From the NCBI GenBank assembly GCA_030611765.1, contig JAUWPE010000008.1, positions 1-40,866 of the forward strand: a stretch of 40,866 bases of DNA. Reading direction: 5' to 3'. Below, in pieces: positions 1 through 40,866 of this stretch. The stretch comes from Candidatus Cloacimonadota bacterium (GTDB lineage: Bacteria > Cloacimonadota > Cloacimonadia > JGIOTU-2). A program made the translations under genes and the position numbers. The first letter of the stretch is position 1. Each line of letters opens with the position of its first letter. Under the pieces are notes generated by a model. The model had not been told where the DNA came from, searched no databases, and saw only the letters and a program-made list of their open reading frames with translations.

Positions 1-324
1 AGCTGATTCCATTAAATCAAGGATTGAAACTCCAGAACGGATATTCCATGCTCGTCTGTCTCGCTTGTTTGTTTAGCTGATTCCATTAAATCAAGGATTG
101 AAACTATATAAGAGTATTATTAATAATATATTAATATATAAGTTTGTTTAGCTGATTCCATTAAATCAAGGATTGAAACTCGAGATAAGAGACGTAGAAG
201 AGAGTAAGCTCAGATAGTTTGTTTAGCTGATTCCATTAAATCAAGGATTGAAACTATGGATATGATGATTGGAAAGAAAGTGCATGGGTAGTTTGTTTAG
301 CTGATTCCATTAAATCAAGGATTG
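1..324 (+). CRISPR. CRISPR array, trailer end; upstream part lies outside the window
   Basis: 38-nt repeat GTTTGTTTAGCTGATTCCATTAAATCAAGGATTGAAAC at 67-104, 142-179 and 217-254; 5'-truncated by the window edge at 1-30; 3'-truncated terminal copy at 291-324. Spacers 31-66, 105-141, 180-216 and 255-290 are 36-37 nt and unique. The 3' ATTGAAAC end is typical of type I/III repeats. No cas genes in the window. Confidence 0.97.
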
Positions 325-362
325 TCCCGACAGGTCGGGATGCTTCCGAGCAAGCTCGTCGG
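325..362. repeat. palindromic intergenic element (two adjacent hairpins)
   Basis: TCCCGACAGGTCGGGA inverted repeat followed by CCGAGCAAGCTCGTCGG; directly abuts the truncated CRISPR repeat. Confidence 0.7.
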
Positions 363-371
363 CAAAAAACG

Positions 372-533
372 CATGCATCAAATATCCATTTTGTGTTAGG
401 AAATGAATTATTACAACATGAAGGCGATGATGCGTATCATCACCTTCAATGGGATTATTATGAAAATAGAGGAAAATCTGGTTCCATTAAATATGACAAC
501 TATGCTTTTCCGTTTTCCGTTCTTCATGCTTGA
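372..533 (+). pseudogene. C-terminal remnant of an unidentified protein
   Basis: Open frame HASNIHFVLGNELLQHEGDDAYHHLQWDYYENRGKSGSIKYDNYAFPFSVLHA* with no start codon context; upstream sequence is CRISPR repeat plus palindrome. Confidence 0.5.
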
Positions 534-617
534 AATTTAACAAATATTCCATTCTTTATTGACATAACAATGAAAAAAACGAAGAAAAAGTAAATTAATC
601 CTTTATAAGGAGTAAAC

Positions 618-893
618 ATGGATAAGAAAAAAATGGATGAATTCAAAGTTAAAGGAGAAGAACTTCTTAAAAAAGTCAAAGAGATCATTCATGAAGGCAA
701 TATCCGCAAGATCATCATCAAAAATGACAGCGGTAAAACCTATCTTGAGATCCCTGTGACGATCGGTGTGGTCGGCGTGGTGCTCGCACCTGTATGGGCA
801 GCCATCGGCGCACTCGCAGCTCTCGCGTCCCAATTTACAATTCAGGTTATCAAGAAGGAAGTCAAAGAAAAACCATCTGCAAAAAAAGAATAA
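618..893 (+). CDS. DUF4342 domain-containing protein
   Basis: 91-aa ORF, RBS aaggag upstream; pattern VKGEELLKKVKEIIHEGNIRKIIIKNDSGKTYLEIPVTIGVVG plus hydrophobic segment matches the DUF4342 family as remembered. Confidence 0.8.
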   Translation: MDKKKMDEFKVKGEELLKKVKEIIHEGNIRKIIIKNDSGKTYLEIPVTIGVVGVVLAPVWAAIGALAALASQFTIQVIKKEVKEKPSAKKE

Positions 894-912
894 TTTATAA
901 TACTATGCACGA

Positions 913-939
913 AAAGGGTTCATGAAAATGGAGCCCTTT
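913..939 (+). terminator. putative stem-loop after the DUF4342 gene
   Basis: AAAGGGTTC-catgaaaatg-GAGCCCTTT hairpin (one G-T wobble) about 20 bp after the stop; no strong T-tract. Confidence 0.4.
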
Positions 940-1036
940 AGCTTATCTTAACAGAATTTTAAAACAGTATTAGCGAATGGAGCTGAACTAAATTAAGATA
1001 CAAGATTAAATAAAACATCAATATAGGAGAATAACA

Positions 1037-1480
1037 ATGTATCTATATCAGCACACGCAAAGAAGTAAAATGCTTTTCTACACAATCATTGTAGTGCTGT
1101 TGTTCATGTTGTTCTTGATGTTCAGATTCGGATTCAACTGGATTAATGTTGTTGTTTTTATTTCAATGGTTGTAGCTTTGTATCTTTTTAATTCTCTTAC
1201 TGTAAGAGTAAGTTCAGATAAAATATCAGCCGCTTTCGGATCAGGTCTCATTCATAAAACAATTACTTTTACTAGAATTAAATCAGCTGAGAAAGTTAGA
1301 AATAAATGGTTTTACGGATTTGGCATACGTCTCATTCCGGGCGGGCAAATGTATAATGTTGCAGGACTCGATGCTGTAGAGCTTAAACTTACTAACGGCA
1401 AAATTTTCCGCATTGGAACGGATGAGCCGGACAAACTGCTTGAAGCTATTTCATCAAATATTGAGAAATCTATGAATTAA
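1037..1480 (+). CDS. small membrane protein, two TM segments, possible bacterial PH-like domain
   Basis: 147-aa ORF with hydrophobic N-terminal half; soluble half has RIKSAEKVRNKWFYGFGIRLIPGGQMYNVAG...VELKLTNGKIFRIGTDEPDKLLEAI. Confidence 0.65.
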   Translation: MYLYQHTQRSKMLFYTIIVVLLFMLFLMFRFGFNWINVVVFISMVVALYLFNSLTVRVSSDKISAAFGSGLIHKTITFTRIKSAEKVRNKWFYGFGIRLIPGGQMYNVAGLDAVELKLTNGKIFRIGTDEPDKLLEAISSNIEKSMN

Positions 1481-1499
1481 ATGGGATGAAATGTATAGA

Positions 1500-1860
1500 A
1501 CGCAGCCCCGCACAGATTAAACTGATTTTCGCAGAATAAATATTATATTTTTTTAACCAACCATCTTCGCTACGTTTCAGTCTTAACTCCGTTATGCCCA
1601 GACAAGACGCCGTGGCAGACAGAGAACACCCGTCTTCATTTCATTACGCCGAGGCAGGCAGAGAGCACAGAGGAATTTCCACTTGAGGTAAGGTAATTCC
1701 CATAAAGAGCGATGTCATTCCCGAAATCCATCGGGAATCCAGTATTATTTGACAGCCAACACACCTCCCGGCTAAAGCCGTACTCCTCTTGATAGAGGAG
1801 AATTAATAATAAATCCCCTCTAAAAAGAGGGGTGATTCCGAAGGAATCGGGGTGTGTTTA
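1500..1860. repeat. composite block of interspersed intergenic repeats
   Basis: GCAGATTAAACTGATTTTCGCAG half-element; 24-nt modules at 1580-1603 and 1632-1655; TCATTCCCGAAATCCATCGGGAATCCAGTATT; CCCCTCTAAAAAGAGGGG hairpin followed by TGATTCCGAAGGAATCGGGGTGTGTTTA. Confidence 0.75.
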
Positions 1861-1927
1861 TTTAGTATAACATTAACAACCATTAAGAAAGTTTACTTCG
1901 TAAACCTTTCGCAAGGTTCCCAAAAAA

Positions 1928-1973
1928 TTGACAAACAAATTTCCTTTCCTAATAAATAGACCGACGGTCGGTC
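1928..1973 (+). promoter_or_regulatory. putative promoter with palindromic operator for the TetR-led cluster
   Basis: TTGACA (1928-1933), 16 nt, TAATAA (1950-1955), then perfect inverted repeat GACCGAC-G-GTCGGTC (1959-1973) upstream of the ATG at 1994. Confidence 0.7.
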
Positions 1974-1993
1974 GAAAAAATAAAAGGATATAT

Positions 1994-2680
1994 ATGGCAA
2001 GAATCGTTAAGAAACATGACATCAGAAAAAATGAAATTCTGGATGTGGCACAGAACTTGTTCTACTCAGAAGGATTTGATAAAACTTCGATCAATCAGAT
2101 CATTGATCAGATGGGTATTGCTAAAGGAACGATATATCATTATTTTAAATCAAAACTTGAATTACTTGAGGTAGTGGTTGAGCGTTTTATCACGCAGATC
2201 GCAGAATCGATCCAGCCAATATTGCAGCAGGAAAATTTGAATGCAATTGAGAAATTGAATACATGTTTTCGGCAAATAGGGCAGATAAAATTTGAAAAAA
2301 AGGAGTTCATGTTTGAGCTTCTGAAAATAATGAACAGAGATGAAAATATAATCATGCGTCATAAAATGATCACCAGAAGTATTGATCTGCTGGCTCCAAT
2401 CATTGCTGAGATCATAAAACAGGGAAATACTGAAGGATTGTGTAATACTGAATATCCGCTGGAATCTGCACAGTACATTCTGGCAATATCGAGCTATCTG
2501 AACTCTAAACTCTCACGAATAATCATAGAAATTCACGAGAAAAAACAAGATATTTCAGTTCTCGTTGATAATTATACAGCTTATGAAAGAGCAATAGAAC
2601 GGATCATCGGTGCTGCAAAAAACTCAATATTACTTGCAGACCAAACTTTGATCGAGCAATTTTTTTCCGAGGAGGAATAA
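1994..2680 (+). CDS. TetR/AcrR family transcriptional regulator
   Basis: MARIVKKHDIRKNEILDVAQNLFYSEGFDKTSINQIIDQMGIAKGTIYHYFKSKLELL is a TetR HTH. ATG at 1994 preferred over the TTG at 1928, which is the -35 box. Confidence 0.92.
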   Translation: MARIVKKHDIRKNEILDVAQNLFYSEGFDKTSINQIIDQMGIAKGTIYHYFKSKLELLEVVVERFITQIAESIQPILQQENLNAIEKLNTCFRQIGQIKFEKKEFMFELLKIMNRDENIIMRHKMITRSIDLLAPIIAEIIKQGNTEGLCNTEYPLESAQYILAISSYLNSKLSRIIIEIHEKKQDISVLVDNYTAYERAIERIIGAAKNSILLADQTLIEQFFSEEE

Positions 2681-3384
2681 TGCCTTTACTTGAACTCATA
2701 AATGTGAAGAAAGATTACATGAAAGGTGAGACGGTTATCCCCGCTTTAAGAGGGGTTGATCTTCTTATTGAGAAAGGGGACTTCCTCTCCATTGTCGGAC
2801 CTTCCGGCAGCGGTAAGTCCACCCTTCTTAATATTATCGGATGTATCGATACTCCCACAGAAGGTAGCGTGCTTTATGACGGAACTGATCTTTCCGAACT
2901 GAATGATAAGGAAAAAACACGATACAGGAAAGAAAATATCTCATTCATATTTCAATCCTTTAATCTTATTCCAGTGTTGACAGCTCGTGAAAATGTCGAA
3001 TTGCCCCTCATCATTGAAAAGAAATTCAATAAAGAAGAAATTCATGATAAGGTAAGCAATATCATTGAAATAGTTGGGCTCGAAGATATGGCAGACAGAT
3101 TTCCCCGAGAGCTTTCCGGTGGTCAGGAGCAGCGCGTGGCAATTGCCCGGGCACTGGTGAAAAATCCTCTGGTCGTTCTCGCTGATGAACCAACTGCAAA
3201 TCTCGATTCCGAAATGTCTGAAGATATTATTTCAGTTATGCAGAAAATGAACGAGGAAATTCATACTACATTTATTTTCTCAACTCACGACCCACTTGTT
3301 CAGAAACATGCAGAACGTGTGATAATCCTCCGAGATGGTCTGATCGCTTCAGATGAAAGGAAGAACCATGGGCACGCTGATTAA
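2680..3384 (+). CDS. ABC transporter ATP-binding protein (MacB/LolD-like)
   Basis: Walker A GPSGSGKST, signature LSGGQEQRVAIARAL, Walker B VVLADEPTANLD. Confidence 0.95.
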   Translation: MPLLELINVKKDYMKGETVIPALRGVDLLIEKGDFLSIVGPSGSGKSTLLNIIGCIDTPTEGSVLYDGTDLSELNDKEKTRYRKENISFIFQSFNLIPVLTARENVELPLIIEKKFNKEEIHDKVSNIIEIVGLEDMADRFPRELSGGQEQRVAIARALVKNPLVVLADEPTANLDSEMSEDIISVMQKMNEEIHTTFIFSTHDPLVQKHAERVIILRDGLIASDERKNHGHAD

Positions 3385-4618
3385 GATCGCATGGCGGAAT
3401 GTTCGTAGACATAAACGCCGAACCTTTCTCTCTGCACTGGTCATCGCTGTGGGGCTTGCAATGTTCATTCTGATGAATTCGATCATGACCGGTATGGATC
3501 GAGCGAATATTGATAATCTTGTTGAATTGAGTACTTCATCAATAAGAATTTCTACAAAGGAATATGCTGAGGACATCGAGTCATTACCTCTTAAATACGG
3601 ATTACAGAATGTGCAGGAACTCACTATGTTTATTCAGCAGCAGGAGTATGTTGCAGGTGCAACTCCGAGAACACAATTCCTGGGGCAGCTTTCCAACTGG
3701 GAAGAAACCATGCCGGTGATAGGACAAGTAGTTGATGCAAAAACAGATGTGATCGTTTTTGCTTTAATGAACTATCTTGAAGGAAATTATTTCTCTGATG
3801 AAGGTGAGAATGAGATCATTCTTGGTAAAGGACTGGCAGAACAAATGGGTGTGCAGACGGGAGATTATATTACACTTTATGCACTCACAAGATATGAAAG
3901 CAGGAATGCTGACGAATTTCATATTGTGGGACTGCTGAATACAACCGATCCAAATATCAATTTGAATACCATTCTGATCACATACGAAACTGCTGACAGT
4001 TTTCTCGATCTCGAAGGACTTGTGACAGAACTCTATGTGGCAATGGAACGGAGAGTGAGTTACAACTTGTTTGTGAAAGATGTGCAGCAGCTCCAAACAA
4101 AACTCCAAAGCCGTTTTCCGGAACTTCAAATAGATAGCTTTCTTAAAATAGCTAGTGGCTTTCTGAAACTTACCGAACAAAAGAAAGCATTCGGGATGAT
4201 ATTCATGCTAATAATCCTCGCAATTGCAGCAGTCGGGATCTTTAACTCGGTTTTGATGAGTGTGTATGAGCGCATTCGGGAGATCGGTGTGCTGAGAGCT
4301 CAGGGCATGAAAAGGGGAGAGATCATTACCCTCTTTCTTTGGGAAGGTGGTTTCATCGGTATTTTGGGGAGCATACTTGGCTTGATCATCGGATGTGGAG
4401 CGAATATTTATTTTGTACTTGTGGGAATTCCCCTTGATAAGTTTTCCGGATTAGAAACATCAGGTTTACCATTTTTGGGCAGGATGTACGGTGAGTGGAA
4501 TATTGGCGCTATCATTTTCGTGTTTCTATTTGGGATCATTGTCGCTGTTGCAGCAAGTTACCTGCCATCGAGAATGGCTTCAAAAATGGAAGTTACAAAA
4601 GCAATACGCTACGTGTAG
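3368..4618 (+). CDS. ABC transporter permease (FtsX/MacB-like)
   Basis: MGTLIKIAWRNVRRHKRRTFLSALVIAVG N-terminus; C-terminal GIFNSVLMSVYERIREIGVLRAQGMKRGEI and YLPSRMASKMEVTKAIRYV. Start set at ATG 3368; overlaps the ATPase gene. Confidence 0.92.
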   Translation: MGTLIKIAWRNVRRHKRRTFLSALVIAVGLAMFILMNSIMTGMDRANIDNLVELSTSSIRISTKEYAEDIESLPLKYGLQNVQELTMFIQQQEYVAGATPRTQFLGQLSNWEETMPVIGQVVDAKTDVIVFALMNYLEGNYFSDEGENEIILGKGLAEQMGVQTGDYITLYALTRYESRNADEFHIVGLLNTTDPNINLNTILITYETADSFLDLEGLVTELYVAMERRVSYNLFVKDVQQLQTKLQSRFPELQIDSFLKIASGFLKLTEQKKAFGMIFMLIILAIAAVGIFNSVLMSVYERIREIGVLRAQGMKRGEIITLFLWEGGFIGILGSILGLIIGCGANIYFVLVGIPLDKFSGLETSGLPFLGRMYGEWNIGAIIFVFLFGIIVAVAASYLPSRMASKMEVTKAIRYV

Positions 4619-4627
4619 GGAGGGACA

Positions 4628-5866
4628 ATGTCATTTATACAAAAATTCGCTTTCAGAAATGTCGGTCGTAATAAACGCCGTTCTATTCTCGCAGTAATTT
4701 CCGTAACGCTATCCATTATGCTTATTGTTTTTTTACAGGGATTCGTCGGGGGATTCCTTGATAATCTCGTTCATAATTACACAAAAAATGAGACGGGTCA
4801 TATCAGAATTGCTACGAACCAGTTCGAAGAAAAAGCAAAGTTCAATCCTGTAACTGAGAATATAAAAGATCCTGATAGGATATTGCAAACCATCTCGCAG
4901 AATGAAGAAATAAATAAAAATATACGCATAATGACCAAGCGTATAGTGTTTGGAGTACTTCTCAGCCACGATGGAAACAACAAAGCAGCACTTGCCTATG
5001 CCGGTGATCCCAAGAAAGAAAAAGAGCTTCTGATGCTCAACAACTCGATACTTCCCGGCGGACGATATATCGAAAATGAAAATGAAACTATTATCGGAAA
5101 ACAGTTAGCTGAAGATCTCAATTATGAACTCGGAGATGAGATCAATGTGCTCACACAAGGCAGTGATTATGCACTTCATCTTAAGAAATTCAAAATTGTG
5201 GGGCTCTTTGAAACAGGCTTGGGTATGTACGATGAAAAACTGTTTCAAATACCTTTGATCAGTGCTCAGGAACTGCTCAGAATGCCGGGAGAAACCCAAC
5301 AGATCATTATAATGTTGAATAATTATCATGATTCTGATATGGTTGCAGAGCAGATAGATAATTTGCTGATGGATAACGAAATTGCAGTCTCCCCATGGTC
5401 AAAGATCGGCACATATTATTTCTATGTAGAAATGGCAGCACAGATCTATGGCTGGTACTATATTGTGATCGCTTTTCTCGGTGCCTTCATTATTGCTAAT
5501 ATAATGATGATGGTCGTTCTGGAGCGCAGAAAAGAGATCGGTATTATAAAATCTTTGGGATTTTCAAACAAACAGGTCTTATCTATGTTTGTATTTGAAG
5601 GAATGATCCTGGGATTTATAGGAAGCATAATCGGGTCGCTAATTGGTGTCGGGATCGTAACTATTCTACATTATCACGGTTTGGACTTTTCAAAAATGCT
5701 AAGCTCGATAGATATGCCTTTGAGTAGTATTGTGTATTTCAGACTCAATGTGCTGAACATTGTCACTGCGATCCTACTGGGAACTGTGGTCTCGACTGTC
5801 ATTTCATTCATTCCATCGCGCAGAGCCGAAAAGATGAAGATCGTGGATTCATTAAAAAGTGTATAA
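4628..5866 (+). CDS. ABC transporter permease (FtsX/MacB-like), second copy
   Basis: MSFIQKFAFRNVGRNKRRSILAVISV; VVLERRKEIGIIKSLGFSNKQVLSMFVFEG; FIPSRRAEKMKIVDSLKSV. Confidence 0.92.
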   Translation: MSFIQKFAFRNVGRNKRRSILAVISVTLSIMLIVFLQGFVGGFLDNLVHNYTKNETGHIRIATNQFEEKAKFNPVTENIKDPDRILQTISQNEEINKNIRIMTKRIVFGVLLSHDGNNKAALAYAGDPKKEKELLMLNNSILPGGRYIENENETIIGKQLAEDLNYELGDEINVLTQGSDYALHLKKFKIVGLFETGLGMYDEKLFQIPLISAQELLRMPGETQQIIIMLNNYHDSDMVAEQIDNLLMDNEIAVSPWSKIGTYYFYVEMAAQIYGWYYIVIAFLGAFIIANIMMMVVLERRKEIGIIKSLGFSNKQVLSMFVFEGMILGFIGSIIGSLIGVGIVTILHYHGLDFSKMLSSIDMPLSSIVYFRLNVLNIVTAILLGTVVSTVISFIPSRRAEKMKIVDSLKSV

Positions 5867-5884
5867 ATTATTATGGGAGTTTAA

Positions 5885-6631
5885 ATGAAAAGATTAATTA
5901 TTTTTACTATTTTGTGTCTGTTCTCTATTACACTTAATGCACAGGAAGAGAATATCACCGGAGAAGAAATTCTCAGGAAAATTGATGAGAACGAGTATTA
6001 TGACACGATTGAATATACAGGGCAAATGATCATTCATATTGATGATCAAATCCGAACAAAACAGCTTACTTCACAGGCAAGAAGTGAAGGACATAAAGCG
6101 CTGGTAGAATTTACAAATCCCGAAGATTACGGCACAAAATATCTTCTGATCGATGATGAGCTCTGGATATATTTCCCGATAGAGGAAGAAGTGGTGAAGA
6201 TCTCGGGGCACATGCTGAAAGAAGGAATGATGGGCAGCGACTTTTCCTATGAGGATGCACTTGAATCAAGTAAAATATCAGAGAAATATAATGTTGAAGT
6301 TGCAGCCCAGGACACGATCCAAAACCATCCATGCTGGGTTCTGGTACTTAATGCCAAAGTTAAAGATGTGCCCTATTATACCAGAAAATTGTGGGTTGAT
6401 AAAGAGCATTTCTTCACGTGGAAAGAGGAGATGTATGCAAAATCGGGAAGGCTGCTTAAGGAGATGAACGTGCTCGAGATCAAACAGTTTGGTGATAGGT
6501 TTTTCCCGGTGAAATCTGAAATGGTTAATCAGTTGAGGAAGAACAGCAAGACGGTTTTTATAATGGATGATATTGTCTTTGATGTCGATCTTCCTGATGA
6601 TATTTTCAGCTTGAGAAACCTTCAGCATTAG
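5885..6631 (+). CDS. outer membrane lipoprotein-sorting protein (LolA-like, COG2834-type)
   Basis: Signal peptide; EEILRKIDENEYYDTIEYTGQMIIH, YLLIDDELWIYFPIEEEVVKISGHMLKEGMMGSDFSYED. Confidence 0.85.
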   Translation: MKRLIIFTILCLFSITLNAQEENITGEEILRKIDENEYYDTIEYTGQMIIHIDDQIRTKQLTSQARSEGHKALVEFTNPEDYGTKYLLIDDELWIYFPIEEEVVKISGHMLKEGMMGSDFSYEDALESSKISEKYNVEVAAQDTIQNHPCWVLVLNAKVKDVPYYTRKLWVDKEHFFTWKEEMYAKSGRLLKEMNVLEIKQFGDRFFPVKSEMVNQLRKNSKTVFIMDDIVFDVDLPDDIFSLRNLQH

Positions 6632-6640
6632 AGACAAAAC

Positions 6641-7750
6641 ATGAAAAAAATAGTTTTCATTTTATTTTTAATTTTTATTCTGGCTACAGCTTGGCTATGC
6701 GCAGAAAAACCAACAGGCATGAAAATATGGGGTTCTAATTTCATTGATATAAGCGGTTATCATTACTTTAAAAATGGGGAAGATTCACTCAAGTTTGGAG
6801 GGATGAATACATTTCGATTCAACTTTCATAACAGGAATAAACGCTATGGCAAAATTGAAGGTAATTTCGATCTTATTATCCCTTTTGGTTTTACTGCCGA
6901 TCAGTTTCAAAACCTGATAGATCAAACTGAAGAATCGGATACGCTCTCGATGCCCTATTATCCGCTTTTTGTAAATGGCAACACACCTATATTGCTGGAT
7001 ATCAGGAAATTGTATCTCTCTGTATATTTGCCTTTTGCAGACATTACTCTTGGAAGGCAGATCGTTAATTATGGCAAGGGAGTTGTATTCTCACCAATTG
7101 ATGTTTTCTCAACTATTGATGTTGCAAATATTAATTTCGAGCGGCACGGAAGCGATATCGCAGCTGTGAAAATTCCATTCTCATATCTTTCAGGGCTGGA
7201 TGTAGTGACTGAATTTCCTAGAAAACACCATGAGTATTCTTCTTCATTAAGAGGTTATTTCAATACTTTTGGATTTGATGTTGCAGTAAATACGATCTAC
7301 AAGCATCGGGCAAAAGAGCTGATCACAGGATTATCATTTAAGGGCGATGCCTTCTTTGGAGTGTATGGAGAGCTTGTTGAGCATTTTGCTGATGATCTTT
7401 CAAAGAAATATTTCGAGGGCATGCTCGGGCTGGATTATTCGATCAAGAATACTTTTTTCTTCAGAACTGAGTATTATTACAAAAACAGTAATATTCAGAA
7501 TGAGTGGGGAAAGCATAATTTTTATGCTTCATTTCAATATCTTATAAATGATCTTATGAATGTATCTGCACATGTTATTGGCAGTGGAGTGGGTGGAAAT
7601 GACCAGATGCTGATGTATTCCGGGCAGTTTTACTACAATATCCTTCAGAATGTGAATTTGATATTTTATACTCGCTATTTCTCATTCAAAGAAGATATTG
7701 CTTCTGCACATGATCTGGAATATGCTGTGCGGGTTGAGGTGAAGTTTTAG
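6641..7750 (+). CDS. predicted outer-membrane beta-barrel protein
   Basis: Signal peptide MKKIVFILFLIFILATAWLCA; alternating aromatic/hydrophobic strands, C-terminal LEYAVRVEVKF; follows the LolA-like gene by 9 bp. Confidence 0.65.
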   Translation: MKKIVFILFLIFILATAWLCAEKPTGMKIWGSNFIDISGYHYFKNGEDSLKFGGMNTFRFNFHNRNKRYGKIEGNFDLIIPFGFTADQFQNLIDQTEESDTLSMPYYPLFVNGNTPILLDIRKLYLSVYLPFADITLGRQIVNYGKGVVFSPIDVFSTIDVANINFERHGSDIAAVKIPFSYLSGLDVVTEFPRKHHEYSSSLRGYFNTFGFDVAVNTIYKHRAKELITGLSFKGDAFFGVYGELVEHFADDLSKKYFEGMLGLDYSIKNTFFFRTEYYYKNSNIQNEWGKHNFYASFQYLINDLMNVSAHVIGSGVGGNDQMLMYSGQFYYNILQNVNLIFYTRYFSFKEDIASAHDLEYAVRVEVKF

Positions 7751-7755
7751 AATCA

Positions 7756-7780
7756 CGACTCAGCTTGCAAAGATGAGTCG
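7756..7780 (+). terminator. 3' stem-loop, same family as 20941-20969
   Basis: CGACTCA-gcttgcaaaga-TGAGTCG inverted repeat 5 bp after the stop codon at 7750. Confidence 0.5.
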
Positions 7781-7904
7781 GGCTGGGGCGAGGTAAAATA
7801 ATGAAAATTCGGTTTTCAATCATTGGATTGAAATAAAATTGGCGAAATACTCCTTGGCTCTGCAACGGGGATAGTCAATTTTAAGAATTTTCTTTATTTT
7901 TATT

Positions 7905-7960
7905 TTCTGAATCTGTGTCGATCAGCTTCATCAGCGTTAATCTGCGTTCTATTTTTAAAT
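7905..7960. repeat. GCAGATTAAC-type intergenic repeat (reverse orientation)
   Basis: TTTTCTGAATCTGTGTCGATCAGCTTCATCAGCGTTAATCTGCGTTCTATTTTT, related to 11799-12085 and 31895-31945. Confidence 0.75.
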
Positions 7961-8059
7961 TTTCTGAGCTCAGTCCGACTGCTCAAAAAACCACATAAAA
8001 TTGACATGCATAGAATCACTTTGGAAATCTATCCAAGCTGAGAAGTATCTCAAAATAAT

Positions 8060-10048
8060 ATGAACAAGAAATTTGACCCGAAACAAAATTATGCCGAAAG
8101 CATGAAGCGAGTGGGCTATATCACAAGAGAAAAAGCCACTCCAAAAGACTATGCAAAAATGGGATTTAAAAGCGGATTGGAAGTCCACCAGCAGTTGAAA
8201 ACTGAGGAGAAACTCTTCTGCCGATGTCCTGCAGGAATATATCATAACTTGCAAGATTATGATGCCGAACTTATACGTCACATGCGTCCCACACTTTCAG
8301 AAATGGGCACTTATGACGGCACTGCACTGATGGAATTCCGCACTCGCAAAAATATAAGATATTACATCAAAAATGAAACCACCTGCACCTACGATGTTGA
8401 TGACACACCGCCCTTTCCAATTAATAGAGAAGCCCTCGAATATGCGATTGAAATATCTTTGCTGATGCATCAAAACATTGTTGGCGAACTGCACATTACT
8501 CGCAAACAGTATCTCGACGGCAGCATTCCAACCGGTTTTCAGCGAACTGCGATCGTGGGCATTGAAGGAAAAATTCCGCTCAAACATAAAAATGTCCGCA
8601 TCATTCAGCTCAGCATAGAAGAAGATGCCTGCCGCGAGGTTTCTGACATTGGTCATGAAAGGATATATACAACTGACCGGCTCGGAATTCCGCTTATCGA
8701 GACAGTGACATATCCCGAACTTTTCACTCCGGATGAAGTAATGGAAGCAGGACAGGTTATCAGATTCATAAATAGAAGCTCCGGTAAAGTACGTGTTGGT
8801 ATTGGAGCAGGCAGGCAGGATGTGAATGTCAGTATCACCGGCGGAACACGAGTTGAAATTAAAGGCGTTTCCCGTATCAAATGGATAGCAAAACTTACAC
8901 ATAATGAAACATTTCGTCAGAAAGCATTGCTGGAAATCAAAAAGGAATTGCATAGCAGAATTAAATATCCAAAGAAGTGGAAACCCACCTTCAAAGCAAT
9001 TACCTTTGATGTGTCCGATATCGAGTACCAGCCCATAAAAGAAGCAATGGACAAGGGATGTAAGCTCATTGCCTGCAAACTGCCTGAGTTCAAAGGAATA
9101 CTCTCTTTCTTCCTGCAGCCCGGGAAAACCTTTGCTGATGAGCTGGAAGGTCGATTGAAGGTTATTGCATGTCTTGAGAAACCGAATATGGTGCATTCTG
9201 AGGATATGAATCCTGTGTTTAATGAGGATATGCTAAAAAAGCGAAGCAAATTGTTAAAAAGCGGTGAGAATGATGCACAGATCGTGTTCTGGGCTCCTGA
9301 AGAGGATGTCAAAACTGCGATGGAAACCATTGAGGAGCGCTGCAGAATGGCTTTTGAAGGCGTGCCCAACGAAACAAGAAAAGCTCTCAATGACGGAACA
9401 ACAATTTTTGAGAGAGTTTTACCCGGCGCTGATAGAATGTATCCTGATACGGATTCCGCTCCAATTCCTATCAAAGATGAGTATATTGAGGAAATTGGTA
9501 AGTCGCTTCCTGTTAGTTTGAAGAAGCGAATGGAGCAGCTAAAAAAATGGCATATTCCTGAAGATTGCTATTATTACATTCTCAGAAATGATCTGATGCC
9601 CTTGCTGGAACGGATGATCAAAGAACTAAAGGTTTCTCCAAAATGGATTGGAACACTTTTCGGGCATACACTCAAGCATATAGAAGGTCAGTACAATTCA
9701 TCAGTTCCATTTGAATATGAGCGGGTGTACGAGTTGATAGAATTCCTTCAAAAAGAGCAAATTGATCTTGATATTCTTTCCTTGATGCTTGAGATTCTCT
9801 ATGTGTATCCACGTATGGAATTTGAGTCGATACTCAATCTTGTGAAATTTAAAAGGCAAGAGAAGAACGAAATCCTCAACGACATTCCAAGCTTATGTTC
9901 AATGTTCAATGAGATCGGCGGATCTGCCAATTCCGATGCAGAGAAAAAATGGATAATGGGGCATCTGCGAGCTATTGCTTTGGGGAATATGCCGCTCAAG
10001 GAGCTTCATCAGGCAGTACAGAAAATTCTGCAGGGAGATGAGCTATGA
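8060..10048 (+). CDS. gatE: archaeal-type glutamyl-tRNA(Gln) amidotransferase subunit E
   Basis: GFKSGLEVHQQLKTEEKLFCRCP; YDVDDTPPFPINREALEYAIEISLLM; KQYLDGSIPTGFQRTAIVGIEG; RVGIGAGRQDVNVSITGGTRVEIKGVSRIKWI; length 662 aa fits GatE (GatB-like core plus insert). Confidence 0.95.
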   Translation: MNKKFDPKQNYAESMKRVGYITREKATPKDYAKMGFKSGLEVHQQLKTEEKLFCRCPAGIYHNLQDYDAELIRHMRPTLSEMGTYDGTALMEFRTRKNIRYYIKNETTCTYDVDDTPPFPINREALEYAIEISLLMHQNIVGELHITRKQYLDGSIPTGFQRTAIVGIEGKIPLKHKNVRIIQLSIEEDACREVSDIGHERIYTTDRLGIPLIETVTYPELFTPDEVMEAGQVIRFINRSSGKVRVGIGAGRQDVNVSITGGTRVEIKGVSRIKWIAKLTHNETFRQKALLEIKKELHSRIKYPKKWKPTFKAITFDVSDIEYQPIKEAMDKGCKLIACKLPEFKGILSFFLQPGKTFADELEGRLKVIACLEKPNMVHSEDMNPVFNEDMLKKRSKLLKSGENDAQIVFWAPEEDVKTAMETIEERCRMAFEGVPNETRKALNDGTTIFERVLPGADRMYPDTDSAPIPIKDEYIEEIGKSLPVSLKKRMEQLKKWHIPEDCYYYILRNDLMPLLERMIKELKVSPKWIGTLFGHTLKHIEGQYNSSVPFEYERVYELIEFLQKEQIDLDILSLMLEILYVYPRMEFESILNLVKFKRQEKNEILNDIPSLCSMFNEIGGSANSDAEKKWIMGHLRAIALGNMPLKELHQAVQKILQGDEL

Positions 10049-11427
10049 TAGATATATTTAAAGGTTATAAAGGACAGTCGCTCTCGGTTTTGAAGAATTT
10101 CAAGGTTCGTGTATGGAGCGATGCTGAGATATCAACAACTCGAGGAAATTTCAAGGGGATCATTCTACCGCGCTCAGAAAATGACGATGATCTGCATATT
10201 GTGCTCAAACTTGCCACCGGCTACAATGTAGGAGTCGATGTGAATACGATCACCGATATGAAAGAGATCGGCTATAAAGAAGCTCATTATAAAATTCCTG
10301 AAAAAGAATTTCCTTTTACAGAAGGCAAACCGAATATAAAACTCTTAGGCACCGGCGGCACGATCGCTTCACGATTGGATTATAGAACCGGTGCGGTCAT
10401 TCCTGCATTTTCTCCGGGTGAGCTTTATGGCGCAGTTCCGGAACTTGCCGATATTTGCAATTTGCAGACCGAAAAACTTTTTGCGGTTTTCAGTGAGAAT
10501 ATGGGACCCGATCAATATAAAAAGCTCGCAATTACGATCGGAAAAGAGATTGAAAAGGGCATAGACGGCATTGTGATCGGGCATGGCACAGATACGCTTC
10601 ATCATACTGCTGCAGCACTTTCTTTTATGATACAAAACTCACCCGTTCCTATTGTGCTGGTGGGCTCGCAACGTTCATCGGACAGGCCTTCTTCCGATGC
10701 AGCTCTGAATCTCATCCACGCAACAACCACTGCTGCCACGTCTGATATTGCAGAAGTTCTGGTTTGTATGTTCGGTCCTACATCCGATGAGTATGGCTTG
10801 CTGCACAGGGGAACTCGTGTGAGAAAGATGCACTCGTCCTATCGCTCGACTTTCAGAACAATAGGGGATGTACCGCTTGCAACAGTTACTCGTGATGGTG
10901 TTGTGCTGATAAAAAATGATTATAATCACAGACGCAAAGATAAAAATGTTACGATTCTTCCTTACTTTGAAGAAAAGGTGGCGTTGCTCTATTACTATCC
11001 CAATATGCAGCCCGATATGATATACTCGATCATCGATAATGGTTACAAAGGAATTATCATAGCAGGAACAGGATTAGGGCATGTGAATAAACCGCTTTAT
11101 CCTGCCATCAAGAAGTGCAAAGAAAAGGGCATTCCTGTTTATATGACTGTGCAGACTCTGTGGGGTTATGTGCACATGTTCGTGTATGATACAGGACGTG
11201 ATCTGATGAGTTATGGAATTATTCCGGCAGAAAATATGCTTCCTGAAGTTGCTTATATCAAGCTTGGCTGGGCGCTCGGGCAGACCAATGATCCTGAAAA
11301 AGTAAAAGAGATCATGCTTACACCAATTGCCGATGATATTACTAAACGGGAGCCCTATAACGGTTATCTTATTTATCAGGGTGGCATTCCGGAAGTGGAA
11401 GAATTTATTAAGAAAGTGCATAAATAA
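10045..11427 (+). CDS. gatD: archaeal-type glutamyl-tRNA(Gln) amidotransferase subunit D (asparaginase-like)
   Basis: N-terminal GatD-type domain, then LLGTGGTIASRLDYRTGAVIPAFSPGEL, IVIGHGTDTLHHTAAALSF, VLVGSQRSSDRPSSDAALNL; ATGA overlap with gatE. Confidence 0.95.
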   Translation: MIDIFKGYKGQSLSVLKNFKVRVWSDAEISTTRGNFKGIILPRSENDDDLHIVLKLATGYNVGVDVNTITDMKEIGYKEAHYKIPEKEFPFTEGKPNIKLLGTGGTIASRLDYRTGAVIPAFSPGELYGAVPELADICNLQTEKLFAVFSENMGPDQYKKLAITIGKEIEKGIDGIVIGHGTDTLHHTAAALSFMIQNSPVPIVLVGSQRSSDRPSSDAALNLIHATTTAATSDIAEVLVCMFGPTSDEYGLLHRGTRVRKMHSSYRSTFRTIGDVPLATVTRDGVVLIKNDYNHRRKDKNVTILPYFEEKVALLYYYPNMQPDMIYSIIDNGYKGIIIAGTGLGHVNKPLYPAIKKCKEKGIPVYMTVQTLWGYVHMFVYDTGRDLMSYGIIPAENMLPEVAYIKLGWALGQTNDPEKVKEIMLTPIADDITKREPYNGYLIYQGGIPEVEEFIKKVHK

Positions 11428-11479
11428 AAGCAAGCACTGCGACTAATGGAACGTAGATATATGGCAGATACAGAAATTG

Positions 11480-12150
11480 AATTATTTTACCACAGAGGGC
11501 ACAGAGAAACACAGAGATAAAAACAACCGAGAAGAAAAGCGAAGAGAGAAGAGCGAGGAAAGAATAAAAATCACGATCCGACTTCATATCAACTATCGGG
11601 ACGAAGCTGTGGCAAGGCAGTCTCCGTTACAATACACCTTGGTATGCAGAGAACACAGAGAAATTTCCACTTGTGACAAGGTAATTCCATGTAAAAAGGA
11701 CATGTCATTCCCTCGAAAGAGGGAATCCAGTATTTTCGCATTCTCTGAACTCCATTGCCTGCTGGCTGATGAAGTCCAGGAATGAATTAATGAGACCCAG
11801 ACCACTCAGATTGGACAGATTTACGCAGATTAAGGGTTCAATATATTCTCTTCTTTATTATATTTTCTGAATCCGTGTTAATCCGTGTGCAATTTTCTTT
11901 TTTTTATAGCACGCAGACCCACGCAGATTGAACTGATTCTCGCAGATTAAGAATTAAATATATTTTCTTCTTTATTATATTTTCTGGATCAGTGTTAATC
12001 AGTATCATCAGCGTTAATCTGTGTTCCATCTTCTTTTTTTAATAGAACGCAGACCCACGCAGATTGGACAGATTTACGCAGATATAAATATTGAATTATT
12101 GCTCAACATTTTTGATATATTATTTTCAATCTTTCTCGGTGCTCTCTGTG
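11480..12150. repeat. dense block of interspersed repeats (CACAGAG, MSFPRKRESS-type, GCAGATT palindromes)
   Basis: ccacagagggcacagagaaacacagagataaaaa; tgtcattccctcgaaagagggaatccagtatttt; tandem palindromic units starting acgcagattggacagatttacgcagatt and ending aatccgtgttaatccgtgt. Confidence 0.85.
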
Positions 12151-12184
12151 GTTTAATTTTATTGGGGGGAGTTCGGTTTATCTC

Positions 12185-14011
12185 TTATTCCTGACTCAAT
12201 TTATTCAACCTGTTCATTTCTCTTTTTCTTGTCGTTTCACTGAGAATTTTCTTTCGCATTCTGATGTTTTTGGGAGTTACTTCCAGCAGTTCATCATCAT
12301 TAATATATTCAAGTGCCTGCTCCAAACTGAATTGCCTTGGCGGGACAAGGTTGATCGCATCATCAGAGCCAGCTGCACGAACATTTGAGAGTTTTTTACC
12401 CTTCACTATATTCAGCACCAGATCGTTTTCTCGCGAATGCTCCCCAACGATCATTCCTGCATACACTGCCACTGCCGGTCCAATGAATAAAATTCCACGT
12501 GCCTGGAAATTGAACAGCGAATATCCGGTAGACATGCCATTTTCCATAGCTATAAAAGCACCGCGTTTTTTCTTGTCCAGGTCACCTTTGTAAAATTCAT
12601 ATTCATAAAAACTATGATTGATGATACCTGTTCCGCGGGTCGTGGTGAGAAATTCGTTTCTGAAGCCAATTAATCCGCGAGCGGGTACTTTATATTTCAG
12701 GCGTGTGTAGCCGTCAGTACCCGGCACCATATCCAGCATTTCACCTTTTCGGAAACCAAGCATTTCGATAACTGTTCCCACAAATTCATCAGCAACATCG
12801 ATAACAACTAGTTCGATCGGCTCTGTGCGCTTTCCATCAAGCTGGCGATAAATAACTTTGGGTGTAGAAACTTGGAATTCAAAACCTTCACGGCGCATGT
12901 TCTCGATGAGAATGGAAAGTTGAAGCTCGCCGCGTCCTTTTACTATAAACTCATCTCCGTTTTCCGTGCCTTCGATCTTGATGCTGACATTGGTTTGAAG
13001 CTCTTTTTGCAATCTATCCCAGATATTTCTGGAAGTGACATATTTTCCTTCTTTTCCGGCAAAAGGAGAATCATTAACGCGGAATGTCATTGAGAGGGTA
13101 GGGGCATCGATCTCAATGATCGGAAGCGGTTTTGGATCATCTTTGCAGGCAGCTGTTTCTCCTACATCGACTCGTTCCATTCCGGCTAAAGAAACAATAT
13201 CTCCGGCGTACGCTTTTTTTGTTTCTGTCTTTTTCAATCCTTCATACTGGAAAATTTTGGTGATCCGATAGGGTAATCTTTCTCCATCGCGTTTTAATAA
13301 TACAATTTCTTCACCCTGGCTTACAGTTCCATTTGTGATCTTTCCCGTTCCGATCTTTCCGAGATAATTATCATATTCGATCGCAGAGATTAGCATTTGA
13401 AAAGGTTTGGATTCATCACCTTCTGCATCTTTCACTTTGTGTATGATTGTTTCAAATAAAGGGATCAGGTCGTCATTTTCATCTTCCAGCTCATACCTGG
13501 CATACCCGTCTTTGCCGGATGTAAAAAGAACTGGGAAATCTAATTGAGCATCATTTGCATGCAGGTCGCAGAAGAGGTCGAACACCATTTCAAGAACCTC
13601 GGCAGGCCGGGCATTCTGTCTGTCTATTTTATTGATGATAACAATTGGATTTAATCCTAATTCCAGGGATTTTTTTAATACATATTTTGTTTGCGGCATC
13701 GGACCTTCAAAAGCGTCAACCAATAACAGAACAGAATCCACCATTTTCATGATGCGCTGGACTTCGCCACCAAAGTCTGCATGCCCGGGTGTATCAACAA
13801 AATTTATTTTATAGTCTTTATAGGTGAGAGAGGCATTTTTGGAAAATATAGTGATGCCGCGCTCTCTTTCAAGGTCATTGCTGTCCATCACACGCTCGGC
13901 AATGTTCTGGTTATCTCTGAAGATGCCGGACTGCCTGAGAACTGCATCCACCAGAGTGGTCTTGCCGTGGTCAACATGTGCGATGATGGCGATATTTTTA
14001 ATTTTTCTCAT
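12185..14011 (-). CDS. typA: translational GTPase TypA/BipA
   Basis: MRKIKNIAIIAHVDHGKTTLVDAVLRQSG, DLERERGITIFSKN, VDTPGHADFGGEVQRIMKMVDSVLLLVDAFEGPMPQTKYVL, INKIDRQNARP; 608 aa. Confidence 0.97.
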   Translation of the reverse strand: MRKIKNIAIIAHVDHGKTTLVDAVLRQSGIFRDNQNIAERVMDSNDLERERGITIFSKNASLTYKDYKINFVDTPGHADFGGEVQRIMKMVDSVLLLVDAFEGPMPQTKYVLKKSLELGLNPIVIINKIDRQNARPAEVLEMVFDLFCDLHANDAQLDFPVLFTSGKDGYARYELEDENDDLIPLFETIIHKVKDAEGDESKPFQMLISAIEYDNYLGKIGTGKITNGTVSQGEEIVLLKRDGERLPYRITKIFQYEGLKKTETKKAYAGDIVSLAGMERVDVGETAACKDDPKPLPIIEIDAPTLSMTFRVNDSPFAGKEGKYVTSRNIWDRLQKELQTNVSIKIEGTENGDEFIVKGRGELQLSILIENMRREGFEFQVSTPKVIYRQLDGKRTEPIELVVIDVADEFVGTVIEMLGFRKGEMLDMVPGTDGYTRLKYKVPARGLIGFRNEFLTTTRGTGIINHSFYEYEFYKGDLDKKKRGAFIAMENGMSTGYSLFNFQARGILFIGPAVAVYAGMIVGEHSRENDLVLNIVKGKKLSNVRAAGSDDAINLVPPRQFSLEQALEYINDDELLEVTPKNIRMRKKILSETTRKREMNRLNKLSQE

Positions 14012-14113
14012 TATTCTTCATTTCTTGATTATTTGGAGGAAGGAATTAAAACAGCTTAGCTCAACTCCCTGACCGTGAACATATTTTCAAAATTGCGATT
14101 TTTATATGGTATC

Positions 14114-14551
14114 TTACAAATATTCCGGATGATTTTGATTGAGCCAGGTAATAACTTCTTGTTTAAATGATGAAACAAAATCTACTAACTCTACAGCTTC
14201 TTGTGAGGTTACTCCACCAGCACAATCGTATTCTACGATGTTTCTTTTAGTTCGGCAAGTATTCAGATATTCTGCATCCAAACGTTTTGAATCACCTAAA
14301 ATTATCGGCATAGCCATAATCGTACGATAATGCTGCAGGTTGTTTTCTGCCTGATAACCAGAAGTATATAAGAGAATTGTACATAATTTGAGAGCCGCAT
14401 TATAGGCAATGCCAAACTGCCAATCGAGAGATATACTTTCTTTAGCATCATGAAGATCCCGATCGACAATATTAAGTAGATTGTTGATTTCCTGTTTGCT
14501 GGTGGAATGATGTTTTAACCAGCCGTTACTTAACCAACTTTGTAAACTCAT
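14114..14551 (-). CDS. HEPN domain protein (putative toxin of MNT/HEPN pair)
   Basis: 145-aa alpha-helical protein; SISLDWQFGIAYNAALKLCTILLYTSGYQ...HYRTIMAMP...LNTCRTKRNIVEYDCAGGVTSQEAVELVDFVSSFKQEV; overlaps the upstream MNT ORF. Confidence 0.8.
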   Translation of the reverse strand: MSLQSWLSNGWLKHHSTSKQEINNLLNIVDRDLHDAKESISLDWQFGIAYNAALKLCTILLYTSGYQAENNLQHYRTIMAMPIILGDSKRLDAEYLNTCRTKRNIVEYDCAGGVTSQEAVELVDFVSSFKQEVITWLNQNHPEYL

Positions 14552-15110
14552 CTTCTGTTCCTGTAATAAATATTTTATCTGAATTTATAATATTTGAAAT
14601 GAAATGGTCATCTGAATTTACTCTATTAATAAATTCTAATTTACTGATAACTTGCGGGTTGATCTCTCTGCCTGTTTTGTCTGAAATACCATGAAGTAGT
14701 GATAAAATTTTTCGTAAACCAATATCTCCAATAACAAACAGGTCAATATCACTATGAGATTTTTGTTTTCCTGAAGCAAGGGAACCAAAAAGGAAAGCAA
14801 ATTCGATTGCTGTGGATTGAGAAAGAGCTTCTTTCAATAAAAAAACTAAACCCACTGTTTTTTGGACAATATTACTAATATCCTGGTAAATTGGGTTTTC
14901 TTTATTTGCATGATAATAAGTGCGATTACCATCTTTTGTTTTATAAATAAGATCAAGCTTTACTAATTTACTTAACTCTCTTTGAACCGTACCGATGGTA
15001 AAACCTGATTTGCGTTCGATCTCACGCATATGTAACGCAGCATTATCAGACCCAAAAAGAAGTCTGAATATTTCAGTTCTGACCTTGGAAGATAAAATTT
15101 CAGCAAGCAT
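14526..15110 (-). CDS. winged-HTH/nucleotidyltransferase (MNT) fusion protein, putative antitoxin
   Basis: MLAEILSSKVRTEIFRLLFGSDNAALHMREIERKSGFTIGTVQRELSKLVKLDLI (wHTH) then AFLFGSLASGKQKSHSDIDLFVIGD (MNT GS...DxD). Start set at the inner Met at 15110; the ORF track start at 15128 lies in the palindrome. Confidence 0.85.
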   Translation of the reverse strand: MLAEILSSKVRTEIFRLLFGSDNAALHMREIERKSGFTIGTVQRELSKLVKLDLIYKTKDGNRTYYHANKENPIYQDISNIVQKTVGLVFLLKEALSQSTAIEFAFLFGSLASGKQKSHSDIDLFVIGDIGLRKILSLLHGISDKTGREINPQVISKLEFINRVNSDDHFISNIINSDKIFITGTEDEFTKLVK

Positions 15111-15124
15111 ATTGTATCCTTTTT

Positions 15125-15154
15125 GCATACATCTGTATGCTTATTTCATACAAA
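15125..15154 (-). promoter_or_regulatory. putative autoregulatory operator of the wHTH-MNT/HEPN pair
   Basis: Minus strand GTATGAAATAAGCATACAGATGTATGC: alternating GTATG/CATAC half-sites; includes perfect GCATAC-atct-GTATGC (15125-15140). Confidence 0.5.
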
Positions 15155-15171
15155 AAAACAAGTAGTGAGTT

Positions 15172-15267
15172 TTTTCTGTCCATATTTTTGATGATAACAC
15201 TTGGATCTATTCCTAATTCCAGCGATATTTTTAATTTTTTTCATTATTATTCATTTCTTGATTATTT
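15172..15267 (-). pseudogene. degenerate, internally deleted remnant of the typA 5' end
   Basis: Minus strand begins as the typA start region (aaataatcaagaaatgaat..ATGAAAAAAATTAAAAATATCGC, compare MRKIKNIA), then jumps to the segment encoding SLELGIDPSVIIKNMDRK (compare typA SLELGLNPIVIINKIDRQ). Confidence 0.7.
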
Positions 15268-15436
15268 CTTTTGTAGTTTGTTGCAACAAAGTTGCCTTAT
15301 GAAAATTCGGTGGTTTTAGAGTCAATGTATTTGAGGGATAGGGGGATAATGTGAAACAAATTATTTTTGAGTTGGATATAGATGTAATGATTTTGGATAG
15401 AATTTGTTGAGGGAGAGACGTTGGAATGTACGAAAA

Positions 15437-17389
15437 TTACTCTTTATCAAAATGCTTATCAATATAACTTTTTTTATAATCTGAGAAAATTTTCATATTA
15501 GGGACTGAAGCTTTCTTGAAAATGCAGTATGAAACAACAACAAGCAATAAACCACTGAGTGCCCATTTTGTTATAGTAAAACCTATTACTAAAGTTGCAA
15601 TTATTATAAAAAATTCAAGAATTGGTAAAGGATGTTTAAGGTAACTGAATCTAATTTTCCATTTGTGTTTCAACCAATAATTTTTTCTTTTTAGGTTATT
15701 TTTTTCCTCAATTGATTTACTATTCTTCTTAGTTAAATCGTGAACCTCATTCTTAAGGTTATTGATTGTATGTTTATTATTTTTATTTGTTTTATTTAAT
15801 TTTTCTATTTCTTTTTTAAATGGTGCCTTAATTTTTTCATTTAATTCCTTTTCGATTTCAAGTACTGTTTTTGAAGTAAATAAATTTGGATCTCCTAATG
15901 TTTTATCTACAAGCATTCTCTCTACTTCCTTTGACTCTATTAGATGATATGCACTTTCTTCTGTAATAGCTCTATCATCTTTACATTGCTCAACAATTTC
16001 AATTAATCTATCTTTCAAGGCATCACTTGGTTTAATAGCATTGTAGCAACTTGCAATGAATTTTTCTTTGTTAAATTCAATCTTTTTATGTGAATTTATC
16101 CACAATACTGTTCCTAAGAAAACATCAGTTATACAAGCAGGTAATTCTTTTCGTCTTTCCTTTTCAAGATTATTATATTTGATATTTGCTTTAATCAAAC
16201 CGTAATTTGTTGTAAGAAATATATTCTTAGCTTCTCTAGTTAGTTTCGGTGAATTATTTTTTCTCAAATGATATATTGCAACAATAGAATCCTTATCATT
16301 TTTTATAGTAGTACTTAATTCCGATAAATAGTCATGAAACTCATTTCTTATCAATTCCTCTAACTTGGAGCTATCAATTTGAAAATCTTTATTCAATAGA
16401 TGGGATGGTTTTTCAACAATCTCAAATTCTGAGAGCAATGATTTTAAAGAATCCCTAATATTTTTTACCTGATCAGCAGAATAACCGAGATATTTATAAT
16501 TTTTCGCTGTCAAATTTGCATTTCTATAATCAAATATATTAGCTTCTAAAGCATTGATAGCTATTTCTAAATTTGAAATAACTTCATTATAACTATGCTT
16601 GAATATTTTGATTCTTCCACCGTTTTCAATTATACTATCAATTAAAATTTTAACAGAGTTTTCTTTATGTTCACCATCAGTACCTATATAGTGAAAAATC
16701 AAGGGTGTATCAAAAAATAAATTACAATCTTTTACTGTATCTTGAGAAAAATCATAATCCTCAATAGTTATTGTTGATGCTAATATATGACCAAAAGAAA
16801 TATTGGATAAGTATTTGAAACAATCATCATTATCTTCATAGCTATCAACTATAAAACAGTTTAAAGCTTGTTCATATTTTCTAAATTTTTTGGTTAAATG
16901 GAAACTATCAGCTATAAGTGAATGATTAGTATCTTGAATCAAAAGTTCAATATCATTATTTTTCAGAAATTTAAGCAAAACCTCATCGATTTCATCATCA
17001 GTAATTGGAAGATTGAACTTTTCTGAACAATATTTCTTAAAACGATATTGAAAATTTTTGTTTTGTTTAGTTGAAACACTTTGTTCATTTGAAAAATCTA
17101 AATCGTAGGCAACAGTATCATTAACAATAAAAGACTTTTGGTATTTTGTTAACAAATTATATTTTTGTGCTTTTCTTAAAATCGCAGTCATTGCTTGAGG
17201 AGTTATCCTAAGTCCAAATTCAATTAAGAATTTATCACAAAATTCATTAACTTGATCTTCACTTAATGCAGCAATTTTATCTTTAACAAACAAAGTAGCT
17301 ACAAATGGTGTAAAAATTTCTAAATAATTCTTTTTATCTCTAGTATTTAAAGTAGATAAAATCGCAAAAGAAGTAACTGCTCTTCTCAT
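15437..17389 (-). CDS. PIN-like domain protein with N-terminal wHTH-like region, coiled coil and C-terminal TM segments
   Basis: 650 aa; RBS AGAGGTGAT. Acidic motifs spaced as in PIN nucleases: FFDTPLI (D227), HSYNEV (E269), NDKDSIVAI (D365/D367), IFLTTNYGLI (N395), ITDVFLG (D422). Coiled coil about 510-570; two hydrophobic segments about 590-624. Confidence 0.6.
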   Translation of the reverse strand: MRRAVTSFAILSTLNTRDKKNYLEIFTPFVATLFVKDKIAALSEDQVNEFCDKFLIEFGLRITPQAMTAILRKAQKYNLLTKYQKSFIVNDTVAYDLDFSNEQSVSTKQNKNFQYRFKKYCSEKFNLPITDDEIDEVLLKFLKNNDIELLIQDTNHSLIADSFHLTKKFRKYEQALNCFIVDSYEDNDDCFKYLSNISFGHILASTITIEDYDFSQDTVKDCNLFFDTPLIFHYIGTDGEHKENSVKILIDSIIENGGRIKIFKHSYNEVISNLEIAINALEANIFDYRNANLTAKNYKYLGYSADQVKNIRDSLKSLLSEFEIVEKPSHLLNKDFQIDSSKLEELIRNEFHDYLSELSTTIKNDKDSIVAIYHLRKNNSPKLTREAKNIFLTTNYGLIKANIKYNNLEKERRKELPACITDVFLGTVLWINSHKKIEFNKEKFIASCYNAIKPSDALKDRLIEIVEQCKDDRAITEESAYHLIESKEVERMLVDKTLGDPNLFTSKTVLEIEKELNEKIKAPFKKEIEKLNKTNKNNKHTINNLKNEVHDLTKKNSKSIEEKNNLKRKNYWLKHKWKIRFSYLKHPLPILEFFIIIATLVIGFTITKWALSGLLLVVVSYCIFKKASVPNMKIFSDYKKSYIDKHFDKE

Positions 17390-17780
17390 AATATCACCTC
17401 TGCTCTATTTAAATATTTGATTATTTTTCCATAAAAAATTAAAAAAGATATTATTAAGTCTTTGTCATATTTAAAGCTAACGATTTCAGTGTACATTATT
17501 TCATCACAAATCATTGCTATCTAATTCTAACAATTCTTTTTTTTGTCATTTTTCTACTCGAACTATATTTAATGTATGAAAAAAAATGATTAATGTGAAT
17601 TAAGTGTCAAGAATATCAGTATTTAACGCGGTACAATAAATTGTTGAGGAATTGAGGGGTTAAATAGTATAATTATTTAATTGAATACTGAACTCCATCC
17701 GCAGGTTTTCGGAAATCCAGGAATGCTTCCTTCGTTCTCCGTCCTTTTTCCTCAGTTTTCCGCATTTCAATCCACCCAAG

Positions 17781-17819
17781 TTTGACAAAATATCCTGCTC
17801 TAAAAAACTTCACCTATCA
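17781..17819 (+). promoter_or_regulatory. putative promoter/5'-UTR element of pgi
   Basis: TTTGACA... and TTCACCTATCA with the same 28-nt offset as at 21022-21060. Confidence 0.5.
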
Positions 17820-17835
17820 TAATTCCGGAGGTTTC

Positions 17836-19491
17836 ATGCTCAAAAAGATCGATCCCGAAAAAACCGATGCATGGAAAAAACTACAGAAACATTACGACAC
17901 AATTCAGCACGCTTCAATGAAGAAAATGTTTGCAAACGATCCATCACGATTTGATAAATATTCGATCACATTTGATGATATTTTGCTCGACTATTCAAAA
18001 AATATAATAAACGAAGAAACAATGAAACTACTTATCGAGCTTGCAAAGGAATGTGAACTGGAAGATGCTATTGAAAAAATGTTCACCGGTGACGAGATCA
18101 ATGAAACCGAAAACAGAGCGGTTTTGCATACTGCACTGAGAAATTTCTCAGACGATCCTGTGTATGTGGATGGGGAAGATGTCATGTCGGAAGTGAAAGC
18201 AGTACTTAATCAAATGAAGGGATTTTCTGAGAAGCTTCTCAGCGGAGAATGGAAGGGTTATACGTGCAAGCCGATCACGGATATTGTGAACATCGGCATT
18301 GGCGGCTCAGATCTGGGTCCGGTCATGGTCACTGAAGCGCTAAAACCTTACTGGAAGAACATCAAACCTCATTTTGTATCAAATGTGGATGGCACTCATA
18401 TTGCAGAAACTCTGAAAAAACTCGATCCGGAAACCACACTTTTCATGATCGCATCCAAAACCTTTACCACGCAGGAAACAATGACCAATGCACATACAGC
18501 ACGGGACTGGTTTCTTAAACATGCAAAAATATCAGAACACATAAAAAGGCATTTTGTTGCGATATCAACAAATGAAGAAGGGGTCATCAAATTCGGCATC
18601 GATCCGAAAAATATATTCCGATTCTGGGATTGGGTTGGCGGACGATATTCATTGTGGTCAGCGATAGGACTTTCTATTGCCTGCACTATCGGGTATGAGA
18701 ATTTCGAGCAGTTGCTCAGAGGTGCTTATGCAATGGATGAGCATTTCAGAACTGCTCATTTCGAGAAAAATATGCCGGTAATCCTTGCTTTGCTTGGGAT
18801 CTGGTATAATAATTTCTTTGATGCGGAAACGCAGGCGATCCTACCATACGATCAGTACATGCACCGCTTTGCTGCATACTTCCAGCAGGGAGATATGGAG
18901 AGCAACGGGAAATCAACGGACAGAGCAGGGAATTCTGTAAATTATCAAACGGGTCAGATCATTTGGGGAGAGCCGGGCACAAACGGACAGCATGCTTTTT
19001 ATCAGCTCATTCATCAGGGAACAAAACTCATTCCGGGCGATTTTCTGGCGCCTGCAATAAGCCATAATCCGATGGGGGAGCATCACAAGATACTGCTTTC
19101 TAATTTCTTTGCTCAGACCGAAGCACTCATGAAAGGAAAAACAGAAGTAGAAATAAGAGAAGAGCTCAGAAGACCAGGCAAGCCGTATGATGAGATCGAG
19201 AAGTTACTTCCTTACAAAATATTTAAAGGCAATAAACCAACAAATTCAATTTTGATCAAAAAATTAACTCCCTACACGCTTGGCAATTTGATTGCTATGT
19301 ATGAGCATAAAATTTTTGTTCAGGGCGTTATCTGGAACATATTCAGTTTTGACCAGTGGGGTGTGGAGCTTGGCAAACAGCTTGCCAAAAGCATCTTACC
19401 TGAGCTTGAGAATAATGAGCCTGTCACAGATCATGATTCTTCGACGAATGGTTTGATCAATACGTATAAGCGGATGAGAGAAGATAAATAA
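17836..19491 (+). CDS. pgi: glucose-6-phosphate isomerase
   Basis: [102 protein letters not shown] 17836 with GGAGG RBS preferred over TTG 17782. Confidence 0.97.
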
Positions 19492-19620
19492 GATGTATGA
19501 ATTATAATTACAATTTTACTGAATTTTCATAATTCTTGACATCAGTTACAACTTCTAACAGTAAAAGTATGTTTGTTTATGTTGGGCATATCTAAGAGAA
19601 AAAATAATATGGAGAAAAAA

Positions 19621-20904
19621 ATGAAAAAAATTTTAGTGCTTCTGTTAAGTATTTTCATAATGTTAATTATATCATGTAATAACACCACAGAGTCTGACAA
19701 CACTCCACCAACTGTAGTTATCACGTATCCAGCGAATAATTCAGATTTTGAAGAAGGGACAGAGATAGCAATTACTGCAGATGCTAATGACAATAAAGGT
19801 GTTGAGAAGGTTGAATTCTACATAGATGGGACAAGGGTATCTACAGATACTAATGAACCTTATCAATATGATTGGGATACCGGAGCGAAGAGAAACAGCA
19901 ATCACACGATTTACACTAAGGCCTATGATTCTAGTAATAATAGTGCATCTTCAGACGTGATAACAATAACATTAACCGAACCTGGAGGAAATCCACCCAA
20001 CCCACCTACTAATCCAACTCCCGCCAATAATGCGACTTCTGTATCCACAAATGCAGATTTATTCTGGACATGCACCGATCCGGACAACGATCCGCTTACT
20101 TATAATGTCTATTTTGGCACATCAACCAATCCACCGCAAGTCAGTAACGGACAAAGCAGCACAGATTATGATCCTGGTACACTGAATGAAGAAACAATCT
20201 ATTACTGGAAGATACAAGCACACGATGACCATTCTAATCATACCACAGGTGATGTATGGAAATTTACTACTTTTACCGGAGGTACTGGAACTGTTACCGA
20301 CATAGATGGGAATGTGTATCAGACAATAGTAATAGGCAACCAAGAATGGATGATGGAAAACCTGAAAGTTACCCATTATCGAAACGGAGATCAGATACCA
20401 CATTTGACAGATGATGGAGATTGGGCAAGTACATTCTCAGGAGCATATTGTGTGTATGATAATGACCCTTCTTATGCAAACACATACGGTAATTTATATA
20501 ATTGGTTTGCCGTAGATGACTCACGTGGTTTAGCGCCTGAGGGTTGGCATGTGCCAACACATGATGATTGGCATGCAGATAATGATTGGAATGAATTAGT
20601 AGATTATCTTGGTGGAAGTGTTGTAGCTGGTGGTAAAATGAAAGAGACAGGGACTACTCATTGGAATAGTCCTAACACTGGTGCCACAAACGAAAGCGGT
20701 TTTACAGCGTTGCCAGGTGGGTATAAGAGCAGCGCATGCGGTGGTTATTTCGGCGATATTGGTGTCTGGGCGAACTTCTGGTCGTCTTCGGATCTCGATT
20801 CTAACGATGCTTGGACTATTAGATTGTACTTTGATGATTCACAATTTTACAATTTTGATCGATATAAGAAGTACGGATTTTCTATCCGCTGTGTAAAAGA
20901 CTAG
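19621..20904 (+). CDS. lipoprotein with Ig-like and FnIII-like domains and C-terminal FISUMP domain
   Basis: MKKILVLLLSIFIMLIISCN lipobox; PPTVVITYPANNSDFEEGTEIAITADANDNKGVEKVEFYIDG; C-terminal GTVTDIDGNVYQTIVIGNQEWMMENLKVTHYRNGDQIP...WHVPTHDDW...GFSIRCVKD. RBS GGAG at 19611. Confidence 0.88.
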   Translation: MKKILVLLLSIFIMLIISCNNTTESDNTPPTVVITYPANNSDFEEGTEIAITADANDNKGVEKVEFYIDGTRVSTDTNEPYQYDWDTGAKRNSNHTIYTKAYDSSNNSASSDVITITLTEPGGNPPNPPTNPTPANNATSVSTNADLFWTCTDPDNDPLTYNVYFGTSTNPPQVSNGQSSTDYDPGTLNEETIYYWKIQAHDDHSNHTTGDVWKFTTFTGGTGTVTDIDGNVYQTIVIGNQEWMMENLKVTHYRNGDQIPHLTDDGDWASTFSGAYCVYDNDPSYANTYGNLYNWFAVDDSRGLAPEGWHVPTHDDWHADNDWNELVDYLGGSVVAGGKMKETGTTHWNSPNTGATNESGFTALPGGYKSSACGGYFGDIGVWANFWSSSDLDSNDAWTIRLYFDDSQFYNFDRYKKYGFSIRCVKD

Positions 20905-20940
20905 CATTTAAATTCAAATAAATATTATAAAGTTTAATTA

Positions 20941-20969
20941 CACGACTCAACGTACAAAGATGAATCGTG
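20941..20969 (+). terminator. 3' stem-loop, same family as 7756-7780
   Basis: CACGACTCA-acgtacaaaga-TGAATCGTG, about 36 bp after the stop at 20904. Confidence 0.5.
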
Positions 20970-21021
20970 AGATATTAGTATTCTATTCACTCCATCATCC
21001 CCCCTCCGTTTTCCCACTTTC

Positions 21022-21060
21022 TTTGACAAATAATCAGTCAAAATAAAAGTTCACCTATCA
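21022..21060 (+). promoter_or_regulatory. putative promoter/5'-UTR element of the TauE/SafE-flavoprotein pair
   Basis: TTTGACAAATAATCAGTCAAAATAAAAG-TTCACCTATCA, same layout as at 17781-17819. Confidence 0.5.
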
Positions 21061-21085
21061 AAATCTCAGGGTGACAGCATAATAA

Positions 21086-21829
21086 ATGGAAACCAATATT
21101 CTCATTCTCGGCTCGATCATCATTTTTCTAGCTTCTCTTTTGCAGGGCACGACCGGCTTTGGATTTTCACTTTTTTCCATTCCCTTGCTGACCCTTTTCA
21201 TCTCGCCCAAAACAGCGATCCCAATGATCCTGCTCGTGTCGCTCATCATAAATATTTCTGTGCTGTACAATAGCAGGAAATCCCTTGATTTTAAAGTCAT
21301 ATTACCGATATTTCTTTTCGGCATATTAGGTGTTCCGGTCGGAGCCAAGCTGCTGCTTATTTTGCCGGATTATGTGCTCAAGATCGTGATAGGCATATTC
21401 ATCTTATTGTTCGGGATTCTTTTCTACTTTAATGTGCACTTCAAAGTAAAACACGAGAAGGTTGCACGCGCAATTGTGGGCTTTTTAAGTGGCTTGCTTA
21501 ACGGCAGCATCACGATGAGCGGACCTCCAATTATAATTTTTCTGGCAAATGAACAGAAAGGAAAAATGCACTTCCGGGCTCATCTTGCTTCATTTTTTCT
21601 GCTTTTGACACTTTTCACAATTCCTGTATATATTTACTTTGGACTCATTACGAAAGTGGTTCTGAATTATGCTACGATCTTCAGCATTGCGGTCATTGCC
21701 GGCGTGCTCGGAGGTAATATTCTCATCCGCAGGATACAGGAAGTTCATTTCAGAAAGTTGACACTTATCATCATAATTTTAATGGGTGTTCTGGCAGTCT
21801 ATTCAGGCATACAAGGAGTTCTTTCATGA
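21086..21829 (+). CDS. TauE/SafE family (sulfite exporter-type) membrane permease
   Basis: IFLASLLQGTTGFGFSLFSIPLLTLF; FLSGLLNGSITMSGPPIIIFLANE; multiple TM segments. Confidence 0.88.
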   Translation: METNILILGSIIIFLASLLQGTTGFGFSLFSIPLLTLFISPKTAIPMILLVSLIINISVLYNSRKSLDFKVILPIFLFGILGVPVGAKLLLILPDYVLKIVIGIFILLFGILFYFNVHFKVKHEKVARAIVGFLSGLLNGSITMSGPPIIIFLANEQKGKMHFRAHLASFFLLLTLFTIPVYIYFGLITKVVLNYATIFSIAVIAGVLGGNILIRRIQEVHFRKLTLIIIILMGVLAVYSGIQGVLS

Positions 21830-23085
21830 AAGAATTTGATGTGATAATTATCGGCGGTGGTGCTTCCGGACTGATTGCTGCGATCTCTTCATCCCGAAAA
21901 GGGGCAAAAACAGCGGTCATCGAGCGTTTGCAGCGAGTGGGCAAAAAGTTACTCGTGACTGGAAACGGGCGCTGTAACTTCTCAAATGCATCCCTGCAGA
22001 GAAACAAATATCATGGAACTGATCCTGTGTTTATACAAAATGTGTTCGAACAGTTCAATGGTTCACAAATTCTTGATTTTTTTCACGAACTCGGAATTCT
22101 TTCAAAAGAGGAAGAGAATGGGCGCATATTTCCGAGATGTGACCAGGCAGGCGCAGTTCTCGATGTGCTCAGGTATGAATGCAATCGGCTGGGAGTTGAT
22201 GAACTGAGTTCAAGAGAAATTTCAGAGATCATACAAAAAAAAGATAAGTTCATCCTCAAAACTGCTAAAAATGAAGAATTTCATTCTAAAAAAGTGATCA
22301 TTACAACAGGCGGAAAAGCAAGTCCACAGTTTGGCTCTGACGGCTCGGGTTTTGCTCTTGCACAGAAGTTAGGGCATACGATCATTGAGCCATATCCATC
22401 TCTTGTGCAGATAAAATTAGATGACGAATATCTTAATCACCTCAAAGGCATACGCAGTGATGCACGTGCATCTTTGTATTCAAATGAAAGTCTTATCGAT
22501 ACGCAGGAAGGGGAGATACTTTTTACCGAATATGGCATTTCGGGCATACCGATCCTGCAGCTCAGCAGATACATCCATCATCCGAAATTGAAAGATACTT
22601 CGATGGAACTGCATGTCGATCTCTTTCCGGAAATATCATTTCACGATATGAAAAAGATGTTGATAGATCGTTTTCAAACATTATCTTACAAATCTGTGGA
22701 ACATGCAATGATCGGGCTGATAAACAAGAAAATGATCCATCCAACTCTTACATTGGCAAGAATCGATAAAGCAAAGATAAGCTCCGAATTAAATAGTACT
22801 GAAATAGAGAACCTCGCCCATCAAATTAAAGATAGAAGATTCGCTGTCACAGGAACACTTTCATGGAGAGATGCACAGGTCACAGCAGGCGGAGTATCAA
22901 CTGCTGAAGTGAATGACCGAAGTCTGGAATCCAAACTTGTACCCGGACTCTATTTTGCAGGAGAATTGCTGGATATTCACGGCGACTCGGGTGGTTACAA
23001 TCTGGCATGGGCATGGGCTTCTGGTTATGTGGCTGGAATGCATGCTGCGAAATCGATTAATGGGAAGAAAAAGATTAAGAAGTAA
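21826..23085 (+). CDS. NAD(P)/FAD-dependent oxidoreductase, BaiN/YhiN (HI0933) family
   Basis: FDVIIIGGGASGLIAAISSSRKGAKTAVIERLQRVGKKLLVTGNGRCNFSN; C-terminal GLYFAGELLDIHGDSGGYNLAWAWASGYVAG; ATGA overlap with upstream gene. Confidence 0.93.
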   Translation: MKEFDVIIIGGGASGLIAAISSSRKGAKTAVIERLQRVGKKLLVTGNGRCNFSNASLQRNKYHGTDPVFIQNVFEQFNGSQILDFFHELGILSKEEENGRIFPRCDQAGAVLDVLRYECNRLGVDELSSREISEIIQKKDKFILKTAKNEEFHSKKVIITTGGKASPQFGSDGSGFALAQKLGHTIIEPYPSLVQIKLDDEYLNHLKGIRSDARASLYSNESLIDTQEGEILFTEYGISGIPILQLSRYIHHPKLKDTSMELHVDLFPEISFHDMKKMLIDRFQTLSYKSVEHAMIGLINKKMIHPTLTLARIDKAKISSELNSTEIENLAHQIKDRRFAVTGTLSWRDAQVTAGGVSTAEVNDRSLESKLVPGLYFAGELLDIHGDSGGYNLAWAWASGYVAGMHAAKSINGKKKIKK

Positions 23086-23093
23086 AATGCAAG

Positions 23094-23352
23094 AAAATAT
23101 CCAATATCCAACCAGCCGTCGCTTAGCCTATGGCTCGGCAGGCACGGAATGTCCAATGATGAAGTATAAAAATGTAAAAAAGACTCAAAAGGAGTTCGAT
23201 TTGCAGGATCGTTTTTTTATAAGACATCGGAGAACTTGGATGTTGGTGATTCCGTGTTCAGTATTGGATGTTCAGAATAATACTTTGCTGTGCTCTCATA
23301 CTATGATTAAAAAAATATCCAATGTCCAACAAAGAATATCCAATGATGAAGG
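23094..23352. repeat. AATATCCAATGTCCAAC-type intergenic repeat with inverted copy
   Basis: Forward copies about 23095-23116, 23149-23167 and 23315-23352; reverse copy (cttggatgttggtgattccgtgttcagtattggatgttc) at 23235-23273. Confidence 0.7.
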
Positions 23353-23361
23353 AAGGAAAAG

Positions 23362-24981
23362 ATGATCCGAATCGAAGAAATAAAACTTCCGATAAACTCC
23401 TCTCGAACTCGATTGAAAGAGGAAATTCTCAGGATTCTCCAAGTAGAAGCTGAGGATGTTGAGTATTACAAATTGATAAAAAAGGCACTTGATGCGCGCA
23501 AGAAGAATAATATCCAGTTTGTCTATACTGTTGATGTAATATTTTCTGATGAAACAGTTGAGAAAAAACTCTTAACAAGCTTGCAGGAAGATAAATATAC
23601 TAAAGTGGTCAATCGGCATCGTATCAGAAAAATCGAACCATATAGCTATGATATTCAAAGAGCAAATTATACAAAACATGCCCAAAGACCGATAATTGTT
23701 GGCAGCGGACCAGCAGGATTGTTTGCAGGATTATTACTTTCCAAAGCAGGTTTGGAACCACTCATTATTGAGAAAGGAAAAAGGGTCGGTGAAAGAGTAA
23801 AGGATGTTAGAGAATTTTTTAATACAGGTAAATTGAATACTATATCAAATATCCATTTTGGAGAAGGCGGGGCAGGCACATTTTCTGACGGAAAACTCTA
23901 CACGCTGATAAATGATCATCGAACAAAATATATTTTTGATGAATTTATTGCAGCAGGCGCTCCGACAGAAATTGCCTACAGTGCGCGTCCTCATATTGGT
24001 ACTGATAATCTGCGTAAAGTAGTGCAAAATCTTTGGGAGAAAATCGAACGTTTTGGCGGTGAATTTTTATTTGAGTATGAGTTGAAGGATGTCATGATAG
24101 AAAACGGAATACTAAAAAAGATACAAGTCAATGATGCTTATTATGAAACTTCATCTTTGATACTGGCAGTTGGTAATGCTGCAAGAAATACTTTTGAAAT
24201 GCTTCACGATCGAAATGTACGCATGGAAGCAAAGCCGTTTTCTATGGGCGTGCGTATCGAACATCCGCGGGAATATATAAACAAACTTCAATATGGAGAA
24301 AGCTACAAAAATCCGAAGCTGCCCAGTGCGAACTACAAGCTGGCAGTGCATCTGAAAAACGGCAGGGGAGTTTATACTTTCTGCATGTGCCCCGGCGGGT
24401 GGGTCGTGCCGGCTGCAACTGAGCTGGATGGTGTAGTGACTAATGGAATGAGCACTTTTGCTCAGGATAATATAAACTCGAATGCAGCGCTTCTTGTGAA
24501 TGTCACTCCGGAAGATTTCCCTTCTAAGGATCCGCTTGCAGGTATTGAATTCCAGAGAATATGGGAACAAAAGGCATTTGCATGTGGTGGTGGAGACTTC
24601 TATGCTCCTGTTCAACTCCTGGGAGATTTTCTTGAAGATAAGCCCTCAACATCTTATAAAAGCGTAATTCCAAGTTACAAACCCGGAAGGACACCTGGAA
24701 GTATCAAGGAATGCCTGCCGGATTTTGTATATGAAAGCCTGAAAGAAGCGATTCCACTCCTAGACAGAAAACTGCCCGGTTTTGCATATCCCTCAGCCGC
24801 TCTGACAGCAATTGAGACCCGGAGTTCGTCACCAGTCCGCATTGTGCGCGATGATGATTTCCAATCGAATATAAAGGGGCTGTATCCAGCAGGTGAGGGA
24901 GCCGGCTATGCTGGTGGCATCGTATCTTCGGCAGTTGACGGGATGAAGGTGGCAGAAAAAATTTTGGTTAATTATAAATGA
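23362..24981 (+). CDS. FAD-dependent dehydrogenase (COG2509-type)
   Basis: RPIIVGSGPAGLFAGLLLSKAGLEPLIIEKGKRVGERVKDVREF; HFGEGGAGTFSDGKLYT; CMCPGGWVVPAATE; C-terminal GLYPAGEGAGYAGGIVSSAVDGMKVAE. Confidence 0.93.
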   Translation: MIRIEEIKLPINSSRTRLKEEILRILQVEAEDVEYYKLIKKALDARKKNNIQFVYTVDVIFSDETVEKKLLTSLQEDKYTKVVNRHRIRKIEPYSYDIQRANYTKHAQRPIIVGSGPAGLFAGLLLSKAGLEPLIIEKGKRVGERVKDVREFFNTGKLNTISNIHFGEGGAGTFSDGKLYTLINDHRTKYIFDEFIAAGAPTEIAYSARPHIGTDNLRKVVQNLWEKIERFGGEFLFEYELKDVMIENGILKKIQVNDAYYETSSLILAVGNAARNTFEMLHDRNVRMEAKPFSMGVRIEHPREYINKLQYGESYKNPKLPSANYKLAVHLKNGRGVYTFCMCPGGWVVPAATELDGVVTNGMSTFAQDNINSNAALLVNVTPEDFPSKDPLAGIEFQRIWEQKAFACGGGDFYAPVQLLGDFLEDKPSTSYKSVIPSYKPGRTPGSIKECLPDFVYESLKEAIPLLDRKLPGFAYPSAALTAIETRSSSPVRIVRDDDFQSNIKGLYPAGEGAGYAGGIVSSAVDGMKVAEKILVNYK

Positions 24982-25002
24982 GTCAAGCCAAAAAGCAATC
25001 AA

Positions 25003-25035
25003 CCACGAAAAACACGAAAATACACGAAAACAATA
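25003..25035. repeat. CACGAAAA-type interspersed repeat
   Basis: accacgaaaaacacgaaaatacacgaaaac downstream of the flavoprotein stop. Confidence 0.7.
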
Positions 25036-25148
25036 GTTCTATGAATCATGTTTAGGAGAAGTTATCAGAAAATTAAACATAAAATTTATCTATCTATTTT
25101 GGATTTTCAATTTTGCAGACTTTTTAAAGTGGGCTTATAAATAAAATT

Positions 25149-26210
25149 ATGCAAAAAATCGATTTAAAATCTTACACATTAGAAGAATTAGAGAGCGTTA
25201 TAAATTCGCTTGGGGAAAAGAAGTACCGGGCAGTGCAACTATTCGAGTGGATCCATCAACAGAATATTGATACAATTGACGGTATACCAGTACTTCCAAA
25301 AGAGCTTAGAAATAAGCTTTCCCAGAATTTTTTTATAGATACTCTCAAAATCGAAAAACGGTTCGATTCCAGGATTGATGAAACGAAGAAATATCTTTTC
25401 CGCTTGCATGATGATCATCTTATCGAGAGTGTGCTGATGAAATATAAGCACGGTTACAGTGCATGCCTTTCTATACAGGTCGGATGCAGAATGGGATGTA
25501 TTTTCTGCGCTTCCACAAAAGGCGGTCTTGTCAGAGATCTCAGTGCCGGTGAGATTGTTGATCAGGTGTACCGGATGCAGAAAGACAGCGGAGTGAGAAT
25601 ATCAAATATTGTGCTCATGGGAAGCGGCGAACCGCTGGAAAATTTTGAGAATGTGATGAAATTCTTTTCCATAATTCATGATGAGCACGGGCAAAATATC
25701 GGGTATCGGCATATAACGCTTTCTACAGTTGGCATTCCGGAAAGAATTAGGCAGCTTGCGGATAAAGGTTTGCAGATCACACTTTCCATCTCGCTTCATG
25801 CCCCGAATGATGAACTGAGAAAGAAAATAGTGCCTGTTGCTAGGAAGTTTTCTCTGCGAGCCATTCTGAATGCCTGCACATATTACCTTGAAAAGACGCA
25901 TCGCAGAATTACTTTTGAATATGCACTCATAAATGGATTGAATGATTCAGCAGAAAATGCACGTGAACTTACAGGTTTGCTAAAAGGAATGCTCTGTCAT
26001 GTTAATTTGATACCAATGAATCCTATTAAGGAATCTGAGCTGCAACCTTCATCCAAAAAGAACATTTCGCAGTTTTATGATATACTTGTTTCAAAAAGGA
26101 TAAATGTAACGATCAGAAGGGAATTAGGACAGGATATTAATGCAGCATGCGGGCAGTTGAGACGGGAATATGGATTAACCACGAAAGGTACGAAAGACAC
26201 GAAAAAATAA
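25149..26210 (+). CDS. rlmN: 23S rRNA (adenine2503-C2)-methyltransferase / dual-specificity RlmN
   Basis: Radical SAM CxxxCxxC in VGCRMGCIFCASTKGG; VLMGSGEPLENFENV; NLIPMNPI; INAACGQLRREYG. Confidence 0.96.
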   Translation: MQKIDLKSYTLEELESVINSLGEKKYRAVQLFEWIHQQNIDTIDGIPVLPKELRNKLSQNFFIDTLKIEKRFDSRIDETKKYLFRLHDDHLIESVLMKYKHGYSACLSIQVGCRMGCIFCASTKGGLVRDLSAGEIVDQVYRMQKDSGVRISNIVLMGSGEPLENFENVMKFFSIIHDEHGQNIGYRHITLSTVGIPERIRQLADKGLQITLSISLHAPNDELRKKIVPVARKFSLRAILNACTYYLEKTHRRITFEYALINGLNDSAENARELTGLLKGMLCHVNLIPMNPIKESELQPSSKKNISQFYDILVSKRINVTIRRELGQDINAACGQLRREYGLTTKGTKDTKK

Positions 26211-26470
26211 AATAAACAACCATCCGGCTTCATTACATTTCAGTCTTCGCTACGCTACGCCCAGACAGGACGCCGCGACAGGTCCGTCTTCATTGCATTA
26301 CGCCGCGACAGGCGAAAAGAAAGAAATTACACAGAAAAAAAAACACACTTGTCACTCTGAGCTTGCGAAGAGTCTCCCTGATCGTTGATCTAAACGTTTT
26401 GCGAGATTCTTCCCATCTCCATTACAGGGCAGTCTTCGCTACGCTACGCCCAGACAGGCGAAAAGCGAGA
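26175..26470. repeat. composite intergenic repeats (CACGAAAA type, 24-nt modules, GTCACTCTGAGC type)
   Basis: accacgaaaggtacgaaagacacgaaaaaataa; 24-nt modules at 26243-26266, 26286-26309, 26432-26455; ttgtcactctgagcttgcgaagagtctccctgat...tttgcgagattctt. Confidence 0.8.
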
Positions 26471-26752
26471 AAAGACAAAAGGGATTAAAGGAATTAAAGT
26501 TGAAACAATAGATAAAAAAATTGACAGGAAGTGGAGGAAAATTAAATGGACAATCGATGTAAATAATATTATTTGGATTTATTATGGTGCAGAATGAAAG
26601 GAATATTGAAAGAAATTATTGCGAGAATCTGTTCGGAATATCCACGAAATTAATGGCATGGACACATACGTTGTAAGCAATGATTTAAATATTTATAAAA
26701 AATAGCGAACCTTCTTTTAAATTTAAAGTTATTTAAGTAAGAGGTATCCAAA

Positions 26753-27964
26753 ATGTCTGTAGAAATTGAAAAGAGAAATCTAAAAGAAAGACTGATTAAA
26801 GCAATTCCTGTGTTAGAAAAAAGAATAACAGGTATCGTTCATGATTCTAATGATGTTGCTGATATCCTTCAAGATTCATTGTATGCTGCAATTTCTAAAT
26901 TAACAGAATTAAAAGAACCTTACAATCTTGAAGCTTGGATGATGAAAATCGCACACAATAAATGTATGGATTACTTTAAAAGAAAAAAGAAGTTCATACC
27001 TCTAGATGAAATAATAATGCAAAATCAGTCGATGAATAATAAGGTAATTAGCATTTCAGAATCAGAACACGAATATCTGATAAACGGCATCGGTAATCTA
27101 TCTGGACCATTGAGAACCGTTATTCAGATGAAATATTTTACACATAACTCCATCAAGGAGATCAGCCGTTACCTTAATGTACCGGAAGGAACAATCAAAC
27201 GTCGTCTTTTTGATGCACGAAATAAATTAAGAAAGGAATTTACGATGAAAGAAAAAACAAATATTAAACCTAAGATCATTATTACAGAAGTGGTGAACCC
27301 CACAGTTTCAAAAGTTAAACTTGCCGGCTATGGTCTATTCTTTGGTGCACCTTTCAAAGGAATTAATGATGTGGAATTAGTTGACAAGTACGATTATCCA
27401 GGCGAAATCTTCATGGGAAGAACCGTTTGTAAAGTTACACGAAAAACTACTATGCTGGGACATGAAGTGTGGGAAGTAGTGAACACCTACGATAAAAACG
27501 ATATTGAGAATAATCGGCATTTATATTATACCCTTACCGAGGAGAGTATTTCCATGGTTTTAAGAATTTTAAACTTCCCACCTGAGGTTCGGGTTGATCT
27601 CCCAGGAGATAACATGCCGAAATGGAGTAGAATAGTTAAAGTTGGTGAATTTATAAATAAGAAAGATAGTGAATATAGGATCGTAGATGTTGTAAATGTA
27701 AAAATCGGAGAGAAAGAATATAAAAATGTTATTAGACAGCGAGATAGTTGCGATGATTTCCATGGCAGATACTATGGTGAATATTATTTAAATACAGACG
27801 GCAGAGAAATTCTTCATCGGGATTATCTTGGAAAAGATTGGAAGATGGGTGGTTCTGTAACTTGGGATAAGTGGAAAGACTCGCCTGAGATCCGTTTTAG
27901 AGATGAGAGTTTTCGACTCATGTCGGAGTTTTTCTTGGTAGATCATTATACCGACTCTGAATAG
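26753..27964 (+). CDS. ECF-type sigma-70 factor with C-terminal extension of about 210 aa
   Basis: Sigma region 2 (DVADILQDSLYAAISKLTEL...WMMKIAHNKCMDYFKRKKK) and region 4 (LSGPLRTVIQMKYFTHNSIKEISRYLNVPEGTIKRRLFDARNKLRKEF), then an unassigned domain. Confidence 0.9.
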   Translation: MSVEIEKRNLKERLIKAIPVLEKRITGIVHDSNDVADILQDSLYAAISKLTELKEPYNLEAWMMKIAHNKCMDYFKRKKKFIPLDEIIMQNQSMNNKVISISESEHEYLINGIGNLSGPLRTVIQMKYFTHNSIKEISRYLNVPEGTIKRRLFDARNKLRKEFTMKEKTNIKPKIIITEVVNPTVSKVKLAGYGLFFGAPFKGINDVELVDKYDYPGEIFMGRTVCKVTRKTTMLGHEVWEVVNTYDKNDIENNRHLYYTLTEESISMVLRILNFPPEVRVDLPGDNMPKWSRIVKVGEFINKKDSEYRIVDVVNVKIGEKEYKNVIRQRDSCDDFHGRYYGEYYLNTDGREILHRDYLGKDWKMGGSVTWDKWKDSPEIRFRDESFRLMSEFFLVDHYTDSE

Positions 27965-27996
27965 TAACCGGAAATTGGTAAAAAGTATTGGGTGTA

Positions 27997-28205
27997 GGAA
28001 TTGGTAAAGAGGAGGTAGGAAGTAACGCAAGATTCCAATCTTGCGCATGTGCTCAACATCCGTCTTCATTTCACTACGCCGAGACAGGTCCGTCTCCATT
28101 TCATTTCAGTCTTCGCTACGCTTCCGTCTCCGTTACACTACGCCGAGACAAGACACCCAGACATTACGCCGTGACAGTTCCGTCTTCATTCCATTAAGCC
28201 GTAAC
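27997..28205. repeat. long interspersed repeat copy 1 (hairpin plus 24-nt modules)
   Basis: ggaattggtaaagaggaggtaggaagtaacgcaagattccaatcttgcgcatgtgctcaacatccgtcttcattt..., near-identical to 31663-31798; CGCAAGATT-CC-AATCTTGCG hairpin at 28026-28045. Confidence 0.88.
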
Positions 28206-28269
28206 AAGCGAAAAGCACCCCAGTTGAATAAAAAACAAATTCAACGGGGCAGGCGAAAGAACACGAAAA

Positions 28270-28318
28270 AATAAAATAACCACAGAGAACACAGAGAATA
28301 AAGAGCAAACAGAGGAAA
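28270..28318. repeat. CACAGAG-type interspersed repeat
   Basis: ataaccacagagaacacagagaataaagagcaaacagaggaaag. Confidence 0.7.
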
Positions 28319-28399
28319 GACTAACTTTAACAAGGAAATTCTCTTCACAATTGGCGTGTCATTATATATTGAATACAAATTAAAAATATTACAGAAGTA

Positions 28400-29724
28400 C
28401 ACTAGTGTCGCGTTATAAATCCCACAGGCACAGCTGGTTAGAAGAACAGCCTTCTGTGTTTTGTAACGCCGTATCTGTAAGTAGCTGATATAAAGGCAGT
28501 TTCTCAAAAAGGGAAACACTGATAATTTGTAGAATTGTGTAAAGACTCAAACTAATTTTGAGACTTTTTTTAATTATTGCTACTACCACATATGTACTGA
28601 TTGCTATCCAAATTTGAGTTTTTACAGCGTTGGCCGATGTTCCGAAAAATGACTTTATCTTTAGATGTTGTTTTATCCATTTAAAGAATAATTCTATTTT
28701 CCATCGGTTACGATATAACTCTGCAACCATCATTGCTGATATATCGAAATTATTAGTAAGGAAAACAAAATATTTATCATTTTCCGAATCATAATATTTT
28801 ACTCTTCGTAATTTATCCGGATAATGTTGTTTTGATTTGTAACCGGTGAATTTTACAATCTGATCACAACGTAATCCTGTTATTTTATCTACATGACTGG
28901 AATAAAGCCGTCTGAATTTTAGGTTCTTTTTTGCTCGAATAATAAAGAATGCTTTAGCTTGTTCGAAACAATAAAGCCTCTCATAATCAAGATAACCTCT
29001 ATCCATAATATAATAAGAACCGGGTTCGGGAAGTAGAACATCCAAGATGTTTACATCATGAATCAAGCCAGTTGTAATATCAATAAATGAAGGTATTGAC
29101 CCTCGAATATCCAACAATGTATGTAGTTTAATAGCGGCTTTATTTTTTCTGAATTTAGCCCAGGGAAATAATGACAGACATAAATCAATGGTTGTAAAAT
29201 CCAGAGCATAAATGGTATTTTCAATATCAAGTAAAAAATCAGAATCATCCTTATAAAGAGCTCGAGCTTTCGAAATCAATACTTGAGCAAAATCTGCATA
29301 GACACGCCAATCTCTGTTTTCATTCGCACGAGACAAGTTTGAAATAGATACATTACCCTTTATGCCCATGTGATACAGTTTGTTTGGTTGAGCATTCAGA
29401 CAAGCATCAATATCCCTCAAACTATCCCGATAACTTAACTGGGCAAAGCTCATACAAAGAAATTGATCCCAACATTTGAAATTACGTGTACGGTAATTAC
29501 CACCATATCTCTCTACGCATTTGTCGAACTTATACTTCGGAATAAAATCCATAATTTGAGAAAAAATTGTTTTGCTCATGTGCTATCCTTTGTTTGATAT
29601 TTAAATAACACATAAGGGTAAATAAAAATTCAAAGTCAAAATCGATTGATTTTTTCATAGCACTTAACTCTACAAGACAACAGATGTTACACGTTTTTAA
29701 TGACACCTTAACGCGACACTAGTG
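28400..29724 (-). mobile_element. IS4-family-like insertion sequence, 1325 bp, apparently intact
   Basis: 16-bp perfect terminal inverted repeats CACTAGTGTCGCGTTA (28400-28415) / TAACGCGACACTAGTG (29709-29724), flanked by 9-bp direct repeats ACAGAAGTA (28391-28399 and 29725-29733). Confidence 0.96.
28413..29579 (-). CDS. IS4-like DDE transposase with DUF4372-like N-terminus
   Basis: MSKTIFSQIMDFIPKYKFDKCVERYGGNYRTRNFKCWDQFLCMSFAQLSYRDSLRDIDACL; YALDFTTIDLCLSLF, YYIMDRGYLDYERL, LYRNRWKIELFFKWIKQHLKIKSFFGTS. Confidence 0.95.
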   Translation of the reverse strand: MSKTIFSQIMDFIPKYKFDKCVERYGGNYRTRNFKCWDQFLCMSFAQLSYRDSLRDIDACLNAQPNKLYHMGIKGNVSISNLSRANENRDWRVYADFAQVLISKARALYKDDSDFLLDIENTIYALDFTTIDLCLSLFPWAKFRKNKAAIKLHTLLDIRGSIPSFIDITTGLIHDVNILDVLLPEPGSYYIMDRGYLDYERLYCFEQAKAFFIIRAKKNLKFRRLYSSHVDKITGLRCDQIVKFTGYKSKQHYPDKLRRVKYYDSENDKYFVFLTNNFDISAMMVAELYRNRWKIELFFKWIKQHLKIKSFFGTSANAVKTQIWIAISTYVVVAIIKKSLKISLSLYTILQIISVSLFEKLPLYQLLTDTALQNTEGCSSNQLCLWDL

Positions 29725-29871
29725 ACAGAAGTATTATAGAAATAGTAAACAAAACAAATATATTGACACCTTAAATTAAATTTTATTTTTTTACCAAAAT
29801 TGTTTATGAGAAATATATATGATAAAAAGAAATAAACATAAAACTTTTCTCTGTTTTTTCTATGAGGAACA

Positions 29872-31590
29872 ATGTTAAACTGCAAGTTTAATCCCGACAT
29901 TTCGGGGAAAAAAATCATTGTCTTTAGTATTGTTTGTCTCTTTTTCATTCCCTCCTTTATGTTTGGAGGTGAATGGGAAATTCATGGACAATTAAACCAA
30001 AGAATCTCAGATACTGCTGAAATGATTCAATTAAGTCCAGAGAGTTGTAATCTTTTAGGTTATAACAATCTTATTTGGGTTGGCGGTGGACACATTCCAG
30101 CTAGTCAAAGTGCTACTTTTTATTGGGCTATCTATCAAATGGACACCGCAGAGCTTATTTTTGAAGGTAATATGCTATCGGCTAGAATGAGTTTTTCTGT
30201 AGTAGAAATTTCTGACAATCGTCTCTTAATCATGTCTGGATACAATCCTGATTACGGAGAAATTGCAGATTGTGAAATTCTAAACCTTCCTGCTCTTATT
30301 GAAACCTCTCTTACTCTTAGTATTCCTACTGATGATGCTAATCCTAGCTCTGGTTCATCAGCTATTGTTTTAAATAACAATAATATTCTTTATGGTGGTG
30401 GTGGACAAAGTGATGGTTATAAATGGCAGATATTTGATATTAACACTGAAATCTGGGGAACAATCTTTTATTCCATAATAGGTCGACACGATTTCCAACT
30501 TCAATTAGATCCTCTTTCTGACAATGTCATTGCCATGGCTGGCAATCCCACTTATGGAGAGATTGAAATCTTTAATCCAAACACCGGACAATGGGCTCTG
30601 GGTCCAGCTATTCCTCAACCAGTTTATGCTGCGCGCACTGAAGTTGTTTCTGATTCACAAATTGTTCTTACTGGTGGTTATGCCTGGACCGAATTCTTTA
30701 ATCAAACCGTCCTCTACAACACAATCACCAATACCATCACTGAACTTAATGCCTTTCCCCTTGGCCGTTGTAATCATGGTGCTGTTTGGATTGAACCCTT
30801 GCAATCACTTTTTATTGGCGGTGGGTATACTTCAAGCAGTGCTACTAAGACCTGCTATTCATTTCATCTTCCCATTCTTAGCTGGGTGACTGAAAACAAC
30901 TTGAATATCTATAATTCCTGGATGAATTTCTTCTTGACAAATGACTATCATATTTTCGGAATTGGTAATAATTATGGAAGAAATCTTGAACTCTATACTT
31001 GGAACTATGCTCCTTATCTTATTGACTACTCTTATGCCACTACCACTATTCCCCCTACTGCTGACATCAATGTTGAAGTTTATGATTCTAATGTAGATTC
31101 TGTTGCTGTTCAATTTATCTTTGTTGAAGATAATGATACCACTTATACGGGCTGGACTGAATTCCGTCCTTCTGGCTACCTCTTCTCTATTGAACATGAA
31201 TGGGGAAGTGCAACTTCTTCTCATGAAGTAATTTGTGAGATGAAAGACATAAACGCCCCCTGGAATGTTCATAATTCATTCGCTGATTCTCTGCTTACTG
31301 TTAATGTATCTGTTGACCCTCATGCTCCTGAAACAATTCTGATGCAAATCACCCCTCATCCTGTCAAAGACAACGCTGTAATTCACTTTACTATTCAAAA
31401 ATCTTCTCATGTTCAAATTGACCTCTATAATCTCAAAGGTCAATTGATTCAAAATGTATTTCAAAATCCTTGCTTTCCTGGAAATTATGAAATTGACTTC
31501 AATACTGAACATCTTGCTGGAGGAATGTATTTCCTCAAATTTCAAACTGAAACTAAAAAATTTATAAAAAAAATGGTTCTTATAAAATAA
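29872..31590 (+). CDS. secreted kelch-like beta-propeller protein with T9SS type A C-terminal sorting domain
   Basis: Hydrophobic signal; recurrent LLGYNNLIWVGGGHIP / NNILYGGGGQSDGYKWQIFD / QIVLTGGYAW repeats; C-terminal ITPHPVKDNAVIHFTIQKSSHVQIDLYNLKGQLIQNV...LAGGMYFLKFQTETKKFIKKMVLIK. Confidence 0.85.
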   Translation: MLNCKFNPDISGKKIIVFSIVCLFFIPSFMFGGEWEIHGQLNQRISDTAEMIQLSPESCNLLGYNNLIWVGGGHIPASQSATFYWAIYQMDTAELIFEGNMLSARMSFSVVEISDNRLLIMSGYNPDYGEIADCEILNLPALIETSLTLSIPTDDANPSSGSSAIVLNNNNILYGGGGQSDGYKWQIFDINTEIWGTIFYSIIGRHDFQLQLDPLSDNVIAMAGNPTYGEIEIFNPNTGQWALGPAIPQPVYAARTEVVSDSQIVLTGGYAWTEFFNQTVLYNTITNTITELNAFPLGRCNHGAVWIEPLQSLFIGGGYTSSSATKTCYSFHLPILSWVTENNLNIYNSWMNFFLTNDYHIFGIGNNYGRNLELYTWNYAPYLIDYSYATTTIPPTADINVEVYDSNVDSVAVQFIFVEDNDTTYTGWTEFRPSGYLFSIEHEWGSATSSHEVICEMKDINAPWNVHNSFADSLLTVNVSVDPHAPETILMQITPHPVKDNAVIHFTIQKSSHVQIDLYNLKGQLIQNVFQNPCFPGNYEIDFNTEHLAGGMYFLKFQTETKKFIKKMVLIK

Positions 31591-31594
31591 AGCC

Positions 31595-31624
31595 CTCGCT
31601 TAATCATAACGAGTGTTTTTTCTT
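31595..31624 (+). terminator. rho-independent terminator
   Basis: CTCG-c-TTA-atca-TAA-CGAG stem followed by TGTTTTTTCTT just after the stop at 31590. Confidence 0.7.
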
Positions 31625-31662
31625 ACCTATTATTTGCGCTCCTGCAGCGCTTTACCAATTTG

Positions 31663-31840
31663 GGAATTGGTAAAGAGGAGGTGGGAAGTAACGCAAGATT
31701 CCAATCTTGCGCATGTTCTCAACATCCGTCTTCATTTCATTTCAGTCTTCGCTACGCTTCCGTCTCCGTTACACTACGCCGAGACAAGACGCCCAGACAG
31801 GACGCCGAGACAGGTCAGTATTCGGTTCACTACGCCTTAA
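31663..31840. repeat. long interspersed repeat copy 2
   Basis: Near-identical to 27997-28163 but lacking a 30-nt segment; hairpin at 31692-31711; 24-nt module at 31762-31785. Confidence 0.88.
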
Positions 31841-31995
31841 CAGGTCGGAATGTTGAGCTACAATTGAATTATCTTATCAGCGTTGAACTTGTTCGCCCAC
31901 TGGCGAATCTGCCTCATCAACGATAATCTGCGTTCTATTTCCCTCTTGATATTTTCAAGGAAATTGACATCCATTTATGCATACAAAAATTTCAC

Positions 31996-34900
31996 ATGAA
32001 AGAATTCTCAGGATGTAAAATGAGAAAGAAATATGCGATTTTGTTCCTCTTACTTGTTACAATTTTCCTAAATCATTCATTGCTTTATGCAAGGAAGAAA
32101 TCGAATGAAGATATCAAACCTTATTCTAATGAATTGTATTTCCAGCAGGATACAGAACCGATTGAATTCGAGTACACAGGAAATCCTCTTGACTATGCAG
32201 GAAAGCGCATAGGCATGGATGTACGCAATTTTGAATTGCCAAAAGCATACGAAAACTCATACAGATTTGCCTGCAGATTTCCGCTAATTGATTATGTGTC
32301 CAATCAGCCGCTGTACTTGAAACAATGGACAGAAGAGGTAAGTGAACGCTTTCTTGAGATTCATAAGAAAGAGGGGATCAAAGTAACAAATTATGCACTT
32401 GAATTACTGCGTGACACCCAGGAATTTCCTTCCATGAGCATCACTGAGAATGTAGAATTATTGGATGATTTCAAAGATATGCTGCGAAGTCGCTCATTTT
32501 CCGTTGAATATCAAAATGCTGTTTCAAATCTGGTAGAAAAATATCTCATTTCAAAATCTATGATCGTAAAAGCGAAGGAGAATTTGTCATCGGAAGATTT
32601 ACAATTTTTCAATGATAATCCGGGCTATTTCCTTATTCCGGATGGCGAGCATATGCCTGCAATAACAGGAGATGTTTCAACTCATTTTGAATTTATCGAG
32701 CATGCCAGAAAATTCAAGTATCAGTATATGTTCTTTGCTGCAAAGCTCATGTCCGATGCGATATACGAATATTGGAATGCAACAAAGGATATGGCTGTTT
32801 CTGATATTTATACTGAAAGTTCTGCTTATGAGGAACCCTTCATTTATGTGACAAATTCATTAAGAATTGTCATTCGAGGAGTGGGTGATGATGTATATAC
32901 GAGGGATGCCCATTTGCTCATAGATGTTGGAGGCGACGATATATATCACAACAATGCAGGCGGATGCAGATCGAGCTTTGAAGAGATCACAGTGTGTATC
33001 GATCACAATGGCAATGACAGATATGATTTACCAAATGACCTTTATGTGCAGGGCTTCGGTTTCTTGGGATGCGGATTCCTTGTAGATTTCAAGGGCAATG
33101 ATGTGTATAATGCAAAGCATTTTGCGCAGGGAGCAGGCGTATGCGGAGTGGGTGTTCTCTGGGATAATTCAGGATTTGATACCTACAGCGCGCATGCGTT
33201 TTGTCAGGGCGCAGGCATGTTCGGTCTGGGCATGCTGCTGGATGATAATGGTGAAGATCTATATGACTGCTCCACACTTGGGCAGGGAGGAGCAACAACT
33301 CTCGGTATGGGCATTCTGTCAGATTTGAATGGTGATGATCGCTACTATCTTGCAATTGACGAGTCAAAAGACAAATTGGGTAATCTTCCCGGTTACGGGC
33401 AGGGGGGAGCACTTTCCTTTAGACATTATCCTTGGAAGAAAAAACTCACTGCTTATGGCGGTGCAGGTCTGCTCTTTGATGCATCAGGTAATGACAGATA
33501 CTGGACAAAGGGCTGGTGCGATCAAGGCGGCAGTTATATTATGTCATTGGGTGCGCTGGTGGATCAATCCGGAAATGATCATTACACAGCAAATACAGGT
33601 CAGGGCAGTGGTACTCACATCACAAATGCAATCCTGATCGATGAAGATGGGCACGACATTTATGAAGGAAGTTTTCGAACTGGGGCTTCGGGCGATGATC
33701 GTTCATCGGGTTTTCTCATAGATTATGCAGGAAATGACGTTTACAAGTCGCTAACCTCATCCTATGGCACTGGTGCCAAGCCCATGAGTTATTCGCTTTT
33801 CATTGATTACAAGGGAGAAGATACCTATATTTGCAGTGAGCCGAAAAATGAAATCACGTTCAATAACTGGCAGAGTTTTGGGGGAGTATGGCCTGAATCG
33901 GAACCATATAATTGGCCCTATGCGATCTGCATGGATCTCGATGGAGAAGACGATTATCAGGTTCGATTTCATAAAAATAATTCAGAAAGATCGAGCTTCG
34001 GTCATGGAATATTTCTTGATACCGATTGGAATGGTGGTGATATAATCGGGGAAATACATAATGAGTTGAAAGAGCAGACTAAACCGGAATTAAGCAGTAA
34101 GATCAAGAATTCACAATATTATGACGATATAAAGGAATTATTATCTCAAAGTACCTTCATACGCTTTCAGGTAGTTGGGAAATTAATTCAGGATTCGACA
34201 GACATCATACCTTATCTTACTGAAATTCTAAAAACTTCAGAGAATCGAAATGTAAATCGTGATGTAATGGAGATCATTCATTATTATCTGGTGAATGAGA
34301 AATTATCAGAAACTTCAGAAAAACCAATTATTTCTCTTCTGGATGCACCCGACGAAGAGGTTCGTTACATCATAGCTGATGATATTGGAATGTGGGAATT
34401 GAAAATAGGGGAAGACGCTTTGCTAAATACTGCGATTATTGATACATCAGCAGATGTTAGGTATGCAGCTTTAAAATCACTTATTATTCTAAAATCGATG
34501 AAAGGACTACCCATTGCACGCAGATTTTGTGAGAAGGATCCATCTGAAAAAGTGCGCAGGGTGGCAACTACATATTTAGGAATTGTAAATGATGGCATTG
34601 ATCCCTTCCCATTATTGAGTTATATTCTGCAGCATGATTCCTCACCTTCAGTTCGGGTGGAAGCAGCAGAAGCTATGGGAAAGCTTAATGATGAACAATC
34701 AGTACCCTTCTTACGGGACGCAGCAAAATCCTTTGATGTCTATCTCCAACGGGCTGCTGGCAAAAGTTTGGCTGAATTGGGTTATATTGAAGGCATTGAA
34801 ATTTTGATCGAGTCATTATTATTTCCATCTATCGATGCCTTTGAAAATTATAATTACAATGTTCCAAATTTCATTGCAATGTATTCCGGTTATGATCTAC

Positions 34901-35379
34901 CTGAAGCAGAGCGGTATGATAAGACAAAATGGGAAGAATGGTTTGCAGCGAATAAAAATTCAATAGATATTCAAAAAAATCTTGAGAACTTGCATGCATA
35001 CAAGGAGCTTCAAGATTCACTTTCTGATCTTTCCGATAAAGAGAAAATTTCTAAGTATGAAGCATTCTTGGGAACTCATCCCAATTATTTTCAGGCAAAA
35101 AAAGAGCTTGCTCAGATACTGAACAGAGTTGCATGGGATATGGTTACTGCTCCAAAAGAGAATAAAAGATATGATCCGGTACTCGGTCTTAAGTACGCAA
35201 AACGCTGCGTGGAACTCGATCCTCAATTGAATTATATTGACACACTTGCAGAGGCATATTATATAAATAGAAATTATGATAAAGCACTTGAAATATGCAA
35301 TGATATTCTTAAGAATCATCCAAAAGATAAAATGTTTTTAGAGAGAAAAATACGTTGTGAGCACCTTTCTGGAAAGTAA
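31996..35379 (+). CDS. large exported protein: tandem GxDxY repeats, HEAT repeats, C-terminal TPR-like region
   Basis: Signal peptide (alternative ATG 32020); about 13 GxDxY motifs (GDDIYHN, GNDRYDL, GNDVYNA, GFDTYSA, GEDLYDC...); HEAT-type VRYAALKSLIILKSMKGLPIARRFCEKDPSEKVRRVATTYLG, VRVEAAEAMGKLNDEQSVPFLRDAAKS; TPR-like C-terminus. Confidence 0.82.
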   Translation: MKEFSGCKMRKKYAILFLLLVTIFLNHSLLYARKKSNEDIKPYSNELYFQQDTEPIEFEYTGNPLDYAGKRIGMDVRNFELPKAYENSYRFACRFPLIDYVSNQPLYLKQWTEEVSERFLEIHKKEGIKVTNYALELLRDTQEFPSMSITENVELLDDFKDMLRSRSFSVEYQNAVSNLVEKYLISKSMIVKAKENLSSEDLQFFNDNPGYFLIPDGEHMPAITGDVSTHFEFIEHARKFKYQYMFFAAKLMSDAIYEYWNATKDMAVSDIYTESSAYEEPFIYVTNSLRIVIRGVGDDVYTRDAHLLIDVGGDDIYHNNAGGCRSSFEEITVCIDHNGNDRYDLPNDLYVQGFGFLGCGFLVDFKGNDVYNAKHFAQGAGVCGVGVLWDNSGFDTYSAHAFCQGAGMFGLGMLLDDNGEDLYDCSTLGQGGATTLGMGILSDLNGDDRYYLAIDESKDKLGNLPGYGQGGALSFRHYPWKKKLTAYGGAGLLFDASGNDRYWTKGWCDQGGSYIMSLGALVDQSGNDHYTANTGQGSGTHITNAILIDEDGHDIYEGSFRTGASGDDRSSGFLIDYAGNDVYKSLTSSYGTGAKPMSYSLFIDYKGEDTYICSEPKNEITFNNWQSFGGVWPESEPYNWPYAICMDLDGEDDYQVRFHKNNSERSSFGHGIFLDTDWNGGDIIGEIHNELKEQTKPELSSKIKNSQYYDDIKELLSQSTFIRFQVVGKLIQDSTDIIPYLTEILKTSENRNVNRDVMEIIHYYLVNEKLSETSEKPIISLLDAPDEEVRYIIADDIGMWELKIGEDALLNTAIIDTSADVRYAALKSLIILKSMKGLPIARRFCEKDPSEKVRRVATTYLGIVNDGIDPFPLLSYILQHDSSPSVRVEAAEAMGKLNDEQSVPFLRDAAKSFDVYLQRAAGKSLAELGYIEGIEILIESLLFPSIDAFENYNYNVPNFIAMYSGYDLPEAERYDKTKWEEWFAANKNSIDIQKNLENLHAYKELQDSLSDLSDKEKISKYEAFLGTHPNYFQAKKELAQILNRVAWDMVTAPKENKRYDPVLGLKYAKRCVELDPQLNYIDTLAEAYYINRNYDKALEICNDILKNHPKDKMFLERKIRCEHLSGK

Positions 35380-35561
35380 ATAAAAAAAGTTTCGGAGTAG
35401 ATTTTATAAAAGGTTAAATATGATTTTTTTTAAGTAATTTCCATCCTGTGAAACTTGAGTAAATTATTTCCACTTTTTCAAAAAAACTTGACGACCCTCA
35501 TGAACAGCATACCTTTTTGTTCAAATTTTTTTGAATAAAAAATTAAATATGAAAGTAAGCA

Positions 35562-36563
35562 ATGAAAATGATTAAAAAATATCTACCACTTCTTTTTATA
35601 ATTATCTTACTATTAATTAATTGTGCCGATTTTCTTGAACCGATTTTCAATAATGGAGAACTCGTAATTGAAGCAATTATTCCCACGATCGGCTTTGCCA
35701 GAGATGTATTTGTTTCTGATGATTATATCTATATAGCCGAAGATCAAGCTGGTTTTTCTATCTATAATAAAGCAAACAATTCACTTGTATCTCACTGCTA
35801 TGGTGACATTGAATATGCGCGTCTTATTCAAGTAGTCGAACCTGTTGATTTATTATTTATATATGATTACAATGGGAGTCCAGGTAGATTAGTTGTATAT
35901 GATATAACTAATATCATAAATCCAAGCGAGACATGGCCTATCACAAGTGCTGGTGATAGAGTTGTTAATAAACTTTTCTGTGAAATACAACCAAATAATA
36001 GTGTAAATGTATATTGGACATTTGGTAATAAATTCCGTTTTGGAAATTATATAATTAATGAACTCTGGGTAGGTTCAAATGGGTTTGATTTCCCAAATGC
36101 AATAAAGGGTTTTGATATTGTGGATACTCTTCTTTTTGTTACAGGCGAACAAAGAGGACTTTATATAACCAACCGAAATAACGGAAACATCATAAGTGAA
36201 GTGAATACTCCCGGAAGAGCAGTCGATGTTAAGGTATATGGAGACTATGCCTACATTGCTGATAAGGAATGTGGCATCTCTGTAATAGATATTTCGGATA
36301 TTACTCAACCGGAGCTGGTCCACAGTTATGATACTTCAGGATATGCTCAGAGAATCGATGCTGAAGGAGATTACTTAGTGGTTGCTTCCGGTGGTGGAGG
36401 AGTGTATCTCTTTGATATTTCTAACAGAGCTAAGCCAGAATTCGTAGACAGATGGGATGATTCCGATATTGGCTACACCTATGATGTGGATATGCATAAT
36501 GGGGAAGTATTTGTTGCAACCCGTGAGGGTGTATATCGAATGTTAATAATTAATGATAAATAA
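35562..36563 (+). CDS. lipoprotein with LVIVD-type beta-propeller repeats
   Basis: Lipobox LLLINC; repeats RAVDVKVYGDYAYIADKECGISVIDISDITQPELVHSYDTSGYAQRIDAEGDYLVVASGGGGVYLFDISNRAKPEFV. Confidence 0.88.
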   Translation: MKMIKKYLPLLFIIILLLINCADFLEPIFNNGELVIEAIIPTIGFARDVFVSDDYIYIAEDQAGFSIYNKANNSLVSHCYGDIEYARLIQVVEPVDLLFIYDYNGSPGRLVVYDITNIINPSETWPITSAGDRVVNKLFCEIQPNNSVNVYWTFGNKFRFGNYIINELWVGSNGFDFPNAIKGFDIVDTLLFVTGEQRGLYITNRNNGNIISEVNTPGRAVDVKVYGDYAYIADKECGISVIDISDITQPELVHSYDTSGYAQRIDAEGDYLVVASGGGGVYLFDISNRAKPEFVDRWDDSDIGYTYDVDMHNGEVFVATREGVYRMLIINDK

Positions 36564-36579
36564 AATGAAGAGGAACCAA

Positions 36580-39500
36580 ATGAAAAAGACGCTCATAATT
36601 CTTGTTCTAAGTTTTTTATGTTTTTCATATACAAATGCTTCATCGAGTGACCCTGTTGCTATTTCTCAGGATGAGAAAGTGATGAAATGTCAATTCTCAA
36701 ATCTGAAAGTATCAGAGCTTCGTTTTGAACTTCCTGATTTTGAACAAACCTTATTGAGTGAAAAGAATGTTGAATACACTAAAATCACCATTCCAACTGA
36801 AGGAGCATTAGTGCTCGAAGGATATCCTGATCTGCCGGTTATTAGCAGACTTATCGCTATTCCGTCTCAAGGATCAGTAAGTTATGAAATTGATAATATT
36901 TATGAAGAGGTTATTTCAAATGTAGAGATTTACCCCTATCAGGGAGAAAATAGAACTGTTGGGAATTTACTTATGAATGAGAAGGTTTATAATGGTAATG
37001 AACCTTATCCTGCAGAGATTATTTCGATATCCGAGCCACAGATCATGCGTGATTTGCGTCTAGTCCGTGTGACGATCCAGCCATTCCAATATTTCCCGGA
37101 AACGAAAGAACTACGAATTATTAAGAATGCCGATGTGCGTATTACCACTTCCGGCGCAGGTGGAGTGAACGAGAAATCATCACATAGAAAGATTTCACGA
37201 TTTTTTGAACCGATATATAAATCCATGATTTTAAACTATGAAGAGATATTCAGAGATGTCGAGTATCAAGAACCTAGTTACTTGTTCATATATCCCACCG
37301 ATGCAACAGTTTCGGCTAATCTCACCTATATCACAAACTGGAAACATCAAAAGGGATTTCATGTTGAAACGGCTGATCTTGCTCATACAGGTTCGAGTTT
37401 ATCACAAATTAAGGATTTCATACAAAATGCTTATGATACCTGGGCATATCCACCAGAATTCATTTGTCTTGTCGGTGATGCCGGTGGTTACTATAATATA
37501 CCCACAGCTTACTATTCGGGTGGAGAGGGAGATCAATACTATACCTTACTTGAAGGCAACGACATCTTAGCCGATGTTTTTATAGGAAGACTCTCCTTTA
37601 ACTCCCTTTTGGAATTTCAAACGATCATTTCAAAAATACTTAATTATGAAAAAACGCCTTATATGGCAAATACTGACTGGTATAAAAAAGCACTTCTTGT
37701 TGGTGATCAATCATCATCGGGTCCTTCTTGTATTTCTACATGCAAGTTCGTTAAAGAGGTCATGCAGGCATACTCAATCGATTATAATTTCGATGAGGTC
37801 TATTCAAGTCCATTTGTGTCTGGGATTGCAAGCTCTATTAATAATGGAGTGAGCTATTTTCATTATCGTGGTTATTGGGGCATGAGTGGCTGGGATAATA
37901 ATAATAGCAATACTGCAGCACTTAATAATGGATATATGCTTCCCTTTGTTGTGATACCAACCTGCGCCACCGGCGATTTTCAGGGTACAACAGGATGTTC
38001 CGAATATTTCTTAAAAGCTGGTTCTCCATCAGAACCCAAAGGTGCGATCGCAGCCATCGGTACTGCAACACTCAGTACACATACATGCTTTAATAACACT
38101 GTCTCAGCAGGTGTATTTACTGGAGTGTTCCGCGATCATATATTTAATCCAGGTGGGGCACTTGTTCGGGCAAAATTAAGTCTCTATAACAGCTATCCCA
38201 CGAATCCCAATAACTGGGTCGATAAGATTTCATATTGGAATAATCTTATGGGTGATCCTGGCATGGAACTTTGGACAGGAGTACCGATTCAATTGGAAGT
38301 GACACATCCTACAATGGTTGCAGTAGGAACTAATAATATTGAAATTACTGTCAACAATACTTATGGATTTGTAATTGAAGGGGCATGGGTTACTATACTT
38401 CAGGAAGGTGACAACATTTTTGAGAGTGGTTATACTGACTCAAATGGAAAGGTACTACTCCCTATCAACACATCGATCACAGGGAGTGTCATCGTTACTG
38501 TTACAAAGCATGATCACATTCCATATATATCAGAATTCCTCATTTTACAGGCAAACAGTTTTGCGAGTATTTCTCAGACAACAATTGATGATGATAACAG
38601 CGGGTCATCTTCAGGAAATAATGATGGATTGGTCAATCCTGGAGAAGATATCGAGCTTATTATAAGCTTGAAAAATCATGGAAACAATGATCTTTATAAT
38701 GTAACCGCGACTCTTGAAACTAATGATCCAGGTGTAACGATCACAGATGATACAGAGAATTTTGGAACGATCAATGCTAATCAAACGGTGCAGTGTCTTG
38801 ATGATTTTGATTTCTCCATTGATGCCGATCTTCTTGGTGGAGCTGAAATATGGTTCGATCTCATCATTACTGATAGCGCATCAGATGAATGGACAGATCG
38901 ATTTTCAATTCCAATATACGGTGCAAATCTTGATTTTGTAGAATGTACAATTATTGATGGAGATGATGGTATCTTAAATCCCGGTGAAACAGCTCAATTA
39001 ATTATCACGCTTAGAAACTCCGGCTCGGTTTCTGCCCAAGCTGTTGATGGACTGCTTCTTAGTAATGATGATACGATCATAATAAATGACAGTCTCGGTT
39101 TTTGGGGAGTGATCTACGGTGATGATACAGGAACAAATGATACCAATACTTTTGAAATCTATGCTAACACGCAGGTCATTCCAGGAACACAATTTCAATT
39201 ACCTCTTCATTTGACCAATAGTGCGGGATATGATGATCAGATTACTGTTACGCTGGAAGTTGGAGTAGTTGATGTCTGTGATCCTTTGGGACCCGATGCC
39301 TATGGATATTACTGTTATGATGACGGAGATACGGACTACAGCATCGCTCCATACTATTCGTGGATTGAGATCGATCCTGATTACGGTGGCAATGGAACTG
39401 TCCTAAGTCTTTATGATGGTGGAGATGATGGTGATATCGCTACGATCAATATACCATTTAGTATGACCTTTTATGGACGCTTTTATCATGAAATCACAGT

Positions 39501-40866
39501 ATGCACAAATGGTTGGCTTGCACCAGGCGGGACAGAAGAATTTGCCTTTATGAACAGACCCATCCCAGAATCGCTAGGACCTTCTCCAATGATCGCTGCT
39601 TTCTGGGATGACCTAAAAACCACCGGCAGCAGTAATATCTGCTACTATTACAATTCCAGTTCCCATTATTTTGTTGTTGAATGGTCTCATATGAGTAATG
39701 ATTATAACGATGCAGAAGAAACCTTTGAAGTCGTGATCTATGATCCTACATATTATCCAACTCCTACGGGTGATTCCGAAATATTATTTCAATATAAAGT
39801 TTTTAATAACGTCAATGCAGGTTATTATTCTGGCTATTCTATTCAACATGGAGAATATGCAACTATTGGTCTGGAAGATCATTCGGGACTTGTTGGTCTT
39901 GAATATAGTTTCTGCAATTCTTATCCTACTGCTGCCAAAACTCTGACTAATAATTCAGCTATTTTCTTTACAACACGGGGTTCAGAAATACTTGATCCGC
40001 CAATTGCTGGCGTAACGCCTTTAGAATTCACCTTTGTGCTGGAGCAGGGACAGACGGGCTCTGATGTACTGAGTATTTCTAATATCGGTGAGTCCAACCT
40101 GATATATTCAATCGAAAAAGATTACAATATCGACCGCGATGCAGGCGGACCTGACAGCTATGGTTATATGTGGACTGATTCCAATGAACCTGGCGGTCCT
40201 GATTATGATTGGATAGATATTAGCGAAATCGGGACACAGGTTACTTTCACTCATAATGATGTGGGCTCAGGTCCATTTGATATTGGATTTGATTTTGATT
40301 TTTACGGAGAAATGTACAATGAATTCATCCTAAGCCCTAATGGATGGATTGGCTTTGGTGGAGATTGGACTGATTATCATAACTATTCGATTCCGAGATA
40401 TGATGCACCAAAACCTGCTATCTTCGGCTTCTGGGATGACTTAAATCCAGTTAATTCTGGCAATACAACCGGTTCTGGAGATGTGTATTATTATACAAAC
40501 GGCTCAGACAGTCTTATTGTCTGGTTCGATCATGTGATCCATTATCCCGGTGGGCAAAATGGTACTTATGATTTTCAAATAATCATTACAAGTGATAATA
40601 TGATTAAATTTCAATATCGCTCACTTAGTGGTAGTCTTAATTCATGTACAGTTGGAATCCAGAATGGAACAGGTTCGGTTGGTCTGGAAGTTGTCTATAA
40701 TAACTATTACCTGCAAAGCAATCTTGCAATTGAATTTTATAGAGTGATAGATTGGCTTACAGTTGATCCTTCAAGTGGAATCGTCTATGCAGATGAAACA
40801 CATAATATTGATATTATTGTGGATACTGATGAGCTTGAGTATGGACAGACCTATCAGTGTGATCTC
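36580..40866 (+). CDS. gingipain-type C25 family peptidase, 3' end outside window
   Basis: Open frame from ATG 36580 to the window end (1429 codons; frame spot-checked at several points). Propeptide-like N-terminus; FLIYPTDA...; catalytic candidates His428 (SYFHYRGYWG) and Cys462 (PTCATGDF); LMGDPGMELW; C-terminal Ig-like and duplicated modules. Confidence 0.9.
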   Translation, partial: MKKTLIILVLSFLCFSYTNASSSDPVAISQDEKVMKCQFSNLKVSELRFELPDFEQTLLSEKNVEYTKITIPTEGALVLEGYPDLPVISRLIAIPSQGSVSYEIDNIYEEVISNVEIYPYQGENRTVGNLLMNEKVYNGNEPYPAEIISISEPQIMRDLRLVRVTIQPFQYFPETKELRIIKNADVRITTSGAGGVNEKSSHRKISRFFEPIYKSMILNYEEIFRDVEYQEPSYLFIYPTDATVSANLTYITNWKHQKGFHVETADLAHTGSSLSQIKDFIQNAYDTWAYPPEFICLVGDAGGYYNIPTAYYSGGEGDQYYTLLEGNDILADVFIGRLSFNSLLEFQTIISKILNYEKTPYMANTDWYKKALLVGDQSSSGPSCISTCKFVKEVMQAYSIDYNFDEVYSSPFVSGIASSINNGVSYFHYRGYWGMSGWDNNNSNTAALNNGYMLPFVVIPTCATGDFQGTTGCSEYFLKAGSPSEPKGAIAAIGTATLSTHTCFNNTVSAGVFTGVFRDHIFNPGGALVRAKLSLYNSYPTNPNNWVDKISYWNNLMGDPGMELWTGVPIQLEVTHPTMVAVGTNNIEITVNNTYGFVIEGAWVTILQEGDNIFESGYTDSNGKVLLPINTSITGSVIVTVTKHDHIPYISEFLILQANSFASISQTTIDDDNSGSSSGNNDGLVNPGEDIELIISLKNHGNNDLYNVTATLETNDPGVTITDDTENFGTINANQTVQCLDDFDFSIDADLLGGAEIWFDLIITDSASDEWTDRFSIPIYGANLDFVECTIIDGDDGILNPGETAQLIITLRNSGSVSAQAVDGLLLSNDDTIIINDSLGFWGVIYGDDTGTNDTNTFEIYANTQVIPGTQFQLPLHLTNSAGYDDQITVTLEVGVVDVCDPLGPDAYGYYCYDDGDTDYSIAPYYSWIEIDPDYGGNGTVLSLYDGGDDGDIATINIPFSMTFYGRFYHEITVCTNGWLAPGGTEEFAFMNRPIPESLGPSPMIAAFWDDLKTTGSSNICYYYNSSSHYFVVEWSHMSNDYNDAEETFEVVIYDPTYYPTPTGDSEILFQYKVFNNVNAGYYSGYSIQHGEYATIGLEDHSGLVGLEYSFCNSYPTAAKTLTNNSAIFFTTRGSEILDPPIAGVTPLEFTFVLEQGQTGSDVLSISNIGESNLIYSIEKDYNIDRDAGGPDSYGYMWTDSNEPGGPDYDWIDISEIGTQVTFTHNDVGSGPFDIGFDFDFYGEMYNEFILSPNGWIGFGGDWTDYHNYSIPRYDAPKPAIFGFWDDLNPVNSGNTTGSGDVYYYTNGSDSLIVWFDHVIHYPGGQNGTYDFQIIITSDNMIKFQYRSLSGSLNSCTVGIQNGTGSVGLEVVYNNYYLQSNLAIEFYRVIDWLTVDPSSGIVYADETHNIDIIVDTDELEYGQTYQCDL

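Follow-up and report, generated by a model that had tools for sequence, protein, structure and literature searches.

An intact pair of adjacent genes, gatE and gatD, encodes a GatDE-type amidotransferase in the genome of a bacterium of the phylum Cloacimonadota; the pair lies in the window, the whole stretch of 40,866 nucleotides that was analysed and that corresponds to contig C50 of the source genome. With a confidence of about one half, we favour the view that this is a genuine GatDE that amidates Glu-tRNA(Gln) in an accessory or corrective role, alongside GlnRS. The matches to curated models, the catalytic residues, the dN/dS ratios, the adjacency of gatE and gatD, the absence of GatA and the co-occurrence with GlnRS all count for this view. 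That the pair belongs to the GatDE family is well supported; new are the host range and the context.

gatE (8060..10048, plus strand) encodes the Glu-tRNA(Gln) amidotransferase subunit E with 662 amino acids and gatD (10045..11427, plus strand) the glutaminase subunit D with 460 amino acids, which has a GatD_N and an asparaginase-like domain. The two genes overlap in an ATGA (10045..10048, plus strand), as had been read by the first-pass annotation: at the junction, ...AGGGAGATGAGCTATGA..., the ATG of gatD takes 10045-10047 and the stop codon of gatE 10046-10048, which points to translational coupling. Within the 3′ end of gatE, a ribosome-binding-like site for gatD, AGGGAG, was read by eye (10032..10037, plus strand). 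The stretch upstream of gatE (7940..8059, plus strand) is conserved together with gatED in genomes of the same genus, where the alignments begin at 7940-8000, that is 60-120 bp upstream of gatE, and stop at gatD. It is probably a leader; no convincing promoter was seen in it.

The window GatE reached 484.7 bits with NF003107 (cut-off 456) and 413.7 bits with TIGR00134 (cut-off 319.55), the window GatD 511.6 bits with NF003217 (cut-off 310) and 501.4 bits with TIGR02153 (cut-off 324). These matches span the whole length of both proteins. The N-terminal domain of GatD was also found (PF18195 GatD_N, 45.3 vs a cut-off of 25.7), and GatB models matched the window GatE only below cut-off. The top PDB sequence matches of both subunits were GatE and GatD of 2d6f and 1zq1, the two solved archaeal GatDE structures. 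The AlphaFold model of GatE is rough (mean pLDDT 75); with this model, Foldseek returned 1zq1_C first and 2d6f next (E 2e-32 and 7e-32; TM on target 0.62-0.67), and the archaeal GatE structures ranked ahead of GatB.

In the enzyme from Methanothermobacter thermautotrophicus, we take T101, T177, D178 and K254 of GatD to be the catalytic residues and H15, E157 and E184 of GatE to be the metal or active-site residues. All of these are identical in the window (T106, T182, D183 and K261 of GatD; H43, E187 and E214 of the GatE Mg site) and throughout both alignments, each with 73 bacterial sequences. Between the window and genomes of the same genus, gatE had a dN/dS of 0.06-0.10 and gatD one of 0.01-0.04, where the values for one of these genomes (G111) are based on saturated dS; pairs with unsaturated dS gave 0.03-0.10. 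Both genes are under strong purifying selection. The source genome is a draft (2.23 Mb, 96% complete, 1.45% contamination) in 189 contigs, and the first-pass annotation had named a misassembled or archaeal contig as a possible objection. However, the gatED unit recurs in genomes of the same genus at 77-89% DNA identity and is therefore neither a chance find nor a misassembly, and in Candidatus Cloacimonadota HyVt-24 it lies on the same contig as the genes of the window's pgi region. These data, together with the low dN/dS and the intact catalytic residues, refute a contaminating sequence, a misassembly or a decaying gene relic as explanations, and we give them practically no weight.

The source genome has a single gatE and a single gatD. 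The neighbours of the pair are bacterial: typA and pgi were identified with curated profile models and a radical-SAM/RlmN-N protein with Pfam profiles, in agreement with the typA, pgi and rlmN named by the first-pass annotation. A T9SS sorting domain was found among the window products, and T9SS together with FISUMP domains is consistent with the HyVt-24 group; HyVt-24 (L104) is the nearest named relative at the gatED locus among the matches listed, and it has the same GatE sequence as the genome G111, which belongs to the window's genus. Elsewhere in the window, a 650-amino-acid ORF (15437-17389) has no Pfam or NCBIfam match and lies next to a nucleotidyltransferase gene (14526-15128); the GC content there is unusually low (26-28%), and the stretch may be a foreign insert. 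Directly 3′ of gatD, a spurious-looking ORF (11477-11785) has a translation (TTEGTEKHR, FPRKRESS) similar to dispersed repeat elements, and a transposase with DUF4372 and DDE domains is encoded at 28413-29579.

In Archaea, GatDE serves Gln-tRNA only, and its partner is a non-discriminating GluRS. The first-pass annotation had supposed that Gln-tRNA synthesis in the bacterial lineage may likewise depend on GatDE, which is not borne out. The source genome encodes a full-length GlnRS (752 bits, C103:2159-3742) adjoining its sole GluRS (577 bits, C103:3880-5295), an AsnRS, GlnA and two tRNA-Gln genes (UUG and CUG) of bacterial type, with U1 and G73 and thus not the A1-U72 and A73 of the archaeal type. 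The cell could therefore make Gln-tRNA without GatDE. GatCAB, for which a genome search had been proposed, is missing, since GatA is missing: there was no match to TIGR00132 in the source genome at E <= 0.001, in a search that picked up its positive controls. Alignment to the Thermus thermophilus enzyme revealed that the GluRS of the source genome has Arg358 (T. thermophilus numbering), a marker of discriminating GluRS that is suggestive but not proof. The paralogue search that had likewise been called for found no second GluRS in the source genome by profile, which removes a second, non-discriminating GluRS as the partner of GatDE. Amidation of Asp-tRNA(Asn) as the reason for retaining GatDE was rejected, as AsnRS is present. 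Rescue of a missing glutamine synthetase was also rejected; GlnA is present, and GatDE is no more frequent among genomes that lack GlnA. A tRNA-Asp gene is absent among the 43 tRNA matches of the source genome, probably because the draft assembly has a gap at this point.

Coexistence with GlnRS is the rule among carriers. GlnRS scored over cut-off in 39 of the 42 Cloacimonadota genomes with GatE over cut-off, and in 45 of 50 GatE-positive genomes from outside the phylum, most of them Bacteroidota. Three Cloacimonadota carriers are exceptions. G074 has GlnRS only as a fragment at a contig end, and in G051 the absence is probably an assembly gap because GluRS is missing too. In G062 (loci L030, L052 and L196), a fragmented draft that is 91% complete, gatE, gatD and GluRS were found and GlnRS was undetected; its tRNA-Gln(UUG) has A73. 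This genome is the best candidate for a true dependence on GatDE. Arg358 of GluRS was present in 19 of 21 GatDE carriers vs 18 of 20 non-carriers, so that a marker which is itself not proof gives no hint of a relaxed GluRS in carriers. The identity elements of tRNA-Gln, a further check that had been proposed, are of bacterial type, and neither 1-72 nor 73 tracks with the presence of GatDE. An archaeal-like tRNA-Gln in carriers was rejected: among tRNA-Gln(UUG) genes with a readable 3′ end, A73 was found in 12 of 31 from carriers vs 11 of 36 from non-carriers, and A1-U72 is rare in both.

These data also bear on the idea that GatDE is a full alternative route, with a sole GluRS that would be non-discriminating despite Arg358 and with GlnRS and GatDE dividing the work by conditions or isoacceptors. 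The strong selection that maintains GatDE would fit, as would G062 and a U1-C72 mismatch in tRNA-Gln(UUG) of the source genome (L095:445-519; G000:C41), where genomes of the same genus have U1-A72. However, Arg358 is retained, almost every carrier has GlnRS, the G062 assembly is a fragmented draft, and the mismatch, which might be an assembly error, was seen in a single genome. We regard a full alternative route as unlikely. Two further observations were made in this survey. G124 is the only one of the 125 Cloacimonadota genomes with GatA over cut-off (L043, G124:C7:11259-12650); its weak matches to the GatE model may be GatB, a sporadic GatCAB. AsnRS in Cloacimonadota falls into two score classes, around 630 and 450 bits, suggesting two types of the enzyme.

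GatE was found in 50 of the 125 Cloacimonadota genomes (42 over cut-off) and in 25 of 50 genera; half of the genera are without it. A scan of GTDB genomes gave at least 561 confirmed GatE stretches, and the best 80 of these loci are records from Bacteroidota, Cloacimonadota, Aminicenantota, Zixibacteria, Calditrichota, Ignavibacteriota and Acidobacteriota. In Bacteroidales, the order of Perlabentimonas gracilis (locus L154, G163), GatE scored over cut-off in 156 of 393 sampled genomes, weaker matches being left uncounted because the GatE model also responds to GatB. Most of the 80 named loci keep gatE and gatD adjacent, other neighbours vary, and no conserved partner gene beyond gatD was found across these loci.

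Sequences in the GatE tree mostly cluster according to phylum, and the data do not reject one common clade for Cloacimonadota (p-AU 0.59). With GatB as the root, one clade holds 18 bacterial GatEs (92/86) and lies next to three archaeal GatEs (100/98). The archaeal sample consists of three euryarchaeal sequences, two from the PDB and one frameshifted plasmid gene from Natrinema. The latter, in Natrinema thermotolerans (L184:2889-4332), is unannotated and apparently frameshifted after about 320 residues. By these sequences, bacterial GatE would be a separate, deep clade that includes none of the three available archaeal sequences; its identity is 31-38% to archaeal GatE and 59% on average to Bacteroidota. 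Since the tree holds only three euryarchaeal sequences, an old inter-domain transfer and a split before the domains look alike in it, and an ancient inter-domain transfer is possible.

The reading that goes back to the first proposal, in which the lineage took up the operon from archaea recently and depends on it for making Gln-tRNA, could draw on the absence of GatA and on family models that are named for Archaea. However, GlnRS is present, the distribution in bacteria is wide and clustered, and the bacterial clade is separate and distant from archaeal GatE. Within the phylum, 50 of 125 genomes and a single clade that is not rejected largely amount to the widespread vertical bacterial GatDE that had been named as speaking against this proposal. 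It is largely refuted, and we consider it very improbable. Of the first-pass annotation, the gatE-gatD operon in a bacterial genome is thus confirmed, and the interpretation holds in part.

What could a GatDE do in a cell with GlnRS? As an accessory enzyme, it would be a genuine and active heterodimer and a member of an old bacterial GatDE clade. GatD would free ammonia from glutamine (or asparagine), and GatE would activate the glutamate on tRNA-Gln with ATP and then amidate it. Glu-tRNA(Gln) arising from misacylation would thus be converted to Gln-tRNA(Gln), possibly mostly under glutamine shortage. The chemistry would follow from the conserved active sites; the substrate, the accessory role and the source of Glu-tRNA(Gln) we infer. 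GatDE would not be the sole route to Gln-tRNA(Gln) because GlnRS and an apparently discriminating GluRS are present, and a role on Asp-tRNA(Asn) is not needed because AsnRS is present. Against the accessory role speaks that no source of Glu-tRNA(Gln) is evident, as GluRS is single, with Arg358 in most carriers and non-carriers alike. Moreover, positions 1-72 and 73 of tRNA-Gln are not tied to GatDE, and half of the genera of the phylum do without it.

The main alternative is that the chemistry is the same and the substrate another one, a different misacylated tRNA or glutamate on another carrier; coexistence with GlnRS would then not be redundancy. GlnRS and the apparently discriminating GluRS leave no obvious substrate, and tRNA-Gln has not shifted towards the archaeal type. 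In addition, 34 GatE positions are near-invariant in bacteria and differ from the residue common to the two archaeal sequences used, against 96 near-invariant positions common to both, and a change of substrate is therefore conceivable. On the other hand, the 80 loci have no conserved neighbour that would point to another pathway, the full-length scores exceed the curated GatE and GatD cut-offs, and AsnRS speaks against Asp-tRNA(Asn) as a needed substrate. We hold another substrate to be possible but less probable than the accessory role. In its boldest form, for which our confidence is equally low, bulk Glu-tRNA(Gln) would not be the substrate of the bacterial GatDE clade with its members in Bacteroidota, Cloacimonadota and further phyla. 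In cells with GlnRS already in use, these enzymes would then either carry out a new amidation that depends on a tRNA or another carrier or be devoted to repairing Glu-tRNA(Gln).

According to a review from 2022, GatDE today occurs in archaea alone, and archaea have no GlnRS because their tRNA-Gln has diverged, with co-evolution of GatDE and tRNA-Gln (PMC9499178); a review from 2021 likewise restricts GatDE to archaea (PMC8007984). The hundreds of bacteria with both GatDE and GlnRS contradict the statement that GatDE is confined to archaea (PMC9499178). In the open-access literature, we found nothing on point on GatDE or GatE in Bacteroidetes or Bacteroidales. Automatic annotation may already name these genes, and the novelty is in their recognition and context, not in the protein family. 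The bacterial carriers are natural systems for testing the link between co-evolution and the lack of GlnRS, by asking how a cell copes with GatDE and GlnRS that share a tRNA, and they matter for the question of whether the last common ancestor had GatDE. Some Bacteroidales are in culture, and in this order bacterial GatDE may reveal an unrecognised function in fidelity or nitrogen stress.

Compared to the archaeal GatDE from M. thermautotrophicus (2d6f) and Pyrococcus abyssi (1zq1), both subunits are homologous over most of their length, and the bacterial pair has the same catalytic residues in GatD and metal-site residues in GatE. However, GatE identity is low, bacterial GatE stands in its own clade, and the host is a bacterium with GlnRS and a bacterial tRNA-Gln (mostly U1-A72; G73 or A73), whereas archaea are without GlnRS and their tRNA-Gln has A1-U72 and A73 (PMC9499178). 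With bacterial GatCAB, the pair has in common the GatB/GatE catalytic domain (PF02934) and the type of tRNA-dependent amidation, but the glutaminase partner is the asparaginase-like GatD instead of the amidase-type GatA. Also comparable are Bdellovibrio, Deinococcus and Thermus, which, according to a published account, have GlnRS and AsnRS and yet keep GatCAB (PMC4206432). Like the carriers described here, they have an enzyme for transamidation in addition to the synthetases of the direct route; there it is GatCAB, here it is GatDE.
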